Source: Inhella inkyongensis (GTDB lineage Bacteria > Pseudomonadota > Gammaproteobacteria > Burkholderiales > Burkholderiaceae_C). From it: a DNA stretch of 64,000 bases. Both the position numbers and the translations under genes were made by a program. The stretch spans positions 3,906,001 to 3,970,000 of the forward strand of contig NZ_CP040709.1 in NCBI RefSeq assembly GCF_005952805.1, given 5' to 3'. Positions 1-64,000 of this stretch are shown one piece after another. How positions within the stretch are numbered: the stretch's first letter is position 1; each line of letters starts with the position of its first letter. A model generated the notes under the pieces. The model searched no databases. It saw nothing but the letters and a program-made list of their open reading frames with translations, and was not told the origin of the DNA.

Positions 1-535
1 GCAATCGCCCCTCGACCACCGCATGGTCCAGGCGGCCAGCCGCCAACTTGCGCAAATTGGCCAGGGCATTGGGCGCGTCATCGCGCAAGAACTCCGCCTC
101 CAGGGCGCGCTCCAACTCCACATAAACAAAACCCAGCACCGTGCCGATGCGCTGGCCGCGCAGATCCTGCAGCCGACGCGGGGCCGGCACTTCGGCGCGC
201 GTCACCAACACATCCTGCTGTCGGAAAAAGGCTTGGCTCCACTGCAAGGGGCCTGGTAACCAAGCGGGGAGATAGGTGCAAACGAAGTCCGCGTCGCCGC
301 GTTCCAGAGCCTCAAGCACGCGTTTGCGCGGCACTGCGATGTAGCGCAGCTCATGCCCCATGCGCTGCGCCAGCACCCGGCCCAACGCATGGTTCATGCC
401 GCCTACCACTTGGTTGTCTTGCACCAGGGCCATGGGCATTTCGGTGGCGCTGTCGATGGCCATCACCAGGGGCCGAGGCTGGGCATGCGCCAGCCCAAGG
501 CCAAAAAGCAGCCCCGCAAGCAGGACCGCCCTCAA
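1..535 (-). CDS. periplasmic substrate-binding protein, SBP_bac_3-like (partial, cut by left edge)
   Basis: The visible 178 codons begin with a signal peptide (LLAGLLFGLGLAHA, about residues 5-18) and continue with a fold typical of amino-acid-type solute-binding proteins. The ALERGDADFVCTYLPAW segment matches the usual 'L..G..D' stretch, followed by the lobe hinge (LQDLRGQRIGTVLG). The C-terminal part lies beyond base 1. I place the start at a TTG (533-535) that overlaps the TGA of the GGDEF-EAL gene (TTGA), which gives a compact signal peptide directly after the start. No permease or ATPase gene is visible beside it. Family known: such proteins bind small solutes in the periplasm for ABC importers or as sensors. 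Inference: coupling to the upstream c-di-GMP enzyme suggests a sensory role. Ligand unknown. Confidence 0.75.
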   Translation of the reverse strand, partial: MRAVLLAGLLFGLGLAHAQPRPLVMAIDSATEMPMALVQDNQVVGGMNHALGRVLAQRMGHELRYIAVPRKRVLEALERGDADFVCTYLPAWLPGPLQWSQAFFRQQDVLVTRAEVPAPRRLQDLRGQRIGTVLGFVYVELERALEAEFLRDDAPNALANLRKLAAGRLDHAVVEGRL

Positions 536-2514
536 GGCCAGGCACTCAGGCGGCCACTCAGGTCCTCAGCCGGGATGGGCTTGGAAAACAGATAGCCCTG
601 CTGCTGATGGCAACGTGCCGCCAGCAGGAAGTCGCGCTGGGCCTCGGTCTCCACCCCCTCGGCCACCACTTCGATGTCCAGAGCCTCGGCCAGCCCCAAG
701 ACCGCGCGCACCAGCACGCAGTCGTCAGGGTCATCGGGCAGATCGCGCACGAAGCTGCGGTCCACCTTGAGCTTTTGCGGCCGCAACAGCTTCAAGTAGG
801 CCAGCGAGGAATAGCCGGTGCCGAAATCATCCACCGCCAACGCCAGCCCCAGGCCGCGCAAGGCCTGGATGGTCTGCATGGATGACTCGGAGTCGCTCAT
901 CAAGGTGCTTTCGGTCAACTCGATGGTCAGCTCGCCCTTGCCCACGCCATAGGCACGGATCAAGTCGCCCAACTGCTCGACCAGGCGGCTGTCGCGGAAG
1001 TGCGAGGCCGACAAGTTGACCGCCACCGACCCCGGATGCCGACCCATGGACTTCCAGCGCGCCAGCTGCTGGCAGGCGGCTTCCAAGGTCCAGGCACCCA
1101 GCTCCCGGATCTGGCCGCTGTCCTCAGCCACTGGGATGAAGGTGCCGGGATAAAGCAGGCCACGCGTGGGGTGCTGCCAGCGCACCAAGGCTTCGACCGA
1201 GCCCACCGTGCCCTTGCGCGCATCCATCACCGGTTGGTAGTGCAGCACCAGTTGGCCAGCCCGAATCGCCTCGGCCAACTCGCGCTCCATCTCCAGCCGT
1301 TCGGCCAGGGCCGCATCCATATCGGCCTGGTAGAAGCTGAAGCGAGCCCGGCCACCCTGCTTGGCTTGGTACATGGCCATGTCGGCGTGGCGCACCAGCT
1401 CATCAAAGCCTTCGCCATCCTGTGGGAACAGAGCGACGCCGACGCTGGCCGACACACTGGCCTGCTGCCCACCCTGCAGCTCAAAACCCTCGGACAGCGA
1501 ACTCAGCATGCGCTGCACCGTGATCTGCACGTTCTCCAGGCTGGTGGCCTCGCGCAGCAGCAACAAGAACTCATCCCCGCTGATGCGGCAGACCAGGTCC
1601 GAACCGCGCACCGCCGCCCGCAGGCGTTCACTGACGATCAGCAGCAGCCGGTCGCCGGCCGCATGGCCCAGGGTGTCGTTGATGTTCTTGAAACGGTCCA
1701 GATCGACAAACAGCAGGGCCAACTGCTGGTTGTTGCGACGGGCAAAAGCCGCTTCGTGGGTGAAGACCTCGCGAAACAACGTGCGGTTGGGCAGCTGGGT
1801 CAGGTGGTCGTACATCGCCATCTGACGCAGTTGGGTGTTCTTGGCCTCCATGTCGGCCAGCAGCCCGTCAATCTGCTGACCGGTGTGGTTCAGGTGCTCG
1901 CCCAACTCACCCAATTCATCGCCACGGTGCCAGTCCACCGCCGGGTGCGGCTCGCGCGCCGCAATGGCACTGGCCTGGCGCTTCAAGGCCTCAATGGGCC
2001 GCACCAAGCGCCAATAGAGCACCAGCAAGATGATGGCGCCACCCAGCACCACCTGCAGGCCGACGATGGCAGCGATCTGATTGCGGCGCTCGCGCACCAG
2101 GCGCTCGGTGGCGCCGTCGTCAAAGCCCACCGTCAGCGTGCCCAGCACCACGCCCTCGCGGCGAATGGCCGAGGCCAGCAACACCGTGGGCCAGCTCTCG
2201 GCGCACTTGACACGCTTGAGCTCCTGCGCGCCGGGCCGCTCCTCAACCAGACTGACCGAGCACACACTGGCGTCGGCCAACAACTGCTCCACCGCCCGCT
2301 GCGTGGCCTGTGCATCCAGCACCCACAGGGGATCGACCAGCGAGGTCGATGCCAGGCTCAGCACCGCCGAGCGCTGACCCTCGAGGATGGGCTCGACGCT
2401 GCGCCGCATGAAGGCGTCGGACAGGGCCAAGACCACCAGGGCGGGCGCCGCGATGCCGACCACGACGGCCAACAAAATCATCTGACGCAGCGAGAGCTTG
2501 AATCGCATCGGCAT
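532..2514 (-). CDS. membrane diguanylate cyclase/phosphodiesterase (HAMP-GGDEF-EAL)
   Basis: 660 residues. TM helix about 12-33, periplasmic sensor region 34-146, second TM 147-168, HAMP about 169-222, GGDEF domain about 235-395 and EAL domain about 411-655. The cyclase signature reads SGDEF (312-316), a variant still seen in active enzymes. An RxxD inhibitory site (R303-D306) stands five residues before it. The EAL domain keeps EAL (441-443), DDFGTGYSS (562-570) and EVVAEGVET, so phosphodiesterase activity is plausible. The protein would make and/or degrade cyclic di-GMP at the inner membrane in response to a periplasmic signal. Its stop codon overlaps the start of the binding protein downstream, implying one mRNA. 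Which activity dominates cannot be told from sequence. Confidence 0.93.
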   Translation of the reverse strand: MPMRFKLSLRQMILLAVVVGIAAPALVVLALSDAFMRRSVEPILEGQRSAVLSLASTSLVDPLWVLDAQATQRAVEQLLADASVCSVSLVEERPGAQELKRVKCAESWPTVLLASAIRREGVVLGTLTVGFDDGATERLVRERRNQIAAIVGLQVVLGGAIILLVLYWRLVRPIEALKRQASAIAAREPHPAVDWHRGDELGELGEHLNHTGQQIDGLLADMEAKNTQLRQMAMYDHLTQLPNRTLFREVFTHEAAFARRNNQQLALLFVDLDRFKNINDTLGHAAGDRLLLIVSERLRAAVRGSDLVCRISGDEFLLLLREATSLENVQITVQRMLSSLSEGFELQGGQQASVSASVGVALFPQDGEGFDELVRHADMAMYQAKQGGRARFSFYQADMDAALAERLEMERELAEAIRAGQLVLHYQPVMDARKGTVGSVEALVRWQHPTRGLLYPGTFIPVAEDSGQIRELGAWTLEAACQQLARWKSMGRHPGSVAVNLSASHFRDSRLVEQLGDLIRAYGVGKGELTIELTESTLMSDSESSMQTIQALRGLGLALAVDDFGTGYSSLAYLKLLRPQKLKVDRSFVRDLPDDPDDCVLVRAVLGLAEALDIEVVAEGVETEAQRDFLLAARCHQQQGYLFSKPIPAEDLSGRLSAWP

Positions 2515-2585
2515 CCGTTAAAGGGGTGCGGGCGGGCGGACCATTGTGCGTCAGGAAGATCCAGCACCCACCCTGGGGCCAGCCC

Positions 2586-4568
2586 TCAGTGTGCCGGCGA
2601 GCCCGGGCGCCCGCCGCGTGTGCGATTGCGCTCGGTCGCCAGTTCATCCTCGCGCAGGCGCTCGGCCGCACTCAGGGCCCGCGGCCGACTCAAGGCCACC
2701 GCGCCCTGGTCCAGGTTCTGGCCCCAGGTCAGCCCGGCCTTCAACAGACGCGGTGCGGCCAGGCCGTCCACCGTCGACGCGGGCAACCAAGGCATGACTT
2801 CGGCCAGCACCAATTGCAGGCGCGGGCGGATCAGGGCCTCGCCAATGCGCCCACGCTGACCCCAATGCACGCGCAGATCGGCACTCGAGGCGCCATCGAC
2901 CAATCTATTGGTCACCGCCACATCGCGCATGACGCCGTAGCGCAGCTGCATCAGGGCCTCCTCGACCAGCATGGCGGTGTCTTCGCGCGGCGGTTCTCCA
3001 GCCAGTTCAGACTCTCTTGGCCACGCATAGCTGTAGTCATCCGTCACCTTGTCGCCCACAAAAAAAGTGGTGACATCCGAGGGCAAAAAGCGGTTCTGCT
3101 GATCTGAAGCCTGGACCCTTCCTTCTCGGTCGAAAAGCACACGGCCCAAGTCAACCATTTCCTGAGATCGGAACGGCTGCTGTTGACGCAACAAGTCCGA
3201 AGGAGAAGCGCTTGGCTTTGACTCGAACACCTTGCGCGAGGGGTTCAACACGGCGTGCAGGCGCGGCGGCACCAGGTCGGCGGCATGGGTCAGCTCGTGA
3301 TACAGCAAACGCGCCAATTCAATTCGGGCCTCGTCCAGGCTGCGGCTGCTGCGCTCGGCCACCGGGCGCGCGGGCGTGGCGTACTGGTTGTCCTTCACGT
3401 AGCGCCAGGGCATCGTGTACTGCAGCAAGGGGCCATTGGCACTGCGAGGGTCCGGCGCCTCGCTCAGGGTGTCGCGCTGCTCGGGCGTCAACCACAGGTA
3501 GGCGCCGTCCAAATAGATGGCGCCGGTGGTGTTCCAGTAAAAGGCCGGTCGCACCCGTCCGCCAATCACCACGGCCGTGGTGCTGGCCAGCATGCGGCGG
3601 AAGTCACCGTGCGGATCGTGCTCGCGAAGAAATCGCTCGAACACCTCACCCATCCAGTCGTGGCTCACCAGCACACGCTGCATCACCTGCTCGATGGTGG
3701 GCGTCACGCCGCCCTGCCCCAGCAGGGGCAACTCGCCCAAGGTGCACAGATTGTTCGGGTTCCACTGCAGGGCCGGGGTGTAGATGCAGCGGGCCAGGGC
3801 CGCCGCATGCGGCCCATTCGCCTGATAGGGATAGACGCGGGTGGCCGCACTGCTGCCATTGAAGAGTGGGCTGGCCGCCGGGCTGGGCGGCGGCTGCACC
3901 AAGAGCCGGAACTCGTCCTGTACCTGGCTGCCATTGGCCAGGGTGAGGGTGGCGCGCAACACCAGCAACTCATCGGTGCTCACCGACGGTGCCGACAGCA
4001 CCAGCAAACTGCTGGCGCTGTCAGCCAAGGTCAGAGCCGGCCCGCTGACGCGCTCCCAGCGCACCCGGCTGCCGCTCAGCTCAGCCGCGCTATAACCCTG
4101 CGGCCAAGCTCGCACCGAGGTCTGGCCCCCGCCCCAAACGCTGGGCTCGCCGCGCGTCAGCAGACCGCGCGGCAGATCATTGGGCGCCACCACCAAGTCG
4201 ACCGACCCCGAATGGCTGCGGCCCTGGGCATCGCCGAATTGCACGGTAAACCGCTGGGTGCCAGGCAGGGTGGGCGTCAGTGTCAGCGCCGGCGCGCGAG
4301 CCGACAACAAAGCTTGAGTGTTGGGGCCACTCTGGCTCCACTGGATATTGGCCAAGGCGCCGCCGCAAGAAAGCAGGTGCAGTTCGCTACTGCGCCCCAC
4401 CACCAGAGGCTCGGTGTCCAGCCGGGCCAGCGAGCCCGCCTCGCAACGGCTGCTCAGCGGCGGCACGGTCACCACCGGCTGTGGCTCCGCGCCGCCACCG
4501 CCGCCGCCCCCACAACCGGCCAACACCGACAGCCCGGCCACCGTCACCGCCCGCACCCAGCACCGCAT
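2586..4568 (-). CDS. lipoprotein with HELTH motif, putative zinc metallopeptidase
   Basis: 660 residues starting at ATG 4566-4568; a longer open frame upstream has no signal sequence. The N-terminus is a lipoprotein signal with lipobox LAGC (C19) followed by a glycine run. Residues about 40-225 look like two Ig/PKD-type beta domains. The C-terminal half holds LLYHELTHAADL with HExxH at 424-428, the usual zinc-binding and catalytic motif. A glutamate-rich stretch (REDTAMLVEEAL, 528-539) could supply the third ligand. I do not recognise a named family. What is seen: lipidation signal and HExxH. Inferred: an outer-membrane or periplasmic peptidase. uvrA is divergent across a 67-base gap. Confidence 0.75.
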   Translation of the reverse strand: MRCWVRAVTVAGLSVLAGCGGGGGGGAEPQPVVTVPPLSSRCEAGSLARLDTEPLVVGRSSELHLLSCGGALANIQWSQSGPNTQALLSARAPALTLTPTLPGTQRFTVQFGDAQGRSHSGSVDLVVAPNDLPRGLLTRGEPSVWGGGQTSVRAWPQGYSAAELSGSRVRWERVSGPALTLADSASSLLVLSAPSVSTDELLVLRATLTLANGSQVQDEFRLLVQPPPSPAASPLFNGSSAATRVYPYQANGPHAAALARCIYTPALQWNPNNLCTLGELPLLGQGGVTPTIEQVMQRVLVSHDWMGEVFERFLREHDPHGDFRRMLASTTAVVIGGRVRPAFYWNTTGAIYLDGAYLWLTPEQRDTLSEAPDPRSANGPLLQYTMPWRYVKDNQYATPARPVAERSSRSLDEARIELARLLYHELTHAADLVPPRLHAVLNPSRKVFESKPSASPSDLLRQQQPFRSQEMVDLGRVLFDREGRVQASDQQNRFLPSDVTTFFVGDKVTDDYSYAWPRESELAGEPPREDTAMLVEEALMQLRYGVMRDVAVTNRLVDGASSADLRVHWGQRGRIGEALIRPRLQLVLAEVMPWLPASTVDGLAAPRLLKAGLTWGQNLDQGAVALSRPRALSAAERLREDELATERNRTRGGRPGSPAH

Positions 4569-4635
4569 CACGCATCCCCGGTCATAAACACCCTGCCGCC
4601 TATGATGCCCGGTTACACAGCCCGAGCCTCTCCCG

Positions 4636-7582
<2,947 letters not shown>

Positions 7583-7593
<11 letters not shown>

Positions 7594-8356
7594 GGTCTTT
7601 CCCCAGTCGTTTGCGCAGGCCGAGGGCCAACAGGCCCAGGCCGAACATCGCCCAGGTCGACGGTTCGGGCACGGCCGGGGTCACAGGCGGCACCGGGTCC
7701 GGACCCGGCAGCGGGCTGGGCGGCAGCGGCGGCACACCCCCAGGAGGGGTTGGCGTGGGGCCGCTCAGCGGGGTGAAGTTGGGCGAGGGCGTCAGGGTCG
7801 GCACCTGAGCCAACTGCGCAAAGCTCGTAGGCAAGGGCTGAACCGGCGCCGCACCGGCGGCGGGGGCCTCGAAGTCCAGCGGCGTGTCGTCCACGGGCTT
7901 GGCGGCCAACACCTGCGGCTCTTCCTGCGCGGCACCTGCCACTGGCGGTGCGGCACGGGTGACGCGGCTGACATTGCGGCAGACCGTGGGCACGATGATG
8001 CAGTGGCCATCTTCGCAATAGACCAGACCGCGCTCCTGGTGCTGGTCACTCCATTTGGCACGACTCACCGTCTGGCAAACCTTGCCACGACCAAAGTGCA
8101 TATCGCGAATCTCAGGCGCGTAACGAGCCTTGCCTTCGATGGCATCGCGCTTGATGACAGCCATCTCGTCGTACTGGCGCGCTTGCATGCGGGCCTTGAG
8201 CTTGGCTCGGGTGGCCGTCGGGATGTCTTTGTAGCGGTCCACAGCCGCGACCACATCGCCCATGAAGGGGTCCACCCCCGGGCGATCCCAGGAGCAACTC
8301 GGCAGCGTGGCGGTGGCGGAACTGGCGGCCAGGGCCAGCGTGGCGATCAGGGACAT
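7583..8356 (-). CDS. MHFG-family PEP-CTERM protein
   Basis: 257 residues. Start at ATG 8354-8356, with GGAGA a few bases upstream and a signal peptide ([16 protein letters not shown]). The conserved MHFGxGxxC segment ([11 protein letters not shown]) gives the family its name. The C-terminus has a proline/glycine-rich linker followed by [22 protein letters not shown], a PEP-CTERM sorting signal: PEP motif, one TM helix, basic tail. Family knowledge: such proteins are processed by an exosortase and linked to exopolysaccharide export. No exosortase gene is in this window. The function of the mature domain is unknown. Four or more cysteines suggest disulfides. Confidence 0.85.
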
Positions 8357-8510
8357 GGTTTCTCCGGCGCGGCGGGCGAGCGTCACCAACCGTTACAGCT
8401 CGGGCGCGAGTCTAAGAAGAGCGGCGACTGGAATGGGCCGGCAAGCGGCCTCAACTGCCACCTAGTTCACGCCCAAGGCGAGCACGTGCAACGCGCTGTC
8501 GCGTCAGGGC

Positions 8511-8539
8511 AAAAAAAGAGCCCGGTCAAGACCGGGCTC
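8511..8539 (-). terminator. rho-independent terminator of the SWIB gene
   Basis: Perfect 10-bp arms (GAGCCCGGTC / GACCGGGCTC) with a 2-base spacer at 8518-8539. On the minus strand they are followed by seven T's (8511-8517), 33 bases after the SWIB stop codon. Confidence 0.9.
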
Positions 8540-8571
8540 GTCCGTTCGGCGCCGAAAGCGCCGAGTCGGCT

Positions 8572-8997
8572 TTACTTCAGGTGGCTGCTGATCAGCTTGG
8601 TCATCTCGAACATATCGGCCTTGGCCTTGCCGAAGATTTCCTTCAGCTTGGCATCGGCAACGATGACGCGCTTCTGCACCGCATCCTGCAGCTTGTTCTT
8701 CTTGATGTATTCCCACACCTTCTTGGTGATTTCGGTGCGGGGCAGCGGCTTGTCGCCCACGATGGCGGCCAGCGCAGCGCTGGGCGTCAGGGCCTTCATG
8801 AAGGCCGCGTTCGGGGTGCGCTTCTTGGCGGGCGCAGCAGCCTTCTTGGCCGGGGCCGCAGCCTTCTTGGCGGGCGCAGCGGCCTTCTTGGCCGGAGCAG
8901 CAGCCTTCTTGGCCGGTGCAGCGGCCTTCTTGGCCGGGGCGGCCTTCTTTGCGGGCGCGGCCTTCTTGGCCGGAGCCGCCTTCTTCGCAGTTGCCAT
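8572..8997 (-). CDS. SWIB/MDM2-domain protein with lysine/alanine-rich histone-like tail
   Basis: 141 residues. Start at ATG 8995-8997 with GGAGAGA upstream; a longer frame upstream is not needed. Residues 2-59 are tandem KKAAPA / KKAAAPA units resembling eukaryotic histone H1 and bacterial H1-like tails. Residues about 60-141 form a SWIB domain (LTPSAALAAIVGDKPLPRTEITKKVWEYIK, then VIVADAKLKEIFG). The basic tail predicts DNA binding and the SWIB fold predicts protein contact. Similar fusions are known in chlamydiae and Burkholderiales. Own terminator downstream; a 10-bp-arm inverted repeat lies upstream in the promoter region. Function in bacteria is not settled; nucleoid association is an inference. 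Confidence 0.9.
   Translation of the reverse strand: MATAKKAAPAKKAAPAKKAAPAKKAAAPAKKAAAPAKKAAAPAKKAAAPAKKAAAPAKKRTPNAAFMKALTPSAALAAIVGDKPLPRTEITKKVWEYIKKNKLQDAVQKRVIVADAKLKEIFGKAKADMFEMTKLISSHLK
8818..8990 (-). repeat. in-gene tandem repeats encoding KKAAPA units
   Basis: About nine 15-18-base units built on GCCAAGAAGGC code the Lys-Ala-Pro tail of the SWIB protein. Two lengths alternate (AAPAKK and AAAPAKK). Such tracts can gain or lose units by slippage without breaking the frame. Confidence 0.85.
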
Positions 8998-9109
8998 ATG
9001 AATCTCTCCGTGCGTTGAGTGAATTGCCGGGCCGGGTAGAAGGTCGTTGAACGAGACGTCCATCGCCTTCAGGTTCTCTCTAGCACCGAGCGGGCGCAAT
9101 CGTAAGCGC

Positions 9110-9143
9110 TCCTCTATGAAAAAGACATGCCTCTCATAGAGGA
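9110..9143. repeat. inverted repeat upstream of the SWIB gene
   Basis: Perfect 10-bp arms TCCTCTATGA / TCATAGAGGA separated by 14 bases, 113 bases upstream of the SWIB start and downstream of the TerC stop. No T-run follows on either strand, so a terminator is less likely than a protein-binding palindrome or a structured 5' leader. Confidence 0.5.
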
Positions 9144-9180
9144 ATTGATGCTCTCAAACCCTTGGTGAGGCTTTGACGCA

Positions 9181-10152
9181 TCAATGCGCCGCGTTTTGGG
9201 GCAATTTGGGCGCGGTGCGCACGCTTAAGAACATGGTTGCAACCAGGATGGCCACCACCACGCCCAGCGAGGCCAGGACCGGAATCTTGATGACGTCGAT
9301 CAACATCATCTTGGTACCAATGAAGGCCAGGATCAGCGCCAGGCCATAGCTCAGCAGATGGAACTTGCTGGCCACCGCGGCGAGCAAAAAGTACATGGCG
9401 CGCAGACCCAGAATGGCGAAGACATTGCTCGTCAGCACGATGAAGGGATCGGTGGTGATGGCGAAGATGGCGGGAATGGAATCGACCGCAAAGATCACAT
9501 CGGTCAGGCCCACCAGGCAGATCACCATCAGCAAGGGCGTGGCGATGCGGCGGCCGTTCTCGACGGTGAAGAACTTCTCGCCATCGAACTCACGGCTGAC
9601 GGGCAGCACGCGGCGCAGCAGCTTGAGCGCCGGGTTGCTCTCCAGGTCGGGCTCCTGCCCCGCGGCCCACCACATCTTGATGCCCGTGATCAGCAAGAAG
9701 GCGCCAAACACGTAAAGGATCCAGTGGAACTGCTGCAGCAGCCAGCCGCCGGCCAAGATCATCAGCGTGCGCAAAACGATGGCGCCGATGATGCCGATCA
9801 TCAGCACCCGCTTCTGATAAGCGGGCGGCACCGCGAAGTAGGTGAAGATCATCAGGAAGACAAAGATGTTGTCCACCGCCAGAGACTTCTCGATGAGGTA
9901 GCCGGTCAAAAACTCCAGCGCCTTGGTATTGGCGAGGGCGACATCGCCGCTCTGGTCCTTCACCGCCCACCAGAACATCGCGTTGAAGGCCAGTGACACC
10001 GCCACCCAGACGATGGACCAGCGCACCGCCTCCTTGACGCTGACCTCGTGGGCGCCCTGCTTCTTGAGCACCACGAAATCAATGAAGAGCGCCACCAACA
10101 CGGTGACGACGAAGAAGGCCCACAACCAGGCCGGCGCAATGGTTTGCAGCAT
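9181..10152 (-). CDS. TerC-family integral membrane protein, probable Mn2+ exporter
   Basis: 323 residues with about eight to nine TM helices. Start at ATG 10150-10152 preceded by GGAG. Conserved acidic membrane motifs are visible: LFIDFVVL near the start, EKSLAVDNIFVF, and TDVIFAVDSIPAIFAIT. They match the TerC/Alx family, which handles manganese and protects against metal stress. The gene sits directly behind a riboswitch of the yybP-ykoY class (10205-10325), which in other bacteria senses Mn2+ and controls such exporters; this supports the metal role. A second, distant TerC-family gene lies at 27298-28002 without such a leader. Confidence 0.92.
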   Translation of the reverse strand: MLQTIAPAWLWAFFVVTVLVALFIDFVVLKKQGAHEVSVKEAVRWSIVWVAVSLAFNAMFWWAVKDQSGDVALANTKALEFLTGYLIEKSLAVDNIFVFLMIFTYFAVPPAYQKRVLMIGIIGAIVLRTLMILAGGWLLQQFHWILYVFGAFLLITGIKMWWAAGQEPDLESNPALKLLRRVLPVSREFDGEKFFTVENGRRIATPLLMVICLVGLTDVIFAVDSIPAIFAITTDPFIVLTSNVFAILGLRAMYFLLAAVASKFHLLSYGLALILAFIGTKMMLIDVIKIPVLASLGVVVAILVATMFLSVRTAPKLPQNAAH

Positions 10153-10204
10153 GACTCGCTCCAACAAGACCTTGAAGACGCACCCTGGGCGGGTGCGCTC
10201 GGAT

Positions 10205-10325
10205 CGAAAGGTCTTGCGGGGACTTCAGGCATGGCCTGAAGGCTGTGGGGCCCGGGTGTCATCGACACCGTACTGACGGATCCCGCACCACACCGCCTAA
10301 GCGACGCGCTGCTACTCCCCTTTCG
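10205..10325 (-). promoter_or_regulatory. yybP-ykoY-type manganese riboswitch upstream of terC
   Basis: On the minus strand the leader starts with CGAAAGGGGAGTAGC and ends with GCAAGACCTTTCG. The ends pair as a perfect 7-bp P1 stem (CGAAAGG / CCTTTCG). GGGGAGTAGC at the 5' side, CCCGGGCC in the middle and a CTTCAGGC-AT-GCCTGAAG hairpin before the closing strand fit my recollection of the family. Placement 53 bases before a TerC gene is the classic context. No covariance-model search was possible. Confidence 0.85.
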
Positions 10326-10387
10326 AGTGGGGCGAATTGTGCACCGTCTGCTCAAAGCCCCAGTTCGGCCAGGGCTATGCTGAGCCC

Positions 10388-10729
10388 ATGAATCTTCTGC
10401 TTCGTTGGGTGCTGCTGGCCTTGGCTCTGTTAGCAGTAGCTCACCTTTACCCCGGGGTGCAAGTGCGCAGCTTTGGCAGTGCGCTGATCGCCGCTGCGGT
10501 GCTGGGCCTCTTCAATGCGCTGCTGCGCCCGCTATTGGTGCTGCTCACCCTGCCCGCGACCCTGTTGACCTTGGGCCTGTTCCTATTCGTCATCAACGCC
10601 GCGCTGTTCTGGTCGGCTGCGGCCGTATTGGACGGCTTTGCCGTGCGCAGTTTTGGCGCAGCGCTGCTGGGTTCATTGATCTACAGCGCGTTGGGACTGG
10701 TGATCGACCTCGGCCTGCGCCGCCGATAG
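10388..10729 (+). CDS. phage holin family 4-type small membrane protein
   Basis: 113 residues, almost entirely four hydrophobic helices (LLLRWVLLALALLAVAHLYPGVQV, then FGSALIAAAVLGLFNALLRP, LLVLLTLPATLLTLGLFLFVINAALF, and LLGSLIYSALGLVIDL). The pattern and the short turn after LFNALLRP match the PF04020-type 'phage holin family' found on many bacterial chromosomes without any phage around. Start at ATG 10388; the longer frame upstream runs into the TerC leader. Its cellular role is not known; the family name does not imply lysis here. It is divergent from terC and convergent with the M48 protease gene. Confidence 0.85.
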   Translation: MNLLLRWVLLALALLAVAHLYPGVQVRSFGSALIAAAVLGLFNALLRPLLVLLTLPATLLTLGLFLFVINAALFWSAAAVLDGFAVRSFGAALLGSLIYSALGLVIDLGLRRR

Positions 10730-10740
10730 TTCACGAGGCC

Positions 10741-12327
10741 CTACTCCGCATCCGGCGGCAGGCCGCGCGGGTAGAGCTCTTGCAACTGCGAGCGACGCTC
10801 ATAGAACAGGGCGCGCAGTCGCGCATCAATCACCGAGGCCTCCACCGGGTCGGCACCCGGCGCACGCGACAAGCGCAAGCCGGCGCGCAACCGATCAATG
10901 GCACCGCGCAAATCGCCGATGGCGGCATGGCCTTCCGCGCGCGCGCGCACCGCGCGCAGGGGCTGCCCCTGCTGCTCCCACAGCAAAGCCGCACGGCGCC
11001 AGGCCGGCGCGTCCTTGGGCTGCAGGGCCAAATGCGTTTGCAGCGCCTCCAAGGCCGCCGTGCGAGCCGCCGGCGGCGTTCCCGGTGCCGCAGCCACTTC
11101 GGCCCGCAACAGCATCAGAGGGAGGTCCTTCTGCTCCGCATATGGCGCCAGCGCCGCTTGGGCCGCCTCGCCATCCCCCATCAGTGCAGCGCCTTCTGCC
11201 CGCAACTGGTCCAGCAGCGCACGCGCCAGGGTCCGGTCGGCCTCACCAAGCTTGGGCAGCCAAGTTGCCGCGGCGCGCAGGGCCCCCTCTGCCCGATCGC
11301 GCTGGCGCAATTTGTAGGCCGCCAGCGCCGCGCTGTAGCGCGCGGCAATCTGGGCCGTGGCGTCAGCGTCGCGCGCTCCGACCTCCAGCGCCGCGGCACT
11401 CTGCAAGGCTTCGGCGCGCTCGTCCATCAGCACCCGCGCGCGGGCGGCCATCAGCGCATGCCGCAGCAGGCCTTGCGAGGCACCCGACGCAGCATCCAGG
11501 CCCGCGCGCTGGCGCGCCTCGGCAATGCGTTCGCTGTTCAACGGGTGCGAGCGCAAATAGGGAAAGGCGCCGTTGTCCATCAAGCGGGTGGACTGCTCCA
11601 GCCGCAGGAACATGCGGGCCATGCCGCTGGCCTCATAACCCCCGCCCACCAGCACGGCATGACCCACGCGATCAGCCTCGCGCTCCATATCGCGCGAGAA
11701 GCTCAGCTTCTGACGCTGCGCCTCGGTCTGCGCCGCCGACATCACGCCAATCGCCACATCGGTACTGCCCGTCTTGCTGGCGGCCAGGATGCCCAGGAGC
11801 GCGCCCAGGATGGTGATGGCCGTGCTCTTGCCCTCGCCCGCCACCCCGCGCGCGATGTGGCGCTGCGTGACGTGGGAGAGCTCGTGCGCCATCACCGAAG
11901 CCAGTTCGTCGCGGTCCGCCGTCATCGCCAGCAGGCCCAGATTGAAGACGAAATACCCCCCCGGCCAGGCCGAGGCATTGATATTGCGCTCGCGCACCAG
12001 CAGGGTTTCCCAGGCGAAGCGCTCCATCAGCTCCTCGCTGATCTGGCCCTGAGCACGCGCTGCCTGCATCAAGGGCTGCCAGAGCGACTCGATATAGGCC
12101 TGCAGCAGCGGGTCATCCAGTACCGAGGGGTCCAGGCGCACCTGGGACATGATCCAGTCGCCGTACTTGCGCTCATCCTGCAAGCCCACCTGCTCGGACA
12201 CCGAATCGCCCAAGGTGGGCAGTACGGCCGCCCCCTGCGGCAGTGCGGCCCCCGGCAACATCAACAGCGAAAGGCAAAGGGCACGCAGGCGTGGACGGGG
12301 GTTCAAAAGGGGCTTGAGCATGGTCAT
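10741..12327 (-). CDS. M48-family metalloprotease with TPR-like C-terminus (BepA-like)
   Basis: 528 residues. A signal peptide (LRALCLSLLMLPGAALPQG, about 14-32) sends it to the periplasm. The M48 catalytic motif HELSH is at 148-152; the third zinc ligand lies in the downstream DMEREADRVG segment. The C-terminal 250 residues are alanine-rich helical repeats of TPR type. This layout matches BepA/YfgC, a periplasmic protease and chaperone that surveys assembly of outer-membrane proteins. Two near starts exist (ATG 12327 and 12321); the first is used. Transcribed divergently from moaC. Confidence 0.9.
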   Translation of the reverse strand: MTMLKPLLNPRPRLRALCLSLLMLPGAALPQGAAVLPTLGDSVSEQVGLQDERKYGDWIMSQVRLDPSVLDDPLLQAYIESLWQPLMQAARAQGQISEELMERFAWETLLVRERNINASAWPGGYFVFNLGLLAMTADRDELASVMAHELSHVTQRHIARGVAGEGKSTAITILGALLGILAASKTGSTDVAIGVMSAAQTEAQRQKLSFSRDMEREADRVGHAVLVGGGYEASGMARMFLRLEQSTRLMDNGAFPYLRSHPLNSERIAEARQRAGLDAASGASQGLLRHALMAARARVLMDERAEALQSAAALEVGARDADATAQIAARYSAALAAYKLRQRDRAEGALRAAATWLPKLGEADRTLARALLDQLRAEGAALMGDGEAAQAALAPYAEQKDLPLMLLRAEVAAAPGTPPAARTAALEALQTHLALQPKDAPAWRRAALLWEQQGQPLRAVRARAEGHAAIGDLRGAIDRLRAGLRLSRAPGADPVEASVIDARLRALFYERRSQLQELYPRGLPPDAE

Positions 12328-12408
12328 CCAGCAACGCCGGCCATCGGCCGGCCGACATCAGGGCCAGCCCTATCATCGCCCGCCTCTGTCAACTGATTGT
12401 TTCTGCCC

Positions 12409-12894
12409 ATGTCCAACTCGCCCCTGACCCACTTCGACGCCCAGGGCCACGCCCATATGGTGGACGTAGGCGGCAAGGTGGACAGCCACCGAGTGGCACG
12501 AGCCAGCGGCCTGATCCGCATGCGCCCGGAGACCTTTGCCTTGATCGCCGAGGGCCGAGCCGCCAAGGGCGATGTGCTGGCGGTGGCCCGCATCGCAGCC
12601 ATCCAGGGTGCCAAGCGCTGCGCCGATCTGGTGCCGCTATGCCACCCCTTGGCCCTGACCCGCGTGGCGGTGGAGTTTGAACTCGATGCCGCGCAATCGC
12701 GCGTTCGCTGCAGCGCCCAGGTCGAGACCGTGGGCCGCACCGGCGTGGAGATGGAGGCCCTGTGCGCCGTGCAAGTGGGCCTGCTCACCATCTACGACAT
12801 GTGCAAGGCCGCCGACAAAGGCATGGTGATCGACGCCGTGCAAGTGCTGGAAAAGCGTGGGGGCAAGTCGGGCGACTGGGTCGTGGCCGGCTGA
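12409..12894 (+). CDS. moaC: cyclic pyranopterin monophosphate synthase
   Basis: 161 residues, the normal MoaC length. It converts the MoaA product to cyclic pyranopterin monophosphate in molybdenum cofactor synthesis. Family segments are intact: MVDVGGK near the start, [14 protein letters not shown] with the conserved His, [10 protein letters not shown], and [11 protein letters not shown]. Start ATG at 12409; an in-frame TTG 12 bases earlier is less likely. No other moa gene is nearby. It ends one base before the stop of the convergent PglL-like gene. Confidence 0.96.
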
Positions 12895-14568
12895 TCAGAA
12901 GTCTTTCCAGCTGTACTGCTTTTCCGGCGGCGCGCAAAACCACTGTTCGGGTTCATTGCCACAGGCACTCAGCCAGGCTGTGCCCTCACGGCTGCGGAAC
13001 TCGCGCAGACGCGCCACCATATAGCGCGCCTTGTCGGTCTCGCCCACCGCATGCAGGCTCTTGGCCCAGGCGATCATCAGCCGGGCATCGATGAGCTGAT
13101 GTCCGGTGCGACTGGCCGCTTCCAACGACTTGGCGTTGTGTCCCAAGGCTGTGGCGGCGGCGTAATCCGCATGACGCGAAAACAGCAAGGTTCGCTGCCC
13201 ACGCTCGATGCGTTGCACCAGCGGCTGATCCCACTCGGCCGGCGCGTAAATGGCTGCCACGAAGCGGTACTCCCAGTAGGCATAGAGACTGCCCACCACC
13301 ATCAAGGCCCCCACCCAACGCGGCCAGTGCTGACTCCAGTGCGGGGCGGCGACGGGGCGGGTCTCACCCGCCTCTGGCGCCAGGCACAAACCCCAGGCAA
13401 AAGCCGTGGGGAACAGAAAGTAGGCATACCAAAGCGGGTACTCCAGCATGCTGTGCACGCCCACGATCAGCAGGATCATCAGCGGAGCACGCCGGTGCAC
13501 CGCCTCCGGCCCCTTGGCCCGCCAAGCCAGTTGCACCGCCCGCAAAAAGGCCCAGGTCAACAAACCCAGCACTGTCAGCCCCAGGGGCCAGCCCAACTCC
13601 ACCAACAACTGCAGCGGCAGGTTGTGGCAATGATCAAAGAAGGCTGTGGGGCGGTCTGGAAAGGGCGTCAACGTCCAAGCCCGGTTGAATTCCCCCCAGC
13701 CCACACCGGTCCAGGGGTGCATTTGCAGAAGCTCCCAAGCGTTCTTCAGGATGGCAACGCGCGAGGGCGAGCCCGCACCTTCGCTATCCAGCCGCGTTTC
13801 CGCACCGAAAACACCGGCACCGCTTTGGGCCCAGAGGTGCAGGCCCCACCAAGCAAGGGCGGCGAACAAAGGGCTAACTAACAAAGGAAATCGCGATCCG
13901 CGATCCAATTTGCGGTCCAACAGGCCCCACAAAGCAAGCAAAGGAATGCCGAAATACAACCCAGTCCGGGATGCTGTCAACACCACCCCAGCGGAGAAGC
14001 TTCCGAGCAGCAAAGCCCGGCCCCAAATAGGCCAACGATATTTTTGACCTAGCCAAATGGTTGCCACACCACCCCAAAGCAGCAAAGTGGCGAGATGGTT
14101 AGGTTGACGCACATTCCCCACGGCCCGGCCGACCAACCCACTCTTAGCCATCCAAACGCCATCGGCCCACGCAGGTGAAAACACCTGGACCAAACCGACG
14201 ATTAGACTGGCCACCGCGCCCACGAGCAGACCGGTCGACAAGCCAACCTCAAGCTCTTCTGAGCGTGATTTCTGGCGAACCGCACCGGTCCACTCCGACA
14301 ACGCCAAGACAACCAAAAGAAAAGAAAGTGCGGACCAGTCGTGCCCGTGAACAGCTGATGCGGCAGCAAGTACCAATGCAACCCAAAGTGCCCAGCACCG
14401 CTTGTTTGTGGCCCATGGAACAGCCATAGCCAAAACCCCACCCCACAGCCCGAGAGCTAGCAGCTGATTGAGTGTTGTTGCAGCGGGTGGGGAGGAGTAG
14501 GCCCAAAGAACAGGTAGCGCACAAGCAACCACAGCCAGTACGGATAAGCCAGAGACCTTTCTGTTCAT
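12895..14568 (-). CDS. PglL-type protein O-oligosaccharyltransferase / O-antigen ligase family
   Basis: 557 residues with about ten to twelve TM helices and a soluble C-terminal tail. The PglL hallmarks are GNVRQPNHLA (151-160), the periplasmic-loop histidine segment HNLPLQLLVELGWPLG (315-330) and HSMLEYPLWYAYFL (372-385). These separate PglL from WaaL ligases. Family role: transfers lipid-linked oligosaccharide onto Ser/Thr of pilins and other exported proteins in the periplasm. Start set at ATG 14566-14568 behind AGGTTGAA; another ATG lies 12 bases upstream. It sits at one end of a glycan island whose other end is a type IV pilin gene, which favours pilin or general protein glycosylation over LPS ligation. 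Confidence 0.85.
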   Translation of the reverse strand: MNRKVSGLSVLAVVACALPVLWAYSSPPAATTLNQLLALGLWGGVLAMAVPWATNKRCWALWVALVLAAASAVHGHDWSALSFLLVVLALSEWTGAVRQKSRSEELEVGLSTGLLVGAVASLIVGLVQVFSPAWADGVWMAKSGLVGRAVGNVRQPNHLATLLLWGGVATIWLGQKYRWPIWGRALLLGSFSAGVVLTASRTGLYFGIPLLALWGLLDRKLDRGSRFPLLVSPLFAALAWWGLHLWAQSGAGVFGAETRLDSEGAGSPSRVAILKNAWELLQMHPWTGVGWGEFNRAWTLTPFPDRPTAFFDHCHNLPLQLLVELGWPLGLTVLGLLTWAFLRAVQLAWRAKGPEAVHRRAPLMILLIVGVHSMLEYPLWYAYFLFPTAFAWGLCLAPEAGETRPVAAPHWSQHWPRWVGALMVVGSLYAYWEYRFVAAIYAPAEWDQPLVQRIERGQRTLLFSRHADYAAATALGHNAKSLEAASRTGHQLIDARLMIAWAKSLHAVGETDKARYMVARLREFRSREGTAWLSACGNEPEQWFCAPPEKQYSWKDF

Positions 14569-14599
14569 TTCAACCTGCATAGATACATCTTCAAACGAA

Positions 14600-15865
14600 A
14601 TGTCAGACAGCAATAGCAATGCGGTGCCAAACCAAACCAAGACAGCCTCGATGCGCCAACATGACCCAAGTATGTTGGAATACCATGCACCGCGCAATGT
14701 CGCAATAATTCACGACTGGCTGATCGAGTTGGCAGGAGCGGAGAAAGTCCTGGAAAGAATCCTGGCCCTATTTCCAGATGCAACACTATATACACTAATT
14801 GATAAACTTCCTACCACGCATCGATCAGGACTGCCGTTTCGCCGCATCGTCACAAGCCGCCTTAACAATCTACCAGCCGTTAAGAAATACTATGGCAAGC
14901 TTCTTCCTTGGATGCCATTTGCAATCCAACAATTTGATCTCAGCGAACATGATCTCGTAATTTCCAGCAGCCACTGTGTTGCTAAAGGAGTCATAACTTC
15001 CCCCAACACTCTACACCTCTGTTATTGCCACTCACCAATGCGATACGCCTGGGATTTACAGGGGCACACACTTAGAACCGAGGGCCTGGAACAAGGATTC
15101 CGTTCCTGGCTGGCGAGACACCTGATACATAAACTCCGAACTTGGGATGCGGGCAGCTCTAACGGACCCGAAGCCATAGCATCCAATTCTTACTTTGTAC
15201 AACGACGCGTTCGGAAGTGCTGGGGCAGAGATTCAATAGTGATCCCTCCGCCTGTAAGGATGGCACGAGCCATCTCCAACAACACCATCAATTCCCGTCA
15301 ACTACTAAGCGTTGGACGCTTGATCGGACATAAGAACACCGACATTCTAATCAAGGCCATGCACCTCCTCCCCGACTATCACTTAACCGTTGTCGGAGAG
15401 GGGCCCGAATTATCAAGGCTAAAGGCGCTTTCACCGAGTAATGTGCAATTCACGGGCTGGATCAGCGACCAAGAACTCACTGAAGTCCGCGCTAGGTCCG
15501 CCGCATTCCTATTTGCCGCCGTAGAAGATTTCGGAATTGCGCCAATAGAAGCGCTGGCAGCCGGAATGCCAGTAATCGCATATGCTGAGGGCGGGGTTTT
15601 GGACTATCTAAACCACCAAGAAAACGCCTGGCTTTACGAAACTCTGTGCCCCGAAAGCGTTGCGGCCGCCGTGCGCGGGATGAGTGCTGAAGCCGGCCCC
15701 GAGCTATCGGCACGCTGTGTCGCCTCTGCGAATATATTTACCGAAGAACTCTTCGACAAGCGTTTTTCCGAATGGGTTCAGCGGCACTGGCTTGAATGGA
15801 ATCAAACTCGACGTACAAATTTTAGAAACAACCTAGGAAAGGCCAAGATGGTAAGCATTGGATAA
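14600..15865 (+). CDS. glycosyltransferase family 4
   Basis: 421 residues. N-terminal acceptor domain begins NVAIIHDWLIELAGAEKVLERIL; the donor domain begins near SVGRLIGHKN and ends with the GT4 motif EDFGIAPIEALAAG (E-x7-E type). It resembles WbaZ-like mannosyltransferases, but the sugar cannot be assigned. Codon use is clearly AT-richer than in the flanking housekeeping genes. Start uncertain: ATG 14600 is used, with ATGs at 14651 and 14672 as alternatives, none with a strong ribosome-binding site. It diverges from the PglL-like gene across 31 bases and its 3' end overlaps the opposing operon by 64 bases. Confidence 0.88.
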   Translation: MSDSNSNAVPNQTKTASMRQHDPSMLEYHAPRNVAIIHDWLIELAGAEKVLERILALFPDATLYTLIDKLPTTHRSGLPFRRIVTSRLNNLPAVKKYYGKLLPWMPFAIQQFDLSEHDLVISSSHCVAKGVITSPNTLHLCYCHSPMRYAWDLQGHTLRTEGLEQGFRSWLARHLIHKLRTWDAGSSNGPEAIASNSYFVQRRVRKCWGRDSIVIPPPVRMARAISNNTINSRQLLSVGRLIGHKNTDILIKAMHLLPDYHLTVVGEGPELSRLKALSPSNVQFTGWISDQELTEVRARSAAFLFAAVEDFGIAPIEALAAGMPVIAYAEGGVLDYLNHQENAWLYETLCPESVAAAVRGMSAEAGPELSARCVASANIFTEELFDKRFSEWVQRHWLEWNQTRRTNFRNNLGKAKMVSIG

Positions 15866-16677
15866 TTCCAGAACAGCAAAGGGATATATCTCAGTCGTCG
15901 GTTATATATTAAGGACCCAAGCAAACCACGCACGCCGCTTCGGTCCCATCTGTCCACCCACTGGCAGCTTAAAAATTGCCGGCGCAAGGAGCGCCCTTGA
16001 ATCCTCTTAGTCAGCGCGATCCAGCAATCCAAATGCTGAGCCTGGCTGTAGGACTGGAGGCCAAGTCTCGCTATGACCAAAGGGCTAGGGCTCACTTGTA
16101 CGCTGCTGTTTCTTGAATACGCCTCAAGAAGTAGAGCTACATGCGGATACATCCAAGCCGAAAACTCGTAACACTTTGGAATAACCCTCAGAGCAAATTC
16201 AACCTTGTAGATTATCCCAGGTAAAAAGCTACCATCTCGAAAGAAGTTGCATCCCTGCAATATCAGGTCATGAGCCGATCCTGCAGTGCCGTCGAAAGGC
16301 GCCTTTTCGCGCTGATGCCCCCCAACCAAGATTAAGTCAGGCCCATCTATGGTTAGACAATTCAACCAAGAAAGAAACGCCGCCATACCCTCCAATCGCA
16401 GCTCGTCATCGTCGCAAAGCACCCAACAGTAGCGATTTTGCGCCTGCAGAAAAGCACTGATCGCATTTGCAGAAGCGCCAATATTAACTCGATTTCGCAC
16501 CAATACCAAATTACTATGCACCTTCTGGAGCTCCTGGACACGAGCAACAGTGTCATCTTCAGAACAATTATCCAGTACAACGATCTTTAAGTGCCCCAGA
16601 GGCGAATCAAGAAGCACCCTGAGGGTGCGCTCCAGCAATTTGGACCTATTGAATGTAATCAAGAATATATCAAGCAT
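15802..16677 (-). CDS. glycosyltransferase family 2
   Basis: 291 residues, GT-A fold. LDIFLITFNRSKLLERTL and VVLDNCSEDDT form the nucleotide-binding start, and WVLCDDDELRLEG carries the DxD-type metal site. Start at ATG 16675-16677, overlapping the end of the flippase gene by 8 bases, so translation is coupled. It is the last gene of the minus-strand glycan operon and its tail overlaps the convergent glycosyltransferase gene. Sugar specificity unknown. Confidence 0.86.
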   Translation of the reverse strand: MLDIFLITFNRSKLLERTLRVLLDSPLGHLKIVVLDNCSEDDTVARVQELQKVHSNLVLVRNRVNIGASANAISAFLQAQNRYCWVLCDDDELRLEGMAAFLSWLNCLTIDGPDLILVGGHQREKAPFDGTAGSAHDLILQGCNFFRDGSFLPGIIYKVEFALRVIPKCYEFSAWMYPHVALLLEAYSRNSSVQVSPSPLVIARLGLQSYSQAQHLDCWIALTKRIQGRSLRRQFLSCQWVDRWDRSGVRGLLGSLIYNRRLRYIPLLFWNYPMLTILAFPRLFLKFVRRV

Positions 16678-17962
16678 CTTTGCCAAAATCTCTTTGCCAA
16701 GCCCGCCAGGCGATGTACACAACCCAAGGCAGTATTGCAAACATCAGAAGGCATGCATTTGCCGCCAGCATTGCTGTCACACCTCGCTCCGCGAGAAATA
16801 TCACGATTAACAAAGCCCCTAGTCCAGTCATCAGACTTGGAAGCAATAGTGGTTCTTGTTGCCGAGCCCGTAAAAATACTGCCAATGTGGCGATAATCGA
16901 CCCAATCCATGTCGCCAGCCCCAGGTACACCACATCCACAAACTCGACAAACCGCAGACCAACGCTAGGCAATTGAACCCCCATCCAATACCATAGGACA
17001 GTGAGTATGGCTATGCTCGACACGCAAAAGATCTGCACCTTAAATAGGCCCTCGCGCAACAATTCCCAAAGCTCCTGGTAACACCCCTCTTTGAACAGAA
17101 TACAATAATGTATATTCTGTGATACGGGCCAAGCCTGTGATAATAGGGCCACCGCACCAAAGACGGCTTGACTAATACCCAGCTTTCCTGCCTCAACAGG
17201 ACCATGATAGGCGAATGTGGCCGGCACAAAGATTGCGGTAGCGGCATAGCCAGCGGCCCAGCTTAGCGCGATTCTCCATTGCATTGGCCAGACCCCATCG
17301 CGCCAAAGCCGTGGCGATAATTCCACGAAAGCCGATCGACCAACGTCCTCTCTTTGTATCCAAAGAGTCGCCGAAACGCTTTGAACAATTGGGGGCGCCA
17401 GTGCCGCCCAAAGACCACCTCCGGTCCAAAGCACAAGGACAAAAAGAACCGCCCCAACAAGTCCCTGCTTCGCTCGCAGAAGGGCGACATCGGCCATTCG
17501 TCCACGACCTTCGAAATACGCCAATCGGGTATTCGTTAAGAAGGCCATGGCGACACACGGCACCAATGCCAACCAAAGCATTAGTTCGCTACCGTCTACA
17601 TCGCCCCTCTTCAACCAAGGTGTGGCCGAAAGCATCGCGCAACAAAATAGCAGAGCAGCGCGTCGGCTCCAAGTCCAGAGCAACAATCTCAACTCAGAAA
17701 TTCGCTCACGCGCAGAAAGACCGATACTGTCAGGGCGCTGAGCGTCAATGGCGAAACCGCCCATTTTCTGCAGAATCACATAAGACAAGCCACAATCAAA
17801 GGCTATCTGCGCGGCCAACAGATTCATATAGGTGAAGTAATAACCCAGTTCACCTGAAGACAGAAAAAATGGGAGCACACCAACCGTAATCCCCCCTCCA
17901 GCGAGGCCAACAAATCGCTGCAAGAGCAGTGGAGCGATTGGAGTTCTCTCGACCGATTTCAT
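16670..17962 (-). CDS. oligosaccharide flippase / polysaccharide biosynthesis membrane protein (Wzx-like)
   Basis: 430 residues with about twelve hydrophobic helices, e.g. RFVGLAGGGITVGVLPFFL at the start and AMLAANACLLMFAILPWVVYI at the end. Topology, length and position among glycosyltransferases fit a Wzx-type flippase moving lipid-linked oligosaccharide to the periplasm, where the PglL-like enzyme would use it. Start at ATG 17960-17962, whose bases overlap the stop of the preceding gene (ATGA). Sequence is diverged, so the call rests on topology and context. Confidence 0.78.
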   Translation of the reverse strand: MKSVERTPIAPLLLQRFVGLAGGGITVGVLPFFLSSGELGYYFTYMNLLAAQIAFDCGLSYVILQKMGGFAIDAQRPDSIGLSARERISELRLLLWTWSRRAALLFCCAMLSATPWLKRGDVDGSELMLWLALVPCVAMAFLTNTRLAYFEGRGRMADVALLRAKQGLVGAVLFVLVLWTGGGLWAALAPPIVQSVSATLWIQREDVGRSAFVELSPRLWRDGVWPMQWRIALSWAAGYAATAIFVPATFAYHGPVEAGKLGISQAVFGAVALLSQAWPVSQNIHYCILFKEGCYQELWELLREGLFKVQIFCVSSIAILTVLWYWMGVQLPSVGLRFVEFVDVVYLGLATWIGSIIATLAVFLRARQQEPLLLPSLMTGLGALLIVIFLAERGVTAMLAANACLLMFAILPWVVYIAWRAWQRDFGKDA

Positions 17963-18879
17963 ACTCTGTTCCGTGGCCAATGCATGGCAAGTCTGATAGC
18001 GACCGCCAATACCAGCAACCTCGGCAAAAGACCATCCCGAAGAACACTTGTTACGACATCAAACTTATTAGGAACGATAAACGACGTCGAGCACCCCTGA
18101 AGCTGTGACAGTTGCCGGTGCGTCAAAATAGTAAAGTCTCGGGCACGCTGAATACGTCGCAATAACTCGCCGATAACCCACCACTGCCTCAGCCCTTGGA
18201 TATTCGAATTGTGCTGACGATAGCCAACCAGAATTTTGTCAATATATGCAACTGGCGCATCGAGCACATGCGCGCAGATGCAAAATGCCCAATCATGCAT
18301 GTACCAATCCACGCCCCCCCAAAGTGACCGGCTTTCTGTCAGAAAGTTTCGACTGAGCGCCATGCACATTCCTGGGACAACACTGACTACCAGGGTAGAT
18401 GCACCACGGCCATCAAAGCGTCTTGAGCCACACAGGCTCCGACCAATCCGGTCCCCCGCCTCATTTATCAACTCATAGTCACAGTGAATCAGCTTGAGTC
18501 CCGGGTTCTGATCCGCACACGCCACAAATTCGGCGATTTTGTCTTGTCGCCATAGGTCATCCTGATCACAGAGGAGAACCCAATCAAATTGCAACTTTCG
18601 ATCCAGGGTGTCTGCTAGTGCCTGCACAAAACTGCGAGCGGGGCCAGGCGCTTGCTGATGCCGAAACACTTGCACCTCGAATAGTTCTTGCGTCTCTTTC
18701 TGCCAATGAGCCAGCTGTTCTAGCGTAGTATCCGAGCTGCCCCAGTCATGGACCAATACCATATCTGGTGGCCGGCTTTGATTTGAAATGCTCCGCAATT
18801 GGGGCTCTAGCATTCGACCACCATTATGAGTGCAAAGCAGAACAATCACTCGATTGGCACGGGCATCCACCTTAGCCAT
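17959..18879 (-). CDS. glycosyltransferase family 2 (rhamnosyltransferase-like)
   Basis: 306 residues. VIVLLCTHNGGRMLEPQLRSISNQ and MVLVHDWGSSDTT form the GT2 donor-binding region; FDWVLLCDQDDLW carries the acidic metal-binding motif seen in RfbF/WbbL-like enzymes. Start taken at ATG 18877-18879, overlapping the upstream stop by 8 bases; two in-frame ATGs lie further upstream. Part of the overlapping glycan operon. Confidence 0.87.
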   Translation of the reverse strand: MAKVDARANRVIVLLCTHNGGRMLEPQLRSISNQSRPPDMVLVHDWGSSDTTLEQLAHWQKETQELFEVQVFRHQQAPGPARSFVQALADTLDRKLQFDWVLLCDQDDLWRQDKIAEFVACADQNPGLKLIHCDYELINEAGDRIGRSLCGSRRFDGRGASTLVVSVVPGMCMALSRNFLTESRSLWGGVDWYMHDWAFCICAHVLDAPVAYIDKILVGYRQHNSNIQGLRQWWVIGELLRRIQRARDFTILTHRQLSQLQGCSTSFIVPNKFDVVTSVLRDGLLPRLLVLAVAIRLAMHWPRNRV

Positions 18880-19975
18880 GACGCGTTGCCGCCTCATAAA
18901 CTCCAAGGTATGCCGCCAAAGTGTTATTTATATCGTAGTTATCTCTAATGTACTCTTTCGCAGACCGACTAATATATGACAGGTCGCATTGCAAAAGATT
19001 TTGCGCCGCGTCGACCCATTCTGATGTCTGCCGGCTTGATATCAACTTTCCGTGCGCAGGACTCGGTATCAGTTCGCGGCAGGCAGCCAAATCACTAGTC
19101 AAGTTGACAACGCCCAGTGCTGCCGCCTCCATAGGCAGCAAAGGCAAGCCTTCCCAACGCGACGGCATGATGACCAAGCGGGCTTTTGACAAGGCAGACA
19201 AGGCCTCTTGATGACTCAATGGTCCAAGTTGCTCAACTAAGTGCCCCCCCTCATCACGAGCCAACACTTGAAGGACCTCTGGTGCCAGGCTTCCAGCTCC
19301 ACCAATAGCGCAGCGCCAGCCTCGCGCGGCCAGTTCAGCAAGTATCTGACTTGCGAGCACAGGATCCTTCTGCCTTACCCAGCGCCCTATGAAGATCGCA
19401 TCGAAAGTGCGCTGTTCATTTTCCATCGCTGACAGCTTTGCCATATCGACGCCGTTTGGGATCAGCGCTATTTGATTAGGGTCCGGAGCGATACACCACA
19501 ATCGCGCCAATTGAACGTCAGCGTGGCTCACGTACGTGACAAATGTGGAACGACGAGCTACCAGTCTCTCGGCCAAATTAACTATTCGGCGTAGGGGCGC
19601 CCAGAAATGTAATTGATGGAGTCCATGGACGGTATAAATAAGAGGGGGGTCGTGGCGCCCATTAAGAGCCACACAGCAATGAAACGCCGCGCGAAGGCCG
19701 TGCGCGTGAACAGCGGTGCAACGCTGATTAATCAGCAGCTTGGCCAAATATTTGTGGCTCCACGCCTTCATCCCGAAGAAGTTGAATCCAATAACTTCTA
19801 CCCCCCGGGCCTGAGCCTGCGTCGCCAAGTGGGATGCCAGCTCGGTCATTAGCAGGGGAGTCCACCGCCCATCTTGAAGGAGATGGTCGATCAGACTCAA
19901 AACTACGGTTGTCCCCCCTCCAGCCCGTCCATCAGCAACCGCGAGCAAAAGTCTCGGTCGTTCCCCAAGAACCAT
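18872..19975 (-). CDS. glycosyltransferase family 4
   Basis: 367 residues. N-domain LLLAVADGRAGGGTTVVLSLIDHLL, hinge IPNGVDMAKL, donor domain AIFIGRWVRQKDP and the E-x7-E type motif PSRWEGLPLLPMEAAALGV. These are standard GT-B, GT4 features. Start ATG 19973-19975 shares one base with the TAA of the gene before (TAATG). Cytoplasmic, acting on a lipid-linked glycan with an unknown nucleotide sugar. Confidence 0.88.
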   Translation of the reverse strand: MVLGERPRLLLAVADGRAGGGTTVVLSLIDHLLQDGRWTPLLMTELASHLATQAQARGVEVIGFNFFGMKAWSHKYLAKLLINQRCTAVHAHGLRAAFHCCVALNGRHDPPLIYTVHGLHQLHFWAPLRRIVNLAERLVARRSTFVTYVSHADVQLARLWCIAPDPNQIALIPNGVDMAKLSAMENEQRTFDAIFIGRWVRQKDPVLASQILAELAARGWRCAIGGAGSLAPEVLQVLARDEGGHLVEQLGPLSHQEALSALSKARLVIMPSRWEGLPLLPMEAAALGVVNLTSDLAACRELIPSPAHGKLISSRQTSEWVDAAQNLLQCDLSYISRSAKEYIRDNYDINNTLAAYLGVYEAATRHG

Positions 19976-21165
19976 TATCGCTCCCAGGGAGGGGTATAAC
20001 GGCCGTCAACCTTCGTGCATGGCATATGAAAATTCCCAGTCAGAATATCAGCAACACGGGCAAGCTTTGTGTAATTCATTGCACGGAAGTACTTGTAATA
20101 AACATCCCCCGCCCCATCGATCATCACCCTGGTGTCAGAGGACGTATAAAACCTTATCAGGGCGCCATTTGTTCGCGAATTGCGACCTTCATTGGGGCGA
20201 AAGTATCGAGGACAACTTTCTTCCAGAATGGAAAAGACCCCACTGAACTCGGCGTTTAGCTCTGCTTGGGCCTGCTGTGCAGCTGCCTGGCGATCCCTGA
20301 ACTGTCGAATCGGGCAAAACCAAAACCCTGACGGCCTTCCTGCTGTGGCGCCTCCTGGTGCATTGGCAACCATGCGACTATTCAACCAAATACAGTCCTG
20401 GGGCTCAAACGCAAGGCCGTGGAACGATAGAGCAGCCGTCGCGAGATGCAGGGCCTCCCCGTTAGGCTTTGCAGGTCCACGCGCCGACTCCGGGAGAACC
20501 ACATAGCTTTCATCCTTTGTGTCCGCCAACATTCGTGTAAGTGCTCGATACTCCAGGCGCTTATCATCCATCAGGTGCTGTCCTGAGATATTCGCCCAGC
20601 GAGATTTCGGATGAAACAGAGGCACTAAGCTGGAATAGGAAATCCCGGTGATGGTTAAGAAGTTCGCCGGCCTGTTACGCAGACTCGATTGTTGAATTGG
20701 CTCCGTTTTGTCAGACCATACAGTCAGCGCCCAATGTCCCGCGCCAAACGCAAGGTAAGCAGCGGAGAACTGCACGGACACAACAATCATCAAAATTCCA
20801 AAACGGAAGCTAGGACTACCTCCCAAGCACTGGACTCCCATAACCACAAGGGGTCCAACAAGCACTAAACCGGCGATAAAGTATCGCCCGTTGCCGCTAG
20901 TTGCCATCCAGAGCACAAACATTAGAAACATGGCGCCAAGTGTGCGCCACTGCCCCGGCGTAAGTCTGGACCCAACTTTATTCGCGCGCAGCGCAACAAA
21001 ACAAAGCAAGATTATCAGTATTGCGAAGCGCCAGTCGGGCGCCATAAATTCGACGTAAATACCGGCGGCGGGATCACCCATCAAGAAGGGCCGAAGCACA
21101 CCTTCTAACCACCCATCAGGTTGAAATCTCAACATCGATTTCGGCTGGCTAAAACCAGTTTGCAA
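19975..21165 (-). CDS. C-terminal part of a frameshifted polytopic membrane protein
   Basis: 396 open codons. Residues about 45-150 hold four hydrophobic helices; the rest is a soluble domain of about 240 residues, presumably periplasmic, with no motif I recognise. The frame starts 17 bases before the end of the preceding membrane-protein frame. Deleting one T from the TTTT tract at 21151-21154 fuses the two without a break. I therefore read it as the second half of one roughly 640-residue membrane protein of glycosyltransferase-C type. If the shift is real, this half might be made by re-initiation at ATG 21163-21165. Confidence 0.7.
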   Translation of the reverse strand: MQTGFSQPKSMLRFQPDGWLEGVLRPFLMGDPAAGIYVEFMAPDWRFAILIILLCFVALRANKVGSRLTPGQWRTLGAMFLMFVLWMATSGNGRYFIAGLVLVGPLVVMGVQCLGGSPSFRFGILMIVVSVQFSAAYLAFGAGHWALTVWSDKTEPIQQSSLRNRPANFLTITGISYSSLVPLFHPKSRWANISGQHLMDDKRLEYRALTRMLADTKDESYVVLPESARGPAKPNGEALHLATAALSFHGLAFEPQDCIWLNSRMVANAPGGATAGRPSGFWFCPIRQFRDRQAAAQQAQAELNAEFSGVFSILEESCPRYFRPNEGRNSRTNGALIRFYTSSDTRVMIDGAGDVYYKYFRAMNYTKLARVADILTGNFHMPCTKVDGRYTPPWER

Positions 21166-21898
21166 AGAATGGGTGAAAAGGGTTCCCCGTAACTCTGTAC
21201 AGTTGCACCCCCCACGGCATATATGCAGCGAACGCTCCTAGTGCCGCGCCTAGCAATAAGAACACTCCTCTCTTCAGCGTCCCCACCCTACCGGCGGTTA
21301 AGCACCAAAATGCCAAAAGAGGCAAGAAGACGGCATTAGACAGTTTGAACGCCGCGGCAACTCCGAGCAGGAGTGCCGCCCAAAAATGACGTCGATTACC
21401 GACCTCGTCTTTCGCCATAAGAACAAGGGCCCACAACAGTGGAATGGCCGCCAACAGGTCGTTCGCTGAAGTTTCAATGGAAGCCCAGAGCAAACCGCTT
21501 GTCATGGCGATAATGCCTGCGGCCCAACGCCATCCCAAGTCAATCCACTCAGATCCAGTTCGTATTGTGAGTTGATAAGCTAGCGCCCAAGCCGGTAGAG
21601 CCAATAAGAGCGCCTGCGAGCCTGCCCACAGCATTCCCACAGCAAGGCCTGAAATATTAAGAATGCTCAATTTATATATTGGCCAGTACAAATATGGATA
21701 CTGGTATGTTTGCAGACTTGCCGGCGCCACATCGAGGTGCCATCGAGGGCTTTCCGCAATATAGCCAAGATATATATGATGATTTAGCGCATCCCAACTC
21801 CAGCCTTGCCCACCTAAACCAAAATACACGCCAATAGCGGCGACAATGGCCGCCACGATGGCGAATATGATGGCCTCAATCAATATCGCTTGCTTCAT
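21149..21898 (-). CDS. N-terminal part of a frameshifted polytopic membrane protein (GT-C/GT87-like)
   Basis: 249 codons. Six to seven hydrophobic helices, with an early loop WSWDALNHHIYLGY that looks like the first-loop acidic motif of polytopic glycosyltransferases. It ends abruptly after LYRVTGNPFHPFFANWF. In comparable proteins, as I recall them, the 'TGNPFxPF' segment sits mid-protein, so the stop is premature. Start at ATG 21896-21898 overlaps the preceding stop (ATGA). The rest continues in the +1 frame (19975-21165). Confidence 0.75.
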   Translation of the reverse strand: MKQAILIEAIIFAIVAAIVAAIGVYFGLGGQGWSWDALNHHIYLGYIAESPRWHLDVAPASLQTYQYPYLYWPIYKLSILNISGLAVGMLWAGSQALLLALPAWALAYQLTIRTGSEWIDLGWRWAAGIIAMTSGLLWASIETSANDLLAAIPLLWALVLMAKDEVGNRRHFWAALLLGVAAAFKLSNAVFLPLLAFWCLTAGRVGTLKRGVFLLLGAALGAFAAYMPWGVQLYRVTGNPFHPFFANWF

Positions 21899-23112
21899 AG
21901 CTCGAGCTCACGCCAACCAATTGCCTTCTGCTCGTTCCGTCGCAGTCGTCCACTCGACTCAAAGGCACTTCGCAGCGTTGCAAGATAGAGCTTCGCCAAA
22001 AGTGCTTGAGCTCCCCCGATAGTGAGTGCAATCCCAGGGATTAGGATTTGCATGGTCTTTTGCGGATCCAGTGGACCGAAGCCAGCTCGCTGCCATTCGA
22101 TTGGCAGCTCAATACATATAAGCAAGCCAGCGAATAACATAAGAACCCCGCCAAGCACCAAGGATGCCCCCTGAATCCACCGCAAAATCAGTCTCTCGCT
22201 TCTGCTATTCGTTTCAAGCCCCGCCCCATGACGTGCATATATCACGCCCAGGGCGAGAAGCATGGTTTGCCACCCTATGACGCATGCGGCAGCCGCAAAC
22301 AATTCTGCATGGACGCCTCTTGGCCACGCTCCGTCTATCCAGCCTACAGGAGCAAAAGCTGCAGAGAACTGCAATATACCCAGCAGCAACAGGAGGGCCC
22401 CTGGGTAAAGAAATAGCCAGCGCGGCGCAAATAGAAACAAGAATCTCAGATGGCGCCAACCGTCGCGCCAGGTATTCAGATGGGGCGGTCGACCTCGCTC
22501 ATCAGGAGCTAACGTTGTCGGCACCTCTGAGATGCGGAGGCCCGACTGGAGTGCCTTTACTATCATTTCACTAGCGAACTCCATGCCCGGAGTTATTAGC
22601 CCCAAATCCAGCACGGCTTGGCGGTCAAAGGCCCTGAGGCCGCAATGAAAATCACTTAGGGGGCCGCCAAAAAAGCGCCGCCCCACAAAGCTCAGTACTG
22701 GATTGCCCAGGTACCGATGGAGTAGAGGCATTGCACCTGGTTCGATGCCACCTTTGAATCTATTGCCGACCACCAGTTGCTGTCCACGGCGGAGCGCCTC
22801 CAGAAACGGGGCTAGCCCGCCAAAGTTGTAACTGCAGTCCGAGTCAGCCATAGCAATATAACGACCGCGCGCAGCCGATATACCAGCCTGGAGGGCAGCC
22901 CCATAGCCGCGCTGCTCGACCCCTATCACTCTTGCGCCAAGATTGAGTGCTATTCCGACTGAGCCATCGGTCGAACCGTTATCAGCTATCAGCACTTCGC
23001 CGCTTACGCCATGCTCAAGCAGGAACGCTTTTGCCTGCTGGATACACTTTGCCAGCGTTCTTGCCTCGTTGAGGCAAGGCATCAGAATGGTCAACTCAAT
23101 CTCGGTCGTCAT
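21895..23112 (-). CDS. glycosyltransferase family 2, dolichol/polyprenyl-phosphate sugar synthase-like
   Basis: 405 residues. GT2 catalytic domain about 1-240: ILMPCLNEARTLAKCI, VLIADNGSTDGS, YIAMADSDCSYNF with the DxD equivalent, GNRFKGGI and DFHCGLRAFDR. Four hydrophobic helices follow (about 245-380), as in polyprenyl-phosphate glucosyl/mannosyl transferases with membrane anchors. It would load a sugar onto undecaprenyl phosphate, giving a donor for a GT-C enzyme such as the split gene next to it. Start at ATG 23110-23112 with no good ribosome-binding site. The terminator of the pilin gene ends only 13 bases upstream. Confidence 0.86.
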   Translation of the reverse strand: MTTEIELTILMPCLNEARTLAKCIQQAKAFLLEHGVSGEVLIADNGSTDGSVGIALNLGARVIGVEQRGYGAALQAGISAARGRYIAMADSDCSYNFGGLAPFLEALRRGQQLVVGNRFKGGIEPGAMPLLHRYLGNPVLSFVGRRFFGGPLSDFHCGLRAFDRQAVLDLGLITPGMEFASEMIVKALQSGLRISEVPTTLAPDERGRPPHLNTWRDGWRHLRFLFLFAPRWLFLYPGALLLLLGILQFSAAFAPVGWIDGAWPRGVHAELFAAAACVIGWQTMLLALGVIYARHGAGLETNSRSERLILRWIQGASLVLGGVLMLFAGLLICIELPIEWQRAGFGPLDPQKTMQILIPGIALTIGGAQALLAKLYLATLRSAFESSGRLRRNEQKAIGWRELEL

Positions 23113-23124
23113 TCGCGGAAGCAA

Positions 23125-23152
23125 ATAAAAAAGGCAGCGCGCACGCTGCCTT
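23125..23152 (-). terminator. rho-independent terminator between pilin gene and glycan operon
   Basis: Perfect 9-bp arms AAGGCAGCG / CGCTGCCTT with a 4-base loop (23131-23152), followed on the minus strand by a T-run. It lies 26 bases after the pilin stop and 13 bases before the next start codon. Confidence 0.88.
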
Positions 23153-23177
23153 ATAGGGTTAGATTGTTAGGCCTGAA

Positions 23178-23648
23178 TTAGCCGCGGCAGGAGCCAGGCA
23201 GGAACTTCGCCAGGATGGGGTTGTTCGCACCAGGGCCGCACTTCCACTGATAGACTTGTTGCGGCGTGCCGCTATAGGTCAAGGGCGAACCAGTGCTGTT
23301 AGCTGGCGTCAAATCAATGGTCTTGTCGTCGATTTGGGCATCGCCCACTCCAGTCGCCGTGACGGTGATCTTGCCGTCTGCACTCGTTTGAATTGACTTC
23401 ACATACTTGGACGATTGATTGGTGTTTTCACAGCCCCAGGCATTCGCGGCCACGGTACTTTGGCTGCCAGACTGGTACACCTCAGAGATCGTGGTGCGGC
23501 ACGAAGACGCAGCCAGCACCACTTCGGACATCTTCGCCCGCTTGGTGTAATCCTGATAAGCCGGCAGCGCCACCGCAGCCAAGATGCCGATGATCGCCAC
23601 CACGATCATCAATTCGATCAGGGTGAAACCTTGTTGAACACGCTTCAT
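23178..23648 (-). CDS. pilA: type IV pilin major subunit
   Basis: 156 residues. Start at ATG 23646-23648 with a perfect AAGGAG ribosome-binding site. The class III leader MKRVQQG is cleaved before F (+1), with the conserved glutamate at +5 ([27 protein letters not shown]), forming the N-terminal assembly helix. The body has an early cysteine pair and a C-terminal disulfide loop (WKC ... GSCRG), the D-region typical of group IVa pilins. Prepilin peptidase and assembly genes are elsewhere. A sigma-54 promoter and strong terminator frame the gene. The neighbouring PglL-like enzyme and transferases suggest the pilin is glycosylated; the acceptor residue is not known. Confidence 0.96.
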
Positions 23649-23693
23649 GGAAAGCTCCTTCGAGAGGAAAGGGGTTGAGGACACCCCCTTATA

Positions 23694-23710
23694 TGCAGGG
23701 GTCGTGCCAA
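23694..23710 (-). promoter_or_regulatory. sigma-54 promoter of pilA
   Basis: Minus strand reads TTGGCACGACCCCTGCA. The -24 element TTGGCACG is perfect and the -12 element CTGCA differs from TTGCA at one base, with correct spacing. It lies about 46 bases before the pilin start. Pilin genes are classically controlled by RpoN with PilR. Confidence 0.85.
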
Positions 23711-23721
23711 GTGTAGGGATG

Positions 23722-23734
23722 GGCACTTCGTGCC
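23722..23734. promoter_or_regulatory. small palindrome upstream of the pilA promoter
   Basis: GGCAC-TTC-GTGCC, 12 bases upstream of the -24 element. Its half-site resembles the -24 box itself, so it may be a decoy RpoN contact or an activator site. Weak evidence. Confidence 0.3.
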
Positions 23735-23814
23735 ACAGGTCACGGTTTCCCCTAGGCGTCGCAGAACGCACAGCCATGGGCTGACAAATTTCGTCAACCA
23801 CCTGCCGAGAACTG

Positions 23815-24597
23815 TCACTCCAGCGGCAGCAACTGGCCCGTTTGCAGCGCGCGGATGGCATGGCCGCCGGGTTGGGCGGCCAATTGCGCCAGCACCGCCT
23901 GGGTCTCGCCGGGCTTGATGTGAGTAAGCCAAATTTCGGGCCGGACCTGCAACTGACGCAGCTCGGGCATCAGGCTGGCAGGGCAGTGATGGCGGCTGAG
24001 GGCAGCCAACACAGCTTCATCGTCACCAAAAGCCGCTTCGATGATCAATTGACGCAGCGGCAACTGGTTCAGTCGGCGCCACAGGGCGGGGTTGGGGCCG
24101 GTATCGCCGGTGTAAGCCAGCCATTGGGCGCCGTGGAGATGACGGATGGCGAACCCGCACGCAGGCACTGTGTGTGCGGCGGGAAGCACCTCGATCTGGC
24201 GGCCCGCCAATTCAAGGACCTGCCCGGTCTCAAGCGGCGAAAAGCCCAATGCCGGGGACTCAGCACTGGGAAGCCGAGTGAAATCCGGCCAGATCACATC
24301 ATTGAACAGATGGGTTTTCAGCGCCAGCAGGGTTTCGGGCAGCGCATGAACCTGGACCGGCCCCAAACCCAAGGCGCGGCGGCGACGCAGTGCGGCGTCG
24401 GCCAGCAAGGGCAGGCTCAGTACATGATCTAGATGAGAGTGACTGAGCAGCACATGATCAATTTGCGCCAGCTCGTCCAGGCTGAGGTCACCCACGCCCG
24501 TGCCGGCATCGATCAGGATGCGCTGGTCCAGCAGGAAAGATGTGGTCTTGCAGCCGGCCGCGATGGCCCCGCTGCAACCAAGAACTCGAAGTGTCAT
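23815..24597 (-). CDS. MBL-fold hydrolase, class II cyclic-nucleotide phosphodiesterase-like
   Basis: 260 residues. [16 protein letters not shown] is the metal-binding HxHxDH motif; [21 protein letters not shown] and WLTHIKP supply the other ligands in the order expected of the metallo-beta-lactamase fold. The short form and the region after the motif resemble PDEase_II (3',5'-cyclic-nucleotide phosphodiesterases) more than RNase Z. Substrate not proven. Start ATG 24595-24597; a TTG six bases upstream is in frame. It is followed by the divergent-looking pilA promoter region and stands alone. Confidence 0.8.
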
Positions 24598-24729
24598 AGG
24601 CAATCGGCGCCCAAGTGGCGCTCAGCCTGGCACTGTAGAGGCCAGTTCAAGCGAGAGGCGCGCAGTTTTGACGCAGCAGCCGAACTGGTGGCTTGGCCTA
24701 ATTCGGCCGATCCGGATGCGTGACGCCCG

Positions 24730-25398
24730 TCACGCCGGCTGGACAAACTGCATCTGAGTGCCGGCCAGCTCAATCACATCGCCGTGCTTGAGCGGCACCG
24801 CCTCTTCCGGCAGCGCTTGTCCATTGAGAGTCGGCCGCTGGGCACCTTCGACATGAGAGAACACATAACCCGCCGGACGACGGGTGATGGAGGCCACTTG
24901 CACGCCCGGCTTGCCCACCGTGGTCACGACCTTGGTCAGCGGCACTTCACGGCCAGCGGCGGCGCCGTTGAGCACCTTGATGCTGGCCGGGCCTTGGGCG
25001 GCGGCCGCACCGAGGGCGCCAAAGCCACTGGCCGGTGCCGGCGCACGCGCCGCCAGCGGCGGCGGCATCTCGCCGGGCTTGAGGATCATGGTCTTGTCGT
25101 ATTCGGCGTGCTCATCCGCCAAGAACTTGATCTTGTACTTGCCAACCTCGATCACATCGTTGGCGCGCAGCTGTTGCTTCTTGACCGCCTTGCCATTGAT
25201 GTAGGTGCCATTGGTGGAATTCAGGTCCTCGATAAAGACCTCGGCGCCAATCATCTGCAGCACGGCGTGCTCGCCGCTGACGGCGAGGTTATCGATGACG
25301 ATGTCGTTATAGGGGCGGCGACCCATGGTGGTGCGGTCTTTGGTCAACTGCACTTCCTTGATCACCACGCCGTCGAGCGACAACACCAGTTTGGCCAT
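24730..25398 (-). CDS. FHA-domain protein
   Basis: 222 residues. Start at ATG 25396-25398 behind AGAGG; the frame extends further upstream without support. The FHA fold spans about 20-95 with the phospho-threonine contacts GRRPYNDIVID (26-36), SGEH (41-44) and STNGTYING (61-69). A threonine after it (DKTMILKPGE) is a common phosphorylation site in kinase-partner FHA proteins. The C-terminal part (about 140-222) looks like a second, degenerate FHA-like beta domain (TVGKPGVQVASITRR ... LNGQALPEEAVPLKHGDVIEL). Adjacent phosphatase and kinase genes make it the likely phospho-reader of that system. Confidence 0.92.
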   Translation of the reverse strand: MAKLVLSLDGVVIKEVQLTKDRTTMGRRPYNDIVIDNLAVSGEHAVLQMIGAEVFIEDLNSTNGTYINGKAVKKQQLRANDVIEVGKYKIKFLADEHAEYDKTMILKPGEMPPPLAARAPAPASGFGALGAAAAQGPASIKVLNGAAAGREVPLTKVVTTVGKPGVQVASITRRPAGYVFSHVEGAQRPTLNGQALPEEAVPLKHGDVIELAGTQMQFVQPA

Positions 25399-25442
25399 CG
25401 GAACCTCTTGAGTTTCTTGTAGCGGGTTGCGCCGCGAATACC

Positions 25443-26243
25443 TTATCGACGTCCAAGCCCCCACCAGGGCTTGGCTTCGGCCCGCCCAGCTGGGCCAACG
25501 CGCGCCAAAACGGCCGTGATGTTATCGCGCCCGCCTTGTTCATTGGCGCCGGCAATCAGCATGCGGGCGGCGTCGGTCAGATCGTTGTTTCGCAGGCACA
25601 AAGCCTGAAGCTGCGCATCATCGAGCATGTCGGACAGGCCATCCGAACAAAGAAGGAACTGATCCCCGGGTTGCAGGGGGTGCAGGGCCACATCGACCTG
25701 CACGATGGGCTCGACGCCCACGGCGCGCGTGACCAGGTTCTTGTGCAGGGCATGCACCGCCTGCTCGGGAGTAATCAGCCCAGCGTCGAGTTGCTCTTGC
25801 AGCAGCGAGTGATCACGGGTGATTTGCTCCAAGCGGCCGGCGCGCAGCCGATAGGCCCGCGAATCGCCCACATGCGCGACGCAGACCCCTTCGGGCCGGA
25901 ACACCGCCATCACCAGGGTGGTGCCCATGCCGGCGTAGCGCGGATTGGTTTGTGCGGCCCCCAGGATGGCCCGGTTGGCGTTGTCCACACAAATTTCGAC
26001 CGCGCGCCGCACCGCCTCGGGCGGCGCACCTTCGGCCTCATGAAGCCAGCGGCCGAGCTCGCTGTGAAGGAAGCTGGTCAGCATCTGGCTTGCCACTTCG
26101 CCCGCGTTGTAGCCGCCCATGCCGTCGGCCAACACGGCCAGGCCCGCCTCGGTGTCGAGGGCAAAGCAGTCCTCGTTGTTATTGCGCGCGCGCCCCACGT
26201 CGGTCAGGCCGACCAACTCCAGCGCATAGGGCAGGGCCTTCAA
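25443..26243 (-). CDS. PP2C-family Ser/Thr protein phosphatase (Stp1-like)
   Basis: 266 residues. All PP2C metal-site motifs are present: DVGRARNNNEDCF, VLADGMGGYNAGE, GMGTTLV, VAHVGDSRAYRL, SDGLSDML and GGRDNITAVL. It would remove phosphate from Ser/Thr, reversing the kinase encoded immediately upstream. Its ATG overlaps the kinase stop (ATGA at 26240-26243), so production is coupled. Confidence 0.94.
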   Translation of the reverse strand: MKALPYALELVGLTDVGRARNNNEDCFALDTEAGLAVLADGMGGYNAGEVASQMLTSFLHSELGRWLHEAEGAPPEAVRRAVEICVDNANRAILGAAQTNPRYAGMGTTLVMAVFRPEGVCVAHVGDSRAYRLRAGRLEQITRDHSLLQEQLDAGLITPEQAVHALHKNLVTRAVGVEPIVQVDVALHPLQPGDQFLLCSDGLSDMLDDAQLQALCLRNNDLTDAARMLIAGANEQGGRDNITAVLARVGPAGRAEAKPWWGLGRR

Positions 26244-27298
26244 GGCGCACCTCCGGTTGGGATGCGTTGAGTGGCACCAAAGGGATCGTCCTTGGGCGGC
26301 GCAGCGGCCTCCGGAGCCGCCGCAAGCATCGGCTCTTCTTCCAACTGCGCGAGCACGGTTTCCAGATCCTGCGCGAAGTCCTCGCCATTCGCATAGCGCA
26401 GCTCCGGGCGCTTTTCCAGCGCCAGCGCCAGCACCATGGCCAGGGCCTCCGGCAAACCCGGGCGCAAGTCGCGCACATCCGCGACGCGCTCGTTGGCAAT
26501 CTCATACATCAAGCGCGCCATCGATTCACTCTGGTGCGGGAGTCGACCGGTGAGCAACTGATAGAGCACGGCCCCCAAGGCGTACAGGTCGCTGCGGCCA
26601 TCAACGGCCGCGCCGGCCAATTGCTCCGGAGCCATGAAACTGGGTGTGCCCAGCACCAAGCCAGTGCGGGTGCGGCTGCCATCGGCAATGCGGGCGATTC
26701 CGAAGTCCATCAGCTTCACCTGCTCGGTCTGCGCGTCCCACATGATGTTGGCCGGTTTGATATCCCGGTGCACCACGCCCTGGCGGTGTGCATAGTCCAG
26801 CGCGCGGGCTACGCGAATGCCCAAGCGCAGCACCTGAGCCACCGGCAACAAATGCCCGGGCTGGACATGGTGACTGAGGTCGCGACCGTGCAGCAATTCC
26901 ATCGAAATCCAGGCATCCCCGCCGCTCTCGCCCAGGTCGTAGACGCGCAGGATGTCCGGGTGATTGAGCGCGCGGGCTGCTCGGGCCTCGCGCAGGAAGC
27001 GGGCGCGCACATCGGCCAGATCAGCCGGGTCGTACTCCTGCGCCAGCAGCAGGCGCTTGATGGCGATCTCGTGCCCGAGTTGCCGGTCGAAGGCCCGATG
27101 CACCACCGCCATGGCGCCACGACCCAACTCGGCGCCAATTTCGATATGGGCTGGCACCTCGGCCGCCACCTGCTGTCCACCCAGCGGCAAGGTGGAACCC
27201 AGCGCCTGGGTGGTCAGAGGCTGGGTGCTTTGCAGGGTGGCCGGTGCCGCTGAGCTGCCCGCGCCCAGCCATCCCTTGACGCGTTGCAGCCAGCCCAT
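26240..27298 (-). CDS. Ser/Thr protein kinase (Pkn2/PknB-type catalytic domain)
   Basis: 352 residues, cytoplasmic. After about 50 linker residues comes a full protein-kinase domain: GAELGRGAMAVVHRAFD glycine loop, IAIKRLL with the ATP-binding lysine, VVHRDIKPANIM catalytic loop, LMDFGIAR, and GTPSFMAPEQL activation segment end. No TM helix or extracellular PASTA sensor. Start ATG 27296-27298 shares a base with the stop of the TerC-type gene (TGATG). The kinase, PP2C phosphatase and FHA genes form a reversible phospho-signalling set. Similar trios accompany type VI secretion (PpkA/PppA/Fha), but no secretion genes are here. Confidence 0.93.
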   Translation of the reverse strand: MGWLQRVKGWLGAGSSAAPATLQSTQPLTTQALGSTLPLGGQQVAAEVPAHIEIGAELGRGAMAVVHRAFDRQLGHEIAIKRLLLAQEYDPADLADVRARFLREARAARALNHPDILRVYDLGESGGDAWISMELLHGRDLSHHVQPGHLLPVAQVLRLGIRVARALDYAHRQGVVHRDIKPANIMWDAQTEQVKLMDFGIARIADGSRTRTGLVLGTPSFMAPEQLAGAAVDGRSDLYALGAVLYQLLTGRLPHQSESMARLMYEIANERVADVRDLRPGLPEALAMVLALALEKRPELRYANGEDFAQDLETVLAQLEEEPMLAAAPEAAAPPKDDPFGATQRIPTGGAP

Positions 27299-28002
27299 CA
27301 CGCGCCCGAAGCAGCCTGGCGACGTGCCAGGGTGCTGCCCAGGCCCCAGACCAACAAGGCGCCAAGCACCCCGGCGATGTAATGGCTGCCGGCGGGCAGG
27401 CCCACGGTCCAGGGTGTCAGCAACGGATCGCCCAGGGCGAGCCCGCCGGCAATCCAACCCAACAACATAGCCCCCACCACGATCACTACCGGGAATCGAT
27501 CCATCAGCTTGATGACGATCTGGCTGCCCCAAACAATGATCGGGATGGAGACCAGCAGGCCAAAAACCACCAGACCCATCTGGTGGCCCTGACCCGCGTT
27601 CTGGGCCGCACCGGCAATTGCAATCACGTTGTCCACGCTCATCACCAGGTCCGCCACGATGACGGTCTTCACCGCCGCCCAGAGTTTGTCACTGGCCTGG
27701 ATGTTGCCATGCCCGTCCTCTTCCTCGGGCAGCATCAGCTTCACACCGATCCACAGCAGCAGCACAGCCCCAATGAGCTTGAGTGCTGGCAACTTGAGCA
27801 GGCTGAGCGCAAAAAAGATCAGGATCACCCGCAGCACGATGGCACCCACCGTGCCCCAGAAGATGCCTTTGGTCCGCAGCTCGGGCGACAGACGCCGGCA
27901 GGCCAAGGCGATGACCACGGCGTTGTCCCCGCCGAGCAGGATGTCGATCATGATGATCTGGCCCACGGCGAGCCAGAAGGCGGGGTCGGTCAACCAATCC
28001 AT
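27298..28002 (-). CDS. TerC-family membrane protein, YjbE type
   Basis: 234 residues, six to seven TM helices. The short TerC subtype has two matching acidic motifs, IDILLGGDNAVVIALA and ADLVMSVDNVIAIAGAA, expected to line a metal path. Role in manganese or other divalent metal efflux is inferred from the family. It leads the kinase-phosphatase-FHA operon. The sucD terminator ends about 14 bases before its start, so it needs its own promoter or readthrough. No riboswitch-like leader fits in that gap. Confidence 0.88.
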   Translation of the reverse strand: MDWLTDPAFWLAVGQIIMIDILLGGDNAVVIALACRRLSPELRTKGIFWGTVGAIVLRVILIFFALSLLKLPALKLIGAVLLLWIGVKLMLPEEEDGHGNIQASDKLWAAVKTVIVADLVMSVDNVIAIAGAAQNAGQGHQMGLVVFGLLVSIPIIVWGSQIVIKLMDRFPVVIVVGAMLLGWIAGGLALGDPLLTPWTVGLPAGSHYIAGVLGALLVWGLGSTLARRQAASGA

Positions 28003-28015
28003 AGCAGTCCAGAAA

Positions 28016-28039
28016 TAGAAAGGGGGCCTTGCGGCCCCC
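28016..28039 (-). terminator. rho-independent terminator after sucD
   Basis: 7-bp GC arms GGGGGCC / GGCCCCC with loop GCAA (28022-28039), followed on the minus strand by TTTCTATTT. It lies 22 bases after the sucD stop. Confidence 0.82.
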
Positions 28040-28061
28040 AGATTGCGTCAGCCAGGGCGGA

Positions 28062-28955
28062 TTACAGCAGGCCCTTGAGCAGGCGCGCCATTTCGCTCGG
28101 ATTGCGAGTGATGGTGAAGCCGCACTCTTCCATGATGGCGAGCTTGGCATCGGCCGTATCGGCGCCGCCGGCGATCAAGGCACCGGCGTGGCCCATGCGC
28201 TTGCCCGGAGGGGCGGTCACACCCGCGATGAAGCCGACGATGGGCTTCTTCATATTGGCCTTGCACCAGCGCGCTGCCTCGGCCTCGTCGGGGCCGCCGA
28301 TCTCACCGATCATGATGACGGCGTCGGTGTCCGGATCGTCGTTGAAGGCCTTCATCACGTCGATGTGCTTCAAGCCATTGATCGGGTCGCCGCCAATGCC
28401 CACGGCACTGGATTGGCCCAAGCCGATTTCGGTCAGTTGCGCCACGGCCTCATAGGTCAAGGTGCCCGAACGCGACACCACGCCGATGCGACCCTTGCGA
28501 TGGATGTGGCCGGGCATGATGCCGATCTTGATTTCCTCAGGCGTAATCAGGCCCGGGCAGTTGGGGCCCAGCAGCAGGGTGCGCTTGCCACCCGCAGCTT
28601 CCTTGGCCTTCATCTTGTTGCGCACTTCCAGCATGTCGCGCACAGGGATGCCTTCGGTGATGCAGATGGCCATGTCCAGATCGGCCTCCACGGCCTCCCA
28701 GATGGCGGCAGCAGCGCCCGCCGGCGGCACATAGATCACCGACACCGTGGCGCCAGTCTGGGCGGCGGCTTCCTTGACAGTACCGTAGATGGGGATTTCG
28801 CTGAACTTCTCGCCCGCCTTCTTCGGGTTCACGCCAGCGACGAAGCAGTTCTTGCCATTGGCATAGGCCTGGCAGCCCAGGGTGTGGAACTGACCGGTCT
28901 TGCCGGTGATGCCCTGGGTGATGACCTTGGTGTCTTTATTGATGTAGATCGACAT
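28062..28955 (-). CDS. sucD: succinyl-CoA synthetase alpha subunit
   Basis: 297 residues. With SucC it converts succinyl-CoA to succinate with NTP formation in the TCA cycle. The CoA-binding N-domain ([19 protein letters not shown]) and the phosphohistidine loop ([11 protein letters not shown]) are intact. Start at ATG 28953-28955 with GGAG 8 bases upstream, 17 bases after the sucC stop. A strong terminator follows. Confidence 0.98.
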
Positions 28956-28972
28956 GTGTTTTGCTCCGAGGC

Positions 28973-30133
<1,161 letters not shown>

Positions 30134-30166
30134 GGCTTGATGGAAGGTTAGGAGGGAAGGGAAAAA

Positions 30167-30730
30167 TCAAGCGCTGGCAGGGCTAGGCCGATACCAGCGA
30201 GGGTAGTAAGTTTGCACCACCGCGCCGTCGCGCCTGAGGGCGTGGCAGCGGTCGATCTGGTAGGGGGGCTGATCGTCGCCGCTGCCCTCGCGGGTGTCCA
30301 GGATGTAACCCGCAAAGGCTTGAATCACGGCCGTGGGCAGTACGCCGGCCAGTTCGGTGAGGTGGGTGCAGCCCTGCACGCCGGCCAGCTTGGCTTTGAG
30401 GCCCGCACGAAAGCCCTGCAAGAGATTCAAGCCCACCAGCTGCCCGTAAACCCCTTCGAGTGCGTCGCACCGGCCTGGGTAGGGCATGGACGAAGTGAAG
30501 GAGTCCGCTGCCTTCACATTCAGTGCGCGATCGATGGTCAGGCGCAGGCCCATGTCGTGGATCGGTGCCCCAGCCTGACGCAGCCCGGTAGCGAGCTGCA
30601 TGTCCCGGGTCTTGACGTCGCTGAGCCGGGCCTCGACGTCAAACAATCCATCGGCGCGCTCAAACACCTCTATCGCCAGATTGCGGCGGTGCAGCAACTG
30701 GCGTTGTTCGGGGGGCGCGGGGGACATCAT
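30167..30730 (-). CDS. DUF2889 protein
   Basis: 187 residues. RNLAIEVFERADGLFDVEARLSDVKTRD and the later GCTHLTEL segment with a lone Cys-His pair match DUF2889, a domain of unknown function common in Burkholderiales beside sucCD and recA. No signal peptide or TM helix. Starts with two tandem ATGs; 30730 is used. The recX terminator ends only 15 bases before it. Confidence 0.85.
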   Translation of the reverse strand: MMSPAPPEQRQLLHRRNLAIEVFERADGLFDVEARLSDVKTRDMQLATGLRQAGAPIHDMGLRLTIDRALNVKAADSFTSSMPYPGRCDALEGVYGQLVGLNLLQGFRAGLKAKLAGVQGCTHLTELAGVLPTAVIQAFAGYILDTREGSGDDQPPYQIDRCHALRRDGAVVQTYYPRWYRPSPASA

Positions 30731-30744
30731 GAAATTCGGGCAGC

Positions 30745-30780
30745 AAAAAACCCCGAGGCCACGCGAGGCGCGCGTCGGGG
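30745..30780 (-). terminator. rho-independent terminator after recX
   Basis: Arms CCCCGA / TCGGGG enclosing a GC-rich inner stem (30751-30780), followed on the minus strand by six T's (30745-30750). It is 45 bases after the recX stop. Confidence 0.78.
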
Positions 30781-30824
30781 CTGGGGCGGCAATATATCAG
30801 GCGGGGTCTGACGCGAATCTGACC

Positions 30825-31313
30825 TTACTCAAGTGCATCGAGCGCGCTGGAGCGCGTCAAGCTCATCGCCAGCCCCCCATCAAAACCGCGGCTGACCAGG
30901 AAGCGCACCCGCCGCGCCCGCTCCTTGGCATCTGGTGGCGCGCCCTCGCCAAAGCGCCTCACCAGCAGGGCGCGCGCGCGCTCACTCTCGCTCGCCTGCA
31001 CCGACTCCCAGACCTCCCCCTCCGGCTTAAGCCCCTGCTGTGCTAACTCGGCTTGCAGTCGACGGGCCCCCAGACGTGGGGCGCGCGTGCGCAGGCGACC
31101 CTCGACATAGCGCTCAGCGCTCAGCAGACCCTGGGCTGACAGTTGCTCGGCGAGTTCGGACACCACTTGTTCAGCATCCTCGGGCACTTCCTGCCCACTC
31201 TTCTGGCTGGCGCGCTGCCAGGCCTGCAGCAATTTGCGCTGCAACTCCTGCGGGCTGTGCTCGCGCAGGGCCAGCAGGGCCAGGGCGCGGGTCCGTAGGG
31301 CCTTGGCATCCAT
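30825..31313 (-). CDS. recX: RecX, regulator of RecA
   Basis: 162 residues of three-helix repeats: ALALLALREHSPQELQRKLLQ, LLSAERYVEGRLRTRAPRLGARRLQAELAQQGL, and RRVRFLVSRGFDGGLAM. This repeat pattern is characteristic of RecX, which caps or disassembles RecA filaments. Start at ATG 31311-31313. Same strand as recA, separated by one small gene, so probably SOS co-transcribed. Confidence 0.92.
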   Translation of the reverse strand: MDAKALRTRALALLALREHSPQELQRKLLQAWQRASQKSGQEVPEDAEQVVSELAEQLSAQGLLSAERYVEGRLRTRAPRLGARRLQAELAQQGLKPEGEVWESVQASESERARALLVRRFGEGAPPDAKERARRVRFLVSRGFDGGLAMSLTRSSALDALE

Positions 31314-31330
31314 GCAGCGGCCCACAATCG

Positions 31331-31720
31331 TCAAGGCAGACGCTGCACGTGGGCGCTGTGGCGTGCCGGGGGCTCGTAGTTCACCGGCCAGTACTCGACG
31401 ATGCGGCGAATCCGTCCGCCGGCCAGTTCATAGAAGCCCACGCAGGTCATCGGGCTGCCGGAGTCGTCATGAAAACTCATTTGCACCGCCAGTTGATCGC
31501 CCTGGGCGATGCAGCGCTCAACCTCCACCCGCCAGGGCTGGGGCCAAGTCGCAAAGAAGTCCACAAAGCCCTCGCGCCCGGTGATGAACTCGCGGGTCTG
31601 CGGCACTTCGTAGCGCAGGCCCGGATCCAGCAGCTGGCCCATGGCCGTCCATTGCTGGGTGTTGGCCAGTTGCCAGAACTGACGCAGCAAGTCCTCGGCT
31701 TCCAGGGCTTGGCAATCCAC
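31331..31720 (-). CDS. NTF2/SnoaL-like protein
   Basis: 129 residues. The frame runs far into recA, but the real start is most likely GTG 31718-31720, which has AAGGGG six bases upstream and begins just after the recA stop. The sequence (DLLRQFWQLANTQQWTAMGQLLDPGLRYEVPQTREFITGREGFVDFF ... VGFYELAGGRIRRIVEYW) has the alternating helix/curved-sheet pattern and terminal 'GRIRRIVEYW' strand of NTF2-like folds. Ligand or activity unknown. Its position between recA and recX is unusual enough to note. Confidence 0.82.
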   Translation of the reverse strand: MDCQALEAEDLLRQFWQLANTQQWTAMGQLLDPGLRYEVPQTREFITGREGFVDFFATWPQPWRVEVERCIAQGDQLAVQMSFHDDSGSPMTCVGFYELAGGRIRRIVEYWPVNYEPPARHSAHVQRLP

Positions 31721-31730
31721 GCAGAGCCCC

Positions 31731-32771
31731 TTATTCCGCCGAACCGTTGGTCGCGGCCGCCTGCGGCGCCACGCCCACCGCTTCGCGGACGCGGTTTTCA
31801 ATCTCGAACGCCAGGTCGGGGTTCTCGCGCAGGAATTCGCGGGCGTTGTCCTTGCCTTGGCCAATCTTTTCGCCCTTGTAGGCGTACCAGGCGCCGCTCT
31901 TGTCGACGATCTTGTGCGCCACGCCCATGTCAACGATCTCGCCTTCACGGCTGATGCCCTCGCCGTAGAGGATGTCGAACTCGGCGGTCTTGAAGGGGGG
32001 CGAAACCTTGTTCTTCACCACCTTGACCTTGGTCTCGGAGCCGATCACCTCCTCGCCCTTTTTGATCGACCCGATGCGGCGGATGTCCAGGCGCACCGAG
32101 GCGTAGAACTTCAGCGCATTGCCGCCTGTGGTGGTCTCGGGGCTTCCGAACATCACGCCGATCTTCATGCGGATCTGGTTGATGAAAACCACCATGGTGT
32201 TGGTCTTCTTGATGGTGCCGGTGAGCTTGCGCAGTGCCTGGCTCATCAGGCGGGCCTGCAAGCCGGGCAGGGCGTCACCCATCTCGCCTTCGATTTCGGC
32301 CTTGGGCGTGAGGGCCGCCACCGAATCCACCACGATCAGGTCCACCGAACCCGAACGCACCAGGGCGTCCACAATTTCCAGCGCTTGTTCGCCGGTATCG
32401 GGCTGGCTGATGAGCAGATCTTGCAGATCCACGCCAAGCTTTTGGGCGTACTGCACATCCAGCGCGTGTTCGGCGTCGATGAAGGCGCACACGCCGCCCA
32501 GCTTTTGCATCTGCGCGATCACCTGCAGGGTCAGGGTGGTTTTGCCGGAGGACTCGGGGCCGTAGATCTCGACCACCCGGCCGCGCGGCAGGCCGCCGAC
32601 CCCCAAGGCGATGTCCAGGCCCAGCGACCCCGTGGAAACCACTTGAATGTCCTCGATCACCTCGCCCTCGCCCAGGCGCATGATGGAGCCCTTGCCAAAC
32701 TGCTTTTCAATTTGGGCCAGCGCGGCGGCCAGGGCTTTTTGCTTCTCAGAGGTGACGGCGGCGGTGCTCAT
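31731..32771 (-). CDS. recA: recombinase RecA
   Basis: 346 residues. Strand exchange and SOS co-protease. Walker [10 protein letters not shown], the MAW-type segment, L1 and L2 loops ([32 protein letters not shown]) all present. Start ATG 32769-32771 with AAAGGA upstream. A LexA-type box lies 16-31 bases before the start, consistent with SOS control. Divergent from a two-component system. Confidence 0.99.
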
Positions 32772-32786
32772 GGCAATTCCTTTGAA

Positions 32787-32802
32787 CTGGATGTTTGTAC
32801 AG
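32787..32802 (-). promoter_or_regulatory. LexA (SOS) box of recA
   Basis: Minus strand CTGTACAAACATCCAG: CTGT-N8-CCAG, one mismatch to the CTGT-N8-ACAG consensus, placed directly upstream of the recA ribosome-binding site. Confidence 0.8.
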
Positions 32803-32854
32803 GAGTATAGATGCGCCGCAAGGCCCGCGTCAGCTACCTCCCTAAGATGAAGCC

Positions 32855-33550
32855 ATGAGAATTCTGATCGCCGAAGACGACCAGGTATTGGCCGACGCTC
32901 TGGTGCGCGCCTTGCGGGCTGCCGGCTATGCGGTGGACCAGGTGGCCAGTGGCAGTGAGGCCGATGCCGCCCTGCTGACGGACGAGTTTGATCTGCTGAT
33001 CCTGGACATCGGCTTGCCGCGCATGACGGGGCTTGAAGTGCTGCGCCGCCTGCGCGCCCGCAGCGCGCCCAATGCGCTCAATGCGCATGTCCCGGTGTTG
33101 ATCCTGACCGCTGCGGACAGCGTTGAGCAGCGGGTGCAGGGCCTGGACCTGGGCGCCGACGACTACATGGCAAAGCCCTTTGCGCTGCAGGAGTTGGAGG
33201 CCCGCGTGCGCGCTTTGACGCGGCGCGGCCTGGGCAGCAGCGGCCACTTGATCAAGCATGGCCCGCTGAGCTTTGACAGCACCGGCCGCGTCGCCTATCT
33301 GAACGAGCAGATGGTGGAGCTGTCGGCCCGCGAGCTCTCACTGCTGGAAGTGCTGCTGCAGCGCGCCGGGCGCTTGGTCAGCAAGGAACAGCTGGTGCAA
33401 CATCTGTGCAGCTGGGGCGATGAGGTGAGCAACAACGCCATCGAGGTCTACGTGCACCGCCTGCGTAAGAAGATTGAGCAAGGCCCGGTGCGCATCGCGA
33501 CTGTGCGCGGTCTGGGCTATTGCCTGGAACGGATCGCTGCCGATTCGTGA
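32855..33550 (+). CDS. OmpR-family response regulator (QseB/TctD-like)
   Basis: 231 residues. Receiver domain with acidic pocket EDD (7-9), phospho-acceptor D51 ([13 protein letters not shown]), T in ILTAAD and K in YMAKPF. The C-terminal winged helix (about 135-228) includes [21 protein letters not shown] and [15 protein letters not shown]. It acts with the histidine kinase encoded next. Confidence 0.94.
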
Positions 33551-33629
33551 TCACGCCCGCACGGCCGCTACGAAGGGCGTGCTCCCTTCCCTCGGGGAGG
33601 TGGTCACCCGGTAACCAGAGGGCCCCTTC
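33551..33629 (+). repeat. GC-rich intergenic segment with CCCTCGGGG core
   Basis: The gap between regulator and kinase genes contains CTCCCTTCCCTCGGGGAGG, which shares a CCCTCGGGG core with the uvrA insertion. It may be a degenerate copy of the same repeat. It also carries the AGAGGG that could serve the kinase TTG start. Weak evidence. Confidence 0.3.
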
Positions 33630-35090
33630 TTGAGCCCACCGTTTCCCGCTGTTCCGCGCGGCCCACGCTCGCTGTTCGGCGAGCTGCTGGACTGGATGCT
33701 GGCGCCGCTGCTGGTGCTGTGGCCGATCTCGGTGTTGCTGACTTGGGCGGTGGCGCAGTCCATCGCCAGCCAGCCCTTTGATCGCGAACTGACAGAGACC
33801 GCCCGCGCCCTGGCGCAGCAGGCCTTGTCAGAACCCGAGCGCCTGCACCTGAGCGCACAGACCCTGGGCCTGCTGCGCAGCGACGACGGTGACAACGTGC
33901 ACTTCCAGGTCCTGGGCCTGCGTGGTGAGCTGCTGGCGGGTGAGCGCCGGCTGACCGTGCCCGACTTGGGCCGTAGCGCAGCCGGCCAAGTGCAGTTGCG
34001 CGACGACTCACTGGCCGGCGAGCCTTTGCGCGTGGCCGCGCTGTGGGTGCGCCCGCATGCGGCAGCGGCCGACGATGAACGGCTGACCATTCAACTGGCC
34101 GAGACCCTGGGCCGGCGCGAACGCCTGGCCAGCGACATCATCAAGGGCGTGCTGCTGCCGCAGTTTTTGCTCATGCCCTTGGCCGCCCTGCTGGCCTGGC
34201 TGGCGCTGACCCAAGGCTTTCGCCCTTTGGAAGCTCTGCAGCAGAAAATTCGCAACCGCGCTGCCGAAGACTTGAGCCCCATCGATGAAGGGGGCGCCCC
34301 CGAGGAAGTGGCGCCGCTGGTGCGCGCCATCAACGACCTGCTGGCGCGGCGCGAGGGCGCCATGCGCACACAAAAGCAATTCCTGGCCGACGCCGCCCAC
34401 CAGCTCAAGACTCCGCTGGCGGGTCTGCGTACCCAGGCCGAATTGGCGGGCCGGGCCATACAGTCCGGCCAGGCCAGCCCAGCGGAGCTGAGTCGCTCAC
34501 TGGAGCAGATCGCGCTGTCCAGCCAGCGCGCTGCCCATATGGTGAGCCAACTCTTGGCGCTGGCCCGCTCTGAAGGGGCTGGCGAGGTGGCGCCCACCGA
34601 GCCCGTGGACCTGGCCGAACTGGCGCGCGGCGCCTTGCAGGACTTCGTGCCACGCGCCTTGGCCAAGCGCATTGACCTTGGCTTTGACGGCCCCGCCACC
34701 TGCGCGCTGCGCATCCCCGGCCAACCCTGGTTGCTCGAAGAGCTGATCCGCAACTTGGTGGACAACGCCCTGAACTACACCCCCACCGGCGGCATGGTGA
34801 CGGTACGCGTCAGCGAGGATCGCTTCGGCCGTGTGGTGGTGCTGCAGGTGGAGGACAACGGCCCCGGCATTCCAGAAGCGGCCCGCGAGCGCGTGTTCCA
34901 GCCCTTCTACCGGCAGTTGGGGACCGGTGTGGATGGCTCGGGCCTGGGCCTGACGATCGCCGGCCAGATTGCCGAGCGCCACGGCAGCCGCATCGAACTC
35001 AGCGACGCCCGCACCCGCCGCGGCGGCGAACCCCCCGGCGCGCTTTTCACCCTGCGCTTCTCCGCACTTCCGGAAGCTACCTCTGCATGA
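33630..35090 (+). CDS. sensor histidine kinase (TctE/QseC-like)
   Basis: 486 residues. TM1 about 22-45, periplasmic domain of the 2CSK_N type about 46-175, TM2 about 176-195, HAMP-like linker, then FLADAAHQLKTPLAGL with the phospho-acceptor H257. ATPase boxes: LIRNLVDNALNYTP (N), VEDNGPGIP (G1) and GSGLGLTI (G2). Start assigned to TTG 33630 because no earlier or nearby ATG precedes TM1; the next ATG lies inside TM1. Tail overlaps the convergent rodA gene by 14 bases. The signal is unknown; relatives respond to carboxylates. Confidence 0.93.
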   Translation: MSPPFPAVPRGPRSLFGELLDWMLAPLLVLWPISVLLTWAVAQSIASQPFDRELTETARALAQQALSEPERLHLSAQTLGLLRSDDGDNVHFQVLGLRGELLAGERRLTVPDLGRSAAGQVQLRDDSLAGEPLRVAALWVRPHAAAADDERLTIQLAETLGRRERLASDIIKGVLLPQFLLMPLAALLAWLALTQGFRPLEALQQKIRNRAAEDLSPIDEGGAPEEVAPLVRAINDLLARREGAMRTQKQFLADAAHQLKTPLAGLRTQAELAGRAIQSGQASPAELSRSLEQIALSSQRAAHMVSQLLALARSEGAGEVAPTEPVDLAELARGALQDFVPRALAKRIDLGFDGPATCALRIPGQPWLLEELIRNLVDNALNYTPTGGMVTVRVSEDRFGRVVVLQVEDNGPGIPEAARERVFQPFYRQLGTGVDGSGLGLTIAGQIAERHGSRIELSDARTRRGGEPPGALFTLRFSALPEATSA

Positions 35091-36234
35091 AGGAGCGGCT
35101 GCGGCCGATGGCCAGCAGTAGCCCGAGCGAGAGCCCCAGCATCACCATCGCCGTGCCGCCATAGCTCATGAAAGGCAGCGGCACGCCCACCACCGGCAGG
35201 ATGCCGATCACCATGCCCATGTTGACGAACACATAGGTGAACACCGACATGGTGATGGCGCCGCCCAGCAGGCGCTCGAACAGGCTGGGCGCATTGGCCG
35301 CAAGCACCAGTCCGCGCAGGATTAAAGCGCCATAACCCAGCAACAGAGCCAGCGCGCCAAGCAGGCCGAACTCCTCGGCGAAGGCCGCAAACAGGAAGTC
35401 GGTGGTGCGCTCAGGAATGAACTCGAGATGGGTCTGCGTACCCTGCATGAAGCCCTTGCCGGTCACACCGCCTGAGCCAATGGCGATCTCGCCCTGCAGC
35501 ACATGAAAGCCCTTGCCCAGTGGGTCCTTGTGCGGATCCAGCAAGGTGCAGACGCGAGTCTTCTGGTAAGTCTTGAGCACCTTCCAGTCCACATCGTCCT
35601 GGCAGATCTGCGGTTCGAAGGCGATTAGCGCGCCGATGCCAATCACGCCGGCCGTCAACAGGGGCAGGATCAGCTTCCAGGACAGGCCGGCAAAGAAGAT
35701 CACATAGAGCCCGGCGAACAACACCAGAAGCCCCGTGCCCAGATCGGGCTGTTTGGCGATCAAGCCGAAGGGCAGCCCGAGAAGCACAAAAGCGATCACG
35801 AAGTCCAAGAGCTTGAGCTGACCCTCGCGCAACTGGAACCACCAGGCCAGCATCAGGGGCGTGGCGATCTTCAGGATTTCGCTGGGTTGGATCTGCGTGA
35901 TGCCGATATTCAGCCAGCGCGTCGCCCCTTTTTTGGTGATGCCAAACAGCGCCACCGCCACCAGCAAGGTAACCCCCGCCACATAGAGCGGCAGGGCCAA
36001 GCGGGTGAGTTTCTGCGCCGGCACCTGGGCCACCAGGAACATCACCGTCGCGCCGATGGCGAAGTTTCGCGCGTGGTCCACAAAGCGCGTGCCATGGTCG
36101 TGACCGATGGAATACATCGCCAGCAAGCCCCAGCCCATCAGCCACAGGCAAGCCAGCAGCAGCGGGCCATCCATGCCCCGCCACAAGGGCCGCAGGCGAC
36201 GCCACAGGGCGGGACGTGCAATCACCTGGTTCAT
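35077..36234 (-). CDS. rodA: rod-shape SEDS peptidoglycan polymerase
   Basis: 385 residues, ten TM helices, SEDS family. It polymerises lipid II with PBP2 during side-wall growth. Typical segments: QPSEILKIATPLMLAWWF, KQPDLGTGLLVLFAGLYVIFFAGLSW, LGKGFHVLQGEIAIGSGGVTGKGF and PFMSYGGTAMVMLG. Start at ATG 36232-36234, overlapping the PBP2 stop (ATGA). Last gene of the mre/mrd cluster. Confidence 0.97.
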   Translation of the reverse strand: MNQVIARPALWRRLRPLWRGMDGPLLLACLWLMGWGLLAMYSIGHDHGTRFVDHARNFAIGATVMFLVAQVPAQKLTRLALPLYVAGVTLLVAVALFGITKKGATRWLNIGITQIQPSEILKIATPLMLAWWFQLREGQLKLLDFVIAFVLLGLPFGLIAKQPDLGTGLLVLFAGLYVIFFAGLSWKLILPLLTAGVIGIGALIAFEPQICQDDVDWKVLKTYQKTRVCTLLDPHKDPLGKGFHVLQGEIAIGSGGVTGKGFMQGTQTHLEFIPERTTDFLFAAFAEEFGLLGALALLLGYGALILRGLVLAANAPSLFERLLGGAITMSVFTYVFVNMGMVIGILPVVGVPLPFMSYGGTAMVMLGLSLGLLLAIGRSRSFMQR

Positions 36235-38207
36235 CTTGAAGCTCCCGACGCCGGCGAGGGTGCTGCAACCTGGCCCGGCAACAGCCACTCGCTGGCCGGG
36301 CGCGGCTTGCCCACCGGCGCCATGGCCTTGCCCTCTTTCATCAGCGCCAGATCCTCCTCGCTGGGCACCTGACCGAGCAACAGGTAGTCGAACACCCGGC
36401 GCGCAATGGGCGCCGCGGCGGCCGAGCCGAATCCGGCGTTTTCGACGATCACCGCCAGGGCCACCTTGGGTTCGTCCAAGGGCGCAAAAGCCATGTACCA
36501 GCTGTGATCGCGCCGCCGCTCTTCCATCAGCGCGGCGTTGTACTTTTGACCCGCCCTGAGGCCCACGGCCTGGGCGGTGCCGGTCTTGCCGCCGCTTTGG
36601 TAAGGCGCACCGGCAAACACACGCGTGCCCGTGCCCTGAAAGGTCACGCCATGCAAGCCATCCTTCACCACCGCCACGTGCTCGGGCTTGAGCGGCAGCG
36701 GCGTCAGGGCATCGGCCGACACCCGCCGTGTCTCATGCCGCACCACGTCCTCGATCTCGCGCACCAGGCGGGGCTTGAAACGCTGCCCCCCGCTGACCAA
36801 GGTGGCGGTGGCGCTGGCCATCTGCAGCACCGTGAAGGCGTTGTAGCCCTGGCCGATGCCCAGCGAGATGGTCTCGCCCGGGTACCACTTCTGCTTGAAG
36901 CGACGCTGCTTCCACTCCTGGCTGGGCAGCACGCCGGTGACCTCGCCCTGCAGATCGATGTCGGTCAAGCGACCAAAGCCAAAGGGCTGCAGCTGGGCAT
37001 GGATGCGGTCCACCCCCAACTCATTGGCGGCGCTGTAGTAGTAGACGTTGGACGACTCGACGATGGAGCGACGCATATTCATCGCGCCGCCCCGCTCGCC
37101 CGACGGACTGCCGAAGGCGCGGCCACCGAAGTGATAGACCAGGGTGTCGTTGATGATCTTGTCGGCGTCGCGGGTGCCGGTGTTCAGCAGGGCCATCGCC
37201 ATGAAGGGCTTGTAGGTCGAGCCTGGCGGGTAGGTGCCGCGCAGCGCGCGGTTCAGCAGCGGCTTGTCCAGCGACTCGTTGAGCGCCTTCCAGTTCTCGC
37301 TATCGATGCCGTCCACAAACAGATTGGGATCAAAACCCGGCTTGGACACAAAGGCCAGCACCTCGCCGTTGCGCGGGTCCAGGGCCACCAAGGCGCCACG
37401 GCGGTCCCCAAACAGCTCCTCCACCAGATGCTGCAGCTTGATGTCGACCGAGAGCTTCAGGGTATTGCCCGGCGTGGGCGCGCGATGCCCCAGGTTGCGC
37501 ACCGCCCGACCGCCGGCGCTGGTCTCCACGCGCTGAAACCCGGTGATGCCGTGCAGCTCGGCCTCATAGGCCTGTTCCAGACCCAGCTTGCCGATGTGAT
37601 CGGTGCCGCGGTAGTTGGCCTGGGCCTCCTCGTCCCAGTCCAGCATGGCCTCGCGCTCTTTCGTGTTGATGCGTCCGATATAGCCCAGCAAATGGCTGCC
37701 CACCTCACCCAGCGGGTATTGGCGGAACAGACGCGCCTGCACATCCACACCGGGGAACTCCCAGCGCCGCGCGGTGAAGCGCGCCACTTCGGTGTCGCTC
37801 AAGCGGTTGCGAATGGGCAGCGAATCAAAGCGCTTGCCATCGGCCAGCAGGCGCTGGAAACGGCGCCGGTCCTTGGGCTGGATCTCCACCACCTCGGCCA
37901 GGCGGTCGATCATGGCATCCAGATCCCCCTGAATCTTGGTGGGGGTGATCTCCAGGGTGTAGGCCGAGTAGTTGCTGGCCAGCACCACCCCATTGCGGTC
38001 CTTGATCAGGCCCCGATTGGGCGTGACGGGCAGCACCGTGACGCGGTTGTTCTCGGCCTCGGCCAACAAGTCCTCATGGCGCAGCACCTGCAACGTGAAG
38101 AGCCGAAAGATCAGCAGCGCAAAGCACAGCAGCACCAGCGCGATGGCGGCCCAGACGCGCAGGCGGTAGCGCGCCAACTCCTGCACCGAGTCGCGGATCA
38201 GAGCCAT
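36231..38207 (-). CDS. mrdA: penicillin-binding protein 2 (transpeptidase)
   Basis: 658 residues. One N-terminal TM helix (about 17-40), pedestal domain with RNGVVLASNY, and a transpeptidase domain with SxxK (S330-K333 in PPGSTYKPF), SSN (385-387) and KTG (541-543). Class B PBP partner of RodA. Start ATG 38205-38207 overlaps the mreD stop by one base (TAATG). Confidence 0.97.
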   Translation of the reverse strand: MALIRDSVQELARYRLRVWAAIALVLLCFALLIFRLFTLQVLRHEDLLAEAENNRVTVLPVTPNRGLIKDRNGVVLASNYSAYTLEITPTKIQGDLDAMIDRLAEVVEIQPKDRRRFQRLLADGKRFDSLPIRNRLSDTEVARFTARRWEFPGVDVQARLFRQYPLGEVGSHLLGYIGRINTKEREAMLDWDEEAQANYRGTDHIGKLGLEQAYEAELHGITGFQRVETSAGGRAVRNLGHRAPTPGNTLKLSVDIKLQHLVEELFGDRRGALVALDPRNGEVLAFVSKPGFDPNLFVDGIDSENWKALNESLDKPLLNRALRGTYPPGSTYKPFMAMALLNTGTRDADKIINDTLVYHFGGRAFGSPSGERGGAMNMRRSIVESSNVYYYSAANELGVDRIHAQLQPFGFGRLTDIDLQGEVTGVLPSQEWKQRRFKQKWYPGETISLGIGQGYNAFTVLQMASATATLVSGGQRFKPRLVREIEDVVRHETRRVSADALTPLPLKPEHVAVVKDGLHGVTFQGTGTRVFAGAPYQSGGKTGTAQAVGLRAGQKYNAALMEERRRDHSWYMAFAPLDEPKVALAVIVENAGFGSAAAAPIARRVFDYLLLGQVPSEEDLALMKEGKAMAPVGKPRPASEWLLPGQVAAPSPASGASR

Positions 38208-38725
38208 TACAAGGGTCGGTTCTCGTCGCGGTCCGGAGCGCGTCGTTGTGGCGCCAGCAGCAGCGCCGTGGTCAGCGGCCACAGCAGGGCCTCGAACAGC
38301 GGCGCCAGCAGCAACCAGGGGCTGGGCGCCATGCCGCCCAGCAGCATGCGCACCGCGAACTGCACCAAATGGGCGGCCGCAAACAGCGGCAGCAACTGCA
38401 CCATCTGCTCCAGCACCGTGAACCAGAGCAGACGACGGTGCAGGCTCACCGCCAGAAAGGCCAGACCGCTATAGGCCAACGCATGCTGACCTAGCAAGGC
38501 CCCATGATGGACGTCGATCAGCAGTCCCAGAAAGAAGGCCCAGCCCACGCTGATGCGGCGCATCTGGTGCACGTTCCAAAACACCAGCACCACGGCCAGC
38601 AGGTCCGGCTTGGCGGGCATCGGCCCGAGCGGCACCATCTCCACCAACAAGGCCAGCAGCAGGGTCAGGCCGATGAACCAGGGCTTGGCAGGCAGCAGCA
38701 GCTGGGAGCCACGCGGCATGATCAT
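38207..38725 (-). CDS. mreD: rod shape-determining protein MreD
   Basis: 172 residues, five to six TM helices with VFWNVHQMRRISVGWAFFLGLLIDVHHGALLGQHALAYS, the conserved MreD core. Inner-membrane member of the elongasome linking MreB and MreC to RodA/PBP2. Start ATG 38723-38725 with GGAG ten bases upstream. The start region is the second copy of a 21-base direct repeat. Confidence 0.95.
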   Translation of the reverse strand: MIMPRGSQLLLPAKPWFIGLTLLLALLVEMVPLGPMPAKPDLLAVVLVFWNVHQMRRISVGWAFFLGLLIDVHHGALLGQHALAYSGLAFLAVSLHRRLLWFTVLEQMVQLLPLFAAAHLVQFAVRMLLGGMAPSPWLLLAPLFEALLWPLTTALLLAPQRRAPDRDENRPL

Positions 38726-38762
38726 GGTGCGCTCCTATTCAGCATGATCATGGCGCGCTCCT
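38716..38762 (-). repeat. direct repeat duplicating the mreC-mreD translational junction
   Basis: Two 21-base units (38716-38736 and 38742-38762) with one mismatch and a 26-base period. Each carries AGGAGCGC, CC and ATGATCATG, i.e. ribosome-binding site, a stop (TGA) and a start in ATGA overlap. Confidence 0.9.
38722..38751 (-). CDS. nine-codon mini-ORF between mreC and mreD
   Basis: Product MIMLNRSAP. Its ATG overlaps the mreC stop (ATGA) and its stop overlaps the mreD start (ATGA). It has its own AGGAGCG site seven bases upstream. It arises from the duplication of the junction; the last four residues copy the mreC C-terminus (RSAP). Probably translated by coupling, but there is no sign that the peptide itself has a function. 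Confidence 0.45.
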   Translation of the reverse strand: MIMLNRSAP

Positions 38763-39650
38763 GCTCGGCGTGGACTCCAGCTCGCGGCGAGCGGCGGTCA
38801 CGGCCTCAGGGGCGGCCAGCACAAGCACCTGACGCGCGCGGTCGGCCTGCGCCAACGGGCGGGCCGTCACCCGGGCAAAGCTGGTCTGACCCTGGCGCTG
38901 CACCTCCACCACCCGCGCCACCGGCAAGCCGGGCGGATAGATCCCGTCCAGGCCCGAGGTGGTGAGCGCATCGCCCGGCTTGATGTCGGCATTGGCGGCC
39001 ACAAAGCGCAACTCCATGCCGCTGCTGCGCTCGCCGCCGTAGGCCACCATCAGCGCCTGGGTGCGGGCATTGAGAACCGGAATGCTGGCCTCGCGGTCAC
39101 TCAGCAAGGTGAGCTCGGCCGTGTTGCGATGAAGGCGGGTGATCTGACCCAGCACGCCGCGCTCATCGATCACGGGTGCGCCGGCCTGCAGGCCATCGGC
39201 CTGACCGCGATCGATGACCAATCGACGGCCATGCAGGTCACCGGCCTGGAACAAGACCTCGGCCGAGTGGCTCTGTACCGGCAGGGGCTCGCGCAAAGCG
39301 AGCAGGCGGCGCAAGGCCGCGTTCTCGTCCTGCAAAGCCTGGGTGCGCGCCAGGATCAGGGCCTGTTGGGCCAATTGATTGCGGGCGGCCTGCTCGGCCT
39401 GCATGGCCGCCTCGGCACCGCGCAGGCGGTCCTGCAGGCCCTCCCAGGCGTCCACCGGGGCCAGCAAGGCGCGCTGCACCGGATTCAGCACCCAGGCCAA
39501 GGCCGTGCGCAAAGGCGCCACCCAGCCCATGCGCGCATCGGCCACCATCAGCCCCACGGAAAGCACCGTGCAGATCAGCAGCTTGGTCAGCGCCGTCGTG
39601 CCCTGCCGAAACAGCGGCGGCGGGCGACGGTCGAGGGTGGCGAGCGCCAC
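38748..39650 (-). CDS. mreC: rod shape-determining protein MreC
   Basis: 300 residues. One TM helix (about 22-42), coiled coil about 70-115 (LRGAEAAMQAEQAARNQLAQQ), then the beta-barrel domain with VIDRGQADGLQAGAPVIDERGVLGQI and DIKPGDALTTSGLDGIYPPGLPVARV. Periplasmic scaffold of the elongasome. Start is GTG 39648-39650, six bases after the mreB stop; no ATG precedes the TM helix closely. Confidence 0.95.
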   Translation of the reverse strand: MALATLDRRPPPLFRQGTTALTKLLICTVLSVGLMVADARMGWVAPLRTALAWVLNPVQRALLAPVDAWEGLQDRLRGAEAAMQAEQAARNQLAQQALILARTQALQDENAALRRLLALREPLPVQSHSAEVLFQAGDLHGRRLVIDRGQADGLQAGAPVIDERGVLGQITRLHRNTAELTLLSDREASIPVLNARTQALMVAYGGERSSGMELRFVAANADIKPGDALTTSGLDGIYPPGLPVARVVEVQRQGQTSFARVTARPLAQADRARQVLVLAAPEAVTAARRELESTPSRSAP

Positions 39651-39656
39651 GAGGAC

Positions 39657-40712
<1,056 letters not shown>

Positions 40713-40908
40713 TTAACCGGGGGGCCCGGAAACATGCATTTCCGTGGCGTGAATACGGCGAGGCCGCCAGCACTAAAACGCTCTGGCGGCCTCGGAAAAT
40801 GGGGCCAGAGATAATACCAGCACCCCCCCGCGCGCCTTGTAGGAGAGACCCCCTAAGGTCTTGCTTCTGCTGGCTTTTTTCAGCATCGCGCGCCGCAAGA
40901 GGAAATCC

Positions 40909-41208
40909 ATGGCCCTGACCCTGAACGACGTGAGCCGCATCGCCCATCTGGCGCGGCTCGATTGCCCGCCCGCCCAGGCGGAACAGTTGCTGACGCAACT
41001 GAATGGCTTTTTCGACATCGTCGAAACCATGCGCGCGGTGGATACCACCGGCGTGCAGCCGCTCTACACGCCGCTGTCCAGCGTGCAAGAGGTGGCCCTG
41101 CGCCTGCGCGAAGACGCCGTGACCGAGAGCAATCAGCGCGAGGCCAATCAGGTCTCTGCCCCCGCCGTTGAGGACGGCCTGTTTCTCGTTCCCAAGGTGA
41201 TCGAATGA
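40909..41208 (+). CDS. gatC: Asp/Glu-tRNA amidotransferase subunit C
   Basis: 99 residues with [19 protein letters not shown] and [23 protein letters not shown], normal GatC. Stabilises GatAB, which makes Gln-tRNA and Asn-tRNA by transamidation. Start ATG 40909 behind AAGAGGAAA; the open frame upstream is not coding. Overlaps gatA by ATGA. Confidence 0.95.
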
Positions 41209-42689
41209 GCGCGCACCATTTGGGCGTGGCCGACGGCCTGAAGGCCCTGGCTGAGAAGAAGATCAGCAGCGTTGAGTGGACGCAAGGCCTGCTGGCCCGG
41301 GCGCAGGCCCATCAAACCCTGGGCGCCTTCCTGCATCTGGACACCGACGGCGCCTTGGCCGCTGCCGCTCAGGCCGACGCGCGCCGCGCGGCCGGTGAAG
41401 CCGCGCCGCTGCTGGGCCTGCCGCTGGCCCACAAGGACATCTTCGTCACCACCCAGCACCCCACCACGGCCGGTTCGAAGATTCTCGAGAACTACCGCAG
41501 CCCCTTTGATGCCACGGTGGTGGCCAAGCTGAACGCGGCTGGCACGCATTCCCTGGGCAAGCTGAACTGCGACGAGTTCGCCATGGGCTCGTCGAACGAG
41601 AACAGTGCCTACGCCAAGGCCCACAACCCCTGGGATAGCACGCGCGTGCCGGGCGGCAGCTCGGGCGGCTCGGCCGTGGCCGTGGCCGCCGGCCTGGTGC
41701 CCGCCGCCACCGGCACCGACACCGGCGGGTCCATCCGCCAACCCGCCAGCTTCACCGGCATCACCGGCATCAAGCCCACCTACGGCCGCTGCAGCCGCTA
41801 CGGGATGATCGCCTTCGCCTCCAGTCTGGACCAGGCCGGCCCGATGGCGCGCTCGGCCGAAGACTGCGCGCTGCTGCTCTCCGCCATGAGCGGCTTTGAC
41901 GAGCGCGACGCCACCAGCCTGCAGCAGCCGCCGCAGGACTTCCACGCCCAGATGCTGCAGGCCCGTGCAGGCGCCAGCGCCGCCAAGCCCCTTGCCGGCC
42001 TGCGCATCGGCCTGCCCAAGGAATTTTTCCCGGCCCAGCTGGACGCCGATGTGAACGAGCGCGTGCGTGCCGGCCTGGCCGAACTGGAGAGGCTGGGCGC
42101 CACCCTGGTCGAAGTCAGCCTGCCGCGCACCGAGCTGGCGATTCCCGTTTACTACATCATTGCCCCGGCCGAGGCGAGCTCCAACCTCTCCCGCTTCGAC
42201 GGTGTGCGCTACGGCCATCGCTGCGACGACCCCAAGGACCTGCTGGACCTGTACAAGCGCAGCCGCAGCGAAGGCTTCGGCCCCGAGGTGCAGCGCCGCA
42301 TCCTGATCGGCAGCTATGTGCTGAGCCACGGCTATTACGACGCCTACTACCTGCAGGCGCAGAAGCTGCGCCGCATGATTGCCGACGACTTCCAGCAGGC
42401 CTTCACGCAGTGCGACCTGATCGCCGGCCCGGTGGCCCCCACGGTGGCTTGGAAGCTGGGCGAGCAGGGCGACGACCCGGTTAAGGCCTATCTGGCCGAC
42501 ATCTTCACCCTGCCCGGTTCGCTGGCCGGACTGCCCGGCATGAGCGTGCCGGTGGGCCTCGGCGCGCACGGCATGCCCGTCGGCCTGCAGCTGCTGGGCA
42601 ACTATTTCCAAGAAGGGCAGTTGCTGCACGCCGCGCATGCGCTGCAGATCGCCACCGATTGGCACCGCGCCGTGCCCAAGGGTTTCTGA
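41205..42689 (+). CDS. gatA: Asp/Glu-tRNA amidotransferase subunit A
   Basis: 494 residues, amidase-signature family. Catalytic Lys in LAHKDIF, and the Ser-cisSer pair in [34 protein letters not shown]. Generates ammonia from glutamine for transamidation of mischarged tRNA. Coupled to gatC and followed two bases later by gatB. Confidence 0.98.
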
Positions 42690-42691
42690 AC

Positions 42692-44182
42692 ATGACGACG
42701 ACATCCAAACTGGTGCGCGGCTACGAGGTCGTGATCGGCCTGGAAAACCACGTCCAGCTCTCCACCGCCTCGAAGATCTTCAGCGGCTCCTCCACCGCTT
42801 TCGGCGCCGCGCCCAACACCCAGGCCTCGGCCGTGGACCTGGCCCTGCCCGGCACCCTGCCGGTGTTGAACCGAGGGGCCGTGGAGCGCGCCATCCGCTT
42901 CGGCCTGGCGGTGGGTGCGCACATCGCGCCGCTGTCCATCTTTGCGCGCAAGAACTACTTCTACCCCGACCTGCCCAAGGGCTACCAGATCAGCCAGTAC
43001 GAGATCCCGGTGGTACAGGGCGGCCAGGTGCGTTTCCTTTTGGGCGAGCAAGAGCGGGTGATCAATCTGACCCGCGCCCACCTCGAAGAGGACGCGGGCA
43101 AGAGCCTGCACGAGGACTATCACGGGCAAAGCGGCATCGACCTGAACCGCGCAGGCACGCCGCTGTTGGAGATCGTCTCCGAGCCCGAGATGCGCAGCGC
43201 CGAGGAGGCCTGCGAATACGCCAAGACCCTGCACGCGCTGGTGATGTGGCTGGGCATCTGCGACGGCAATATGCAGGAGGGCTCGTTCCGCTGCGACGTG
43301 AACGTCTCGGTGCGCAAGCCGGGCCAGCCCTTTGGCACACGGCGCGAAATCAAGAACCTGAACAGCTTCAAGTTCCTGATCCAAGCCGTGAACTACGAGG
43401 TCAACTGGCAGATCGACGAGATCGAGGACGGCCGCGCCATTCAGCAGGCCACCGTGCTCTTCAACCCTGATACCGGCGAGACCCGCGCCATGCGCAGCAA
43501 GGAAGACGCGGCCGATTACCGCTACTTCCCCGATCCCGACCTGCCGCCGCTGATGATTTCCAGCGACTGGGTCGAACGCGTCAAGGCCGAGTTGCCCGAG
43601 CTGCCGGCGGTGATGGCGGCGCGCTTTGAGAGCCAGGATGGCCTGCCGGCCTACGACGCGCAGATGATGACCGCCTCGCTCGAGGTGGCGCGCTACTACG
43701 AGGCCGCGCGCGACGCCTGCAAGGCGCCCAAGTTGGTCGCCAATTGGCTGATGGGCGAAATATCCCGCAGGCTGAATGGCGAAATGCCGCCACGCAGTTT
43801 GGCGGACTCAGACCTCCCTGTTGGCCCCAAACTTCTCGGAGCAATCATTTGCCGCGTTGCCGACGGGACGATCTCAAACAACGGCGCAAGAGAGCTATTC
43901 AGCTTTATCTGGGACGCCGGGAAGCCATCAGACGAAGCCGGAGCTTGTGCACTAGTCGATGCGGCAATTCAGGCCAAAGGCCTCAAGCAGATGAGTGACA
44001 CCGGCGAGCTTGAGCGCATCCTCGACGAGGTGCTGGCCGCCAATGCCAAGTCGGTGGAAGAGTTCCGCGCCGGCAAGGACAAGGCCTTCAACGCGCTGGT
44101 CGGTCAGGCCATGAAGGCCACCAAGGGCAAGGCCAATCCGGCCCTGGTCAACGAGCTGCTGAAGAGCAAGCTCAGCCGCTAA
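42692..44182 (+). CDS. gatB: Asp/Glu-tRNA amidotransferase subunit B
   Basis: 496 residues, a little longer than usual (about 475-485). The catalytic cradle ([49 protein letters not shown]) and the YqeY-like tail ([23 protein letters not shown]) are intact. Between about 43742 and 43985 (residues 351-432) codon use changes sharply. ATA, AGA, CTA, GGA, TCA and TGT appear there, and these are nearly absent from the rest of the gene. The protein sequence is more diverged ([22 protein letters not shown]). The frame stays open. Confidence 0.97.
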
Positions 44183-44200
44183 CCCGCCGACGCACGGAGC

Positions 44201-44920
44201 TCACTGGCTGGCCGCTTTGGCGGCCGGCTTTCCAGTGGGCTCGGCCTCAAAGTCACGCGCAGTCGGCGCCGGCCCCAAGGAGCCCGGCGCTGCGCCCGCC
44301 CACAGCTTCTTCAAGCGCGCCAGCTCCAGGTCGTAGCGGCGGTTCACCCGCACACGCTCGGCCTCCTGCTGCTCGATGAAGAGCTTTTGGGCCTCCACCG
44401 CCGCATCGTTGGCGTCCACCTGCTGCTTCAATTTGGCAGGCAGGGCGCGGCCCTTGTAGAACTCGGCCTCGTCATCCAAGGTTTTGCGCTCGCGGGCCAG
44501 GTCCTTCAGCCGGCGCTCGCTGATCTCGGTGGCCTTGATGATGTCGTCCAAGGCCGCCTCCCGCGCCTTGTCGTGGACGGGTTGATTGCGGTAGCGGGTC
44601 AGCAAATTGCGGTCGTGACGGGCGGCATCGGCCAGCGCAGCCTTTTGCGCATCCAACTCACGCTGTTTGACATCCGCGGCCGCTTTTTCTTCCGGCGACA
44701 TCGCCGGAGCCAGCCGGCCGCGCACCGAGCCATCCTTGCGATGCACGGTCTGCTCGCGCGTTTGACATTCCGCGATGGGCCGATCCGAGGTCAATCGCCG
44801 GCCGTCACTGGTGACGCAGCTGTAAATCCTGCCGTCGGCACCCGGGCTCTGCCCCTGCGCCGGGCTCAAGCCGCCCAGCACCATCAGCACCCCCAGCAGG
44901 CGAAGCCGCTCAAACGCCAT
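44201..44920 (-). CDS. DUF4124-domain periplasmic protein
   Basis: 239 residues. Signal peptide LRLLGVLMVLGGLSPAQG, then the DUF4124 segment IYSCVTSDGRRLTSDRPIAEC, then a long charged coiled coil (about 85-215; EEKAAADVKQRELDAQKAALADAARHDRNLL ... EAQKLFIEQQEAERVRVNRRYDLELARLKKLW). Function unknown; the family is common in Proteobacteria envelope proteins. ATG 44918-44920 overlaps the pyrE end by 11 bases, so they are probably co-transcribed. Confidence 0.85.
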   Translation of the reverse strand: MAFERLRLLGVLMVLGGLSPAQGQSPGADGRIYSCVTSDGRRLTSDRPIAECQTREQTVHRKDGSVRGRLAPAMSPEEKAAADVKQRELDAQKAALADAARHDRNLLTRYRNQPVHDKAREAALDDIIKATEISERRLKDLARERKTLDDEAEFYKGRALPAKLKQQVDANDAAVEAQKLFIEQQEAERVRVNRRYDLELARLKKLWAGAAPGSLGPAPTARDFEAEPTGKPAAKAASQ

Positions 44921-45569
44921 AGCGGTCCCGATAGGCCTGCACCCGCGGCGCATGCTCGGCCAAGCCGGCATCGCCTTGCAAAAAGCCCAGCAGATCGCCC
45001 AGGCCCGCAATCGCCCAGACCGGCAGGCCCAGCTCGCGCTGTACCCACTGCACGGCCGAATACGGCAGGTCCTGGCCGTTCTCGGCCGCCTTCTCCTGGC
45101 GGTCCAACGCGATGGCCACGCCCGCCGGCGTGGCACCGGCGGCGCGGATCAGTTGGATGGACTCCCGCACCGAAGTCCCGGCGCTGATCACATCGTCCAC
45201 GATCAACACCCGCCCCTGGAGAGGCGCGCCCACCAGGCTGCCGCCCTCGCCGTGGTCCTTGGCTTCCTTGCGGTTGTAGGCAAAGGGCTTGTTGTGACCC
45301 AGCCGGGCCAGTTCCACCGCCAGGGTGGCGGCCAAGGTGATGCCCTTGTAGGCCGGGCCGAAGATCAGGTCGAACTCGCCCACATGGGGCAATAGCCGCT
45401 GCGCATAGGCCGAGGCCAAACGCCCCATCGTGGCGCCGTCGTCAAACAAGCCGGCGTTGAAGAAATAGGGGCTCATCCGCCCCGCCTTGGTCTTGAACTC
45501 GCCGAAGCGCAACACGCCCGCCTGAACGGCAAAGGCAACAAAGTCTTGGGCGTTTTGATCTGGGCTCAT
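44910..45569 (-). CDS. pyrE: orotate phosphoribosyltransferase
   Basis: 219 residues. Converts orotate and PRPP to OMP in pyrimidine synthesis. PRPP-binding loop VLIVDDVISAGTS, FGPAYKGITLA and FAYNRKEAKDHGEGG are all present. Start ATG 45567-45569; the frame reads further upstream but the sequence there is not PyrE-like. Confidence 0.97.
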   Translation of the reverse strand: MSPDQNAQDFVAFAVQAGVLRFGEFKTKAGRMSPYFFNAGLFDDGATMGRLASAYAQRLLPHVGEFDLIFGPAYKGITLAATLAVELARLGHNKPFAYNRKEAKDHGEGGSLVGAPLQGRVLIVDDVISAGTSVRESIQLIRAAGATPAGVAIALDRQEKAAENGQDLPYSAVQWVQRELGLPVWAIAGLGDLLGFLQGDAGLAEHAPRVQAYRDRYGV

Positions 45570-45747
45570 TGCGAATGATTCTAGGCAGACTCTCAACACG
45601 CCCCAGGTGGCCGGCTCCCACAGCCCGCCGGCGCATTTGTGGTGAACACGCATCAACCCGGCGACGCATGCGCTGACGCCGCTTACGCCCCGCTTAGGGG
45701 TATTCCAGAAGGTTCTCTCTAGAGCAGAGCTGCGTATGCTGAGTTGT

Positions 45748-45774
45748 ATGCAGTTTTGTATGCCAAAACTGCAT
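45748..45774. promoter_or_regulatory. 27-base palindrome upstream of the TonB receptor gene, probable operator
   Basis: Arms GCAGTTTTG / CAAAACTGC (45750-45758, 45764-45772) are perfect, extend two more pairs outward, and flank TATGC. Further copies of GTATGC/GCATGC stand just left and right (TGCGTATGC, GTTGTATGC, GCATGCG). It lies 92 bases before the receptor start in an otherwise gene-free 297-base gap. The size and symmetry suit a LacI, GntR or TetR-type dimer; no such regulator gene is in the window. Confidence 0.6.
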
Positions 45775-45866
45775 GCGATCGAGTCTCGGGTTGCCCCCTT
45801 CCGATTCGCTAGAGTCAGCGCCATTTCGCCGGTTCAGCCCGGCCCAACCCCCCCGGAGTCCCAACG

Positions 45867-48119
45867 ATGAAGCATCGCCCGACCCTGATCGCGCTGGCCC
45901 TGGCCAGCGCCCTGCCGACCCTGCAAGCCCAGACCGCACCGGCCACCGAAGAGGCCAAGAAGGACCCCACCCAGCTCGAGGCCGTGATCGTGACCGGCGG
46001 TCGCCGGGTCGAGAACCTCAAGGATGTGCCGTTGGCCATTTCGGCCATGAAGGCCGAGGCCCTGGAAACCTATAGCGCCAGCGGTCAGGACATCCGCGCG
46101 CTGTCGGCGCGCGTGCCCAGTCTGAACATCGAGTCGGACTTCGGCCGTAGCTTCCCACGCTTCTATGTGCGCGGTCTGGGCAACACCGACTTCGATCTGA
46201 ACGCCTCGCAGCCCGTGGGCCTGGTGTTTGACGATGTGGTGCAGGAAAGCCCCATGCTGAAGGGCTTCCCGGTCTTTGACGTGGACCAAGTGGAGTTGCT
46301 GCGTGGTCCCCAGGGCACCCTGTTCGGCCGCAACTCGCCCGCAGGCGTGATGAAGTTCGATTCGGTCAAGCCCAACAAGCGCCATGAGGGCTATGCCAGC
46401 ATCGGCATCGGCCGCTTCCAGGCCCTGAACCTGGAAGGCGCCGTCAACGTGCCGATGGGCGACTGGGCGATGCGCGCCTCGGCCATGATGCAGCGTGCCG
46501 ACGACCGTGTGCACAACCCGCGCGCCACGGGTGAAAAGGACCTGGAAGGCTTCAACGACAAGGCCGCGCGCGTGCAGGCCAGCTACCGCAACGGTGGCTT
46601 CCATGGCCTGTTCAAGGTGCAGGGCCGCGACTACAAGGGCAATGCCACCACCTTCCGCGCCAACATCATCAAGCAGGGCACCAATGAGCTGGTGGATGGC
46701 TTTGATTCGTCGGTCTATGCCAGCGACGGTCTGAACGTCCAGACGCTCAAGTCTTACGGTGCCAGCGCCCGCCTGCGCTGGGAGATGGACGGCATGACCC
46801 TGCACTCCATCACCGCCTACGACCGCGCCGAGTTCTACAGCCGGGGCGACGTGGACGGCGGCTTCGGTGCGGTGTTCCTGCCCACCGGATCGGGCCCGAA
46901 CTATGGCGGCCAACTGGCCAATATCCCCTTCGCGGCCGAGACGGCCGACGGCCTGCCCTATCTGCGCCAGATGACGCAGGAGTTCCGCTTGGAGTCCAAC
47001 ACCAAGGACCCCATGCAATGGATTGCCGGCGCCTACTACTTCAATGAGAAGCTGCAAGTTGACAGCTTCAATTTCGACAGCTTCGCCCCGGGCAACCCAA
47101 ACAATGGCTACGCCGTCCAACACCAGGACTCCAAGGCCTATGCCCTGTTCGGCAGCGTGAACTACGCGTTCACGCCCAGCTTCAAGGTTCGTGGTGGCCT
47201 GCGCTACACCAAGGACAGCAAGGACTTCTCGGCTTCCAAGCCTGTTGCGCCGCCGTTCTCGCCGCCGATTGCCGGGGTGCTGACGGCCAACCCCAGCGCC
47301 AGCAATTTCAGCTGGGATCTGGGCGCTAACTACAACCTGAGCAAGACCACCTCGATGTTCGCCCGCGTGGCCACCGGCTATCGCGCACCTTCGATCCAGG
47401 GTCGCGTGCTCTTTGGTGACTCGATCTCGGTGGCCGAGAGCGAGAAGGCGCTGTCGGTCGAGGCCGGCCTCAAGGCAGATCTGCTGGACAACACCGCGCG
47501 CATCAGCGCCACCGTGTTCAGCTACCGCGTCAAGGATCTGCAGCTGACCGCAGGCAGCGGCGCGGTGAACCAGAACCGCCTGGTCAACGTCGACAAGGCC
47601 GTGGGCCGGGGCTTCGAAATCGACGCCCAAGCCATCCTGGCCGCTGACTGGCGCACCACCCTGGGCCTGAGCTTCAACGACACCGAGATCAAGGACCCGA
47701 GCCTGTTCGTCTCCAAGTGCGGCGCACCCTGCTCGGTGCTGGACCCCGCCGGTCCCTTCCCGGGCACGGTGTCCATCAACGGCAACGACCTGCCGCGTGC
47801 CCCGCGCTGGGTCGCCAACTGGACCCTGAAGTACAGCACCGAGCTGCTCGGCGGCGACTTCTACGTGCTGACCGACTGGGCCTACAAGGCGGCCTACAAC
47901 ATGTTCCTCTACGAGGCCAAGGAGTACCGCGCCAAGTCCATGCTGGAAGGTGGTCTGCGCGCCGGCTACGCCTGGAACAACGGTGCCTACGAGGTCTCGG
48001 CCTATGTGCGCAACCTCACCAACCGCCAGCAGCTGATCGCCGCGATCGACTTCAACAACCTCACCGGCATCATCAACGAGCCGCGCAGCTACGGCATGCA
48101 GTTCCGCGCGAACTTCTGA
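45867..48119 (+). CDS. TonB-dependent outer-membrane receptor
   Basis: 750 residues. Signal peptide (about 1-21, cleaved after LQA), a TonB box LEAVIVTGGRR (38-48), plug domain with FYVRGLGNTDFDLNAS and VELLRGPQGTLFGRNSPAGV, then a 22-strand barrel ending in a terminal aromatic (GMQFRANF). Energised uptake of an unknown ligand across the outer membrane; the plug resembles carbohydrate/vitamin-type receptors more than classic siderophore ones, but that is weak. GGAG ribosome-binding site. A strong palindrome upstream and its own terminator downstream make it a single-gene unit. Confidence 0.94.
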   Translation: MKHRPTLIALALASALPTLQAQTAPATEEAKKDPTQLEAVIVTGGRRVENLKDVPLAISAMKAEALETYSASGQDIRALSARVPSLNIESDFGRSFPRFYVRGLGNTDFDLNASQPVGLVFDDVVQESPMLKGFPVFDVDQVELLRGPQGTLFGRNSPAGVMKFDSVKPNKRHEGYASIGIGRFQALNLEGAVNVPMGDWAMRASAMMQRADDRVHNPRATGEKDLEGFNDKAARVQASYRNGGFHGLFKVQGRDYKGNATTFRANIIKQGTNELVDGFDSSVYASDGLNVQTLKSYGASARLRWEMDGMTLHSITAYDRAEFYSRGDVDGGFGAVFLPTGSGPNYGGQLANIPFAAETADGLPYLRQMTQEFRLESNTKDPMQWIAGAYYFNEKLQVDSFNFDSFAPGNPNNGYAVQHQDSKAYALFGSVNYAFTPSFKVRGGLRYTKDSKDFSASKPVAPPFSPPIAGVLTANPSASNFSWDLGANYNLSKTTSMFARVATGYRAPSIQGRVLFGDSISVAESEKALSVEAGLKADLLDNTARISATVFSYRVKDLQLTAGSGAVNQNRLVNVDKAVGRGFEIDAQAILAADWRTTLGLSFNDTEIKDPSLFVSKCGAPCSVLDPAGPFPGTVSINGNDLPRAPRWVANWTLKYSTELLGGDFYVLTDWAYKAAYNMFLYEAKEYRAKSMLEGGLRAGYAWNNGAYEVSAYVRNLTNRQQLIAAIDFNNLTGIINEPRSYGMQFRANF

Positions 48120-48139
48120 TCCTTGTCTTGAGCTGAAGC

Positions 48140-48168
48140 AGGGCGCGCGATACTCGCGCGCCCTTTTT
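48140..48168 (+). terminator. rho-independent terminator of the TonB receptor gene
   Basis: 11-bp arms (AGGGCGCGCGA / TCGCGCGCCCT) with loop TAC and a TTTTT tail; 20 bases after the stop codon and 13 before the next start. Confidence 0.92.
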
Positions 48169-48181
48169 CTTTGGCTCTTTC

Positions 48182-48976
48182 ATGCGCTTCATCACTGCCA
48201 ATCTGAACGGTGTGCGTTCAGCCGCCAGCAAAGGCTTTTTCGAGTGGCTGAGCCACCAGCGCGCCGACGCGGTGGGCGTGCAAGAGCTCAAAGCCCAGGC
48301 CGATGTGGTTGAGGAGCAGTTCCCGCGCTGCGGCCGCCTGCAAGGTGCCTTCCACTACGCCCAGAAGAAGGGCTACTCGGGCGTCGGGCTCTACACCCAT
48401 GAAGAGCCCTCGGATGTGCGGATCGGCTACGGCTCCAGCGAGTTCGATGCCGAAGGGCGCTGGGTTGAGAAGCGCTTTGACAAGCCGGGGCGCAAGCTCA
48501 GCCTGATCTCCTGCTACTTCCCCAGCGGCAGTAGTGGCGAGGAACGCCAAGCCGCCAAATTCCGCTTCCTGGCCGAGATGGCCCCCCACCTGCAGGCGCT
48601 CAAGGCCGAGCGCGAGTTCATTCTTGTGGCTGATGTGAATATCGCCCACAAGGAAATCGACTTGAAGAACTGGAAGGGCAATCTGAAGAACAGTGGCTTC
48701 CTGCCCGAGGAACGCGCCTGGCTGGATCAACTATTTGGGTCAACGGACAAAGGCGCCGGACTGGTCGATGTGTTTCGCACCCTGAACCAGAAAGAAGAGC
48801 AGTACACCTGGTGGAGCCAGCGTGGTCAGGCCTGGGCCAAAAACGTGGGCTGGCGGCTGGACTATCAAATTGCCACACCGGGACTCGCCGCGCTGGCGAA
48901 AAAAGAGAAGATCCACCTGGAGCCGCGCTTTTCGGACCATGCCCCGCTGATCATCGACTACGACTTCGAGATCTGA
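48182..48976 (+). CDS. xth: exodeoxyribonuclease III family AP endonuclease
   Basis: 264 residues. Endonuclease/exonuclease/phosphatase fold: ITANLNGVRSAASKGFFEWL, VGVQELKAQ with the metal Glu, VADVNIAHKEIDLKN with Asp/Asn, and the final RFSDHAPLIIDYD Asp-His pair. Cleaves at abasic sites in base-excision repair. Starts just behind the receptor terminator. Its TGA shares a base with the next start (TGATG). Confidence 0.95.
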   Translation: MRFITANLNGVRSAASKGFFEWLSHQRADAVGVQELKAQADVVEEQFPRCGRLQGAFHYAQKKGYSGVGLYTHEEPSDVRIGYGSSEFDAEGRWVEKRFDKPGRKLSLISCYFPSGSSGEERQAAKFRFLAEMAPHLQALKAEREFILVADVNIAHKEIDLKNWKGNLKNSGFLPEERAWLDQLFGSTDKGAGLVDVFRTLNQKEEQYTWWSQRGQAWAKNVGWRLDYQIATPGLAALAKKEKIHLEPRFSDHAPLIIDYDFEI

Positions 48977-50016
48977 TGCACCGCCGCCACGCCGTCGTCC
49001 TGCCGCTGGCCTCGCTGGCGCCGACGGCTTGGGCGGGCAAGGCGCTGCGGGTGCTGGCCTGGCCGGGCTATGCCGAGCCCGAGGTGGTGCAGGCCTTTGA
49101 GCGCGCACACGGCGTCCGGGTCGAACTCACGGTCATCGACTCCGACGAGGCTCTGTGGCAGCGCCTGCGCCGCCAGGGTGATTTCGATGTGCTGGCGATC
49201 AACACGGCCGAGCTGCAGCGCGCCGTCAACGAGGGCCTGGTTCAGGCCCTGGACGAGACCCGTCTGAAAGCCCTACCACCGCAGCTGCCACGCTTCCGCG
49301 ATGCCAGCGCGCTGCCGGGCTTGACACGCCGTCTGTCCGGTCGCCTGCAGATCTATGGCGTGCCCTTCACCTACGCAGAGATGGGCCTGATCTTCGATCG
49401 GCGCCAAATCAGCCAGCCTCCAGAGTCGATTGCGGAACTTTGGAACCCGCGCTGGCGCGGCAAGGTCTTGGGCTTTGACACCGGCGGCCACAACTTCTCG
49501 CTGGCAGCCCAGAGCTTGGGCCTGCCCAGCCCCTTCCGCCTGAGCGATGCCGACTGGCCCCGCGCCGTCGAGCGCCTGATTGCGCTGCGCCGCAATGTGC
49601 TGAGCTTTTACAGCCAGCCGGACGAAGCAACCCAGCTGTTTCGTCGTCACGGCTGCGCCTTGATGTTTGCCAATTACGGCAGCCAGCAGCTCACCAAGCT
49701 CAAACTGGCCGGCGCCGATGTGGGCTATGCGCTACCGCGCGAAGGCGCACTGGCCTGGCTGGACTGCTGGGCGCTCACCAAGGCCTGCCGCGACCCCGCG
49801 CTGGCGCACCAGTGGATCGCCCATTTGTTGGGGCCTCAAGCCAGTCGCCTGCTGGTGGAACGCCAGGGCCTGGCCAACACGGTCAGCGCCCAGGGCAGCC
49901 CGGCCGGCTCCAGCCGCTTGATCTGGCTGGAACCGGTGGAAGACGCCGCCCGCCGCGAGCGCCTGTGGGCGCGGGTGCGCTCGGGCGACCGCGCCGAACG
50001 CGTGTTGCGGCCATGA
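48976..50016 (+). CDS. PotD-like periplasmic solute-binding protein, orphan
   Basis: 346 residues. Short Arg-rich signal peptide (MHRRHAVVLPLASLAPTAWA). The body aligns by eye with polyamine-binding PotD/PotF: LRVLAWPGYAEPEVVQAFERAHGVRVELTVIDSDEALWQRL, FDVLAINTAELQRAVNEGLVQALD, VPFTYAEMGLIFDR and SIAELWNPRWRGKV. No permease or ATPase gene accompanies it. It starts in overlap with xth and is followed after 79 bases by a membrane diguanylate cyclase. Family knowledge: NspS, a PotD homologue of Vibrio cholerae, signals to the c-di-GMP enzyme MbaA instead of feeding a transporter. By analogy this protein may be a polyamine-type sensor subunit. Confidence 0.85.
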   Translation: MHRRHAVVLPLASLAPTAWAGKALRVLAWPGYAEPEVVQAFERAHGVRVELTVIDSDEALWQRLRRQGDFDVLAINTAELQRAVNEGLVQALDETRLKALPPQLPRFRDASALPGLTRRLSGRLQIYGVPFTYAEMGLIFDRRQISQPPESIAELWNPRWRGKVLGFDTGGHNFSLAAQSLGLPSPFRLSDADWPRAVERLIALRRNVLSFYSQPDEATQLFRRHGCALMFANYGSQQLTKLKLAGADVGYALPREGALAWLDCWALTKACRDPALAHQWIAHLLGPQASRLLVERQGLANTVSAQGSPAGSSRLIWLEPVEDAARRERLWARVRSGDRAERVLRP

Positions 50017-50095
50017 GCACCGCCACTCGACCGCTCCACAGGGTGTGCGTCGCTCCCTTGGGACGGGTGCCGCGCATCGCCGGGTGGGCCGGCCC

Positions 50096-51829
50096 ATGAC
50101 TCCGAGGCGCCCCGGGTCGCTGGGACTGGGCGCGCGCCTGGCGCTGGCCATGGCCTTGCTGGGCCTGCTGGCCGCCGGCCTGACCGGCTACTCCAGCTAC
50201 CGCACCAGCAGTGCAATGCTGGTGGGCGCGGCCGAGCAGCGCCTGCTCACCGCCACCCGCGTGCTCGGCCGGCAACTCAGTGTCGAACTGGTGGACGTCT
50301 CCCGCGATCTGCTGATGCTGGCCGAGCACCCTGCGGTGGCCAATCTGCTGATGCGCAGCGATCCGTCGATTCAACAGCGCCTGGAGGACAACGTGGCGCT
50401 GCTGTTGCAGCGTCTGGTGGAGACCCACCCCGAGTACTTTCAGATGCGCCTGATCGACGCCGAGGCCCATGGCCTGGAACGCCTGCGTGTGGACCGCCAC
50501 CCGCAAGGCGTTCTGCGCGTGGTGGGCGACGAGCTGCAGGAAAAAGGGCATCTGCCCTATGTGCTGGAGACCTTGGGCTTGGTGCGCGGCTCGATCTATA
50601 TGTCACCGGCCCGCATCAACCACGAAACCGGCAGCCACGCCGGCGTTGAGCGACCCACGCTTCAGATGGCCACCCCGGTGTTTGATGCCCAGCAAAAGGT
50701 GCGCGGCGTGGTGGTCATCAATCTGGACCTGGAAGGCCTGTTCCGTCAGCTGGCTGCCGATCTACCGCCCGATCTGCGCCTGTTCCTGATCAATACCGAG
50801 GGCGACTACCTGATCCACCCCGAGCCGCGCCAGGCCTTTGCCTTTGATCGCGGTCAGCGGGCCCGCGTGCAGGATGAGTTCGGTGACAGCGCGGCGCTGT
50901 TTGAGGGCAGCAGCCCGGCGCAAGACGTGCTGGCCCGCAGCGCCCCCGGCAGCACGCCGGGTCTGCTTGCCGCCTTCGTGCGGCAACCCGATACCGGACT
51001 GAGGCTCCAGCACAGCTTCATCCTGGGCTTGGCCCAGTCGATGGACGCCATCGAGCACGAAGCCCGGCAGCTGGCGCTGAGCACCCTGCGGCTGGTGGCC
51101 GTCTTTGGGGCGCTGGCCATGCTCGCTGCGGTGCTGCTGGCGCGAGCCTTGGTGCAGCCACTGAACCGCATCGTCCAGGCCCTGGCCGACTTTGCCGAGG
51201 GCCGCGGCGGCGGCGAGTTGCCCGTGAAACGGCATGACGAGGTCGGCGCCCTGGCGCGCGGCGTGCAGGCCATGCAGCAGCAGGTCATGAACCGCTTTGG
51301 CCAATTGGAGGCGCAGCAACGCGAGATGGGCCATCTGGCCAGCCACGACAGCCTGACCGGCCTGCTCAACCGCCGCGTGTTCCTCGATCGCCTGGACCAC
51401 GCGCTGGCTCATGCCAAGCGCAGCCAGGGCGAGCTGGCCCTGCTGTTCATCGACCTGGATCACTTCAAGCAGATCAACGATCAATACGGCCACGCCGCCG
51501 GCGATCAAGTCTTGCTGACCGTGGCCCAACGCCTGCACGGCATGGTGCGCGAGGCCGACACCGTGGCCCGCATCGGCGGCGATGAGTTCATCGTGCTGCT
51601 GGATGGGGGCCACGACGACGCAGCCATACAGCGCGTGGCCGACAAGCTGCTGGCCGCGCTGGCCGAGCCCATCGCCTATGCCCAGCAGGCTCTGCAATGC
51701 GGTGGCAGCATCGGCATCAGCCGCTATCCGCACGATGGCCAGACCGCCGCCGACCTGATCGCCGCGGCCGACCGCGGCATGTACCGCGCGAAGACGGGCG
51801 GGCGGCAGCGGGCCGAGTTTTCCGCGTAG
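50096..51829 (+). CDS. membrane diguanylate cyclase (Cache-like sensor, HAMP, GGDEF)
   Basis: 577 residues. TM1 about 12-32, a large periplasmic domain about 33-328 of double-Cache type (PEYFQMRLIDAEAHGLERLRVDR, MSPARINHETG, MATPVFDAQQKVRGVVVINLDL), TM2 about 331-350, HAMP about 351-405, and GGDEF domain about 412-577. The active site GGDEF is intact at 494-498, with an RxxD inhibitory site at R485-D488. No EAL domain, so a c-di-GMP producer. Start ATG 50096 gives a short tail before TM1; GTG 50045 is an alternative. Runs in the same direction as the PotD-like gene. Confidence 0.94.
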   Translation: MTPRRPGSLGLGARLALAMALLGLLAAGLTGYSSYRTSSAMLVGAAEQRLLTATRVLGRQLSVELVDVSRDLLMLAEHPAVANLLMRSDPSIQQRLEDNVALLLQRLVETHPEYFQMRLIDAEAHGLERLRVDRHPQGVLRVVGDELQEKGHLPYVLETLGLVRGSIYMSPARINHETGSHAGVERPTLQMATPVFDAQQKVRGVVVINLDLEGLFRQLAADLPPDLRLFLINTEGDYLIHPEPRQAFAFDRGQRARVQDEFGDSAALFEGSSPAQDVLARSAPGSTPGLLAAFVRQPDTGLRLQHSFILGLAQSMDAIEHEARQLALSTLRLVAVFGALAMLAAVLLARALVQPLNRIVQALADFAEGRGGGELPVKRHDEVGALARGVQAMQQQVMNRFGQLEAQQREMGHLASHDSLTGLLNRRVFLDRLDHALAHAKRSQGELALLFIDLDHFKQINDQYGHAAGDQVLLTVAQRLHGMVREADTVARIGGDEFIVLLDGGHDDAAIQRVADKLLAALAEPIAYAQQALQCGGSIGISRYPHDGQTAADLIAAADRGMYRAKTGGRQRAEFSA

Positions 51830-51843
51830 CGCGGCTCGCGGCT

Positions 51844-53127
51844 TTATTCCTCCCAGTCGAAGCGCCACCATGCCAGCAGGCCGCACAGCAGACTGGCCCC
51901 CAGCAGCACCCCACACGGCGCCCACGCCGCCTCCAGGCCCAGGCCGCGCCAGGTCATGGCGTCCAGCCCATCCACCGCCCAGCGGGTCGGCATGGCCAGG
52001 GTGACGGTCTGCAGCCACTCTGGGAATACAAAGCTGGGCACCCAGGCGCCGCCCAACATCACCATCAGCAAGGTGGCCAGGATGGCCATACCGCGCGTGG
52101 CCTCGGGGTTGCGGCCCAGCGCGGCCACCAGCAGACCGAAGCTGGCGGTGAACAGCGCAAAGCTCACCAGCAACAAGGCGAAGCCGATCCCACTGCCCAG
52201 CACACGCACCCCGAAGACCGCCATGCCGGCGAGCATGATGAGCACAAAGCTGAACAGAGCAATCAGGGCGGTGCTGAGCACGCGGCTCCCCAGCAGGGTG
52301 CCGCGCGACAACGGGGCCGCACGCAGGCGCTTCCACAGGTCCTGGCGCCGCATCAGCAACAGGGCCACGGCCATCTCCACCCCCAGCATCAAGATGAACT
52401 GCACCCCCATGCCGGCAAAAGAGTGGGCATAGCCGTTGTAGCCCGCCTCTTGGCCCTTGGCGGTGACCTCGTGCTCCTGCAATGCAAAGGGCGAACGCAG
52501 GCCCTGGCCCACACCCTCCGTCCCCTCTCCCCCTGCAGCACTGCGGGCCTGCACCTTGGCCACGCTGTCGAACAACTGCGCCAGTTCGGCCCGCTGCTCG
52601 GTGGGCATGTCAGCCTGGGCCGCTTGCTCGCGCAAGCGCTGCCAGTTGGCGCCCTGCGGGCTCATGGCACTGCGGCTGACCTCGGCCATCAAGTGCTGCG
52701 TCAGCAGCCCCTGCACCAGGGCCAGGGTGCTGCGCTGCGAAGGGTCGATGTGCAGCGCCAACTGCGGCTGCGGGCCGGCGCCAAACAGAGCCAAACCGGC
52801 CTGCTCGCCAAAGCCTTTGGGCAAGATCAGGGCCGCCCGCAGGGTGCCTCGACGCACAGCCTCCAAGGCCGGCTCCGGCGCCAGCCTCTGCAGGCTCAAG
52901 TGCGGCTCGGCCGCCAACACGGTCAACAAGCGGTGGCTCAGCGCACTGTCGTCCTGATCCACCACGGCCAGCGGCACCGGGGCCGGCTTGCCCGAAGGCT
53001 TGCCGCCGAACAAGCTGCCGAAAAAGGCCGCGATCAAGATGGGCGCCAGCAAATTGATCAGCAGCGCGCGCCGATTGCCCAGGTACTGCAACAGATCCTT
53101 GCGGACCAGACTCATCAAGGCAGTCAT
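51844..53127 (-). CDS. ABC-2 type exporter permease
   Basis: 427 residues. N-terminal TM helix (RALLINLLAPILIAAFFGSLFGG), a soluble loop about 45-215 (VPLAVVDQDDSALSHRLL, LRAALILPKGFGEQ), then five helices (FILMLGVEMAVALLLM, FSFVLIMLAGMAVFGV, FALLLVSFALFTASFGLLVAAL, ILATLLMVMLGGAW). This is the ABC2_membrane_3 layout of drug or lipid exporters. Its start overlaps the ATPase stop by one base. Cargo unknown. Confidence 0.92.
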   Translation of the reverse strand: MTALMSLVRKDLLQYLGNRRALLINLLAPILIAAFFGSLFGGKPSGKPAPVPLAVVDQDDSALSHRLLTVLAAEPHLSLQRLAPEPALEAVRRGTLRAALILPKGFGEQAGLALFGAGPQPQLALHIDPSQRSTLALVQGLLTQHLMAEVSRSAMSPQGANWQRLREQAAQADMPTEQRAELAQLFDSVAKVQARSAAGGEGTEGVGQGLRSPFALQEHEVTAKGQEAGYNGYAHSFAGMGVQFILMLGVEMAVALLLMRRQDLWKRLRAAPLSRGTLLGSRVLSTALIALFSFVLIMLAGMAVFGVRVLGSGIGFALLLVSFALFTASFGLLVAALGRNPEATRGMAILATLLMVMLGGAWVPSFVFPEWLQTVTLAMPTRWAVDGLDAMTWRGLGLEAAWAPCGVLLGASLLCGLLAWWRFDWEE

Positions 53128-54065
53128 CAGCGCATCTCCCCATCGCGCAGCGCGCGTCCGGTCAGGGACAAGAACACATCCTCCAAGCTGGCCCGGGCGC
53201 TGTGCACCTGCTGCACGCCACAGCCCGCCAGGGCCTGCAGCAAGCCCGCCGCGGCCAGGTCCAGATTGCTCAGCCCCACCTGCAACTGCAATCCCTCGCA
53301 GCGCAGGCTCAGCACGCCGGGCAGCGCGCGCAGGGCCGCCACGTCAGGGGGCGCACTCAGCTGCAGGCTCAGGGTCTGGGCCACCGGCAGCTGCGCCAAC
53401 AACTCAGGCAGGCGCCCCTCGGCCACCACCTGACCGTGGTCGATGATGACGATGCGATCCGCCAGACGCTCGGCCTCCTCCATGTAATGGGTGGTGTAGA
53501 TCAGCGCCTTGCCCTGACGTTTGAGTTGTTCCAGCAGCTCAAAGATGGCGTTGCGGCTGTGCGGGTCCACGCCGGCCGTGGGCTCGTCCAGCAAGATCAG
53601 ATCCGGGTCGTGCATCAGCGCGCCGGCGATGTTCAGACGACGCTTCATACCGCCACTGAAGTGGGCCGGCTTGTCCTTGGCCCGCTCGCTCAAGCCCACC
53701 CAAGCCAGCAGCGCGTCGGCGCGGGCTGTGGCCGATGCGCGATCCAGGCCGTAGAGCCCCCCCAGCACCTGCAGATTGGTGCGCGCGCTCAAGTCCTCAA
53801 ACAGCGCGATCTCTTGCGGCACCAGGCCGATGCGGCGCTTGGCGCTGTCGGTTGCCTGATCCAGCGCCGCGCCCGCCACCCGCACCTGTCCGGCATCCGG
53901 GCGCAACAGACCGCTGACCATCCCGACCGTGCTGGACTTGCCCGCCCCATTGGGCCCCAACAGAGCCACCAACTCGCCAGCCCGCACCTGCAGACTGACC
54001 GCCTGCACCGCCACGCGCTCGCCATACCGCTTGTGCAGGCCCTGGGCCTCCAACACCGTGTCCAT
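53127..54065 (-). CDS. ABC exporter ATP-binding protein
   Basis: 312 residues. Walker A GPNGAGKSS, Q-loop LVPQEIALF, signature FSGGMKRRLNIAGAL, Walker B LILLDEPTAGVDP, H-loop TTHYMEEAERLADR, followed by a C-terminal accessory domain of about 80 residues. DrrA/NodI-like ATPase powering the adjacent permease. The signature starts with Phe-Ser rather than Leu-Ser, which is common in this subfamily. Confidence 0.94.
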   Translation of the reverse strand: MDTVLEAQGLHKRYGERVAVQAVSLQVRAGELVALLGPNGAGKSSTVGMVSGLLRPDAGQVRVAGAALDQATDSAKRRIGLVPQEIALFEDLSARTNLQVLGGLYGLDRASATARADALLAWVGLSERAKDKPAHFSGGMKRRLNIAGALMHDPDLILLDEPTAGVDPHSRNAIFELLEQLKRQGKALIYTTHYMEEAERLADRIVIIDHGQVVAEGRLPELLAQLPVAQTLSLQLSAPPDVAALRALPGVLSLRCEGLQLQVGLSNLDLAAAGLLQALAGCGVQQVHSARASLEDVFLSLTGRALRDGEMR

Positions 54066-54132
54066 ATCGCCCCCATCTCAGAGTTGGGGCGAATGCTAGG
54101 CAGTGCGGTAGCGCTCAGGCCCTTCCGGACGA

Positions 54133-54171
54133 CAAAACACCCCCGGGCCGCGCCAATGGCAGCCCGGGGGC
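54133..54171 (-). terminator. hairpin with T-run downstream of a gene remnant
   Basis: 9-bp arms CCCCCGGGC / GCCCGGGGG (54140-54148, 54162-54170) with a 13-base loop, followed on the minus strand by GTGTTTTG. It lies downstream of the stop of a short minus-strand coding remnant (54189). Confidence 0.6.
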
Positions 54172-54188
54172 GTGGACGGAGGGGTCGC

Positions 54189-54341
54189 TTAGAAGCCGCT
54201 GACGTTCAAGCGCCCGCCAGTGGACACCTTGCCCGCACGCGAGGCCGTGGCCACCGCGCTGTTCAGGATGCCGGCCTGGTTGGCGCGCTCGCAGGCGCCT
54301 TGCAGCGCCTGCGGGGAAGCGCCGCAGCCTCCCAGTGACTT
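54189..54341 (-). pseudogene. possible C-terminal remnant of a lost minus-strand gene
   Basis: In the 381-base gap 54066-54446 between the ABC operon and the peptide transporter, a minus-strand frame ends at TAA 54189-54191. Its last 40-50 codons look protein-like (CERANQAGILNSAVATASRAGK, then VSTGGRLNVSGF) with normal GC-rich codon use. It is followed by a terminator-like hairpin. The end loosely resembles C-termini of secreted subtilisin-type proteases, but that is a guess. No start, signal or upstream domain is present. Apart from this remnant and the hairpin I see only the transporter's ribosome-binding site in the gap. Confidence 0.3.
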
Positions 54342-54446
54342 CCCGCACCCCCGGGACAGCCCGCAGGGCCGAGGGCGCAGCAGACCGGGACAATCGCGCC
54401 CAGGCTGCCCGTCTTATGCACGGGCAGCGTCGCATCTGGAGATTGC

Positions 54447-56012
54447 ATGAATACCGCCACCCTGCCCGCCGGCACTGCTGCCGCACGGCAAAACACCACC
54501 GACATCCTGGGCCAGCCCAATCAGCTGTTTGTCCTGTTCTTCACCGAGATGTGGGAGCGCTTCTCCTACTACGGCATGCGCGCGCTGCTGGTGCTCTTTC
54601 TGGTCAGCGAAGTCAGCAAGGGCGGCTGGGGCTGGACCCGCGCCGACGCCACCAGCCTCTATGGCTGGTACACGATGGCGGCCTATCTGACGCCCATCCT
54701 GGGCGGCTACCTGGCCGATCGCTACCTGGGCACCCGCCGCTCGGTGCTGTGGGGCGGCTTCATCATCGCCGCCGGCCACATCTCGCTGTTCCTGGAAACG
54801 GTGCCGATGTTCTATGCCGGCCTGGGGTTGATCGCCCTGGGCACGGGCTTCTTCAAGCCGAACATCTCGGCCATCGTCGGCCAGCTCTACACCAAGGACA
54901 ACGAGGGCCGGCGCGACAGCGGCTACACCCTGTTCTACATGGGTGTGAACGCCGGCGCCTTCTTCGGCATCTCGCTGTGCGGCTACATCGGCGAGAAGAT
55001 TTCCTGGAATCTGGGCTTTGGCCTGGCTGGCGTGTTCATGATCCTGGGCGCGCTGCAGTTCTGGTTCTCGCGCTCGCTGTTCGGCAGCATCGGTGACAAG
55101 GTGGACGCCGCCAAGGCCGCCGAACTCGCCAAGGCCGAGGCCCTGGACGACACCCCGGGCCATGTGGTGGTGGACCGCCTGAAGGCCATCTTCGTCTTCA
55201 GCTTCTTCACCATCTTCTTCTGGTTTGCCTTCGAGCAGGCCGGCGGTTCGATGACCATCTTTGCCGCCGACTACACCGACCGCACCCTGATCGGCACCTC
55301 GGGCCTGCTGTTCAAGCTGATCAACACCGCCATGACCGTGGTGCCGCTGATCATCCTGTCCTGGCTACTGTTCCGGCTCTATCGCAACACCGGCGGCAAG
55401 GTCTGGCATGCCAATTTGTCGCTGGCGGTCGCCTTTGCCGTGCTCTGGGGCCTGTGCATCTGGATGCTGGGCCGCGAGTTCCTGATGGACCAGAGCGAAG
55501 TGCCCGCCACCTGGTTCGGCGTGCTCAACAGCTTCTTCATCGTCGTGCTGGCCCCCATGTTCTCCAAGATGTGGGAAGAGAAGTGGAACCCCAGCGGCCC
55601 GGTGAAGTTTGGCGTCGGCCTGATCCTGCTGGGCCTGGGCTTCGCGGCCCTGGCCTATGGCGCGCTGAGCATCGAGCCCGGCGCCAAGACGGCCCAGGTC
55701 AGCATGATGTGGCTGGTCATCGCCTACCTGCTGCACACCATGGGCGAGCTGTGCGTGTCGCCGGTGGGCCTGTCCTACATCTCCAAGCTCGCGCCCGTGC
55801 GCCTCTTGGGCCTGATGTTTGGCGTTTGGTTCCTGAATTCTTCGGTAGCCAACTGGCTGGCCGGAAAGAGCGGTTCTTACATCGACGAGATCTCCAAGGC
55901 CTACTCGATGTCGACCTTCTTCATGATCTTCTTCGTCGTGCCTTCGGTGGCCGGCCTGGTGTTGATCGCCCTGACCCCGAAGATGAAGAAATGGATGCAC
56001 GGCGTTCACTGA
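54447..56012 (+). CDS. proton-coupled peptide transporter (POT/PTR family, Dtp-like)
   Basis: 521 residues, about fourteen TM helices. Hallmarks: FFTEMWERFSYYGMRALLVLF (the ExxERFxYY motif of TM1), GGYLADRYLG, GLGLIALGTGFFKPNISAIVGQLY, FYMGVNAGAFFGISLCGYIG and FWFAFEQAGGSMTIFA. Imports di- and tripeptides with protons. Start ATG 54447 with GGAGA upstream. Ends in a terminator that lies inside the start of the next gene. Conceivably works with the following periplasmic protease to use peptides. Confidence 0.95.
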   Translation: MNTATLPAGTAAARQNTTDILGQPNQLFVLFFTEMWERFSYYGMRALLVLFLVSEVSKGGWGWTRADATSLYGWYTMAAYLTPILGGYLADRYLGTRRSVLWGGFIIAAGHISLFLETVPMFYAGLGLIALGTGFFKPNISAIVGQLYTKDNEGRRDSGYTLFYMGVNAGAFFGISLCGYIGEKISWNLGFGLAGVFMILGALQFWFSRSLFGSIGDKVDAAKAAELAKAEALDDTPGHVVVDRLKAIFVFSFFTIFFWFAFEQAGGSMTIFAADYTDRTLIGTSGLLFKLINTAMTVVPLIILSWLLFRLYRNTGGKVWHANLSLAVAFAVLWGLCIWMLGREFLMDQSEVPATWFGVLNSFFIVVLAPMFSKMWEEKWNPSGPVKFGVGLILLGLGFAALAYGALSIEPGAKTAQVSMMWLVIAYLLHTMGELCVSPVGLSYISKLAPVRLLGLMFGVWFLNSSVANWLAGKSGSYIDEISKAYSMSTFFMIFFVVPSVAGLVLIALTPKMKKWMHGVH

Positions 56013-56019
56013 GCTCCGC

Positions 56020-57282
56020 ATGCTGATTTCGGCTTGGATGCAACGCGGGCTCAGGCCCGCGTTTTTCTTCGGCCTTGTGTCGCTGCTGGCCGGCTGCGCC
56101 GTGGTGCCGCCGGCACCGCGCGATGCCGGCGAACGCGAGGCCCTGCTGCAGCGAGTCTGGCAGTTGATTGACGAACGCCATGTCGACCCAGCGCCACCCG
56201 GCTGGGGCGACGCCCCACTGCGCCATCGCGCAGCGGTGCTGGGTGCAAGCGAGGCCGACCCCGAAGCGCTTTGGCAGGCGCTGGACGGACTGGCCGGTGA
56301 ACGGCGCGATGCCCACACCCGTGTCGAAGGCCCGCGCGAGGTGCAGCGCAAGACCGAGGACCGCGGCCCCTCGCTGGGCCTGGGCCTGGCCCAGTTGGAA
56401 GGCCAGTGGGTGATCGACCGGGTGCTGCCCGACAGCCCCGCCTTCGACGCCGGCCTGCGCCCAGGTGACGTGCTGCTGCAGTGGCAAGGCCGCTCCCCCG
56501 AAGACCTCTGGGCCGAGCACCTGCGCGACGCCCGCCAGAGCTCGACGGCACAAGCACGCGAACTCAGCGCCCTGCGTCGCTGGCTTGATGGGCCGCTGGG
56601 CAGCACGGTGGCGCTGCGCTGGCAGAACGCCTCCGGCGCTGTCCAGGAGCAAAGCTTGAGCCGCCGCGAACGGCCCACGCCGGCACGCTGGCGCCTCGAG
56701 CTGCGCCCCTCGGGCGTGGGCGTGTTGCAGTGGAATCGATTCGACGTCGGTATCGAGGCGGCCCTGGTGAAGGCGCTGCGCGAGCTGCCACCGCTCAAGG
56801 GCCTGGTGCTGGACCTGCGCGGCAATGGCGGCGGCAATTTCGACATGACCAAGCGCCTGCTCGACCGGCTGTTGCCCCAAAGCCAGCCCATCCAGATCAC
56901 CCAGGCCAAAGGCGGCACCGACCGCCAGACGCACCGTGCCGGAGGAACCGCCGCGCTTTACGCCGGCCCGCTGCGGGTGTTGATGGATCGCCAGTCCGCC
57001 AGCGGCGCGGAGATGCTGGCCTCCAGCCTGCAATTCCATGGCCGCGCCCGCGTGCTGGGCGAGACCAGCTGCGGCTGCCTGCTGGGCATCCGTCGCCATG
57101 TGCCGCTGGCCCCGCAGGCCCGCTTGGCCATCAGCGAAATGGGCATCACGCTGCCGGACGGCCGGCGCATCGAGGGTCAGGGGGTCGAACCGGACCGCGC
57201 GGTGCCCCGCACCCTGGCTGCCCTGCGTGCCGGACGCGACGAGGTGCTCGAAGCCGCCGAGGCGGAGTTGATCGCACCGTAG
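56020..57282 (+). CDS. S41-family (C-terminal processing) serine protease, lipoprotein
   Basis: 420 residues. N-terminus MQRGLRPAFFFGLVSLLAGC has a clear lipobox (LAGC). Start is ATG 56020 or ATG 56038; the second gives the tighter signal peptide. A PDZ domain lies about 110-170 (LGLGLAQLEGQWVIDRVLPDSPAFDAGLRPGDVLLQW). The S41 core has GLVLDLRGNGGG, the nucleophile region LMDRQSASGAEMLASSL, and GETSCGCLL. Periplasmic or outer-membrane anchored. Substrate unknown. Confidence 0.9.
   Translation: MLISAWMQRGLRPAFFFGLVSLLAGCAVVPPAPRDAGEREALLQRVWQLIDERHVDPAPPGWGDAPLRHRAAVLGASEADPEALWQALDGLAGERRDAHTRVEGPREVQRKTEDRGPSLGLGLAQLEGQWVIDRVLPDSPAFDAGLRPGDVLLQWQGRSPEDLWAEHLRDARQSSTAQARELSALRRWLDGPLGSTVALRWQNASGAVQEQSLSRRERPTPARWRLELRPSGVGVLQWNRFDVGIEAALVKALRELPPLKGLVLDLRGNGGGNFDMTKRLLDRLLPQSQPIQITQAKGGTDRQTHRAGGTAALYAGPLRVLMDRQSASGAEMLASSLQFHGRARVLGETSCGCLLGIRRHVPLAPQARLAISEMGITLPDGRRIEGQGVEPDRAVPRTLAALRAGRDEVLEAAEAELIAP
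56042..56066 (+). terminator. terminator-like hairpin inside the S41 protease signal sequence
   Basis: Perfect 9-bp arms AACGCGGGC / GCCCGCGTT, loop TCAG and a TTTTT run, 30 bases after the transporter stop. It overlaps codons 8-16 of the following lipoprotein gene. Confidence 0.75.
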
Positions 57283-57295
57283 ACTCTGCGCCGGG

Positions 57296-57315
57296 TGTTG
57301 CCCTTCAGGGCAACA
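57296..57315. repeat. short hairpin after the S41 protease gene
   Basis: 8-bp arms TGTTGCCC / GGGCAACA with loop TTCA, 13 bases after the stop. No T-run follows, so termination is doubtful. Confidence 0.4.
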
Positions 57316-57363
57316 GGTTCACGCGCTGGTCGGGCCGCCACGCGGATCTTGCTTTTCCAAGTC

Positions 57364-58623
57364 ATGAACAACCCCAGCACCCTGCAGATCCTCGCCGCCA
57401 TCCTCTTCGGCCTGGCCTTGATCCACACCTTCTCGACGAAGTTCTTCGAGGGCCTGGCGCACCGCCAGCCGCGCCATGCGGGGCTCTGGCATCTGCTGGG
57501 CGAGGTCGAGGTGGTGTTTGGCTTCTGGGCCCTGGTGCTGGTGGTTTGCATGGCCGCGCTCGCCGGCAAGGCCGAGGCGGTGCAGTACATCGACACGCGC
57601 AATTTCACCGAACCGCTGTTCGTGTTCGCCATCATGGTGGTGGCCGGCACCCGGCCCATCCTGCAGTTCGCCGGTGGCTTGGTTCAGGCGGTGGCGCGCT
57701 TCGTGCCCTTGCCGCGCGGCATGGCGATGTACTTCCTGCTGCTGGCCTTGGTGCCGCTCTTGGGCAGCTTCATCACCGAGCCCGCCGCCATGACCCTGGC
57801 CGCGCTGATGCTGCGCGACACGCTATTCAGCCGCGAGATTTCCACCAAGCTCAAGTACACGACCCTGGGCGTGTTGTTCGTCAACATTTCCATCGGCGGC
57901 ACGCTCACGCCCTTTGCCGCGCCGCCGGTGCTGATGGTGGCGGCCAAGTGGAACTGGGACCTGTGGTTCATGGTCAGCACCTTTGGTTGGAAGGCCGCCA
58001 TGGCGGTGGCCATCAATGGCGGCTGCGCCATGCTGCTGTTCCGCAAGGAGTTGGCCCATATGGGACAGCCCCCGGCCCAGACGGCCGCGCGCGTGCCGCT
58101 TTCGGTGATTGCCGTGCACCTGCTGTTCCTGCTCGGGGTGGTGGTGTTTGCACACCACCCGGCGGTCTTCATCGGCCTGCTGTTGTTCTTCATCGGCTTT
58201 GCCACCGCGTACAAGCGACACCAGGACCCATTGATCCTGCGCGAGGCCCTGCTGGTGGCCTTCTTCCTGGGCGGCCTGGTGGTGCTGGGCGGCTTGCAGC
58301 AGTGGTGGCTGCAGCCGCTGTTGATGAAGATGGACGCCAACGCGGTGTACTTCGGCGCCACAGCGCTCACCGCCATCACCGACAACGCCGCACTCACCTA
58401 TCTGGGCTCGCTGGTCGAGGGCCTGAGCGAGGAATTCAAGGTGGCCCTGGTGGCCGGCGCGGTCACCGGCGGCGGCCTGACCGTGATTGCCAACGCCCCC
58501 AACCCGGCGGGCGTGTCCATCCTGCGCAGCAAGTTCGACGACGGCGCCATCTCGCCGCTGGGCTTGCTCATTGGCGCCCTGCCACCCACCGTGGTGGCGA
58601 TCCTGGCCTTCCGCTTGCTTTAA
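57364..58623 (+). CDS. putative Na+/H+ antiporter
   Basis: 419 residues, about eleven TM helices. Motifs FITEPAAMTLAALMLRDTLF, NISIGGTLTPFAAPPVLMVAAKW, TALTAITDNAALTYLGSL and VTGGGLTVIANAPNPAGVSIL contain the paired acidic/Asn segments of the NhaD/ArsB-like ion-transporter superfamily. They fit the 'putative Na+/H+ antiporter' (PF07399-type) family. Ion specificity is not shown. Start ATG 57364; the open frame upstream has no membrane character. Confidence 0.8.
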   Translation: MNNPSTLQILAAILFGLALIHTFSTKFFEGLAHRQPRHAGLWHLLGEVEVVFGFWALVLVVCMAALAGKAEAVQYIDTRNFTEPLFVFAIMVVAGTRPILQFAGGLVQAVARFVPLPRGMAMYFLLLALVPLLGSFITEPAAMTLAALMLRDTLFSREISTKLKYTTLGVLFVNISIGGTLTPFAAPPVLMVAAKWNWDLWFMVSTFGWKAAMAVAINGGCAMLLFRKELAHMGQPPAQTAARVPLSVIAVHLLFLLGVVVFAHHPAVFIGLLLFFIGFATAYKRHQDPLILREALLVAFFLGGLVVLGGLQQWWLQPLLMKMDANAVYFGATALTAITDNAALTYLGSLVEGLSEEFKVALVAGAVTGGGLTVIANAPNPAGVSILRSKFDDGAISPLGLLIGALPPTVVAILAFRLL

Positions 58624-58663
58624 GGCCTGTTCTCGACTTATTAATGACGGAGCCGGGGCATTC

Positions 58664-59425
58664 ATGCCGATCCAGTTCGCCCGCCAGCTGACCGGCTCGA
58701 GGCGCAGCATCCAGGCGGACCGCCGCTTGGGCTGGTTGTTGGCCTTCGTAGCTGGCGCATTAAATGCCGGTGGCTTTCTGGCGGTGCGGCAGTACACATC
58801 ACACGTGACCGGGAGTCTGTCCTCGGCCGCCGACCATGCCGTGCTGGGGCACTGGGACTTGGTGGCAGATGGCGTGATCGCCGTGTTGGCCTTCTTGTTA
58901 GGCGCCCTGTGCTGCGCCCTGTTGGTGAACTTGGCGAGGCGCCGCCAATTGCGCAGCGAGTTCGCCATCGTGCTGCTGCTGGAGGCCGGTCTCATTCTGC
59001 TTTTTGGCCTGATGGGCGCCTGGCTCTCGCACCACGAGACCCTGTTTGTGCCCATGACGGTGCTGCTGCTGTGCTTCATCATGGGGCTGCAGAACGCCGT
59101 CATCACCAAGCTGTCCAATGCCGTCATCCGCACCACGCACATGACCGGAGTCGTCACCGATCTGGGCATCGAGCTGGGTCGGCTGCTTTATGTCAATCGA
59201 CGCGAACTGCCCGGCCTGGAGGTGCGCGCGGATCGGACCCGGCTGCGGGTGTTGGCCGGTCTGCTGGCGGCGTTCTCTGGCGGCGGCCTGGTCGGCGCCT
59301 GGGGCTTTGACCGCCATGGCTATGTCTCCACCCTGCCGCTGGCCGCGCTGGTGGCCGCGCTCGCTCTGATGCCGGCCCTGGATGATGTTCGCCAATGGCT
59401 GAAGGCGGCGCCCCCCCATGACTGA
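58664..59425 (+). CDS. DUF1275 (YoaK-type) membrane protein
   Basis: 253 residues, six to seven TM helices. LLAFVAGALNAGGFLAVRQYTSHVTGSLSSAADH and GLQNAVITKLSNAVIRTTHMTGVVTDLGIELG are the two DUF1275 signature segments. Function unknown. Its end overlaps the start of the methyltransferase-fold gene by 8 bases. Confidence 0.9.
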   Translation: MPIQFARQLTGSRRSIQADRRLGWLLAFVAGALNAGGFLAVRQYTSHVTGSLSSAADHAVLGHWDLVADGVIAVLAFLLGALCCALLVNLARRRQLRSEFAIVLLLEAGLILLFGLMGAWLSHHETLFVPMTVLLLCFIMGLQNAVITKLSNAVIRTTHMTGVVTDLGIELGRLLYVNRRELPGLEVRADRTRLRVLAGLLAAFSGGGLVGAWGFDRHGYVSTLPLAALVAALALMPALDDVRQWLKAAPPHD

Positions 59426-60233
59426 ACGAAGCCACGACGACCTTGACGAGCCGGACACCTTTGAGGCGGCACCCGGCCCGGCTCTGCCTGTCCCCTATGT
59501 GGTGAAGACGGCGGCCAGCCTGTCGCTGCACTTCTCCTTTGCGGCCACGCAAAGCCGCATGGACCTGCGGCACCCCGACCGACTGACCTTGGCCTACACC
59601 CGCACCATGATGGGCTTCCTGCTGTTCTCGGCGCAGGCTCGGCGCATTGCCATGATCGGCCTGGGCGGCGGTTCCCTGGTTCGCTTCATGCTGGCCCACT
59701 TGCCGGAGGTGGAGCTGAAGGTGGTAGAGAACAACGCCGAGGTGCTGGAATTGCGCCAGACCTTTTTGCTGCCGGCCGACGACGAACGCTTCAAGGTCAG
59801 GCTGGCTGATGGCGCGGAGTTCGTGCGCGATCCCCCGCGCCACTTCGACGCGCTGCTGGTGGATGCCTTTGATGGCAATGGTCAGCCCGAGGCCTTGGCG
59901 ACGCGGACCTTCTACCAAGACTGCCGGGACACGCTGACCGATGAGGGCGTGCTGGCCGTGAATCTATGCCCCGGGTTTGCAGACTTCGAGCCCCAACTGG
60001 AGCGCCTGCGTCAGGTGTTCGATGAGCAGGTGCTGGTGGTCACTGATGTTGAATGCAGCAACGCCATCGCCTTTGCCACCCAGGGTGACTTGCTGGCGCA
60101 GTTTGAACGCCATGGCTGGCGTTGGCGCGACCGGCTGGCCGACGCGCCGCGCAAGCAGCTGATGCCCGCCCTGGTGGGCGTGAGCCGCACCCTGCAGCGG
60201 TTTCGAACTCACTCGTCCAGCATCAATACATAG
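59418..60233 (+). CDS. spermidine synthase-like protein (Rossmann methyltransferase fold)
   Basis: 271 residues. IAMIGLGGGSLVRFMLAHLPEVELKVVENNAEV forms the nucleoside-binding loop. FDALLVDAFDGNGQPEALATRTFY is the equivalent of the aminopropyltransferase active-site loop. It lacks the usual N-terminal beta-sheet domain of true SpeE, so polyamine synthesis is possible but unproven. Coupled to the DUF1275 gene. Its last 25 bases overlap the convergent amylase gene. Confidence 0.8.
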   Translation: MTERSHDDLDEPDTFEAAPGPALPVPYVVKTAASLSLHFSFAATQSRMDLRHPDRLTLAYTRTMMGFLLFSAQARRIAMIGLGGGSLVRFMLAHLPEVELKVVENNAEVLELRQTFLLPADDERFKVRLADGAEFVRDPPRHFDALLVDAFDGNGQPEALATRTFYQDCRDTLTDEGVLAVNLCPGFADFEPQLERLRQVFDEQVLVVTDVECSNAIAFATQGDLLAQFERHGWRWRDRLADAPRKQLMPALVGVSRTLQRFRTHSSSINT

Positions 60234-62068
60234 GCGCCGCGCGCCGGCAGGGTCAGCACACCGTCCTGCAGTTGGGGGGCGGCACCGCCCAGGGCGCCGC
60301 GCACGCGCGCGAGTCCGGTGGTCATTTCCGGGAAGCGCGCCAACGCCAGCCGCGTCTCACCCTCGTTCTTGTTCAGCACCAGCATCAGGCGTCGCTTCTG
60401 GGCGGGCTGGTAGCGGAACAGCACATAGACGCCGTCGCGCGGCGTGTACTGCATCAGCTGGCCGCTGTGCACCAGGGGCTCGGTCTTGCGCCAGTTGAAG
60501 AGCCGGCGCACAAAGGCCTGCATCTCGCGCTGGGCAGGGCTCAGGCCCTGGCCGCTGAACGCGTTGACGACATCGCCCGCCCACCCCCCGGGCATGGGCG
60601 CGCGCACTTGGCCGTCGTCGCGCTGTGCCGGGCTGGTGAACAGCACTTCGTCGCCGTAGAAGAACTGCGGAATGCGCCGCGTGCTGGCCATGAAGGCCAG
60701 GGCCATCTGCGCCGCCGCGGGGTCCTCTTTGAGCAGGCTGAAGAAGCGCGGGGTGTCGTGATTGCCCGCGAACAGCACCAACTGCTCGGGCGCCGCGTAC
60801 AGGAAGTCGTGGGACAAGGCCTCGTAGAGCTTGGCGAAGCCGCCGGAGTGGCTGTCGGTCTCGGTCAAGGCGGCCAACAAGGCTCCCTGCAGCGGGAAGT
60901 CCATCAGCGCCGGCAGGCTGGAGCGATAGCCGTCGTGGTTGGTCTTGCCACGCTGCCAGTAGGCCACCACGGCCGGGTGCGGGCTCCATTCCTCGCCCAC
61001 GATGTTGAGGCGCGGGTACTCGGCCATCAGCCGCGCTGTCCAGCGCGCCAGGAAGTCGCGGTCCGAGTAGGCATAGGTGTCGGTGCGGATGCCCGACAGG
61101 CCGGCCTCCTCGACCCACCAGATCGACATCTGGGTCAGATAGTTCGCCACCACCGGATGGCGCTGGTTCAGGTCAGGCATCTGCTGCGTGAACCAACCGC
61201 TGGCAAACCGTTCGCGATCGCTGGGCGCGGCATAGGGGTCCAGCAGGCTCATGTGGGCGTGGCTGGTTTCCGTGTAGCTCGGCCACTGGTTCACCCAGTC
61301 CGGGCTGGGCAGGTCCTGCATCCAGCGGTGGCTGGCGCCGATGTGGTTGAGCACGATGTCCTGGATCAGCCCTACGCCCAGCGCGCGCGCTTCGGCGCTC
61401 AAGGCCAGGTAATCGGCATGACGGCCAAAGCGCGGGTCAATGGCGTAGAAGTCGCTGGCGGCGTAGCCGTGATAGCTGTAGCGCTCGCCGTTGTTTTCCA
61501 CCAGGGGCGTGGGCCAGAGCTGCGTGAAGCCCATGCCCGCGATGTAGCCCAAATGGGCACGCAGGCCGGCCAGATCGCCCCCATGGCGGGCGCCGGGGTC
61601 CTGGCGGGTACCCGTCGCCTCAACCAAGTGCGCAGGCAAAGTCTTGCTCGCCTGTCCCTGGGCAAAGCGATCCGGCACCACCAGGTAGATCGCATCCTGG
61701 GGACCGAAACCCTGGCGCTGCGCCGAACCGGGCGCGCGCTGGCGCAACTCATAGCGCTGGGTCCAGGGCTGGCCAGCGCCGTCGAAGCGCAGTTCCAGCC
61801 AGCCGGGCTTGGCCTGCGGCGTCAACTCCAGGTCCAGCACCAGGTAGTTCGGACTGCCCAGCCGTTGCACCGACTTCAAGCGCACCCCGGGCGCCTGCAG
61901 GCTGGGTTGGCGCGCGGCAATGCCAGGGCCCTGCACCAGCAGTTGCAGCTGCGGCTGCTGCATGCCAACCCACCAATGCGGGGGCTCGATGCGCTGCACG
62001 TCAGCCGCCACCGAGGCGGACAGGGTCAAGGTCATCAGGGCCGTCAGGGCTGGGAGCAAGGGGGGCAT
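60209..62068 (-). CDS. periplasmic GH13 alpha-amylase / cyclomaltodextrinase-type glucanase
   Basis: 619 residues. Signal peptide (LPALTALMTLTLSASVAA). N-terminal cyclomaltodextrinase beta-domain (IEPPHWWVGMQQPQLQLLVQGPGIA), then the TIM barrel with YSYHGYAASDFYAIDPRFG, DIVLNHIGASH, GIRTDTYAYSD (nucleophile Asp), VGEEWSP (acid Glu), GNHDTPRF (third Asp), and a C-terminal beta-domain. Degrades maltodextrins or cyclodextrins in the periplasm. Start ATG 62066-62068; a TTG 12 bases upstream is in frame. Divergent from the kinase-ATPase gene; I see no recognisable operator in the 245-base gap. Confidence 0.92.
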   Translation of the reverse strand: MPPLLPALTALMTLTLSASVAADVQRIEPPHWWVGMQQPQLQLLVQGPGIAARQPSLQAPGVRLKSVQRLGSPNYLVLDLELTPQAKPGWLELRFDGAGQPWTQRYELRQRAPGSAQRQGFGPQDAIYLVVPDRFAQGQASKTLPAHLVEATGTRQDPGARHGGDLAGLRAHLGYIAGMGFTQLWPTPLVENNGERYSYHGYAASDFYAIDPRFGRHADYLALSAEARALGVGLIQDIVLNHIGASHRWMQDLPSPDWVNQWPSYTETSHAHMSLLDPYAAPSDRERFASGWFTQQMPDLNQRHPVVANYLTQMSIWWVEEAGLSGIRTDTYAYSDRDFLARWTARLMAEYPRLNIVGEEWSPHPAVVAYWQRGKTNHDGYRSSLPALMDFPLQGALLAALTETDSHSGGFAKLYEALSHDFLYAAPEQLVLFAGNHDTPRFFSLLKEDPAAAQMALAFMASTRRIPQFFYGDEVLFTSPAQRDDGQVRAPMPGGWAGDVVNAFSGQGLSPAQREMQAFVRRLFNWRKTEPLVHSGQLMQYTPRDGVYVLFRYQPAQKRRLMLVLNKNEGETRLALARFPEMTTGLARVRGALGGAAPQLQDGVLTLPARGAYVLMLDE

Positions 62069-62313
62069 GCCGGACTGCAAATGTAGTTTTATTACTCTCT
62101 AACGCTAAGGCAAATTTCGATTCATGGCCATTAGGCCTAGCGCCAACATCGAACTTGTGTTGTTTTGCTACTTCGATAGCACGCCAAAGGAGACAGTGAA
62201 CGTCCTGGGGCGCCACGGTGAAAGCCCTGCCCCAGCTGACCCCGCCATCCATGATGCGCGCGCGTATGCTGACCGGTGGCCTTCCGGCCCCCTCACTCCC
62301 TTCATCAAGCGCC

Positions 62314-64000
62314 ATGCAGCTCGCCGGTTTCACGCTTCAGGATGTGATCCACACGCTGGGCGAAACCGTGGTCAGCAGCGCCGTCACCACCCAGGGCGAG
62401 CGGGTGGTGCTGAAGGTACTGGACAGCGAGCAGCCGGCCCCCGAGATGGTGGCGCGCTGGCACCACGAGTTTGCGGTGCTGCAGTCGCTGGACTCGGAGT
62501 GGGTGATCAAGGCGCGCAGTCTGCGCAGCGTGGGCCGCCGCCTGGTGCTGGTGCTGGAAGACTTCGGGCCTTACAACCTGGCCCAGCTGATCGAGCGCCA
62601 GGTACTCGATCTGGGCGAGCGCCTGAGCCTGGCCATCCAACTCACCGAGGCCCTCAGCGATGTGCATCAGCAGCACCTGATTCATGGGGACATCGCCCCC
62701 AAGAACGTGCTGGTGGACCTGGCCCAGCTGCGCCTCAAGCTGTGCGACTTCGGCCTTTCCACCCGGCTGGACCATGAGGCCCGGCGCGGTGCCGACGCCT
62801 ATCTGCGCGGCACCCTGGAATACATGGCGCCTGAGCAGACCGGGCGCACCAATCTGGATGTCGACTACCGCTGCGACTTCTACTCGCTGGGGGTGACGCT
62901 CTACGAGCTGTTTTGCGGCCAGCTGCCGTTCCGCGCCAAGGATCCGATGGCCCTGCTGCATGCGCAGCTGGCCATGCTGCCTCCGCCCCTGCACCGGATG
63001 GATCCGACCATCCCCGAGGCGCTTTCCGAGGTGGTGCAGCGCCTGCTGGCCAAGAACCCCGACGAACGCTACCAAAGCAGCTACGGCCTGCGCCTGGACC
63101 TGGAGCGCTGTGCCGCGGCACTCAAGGCCCGGGGGCATATCGAGCGCTTTGCGCTGGCCAGCGCCGACATCCCCGAACGCTTCAGCGTGGCCCAAAAACT
63201 CTACGGCCGCGCGACCGAAACCCAGACCCTGCTCGATGCCTTCGAGCGCGTGGCCAATGGCCGCACCGATCTGCTGCTGGTGGCCGGCGGATCGGGGCAG
63301 GGCAAGACCGCGCTGATCAGCGAGCTGCACAGCCCCATCGTGGCGCGGCGTGGCTACTTCTTGCGCGGCAAGTGCGACCAGTACCGCCGCAACCAGCCCT
63401 ACGCCGCCCTGATCCAGGCCTTTCAGCCGCTGATGCAGCAGCTGGCCGTCGAGGGCGAAGAGCGCCGTCAGTACTGGCGTGATCATCTGGGCCGCGCCTT
63501 GGGCGAACAGGCCGGCGCCGTGACGGCCATCGTGCCCCAGCTGACCCTTTTGATCGGTCCGCCGCCCCCGCTGGCCAGCCTGCCCGCCGCCGAGACCGAG
63601 CGGCGCTTTCACATCGCGTTTGCGAACTTTGTGCGCGCCCTGGCCGCGCGCACCCACCCGCTGCTGATCTTTCTGGACGATCTGCAGTGGGCCGATGCCC
63701 CGACCCTGCGCCTGCTGGAACACCTGCTGCGGGATGAAAGCAGCCGCAGCACCCTGATCGTCGGCGCCTACCGCGACAACGAGGTGGACGCGCTGCACCC
63801 GCTGTCCGTGTTGATCGCCGCCCTGGAGTCCCGCCGCGGCACCGTGCAGCGCTTGAACCTGGGCCCGCTGCCGCCTGACCAGGTGCGCGCCCTGATTGCC
63901 GACACCCTGCGCGCCACACCGGCCCAAGTCATGCCGCTGGCCGAGCTATGCAGCGAGAAGACGGCCGGCAACCCCTTCTTCCTCGGACAGTTCCTCCACA
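62314..64000 (+). CDS. Ser/Thr kinase-ATPase fusion, N-terminal part (cut by right edge)
   Basis: 562 codons visible, no stop before the end. The kinase domain spans about 1-275: VVLKVLDSE Lys, LIHGDIAPKNVLV catalytic loop, LKLCDFGLS and GTLEYMAPEQTGRTN. The loop has HGD in place of HRD, a change seen in 'RD-less' kinases. From about 300 comes a large AAA-type ATPase: GRATETQTLLDAFERV, Walker A GGSGQGKT (325-332) and Walker B LLIFLDDLQWAD. This is the layout of PknK-like or multi-domain kinase/ATPase/GAF/histidine-kinase proteins; the output domain lies outside the window. In-frame ATGs at 62251-62266 are alternative starts. Confidence 0.88.
   Translation, partial: MQLAGFTLQDVIHTLGETVVSSAVTTQGERVVLKVLDSEQPAPEMVARWHHEFAVLQSLDSEWVIKARSLRSVGRRLVLVLEDFGPYNLAQLIERQVLDLGERLSLAIQLTEALSDVHQQHLIHGDIAPKNVLVDLAQLRLKLCDFGLSTRLDHEARRGADAYLRGTLEYMAPEQTGRTNLDVDYRCDFYSLGVTLYELFCGQLPFRAKDPMALLHAQLAMLPPPLHRMDPTIPEALSEVVQRLLAKNPDERYQSSYGLRLDLERCAAALKARGHIERFALASADIPERFSVAQKLYGRATETQTLLDAFERVANGRTDLLLVAGGSGQGKTALISELHSPIVARRGYFLRGKCDQYRRNQPYAALIQAFQPLMQQLAVEGEERRQYWRDHLGRALGEQAGAVTAIVPQLTLLIGPPPPLASLPAAETERRFHIAFANFVRALAARTHPLLIFLDDLQWADAPTLRLLEHLLRDESSRSTLIVGAYRDNEVDALHPLSVLIAALESRRGTVQRLNLGPLPPDQVRALIADTLRATPAQVMPLAELCSEKTAGNPFFLGQFLH

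Follow-up and report, generated by a model that had tools for sequence, protein, structure and literature searches.

The window analysed here is a 64,000-nucleotide stretch of contig NZ_CP040709.1 of Inhella inkyongensis. Within it, a gene for an orphan solute-binding protein (SBP) is followed on the same strand by a gene for a membrane diguanylate cyclase (DGC), arranged as follows:

48182-48976, + strand: exonuclease III-like gene, presumably xth; its stop overlaps the SBP start
48976-50016, + strand: orphan SBP of the PotD/PotF fold, 346 aa, with its ATG start at 48976 (Pfam, PDB relatives, AF2 and Foldseek)
50013-50099, + strand: putative open frame of 28 codons that spans the gap from SBP stop to DGC start, with an ATGA overlap at both ends
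50096-51829, + strand: membrane DGC, 577 aa, dCache-HAMP-GGDEF (Pfam and AF2)
50213-51070, + strand: periplasmic dCache sensor domain of the DGC, residues 40-325 (structure match)
51134-51283, + strand: HAMP domain of the DGC, residues 347-396 (Pfam)
51338-51811, + strand: GGDEF domain of the DGC, residues 415-572, with RxxD at 485-488 and the GGDEF motif at 494-498

The SBP has the solute-binding fold of the PotD/PotF group. It matches Pfam SBP_bac_8 (E 1.4e-24), its nearest solved structures by PDB sequence comparison are mostly PotD/PotF-type polyamine binders, and its predicted structure (AF2 mean pLDDT 90.5) has PotF and PotD as top Foldseek matches. Against the NCBIfam PotD/PotF equivalog cut-offs of 582 and 636 bits it scores 57 and 56, below both. 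A signal-like segment, judged by eye, occupies approximately residues 1-20. The preliminary description had placed a membrane GGDEF protein with a periplasmic sensor and an intact active site 79 bases after the SBP gene, and both the spacing and, by Pfam and motif, the protein are as it stated. Two hydrophobic stretches (approximately residues 11-29 and 331-349) enclose a double-Cache fold, recognized by Pfam, AF2 (mean pLDDT 89.2, pTM 0.60) and structure match; profile PF21623 scores above its Pfam cut-off and dCache_1 below (34.6 versus 45 bits), and the sensor stretch searched alone by sequence against the PDB gave no match. This sensor bears its own conserved motif around L147-Q-E-K-x-H152. 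With an intact GG[DE]EF active site and an RxxD I-site, the DGC has, as judged from its motifs, the active site of an active diguanylate cyclase. Pfam matched no EAL domain in it.

The SBP had been described as lacking any ABC permease or ATPase gene, and we found none of its kind beside the pair; the nearby ABC genes (51844-54065) run convergently to it and are unmatched to the SBP. In its own genome the window SBP is the sole match to itself at E<=1e-3, and of two further PF13416 places one is a MalE and one a protein with weak resemblance to 2-aminoethylphosphonate binders, so that no second PotD-type SBP was found there. We considered the exonuclease-like gene as a member of the module and rejected it: among nine family loci it adjoins the SBP gene only in L028, and in L030 it lies 1.75 kb away. 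A spermidine-synthase-like gene had also been noted approximately 8 kb away. The gene is present (Spermine_synth, 44 bits, 59418-60233, 9.4 kb from the SBP gene), but it falls below all four NCBIfam equivalog cut-offs that it matched (best 198 versus 304 bits) and barely above one subfamily cut-off, for fused MFS/spermidine synthase (41 versus 40 bits). Given these scores and its distance of 7.6 kb from the DGC end, we rejected it as evidence of a polyamine link.

Since the genome contains 53 GGDEF matches, a single SBP-DGC adjacency would prove little, and it is conservation that carries the case. Among the best-scoring 80 of 428 relatives, a selection that is thereby skewed toward close relatives, a DGC homologue lies directly downstream of the SBP gene in 79 loci and the remaining one ends at a contig end; the DGC is split into two frames in L077 and L132. 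No other neighbour recurs, the next gene family being found in just 8 of these 80 loci. We additionally used two unselected samples, each of which includes the source genome. At E<=1e-40, 16 of 399 genomes from the order carried both genes, 11 the SBP only, none the DGC only and 372 neither; with sensor matches of at least 42% identity, the corresponding counts in a sample of 80 genomes were 9, 1, 0 and 70. The preliminary description had named a lack of conserved linkage as a refutation, and the linkage is conserved. Carriers of the pair include numerous beta-proteobacteria from the environment, Pseudomonas citronellolis and P. alcaligenes, as well as two examined replicons of Burkholderia. 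The idea of partner swapping among more distant members of the class was rejected; a scan of 369 genomes gave no family member besides the source genome.

Co-inheritance also finds support in the sequences of the pair. DGC-linked SBPs form one clade with a support of 0.913 (95 tips, two of them duplicates), are distinguished from unlinked SBPs by residues D141, Q144, R206 and D338, and are encoded with an ATGA overlap between the SBP and DGC genes in 77 of 92 loci under the start rule of this analysis. Across 90 loci (L200 and the duplicates L192 and L193 excluded), SBP and sensor distances correlated at 0.81, with a partial correlation of 0.61 given GGDEF and 0 of 999 permutations as high, these permutations leaving shared ancestry in; GGDEF follows the SBP distances less closely than the sensor domain does. 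Pfam found sensor, HAMP and GGDEF in all 78 partners scanned, and RxxD is retained in 85 of 93.

Nearly all loci examined lack a linked transporter of the SBP's own kind. A PotB/C-type permease occurs in one of 89 family loci (six of them duplicates), whereas Pot ABC genes adjoin 36 of 45 out-of-family control SBPs in much shorter flanks; this control leaves out L021, the fragment that completes the split family SBP of G031. Permease or ATPase genes co-occurring with the SBP in relatives had been named as one of two findings that would refute the proposed pairing, and none recurs in the loci examined. No GGDEF match was found in the 1.5-kb flanks of 29 out-of-family SBP loci. In 11 of the 27 family genomes of the order sample the SBP occurs without the DGC, with a pocket nearly the same as that of linked SBPs, so that it may function independently of this DGC. 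Two of these SBP-only genomes have a pot-type operon approximately 3.4 kb away, carrying its own SBP-like gene.

The preliminary description proposed a polyamine as the signal, and the following features of the binding pocket bear on that proposal:

49060-49071, + strand: W29-P30-G31-Y32, equivalent to PotF W37-S38-D39-Y40; Trp and Tyr retained, amine-binding acid gone
49489-49491, + strand: H172, at the position of PotF E185 and PotD E171; H in 104 of 106 sequences
49672-49689, + strand: loop N233-Y-G-x-Q-Q238 in place of PotF W244-A-G-D247; N233, G235, Q237 and Q238 in 106 of 106
49756-49764, + strand: W261-L-D263, retained from PotD W255/D257 (alignment)

The four key carboxylates of PotF, D39, E185, D247 and D278, are each present in at least 96% of 250 PotF homologues, according to PMC8666671. 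Only D278 is retained in the family. In 81 family sequences D39 is replaced by G (81), E185 by H (80) and the aromatic-box residue W244 by N (81), and the alignments differ on the D247 position, one placing Q there (Q238) and another a mostly neutral residue (residue 236). The family SBPs thus share with PotD/PotF the fold, part of the aromatic box and D257/D278, but have no linked ABC permease or ATPase and have lost most amine-binding acids. Because three of four key carboxylates and the aromatic-box Trp have given way to other residues that hardly vary within the family, a polyamine is probably not the ligand, and the proposed polyamine signal is not supported by the pocket. Two invariant acids, D57 and E79, are new in family SBPs and could act as alternative amine holders. 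The 24 out-of-family SBP controls were more variable, with D/E in 14 and G in 7 at the D39 position, D/E in 17 at E185, D in 18 at D247 and W in 15 at W244.

In the tree, sister SBPs (L206 and L207, from Rhizobium and Phaeobacter plasmids) belong to complete ABC clusters with deoxysugar-type genes, a sugar-type cluster also seen by annotation. These transporter proteins share G31, Y212, Q238, W265, W280, T302, E322 and R327 with the family, whose own members lack such an operon in nearly all loci examined. The indication of a sugar is nevertheless weak, since the sisters share only 30-32% identity with the family and carry other residues at N76, H172 and L299, the sugar-gene matches fall under their equivalog cut-offs, and the vicinity also includes genes of amine or amino-acid type (a tyramine oxidase in L207 and an aminotransferase adjoining the SBP in L212).

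A literature search covering titles and abstract beginnings of a partial library found no earlier description of the SBP-DGC pair. Related arrangements are known. In Vibrio parahaemolyticus, the periplasmic SBP-like protein ScrB is encoded with the GGDEF-EAL membrane protein ScrC in a three-gene operon; the window pair, likened to it by description, has a DGC without EAL. In Salmonella, ArtI forms part of a transporter and is not known to be linked to STM1987. PMC8846402 describes ArtI as a putative L-arginine-binding protein and as a periplasmic SBP required for the response of STM1987, a dCache_1 c-di-GMP enzyme, which is a precedent for a Cache-type GGDEF protein needing an SBP, as proposed here. 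According to PMC9993111 and PMC8079147, the NspS-MbaA systems of Vibrio cholerae and Sinorhizobium meliloti likewise have a PotD-fold SBP gene directly upstream, usually overlapping, and as partner a membrane-bound c-di-GMP enzyme that bears HAMP and a sensor in the periplasm. Both MbaA proteins are described there as carrying SGDEF together with an EAL or EVL motif and as lacking RxxD, and it is by comparison with these descriptions that we set the family apart: its output is GGDEF only, mostly with RxxD, and its periplasmic part spans approximately 300 residues as against 233 (24-256) in S. meliloti MbaA. The distinct architecture claimed in the preliminary description therefore stands in part, with an EAL domain in 0 of the 78 partners scanned by Pfam; against it are the GGDEF-EAL partner of one relative, L200, and the ArtI-STM1987 precedent.

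This evidence gives good support to a co-receptor made of SBP and DGC, similar in kind to NspS-MbaA. That the SBP would bind putrescine- or spermidine-type ligands like NspS and so control the DGC is unlikely. The fold, the nearest solved structures and the retained W29, Y32, W261 and D263 fit such a sensor, as do the possible use of D57 and E79, the variability of amine-binding positions in the controls and the NspS-specific contacts D70 and D90 (PMC9993111), which with F131 lie outside our mapping. Yet the pocket changes, seen in 80 or 81 of the 81 members, the sugar-type sister clusters and the low-scoring, distant spermidine-synthase-like gene argue against it. Placed by spacing, not by NspS alignment, the contacts W41, Y233, D236, W261 and D263 of NspS correspond to W29, N233, Q238 or residue 236, W261 and D263, with Y233 and D236 lost and three of five kept.

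It is quite unlikely that the orphan SBP serves an ABC permease encoded elsewhere, its adjacency to the DGC reflecting co-regulation and not contact. Some SBPs do operate with unlinked permeases, the genome contains 18 candidate permease places (PF00528), and the SBP-only genomes, including the two with a pot-type operon, are in keeping with this; but the SBP and the sensor domain vary together, the pair has no recurrent permease neighbour, and a DGC without the SBP was never found in either unselected sample. That same absence is left unexplained if the dCache domain itself senses a ligand by direct contact and the SBP merely modulates or buffers, which we consider the least probable of these alternatives, even with the conserved motif in the sensor and direct ligand binding being common among dCache domains.

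We therefore favour, with a probability of roughly 0.64, a dedicated two-protein receptor formed by the SBP and the DGC, whose ligand is probably something other than a canonical polyamine. The secreted SBP would capture a small ligand in the periplasm and, in its open or closed state, dock on the dCache domain of the DGC translated along with it; the docked SBP would then alter the c-di-GMP output of the GGDEF domain via TM2 and HAMP. A neutral or zwitterionic polar ligand, perhaps a deoxysugar or sugar acid, would suit the pocket and sister group better than a polyamine. The variable controls, together with the genes of amine type around L207 and L212, slightly lower our confidence in this two-protein receptor and in the sugar-reporting class described next, and slightly raise it for a polyamine sensor. 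We propose that the pair adds a new variant to the SBP-coupled c-di-GMP receptors, one whose ligand is probably no polyamine and possibly resembles a sugar. More tentatively, and with considerable doubt, the pairs may constitute a separate, widespread receptor class, centred on beta-proteobacteria and reaching some Pseudomonas, which arose once when a sugar-type ABC SBP lost its transporter and became locked to a dCache DGC, and whose signal would be a deoxysugar or sugar acid instead of a polyamine.

To our knowledge, the signals of most diguanylate cyclases are unknown, and a fixed SBP-DGC pair gives a soluble protein as a handle for finding one. The GGDEF-only pair is in addition a compact model for a binding protein driving a dCache receptor, and it illustrates that a 'PotD-like' annotation need not mean polyamines. 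If the separate receptor class is real, it would link external carbohydrate to attachment and biofilm decisions.

The gene pair under study, in a host genome that is a single contig of 4.08 Mb, consists of an orphan PotD/PotF-fold solute-binding protein (SBP, 346 aa) and, 79 bases downstream, a diguanylate cyclase (DGC, 577 aa):

48976 (ATG) to 50016, forward strand: SBP gene, SBP_bac_8 match
50096 to 51829, forward strand: DGC gene, with dCache-type domain, HAMP and GGDEF

These coordinates and domain matches confirmed the preliminary description of an orphan SBP gene followed by a GGDEF gene. PotD and PotF structures matched the predicted SBP model at 18-24% identity among the top 20 rows of a structure search. 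The window DGC contains both the GGDEF and RxxD motifs, and a domain search of this protein returned no EAL match. A 28-codon frame (window 50013-50099, forward strand) spans the gap, with ATGA at the SBP stop and a TGA overlapping the DGC start; in most relatives the two genes overlap directly at this position, and the frame could be a relic of coupling or a product of chance. Genes that by eye resemble an ABC exporter permease and ATPase lie 3' of the DGC gene in convergent orientation (51844-54065, reverse strand). The genome holds 53 GGDEF matches, among them a further one in the window at about 1345-1818 (reverse strand) and one just beyond the window end.

The pairing proved to be widely conserved. 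Among 80 genomes, including our own, the close SBP family (at least 49% identity) was found in 10 and the DGC sensor (at least 42%) in nine, all within those 10, with sensor matches of 27-34% in five other genomes left out of this count. The genes were adjacent in all nine genomes with both, the SBP frame being split in G031, and the SBP occurred without the DGC in G051. Two genomes (G071 and G079) encode distant sensor homologues (32-34%) in frames as long as 924 and 1524 codons, which may represent different kinds of receptor sharing the same sensor. In an order-level sample of 399 genomes, again including our own (E<=1e-40), 27 had the SBP and 16 the DGC, and all 16 carried the two genes side by side (Fisher p 9e-22, relatedness ignored). 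Scanning a nine-sequence alignment against genome contigs yielded 428 relatives, and in 79 of the best 80 of these loci a DGC homologue lay directly 3' of the SBP gene, counting two in which the DGC is split into two frames (L077 and L132); the remaining locus, L083, is cut by a contig edge. For 63 of the 79 the sensor match fell inside a narrow start window, while the other 16 are frames whose first start codon lies further upstream, overlapping the SBP gene. Hosts include Zoogloea, Thauera, Sideroxydans, Gallionella, Rhodoferax, Aquabacterium, Roseateles, Pseudogulbenkiania, Vogesella, Pseudomonas citronellolis and P. alcaligenes, and the pair was present in both inspected members (B. cenocepacia and B. 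multivorans) of four Burkholderia matches in a plasmid collection. Linkage with the cyclase, which the preliminary description named as a check, was conserved in 79 of the best 80 loci and in every DGC genome of the order sample.

In 92 loci, a set that leaves out the window, L077, L083 and L132, the DGC start invariably lay -30 to +20 bp from the SBP stop, and by the start rule applied the two formed an ATGA overlap in 77. When neighbouring genes up to 6 kb from the pair were clustered across the best 80 loci, 76 loci yielded the DGC and 61 the SBP, reflecting gene-calling limits, and no other common neighbour emerged, the next family occurring in 8 of 80. With E. coli Pot queries, any ABC match was found in 18 of 89 family loci (six of them duplicates) and a PotB/C-like permease in just one (L029, 50 bits), in keeping with the earlier observation of an SBP gene without an ABC permease or ATPase gene; Pot ABC genes lay within 1.5 kb of out-of-family control SBPs in 13 of 16 and, in a second set, 23 of 29 cases. 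The L029 SBP gene is flanked by GGDEF genes on both sides, the second (4770-6485, reverse strand; 34% identical over 412 residues) being directly upstream.

All 78 partner cyclases scanned contained PF21623, HAMP and GGDEF domains, and none of the 78 an EAL domain. The active-site motif in 93 partners was GGDEF in 85, GGDEY in five, and GGEEF, SGDEF and HGDEF in one each, with RxxD at the usual spacing in 85 of the 93. The GGDEY partners (L194-L198) come from five genomes under one genus code, and their activity is uncertain. In one order-sample locus, L200 (G617:C10), the partner is a naturally fused GGDEF-EAL protein, the layout nearest to that of MbaA.

In a FastTree phylogeny of 106 SBPs and four outgroups, the 95 linked SBPs (including two duplicates, L192 = L079 and L193 = L065) formed a single clade (support 0.913), and the 11 unlinked SBPs fell outside it, with weak support within. 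Across 90 loci, SBP distances correlated with those of the sensor domain at 0.81 and of GGDEF at 0.71, and the SBP-sensor partial correlation given GGDEF (0.61) was reached by none of 999 permutations, which suggests that the two proteins may be in contact. Since unlinked SBPs exist, the SBP can persist without the DGC. Their loci (17-19 kb each) contained one GGDEF frame by DGC query (L189, about 4 kb from the SBP gene), and two (L181 and L190) had a pot-type operon with its own SBP-like gene about 3.4 kb away. The SBP-only relatives (L035 and L181-L190) have a nearly unchanged pocket; L035 and L189 also share a protein of 744-760 aa encoded about 3 kb from the SBP gene.

The pocket does not support a polyamine as the ligand. 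PMC8666671 defines the PotF/PotD pocket and reports D247, D278, E185 and D39 (PotF numbering) as at least 96% conserved in 250 PotF homologues. In the 81 family sequences D39 is replaced by Gly, W244 by Asn, S85 by Asn and Y314 by Leu throughout, and E185 by His in 80. W37 and D278 are retained in all 81, the F276 position is Trp, as in PotD, and the D247 counterpart depends on the alignment, being either Gln 238 or residue 236, where Thr, Ser or Met predominate. The control set, less clean than the 250 homologues, combined E. coli PotD and PotF with 22 SBPs of other genomes, giving 24 out-of-family proteins. It had D or E (14) or Gly (7) at D39, D/E at E185 in 17, D at D247 in 18, W at W244 in 15 and D at D278 in all 24. 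In window SBP numbering, N76, N233, Q238 and L299 were each present in all 106 SBPs and H172 in 104. Because the replacements are nearly invariant, in the 11 unlinked SBPs as well, they point to a family ligand that would be conserved yet different from that of PotD/PotF. Two further invariant acids that PotD/PotF lack, D57 (106 of 106 SBPs) and E79 (94 of 95 linked SBPs), leave room for an amine in the pocket.

A sugar-like ligand is a lead rather than a result. The sister group of the family (support 1.0) is represented by plasmid ABC binding proteins from Rhizobium (L206) and Phaeobacter (L207). Genes near these two encode RbsD/FucU, an aldo/keto reductase and an MR/MLE dehydratase, together with an amidohydrolase similar to L-fuconolactonase (E 1.8e-69) and a hydrolase similar to 2,4-didehydro-3-deoxy-L-rhamnonate hydrolase (E 3.5e-129), each match falling below its equivalog cut-off; by annotation, the same RbsD/FucU cluster occurs on two further Rhizobium plasmids. 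Against this reading, a tyramine oxidase gene lies about 3.4 kb upstream in L207 and an aminotransferase gene adjoins the SBP gene in L212. Related ABC systems beside fucose/rhamnose-type genes were seen on the Rhizobium and Phaeobacter plasmids of L206, L207, L211 and L212, two of which are typed conjugative.

Taken together, the idea of a polyamine-to-c-di-GMP sensor holds in part: conserved linkage supports a sensor pair, whereas replacement of the pocket acids leaves the polyamine unsupported. The periplasmic SBP would take up or give off its ligand, one SBP state would dock onto the dCache domain, and the signal would reach the GGDEF dimer by way of TM2 and HAMP, as either activation or inhibition. 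NspS-MbaA, present in 222 of 16,076 genomes according to section 17 of PMC9993111, is a device of the same kind, although the output domain, the I-site and the pocket of the present pair are different. ArtI-STM1987 is an example of a dCache c-di-GMP enzyme whose function can require an SBP (PMC8846402). We found no published description of the pair among the titles and abstract beginnings listed in searches of an open-licence library. It would be a variant of the SBP-coupled c-di-GMP receptors.
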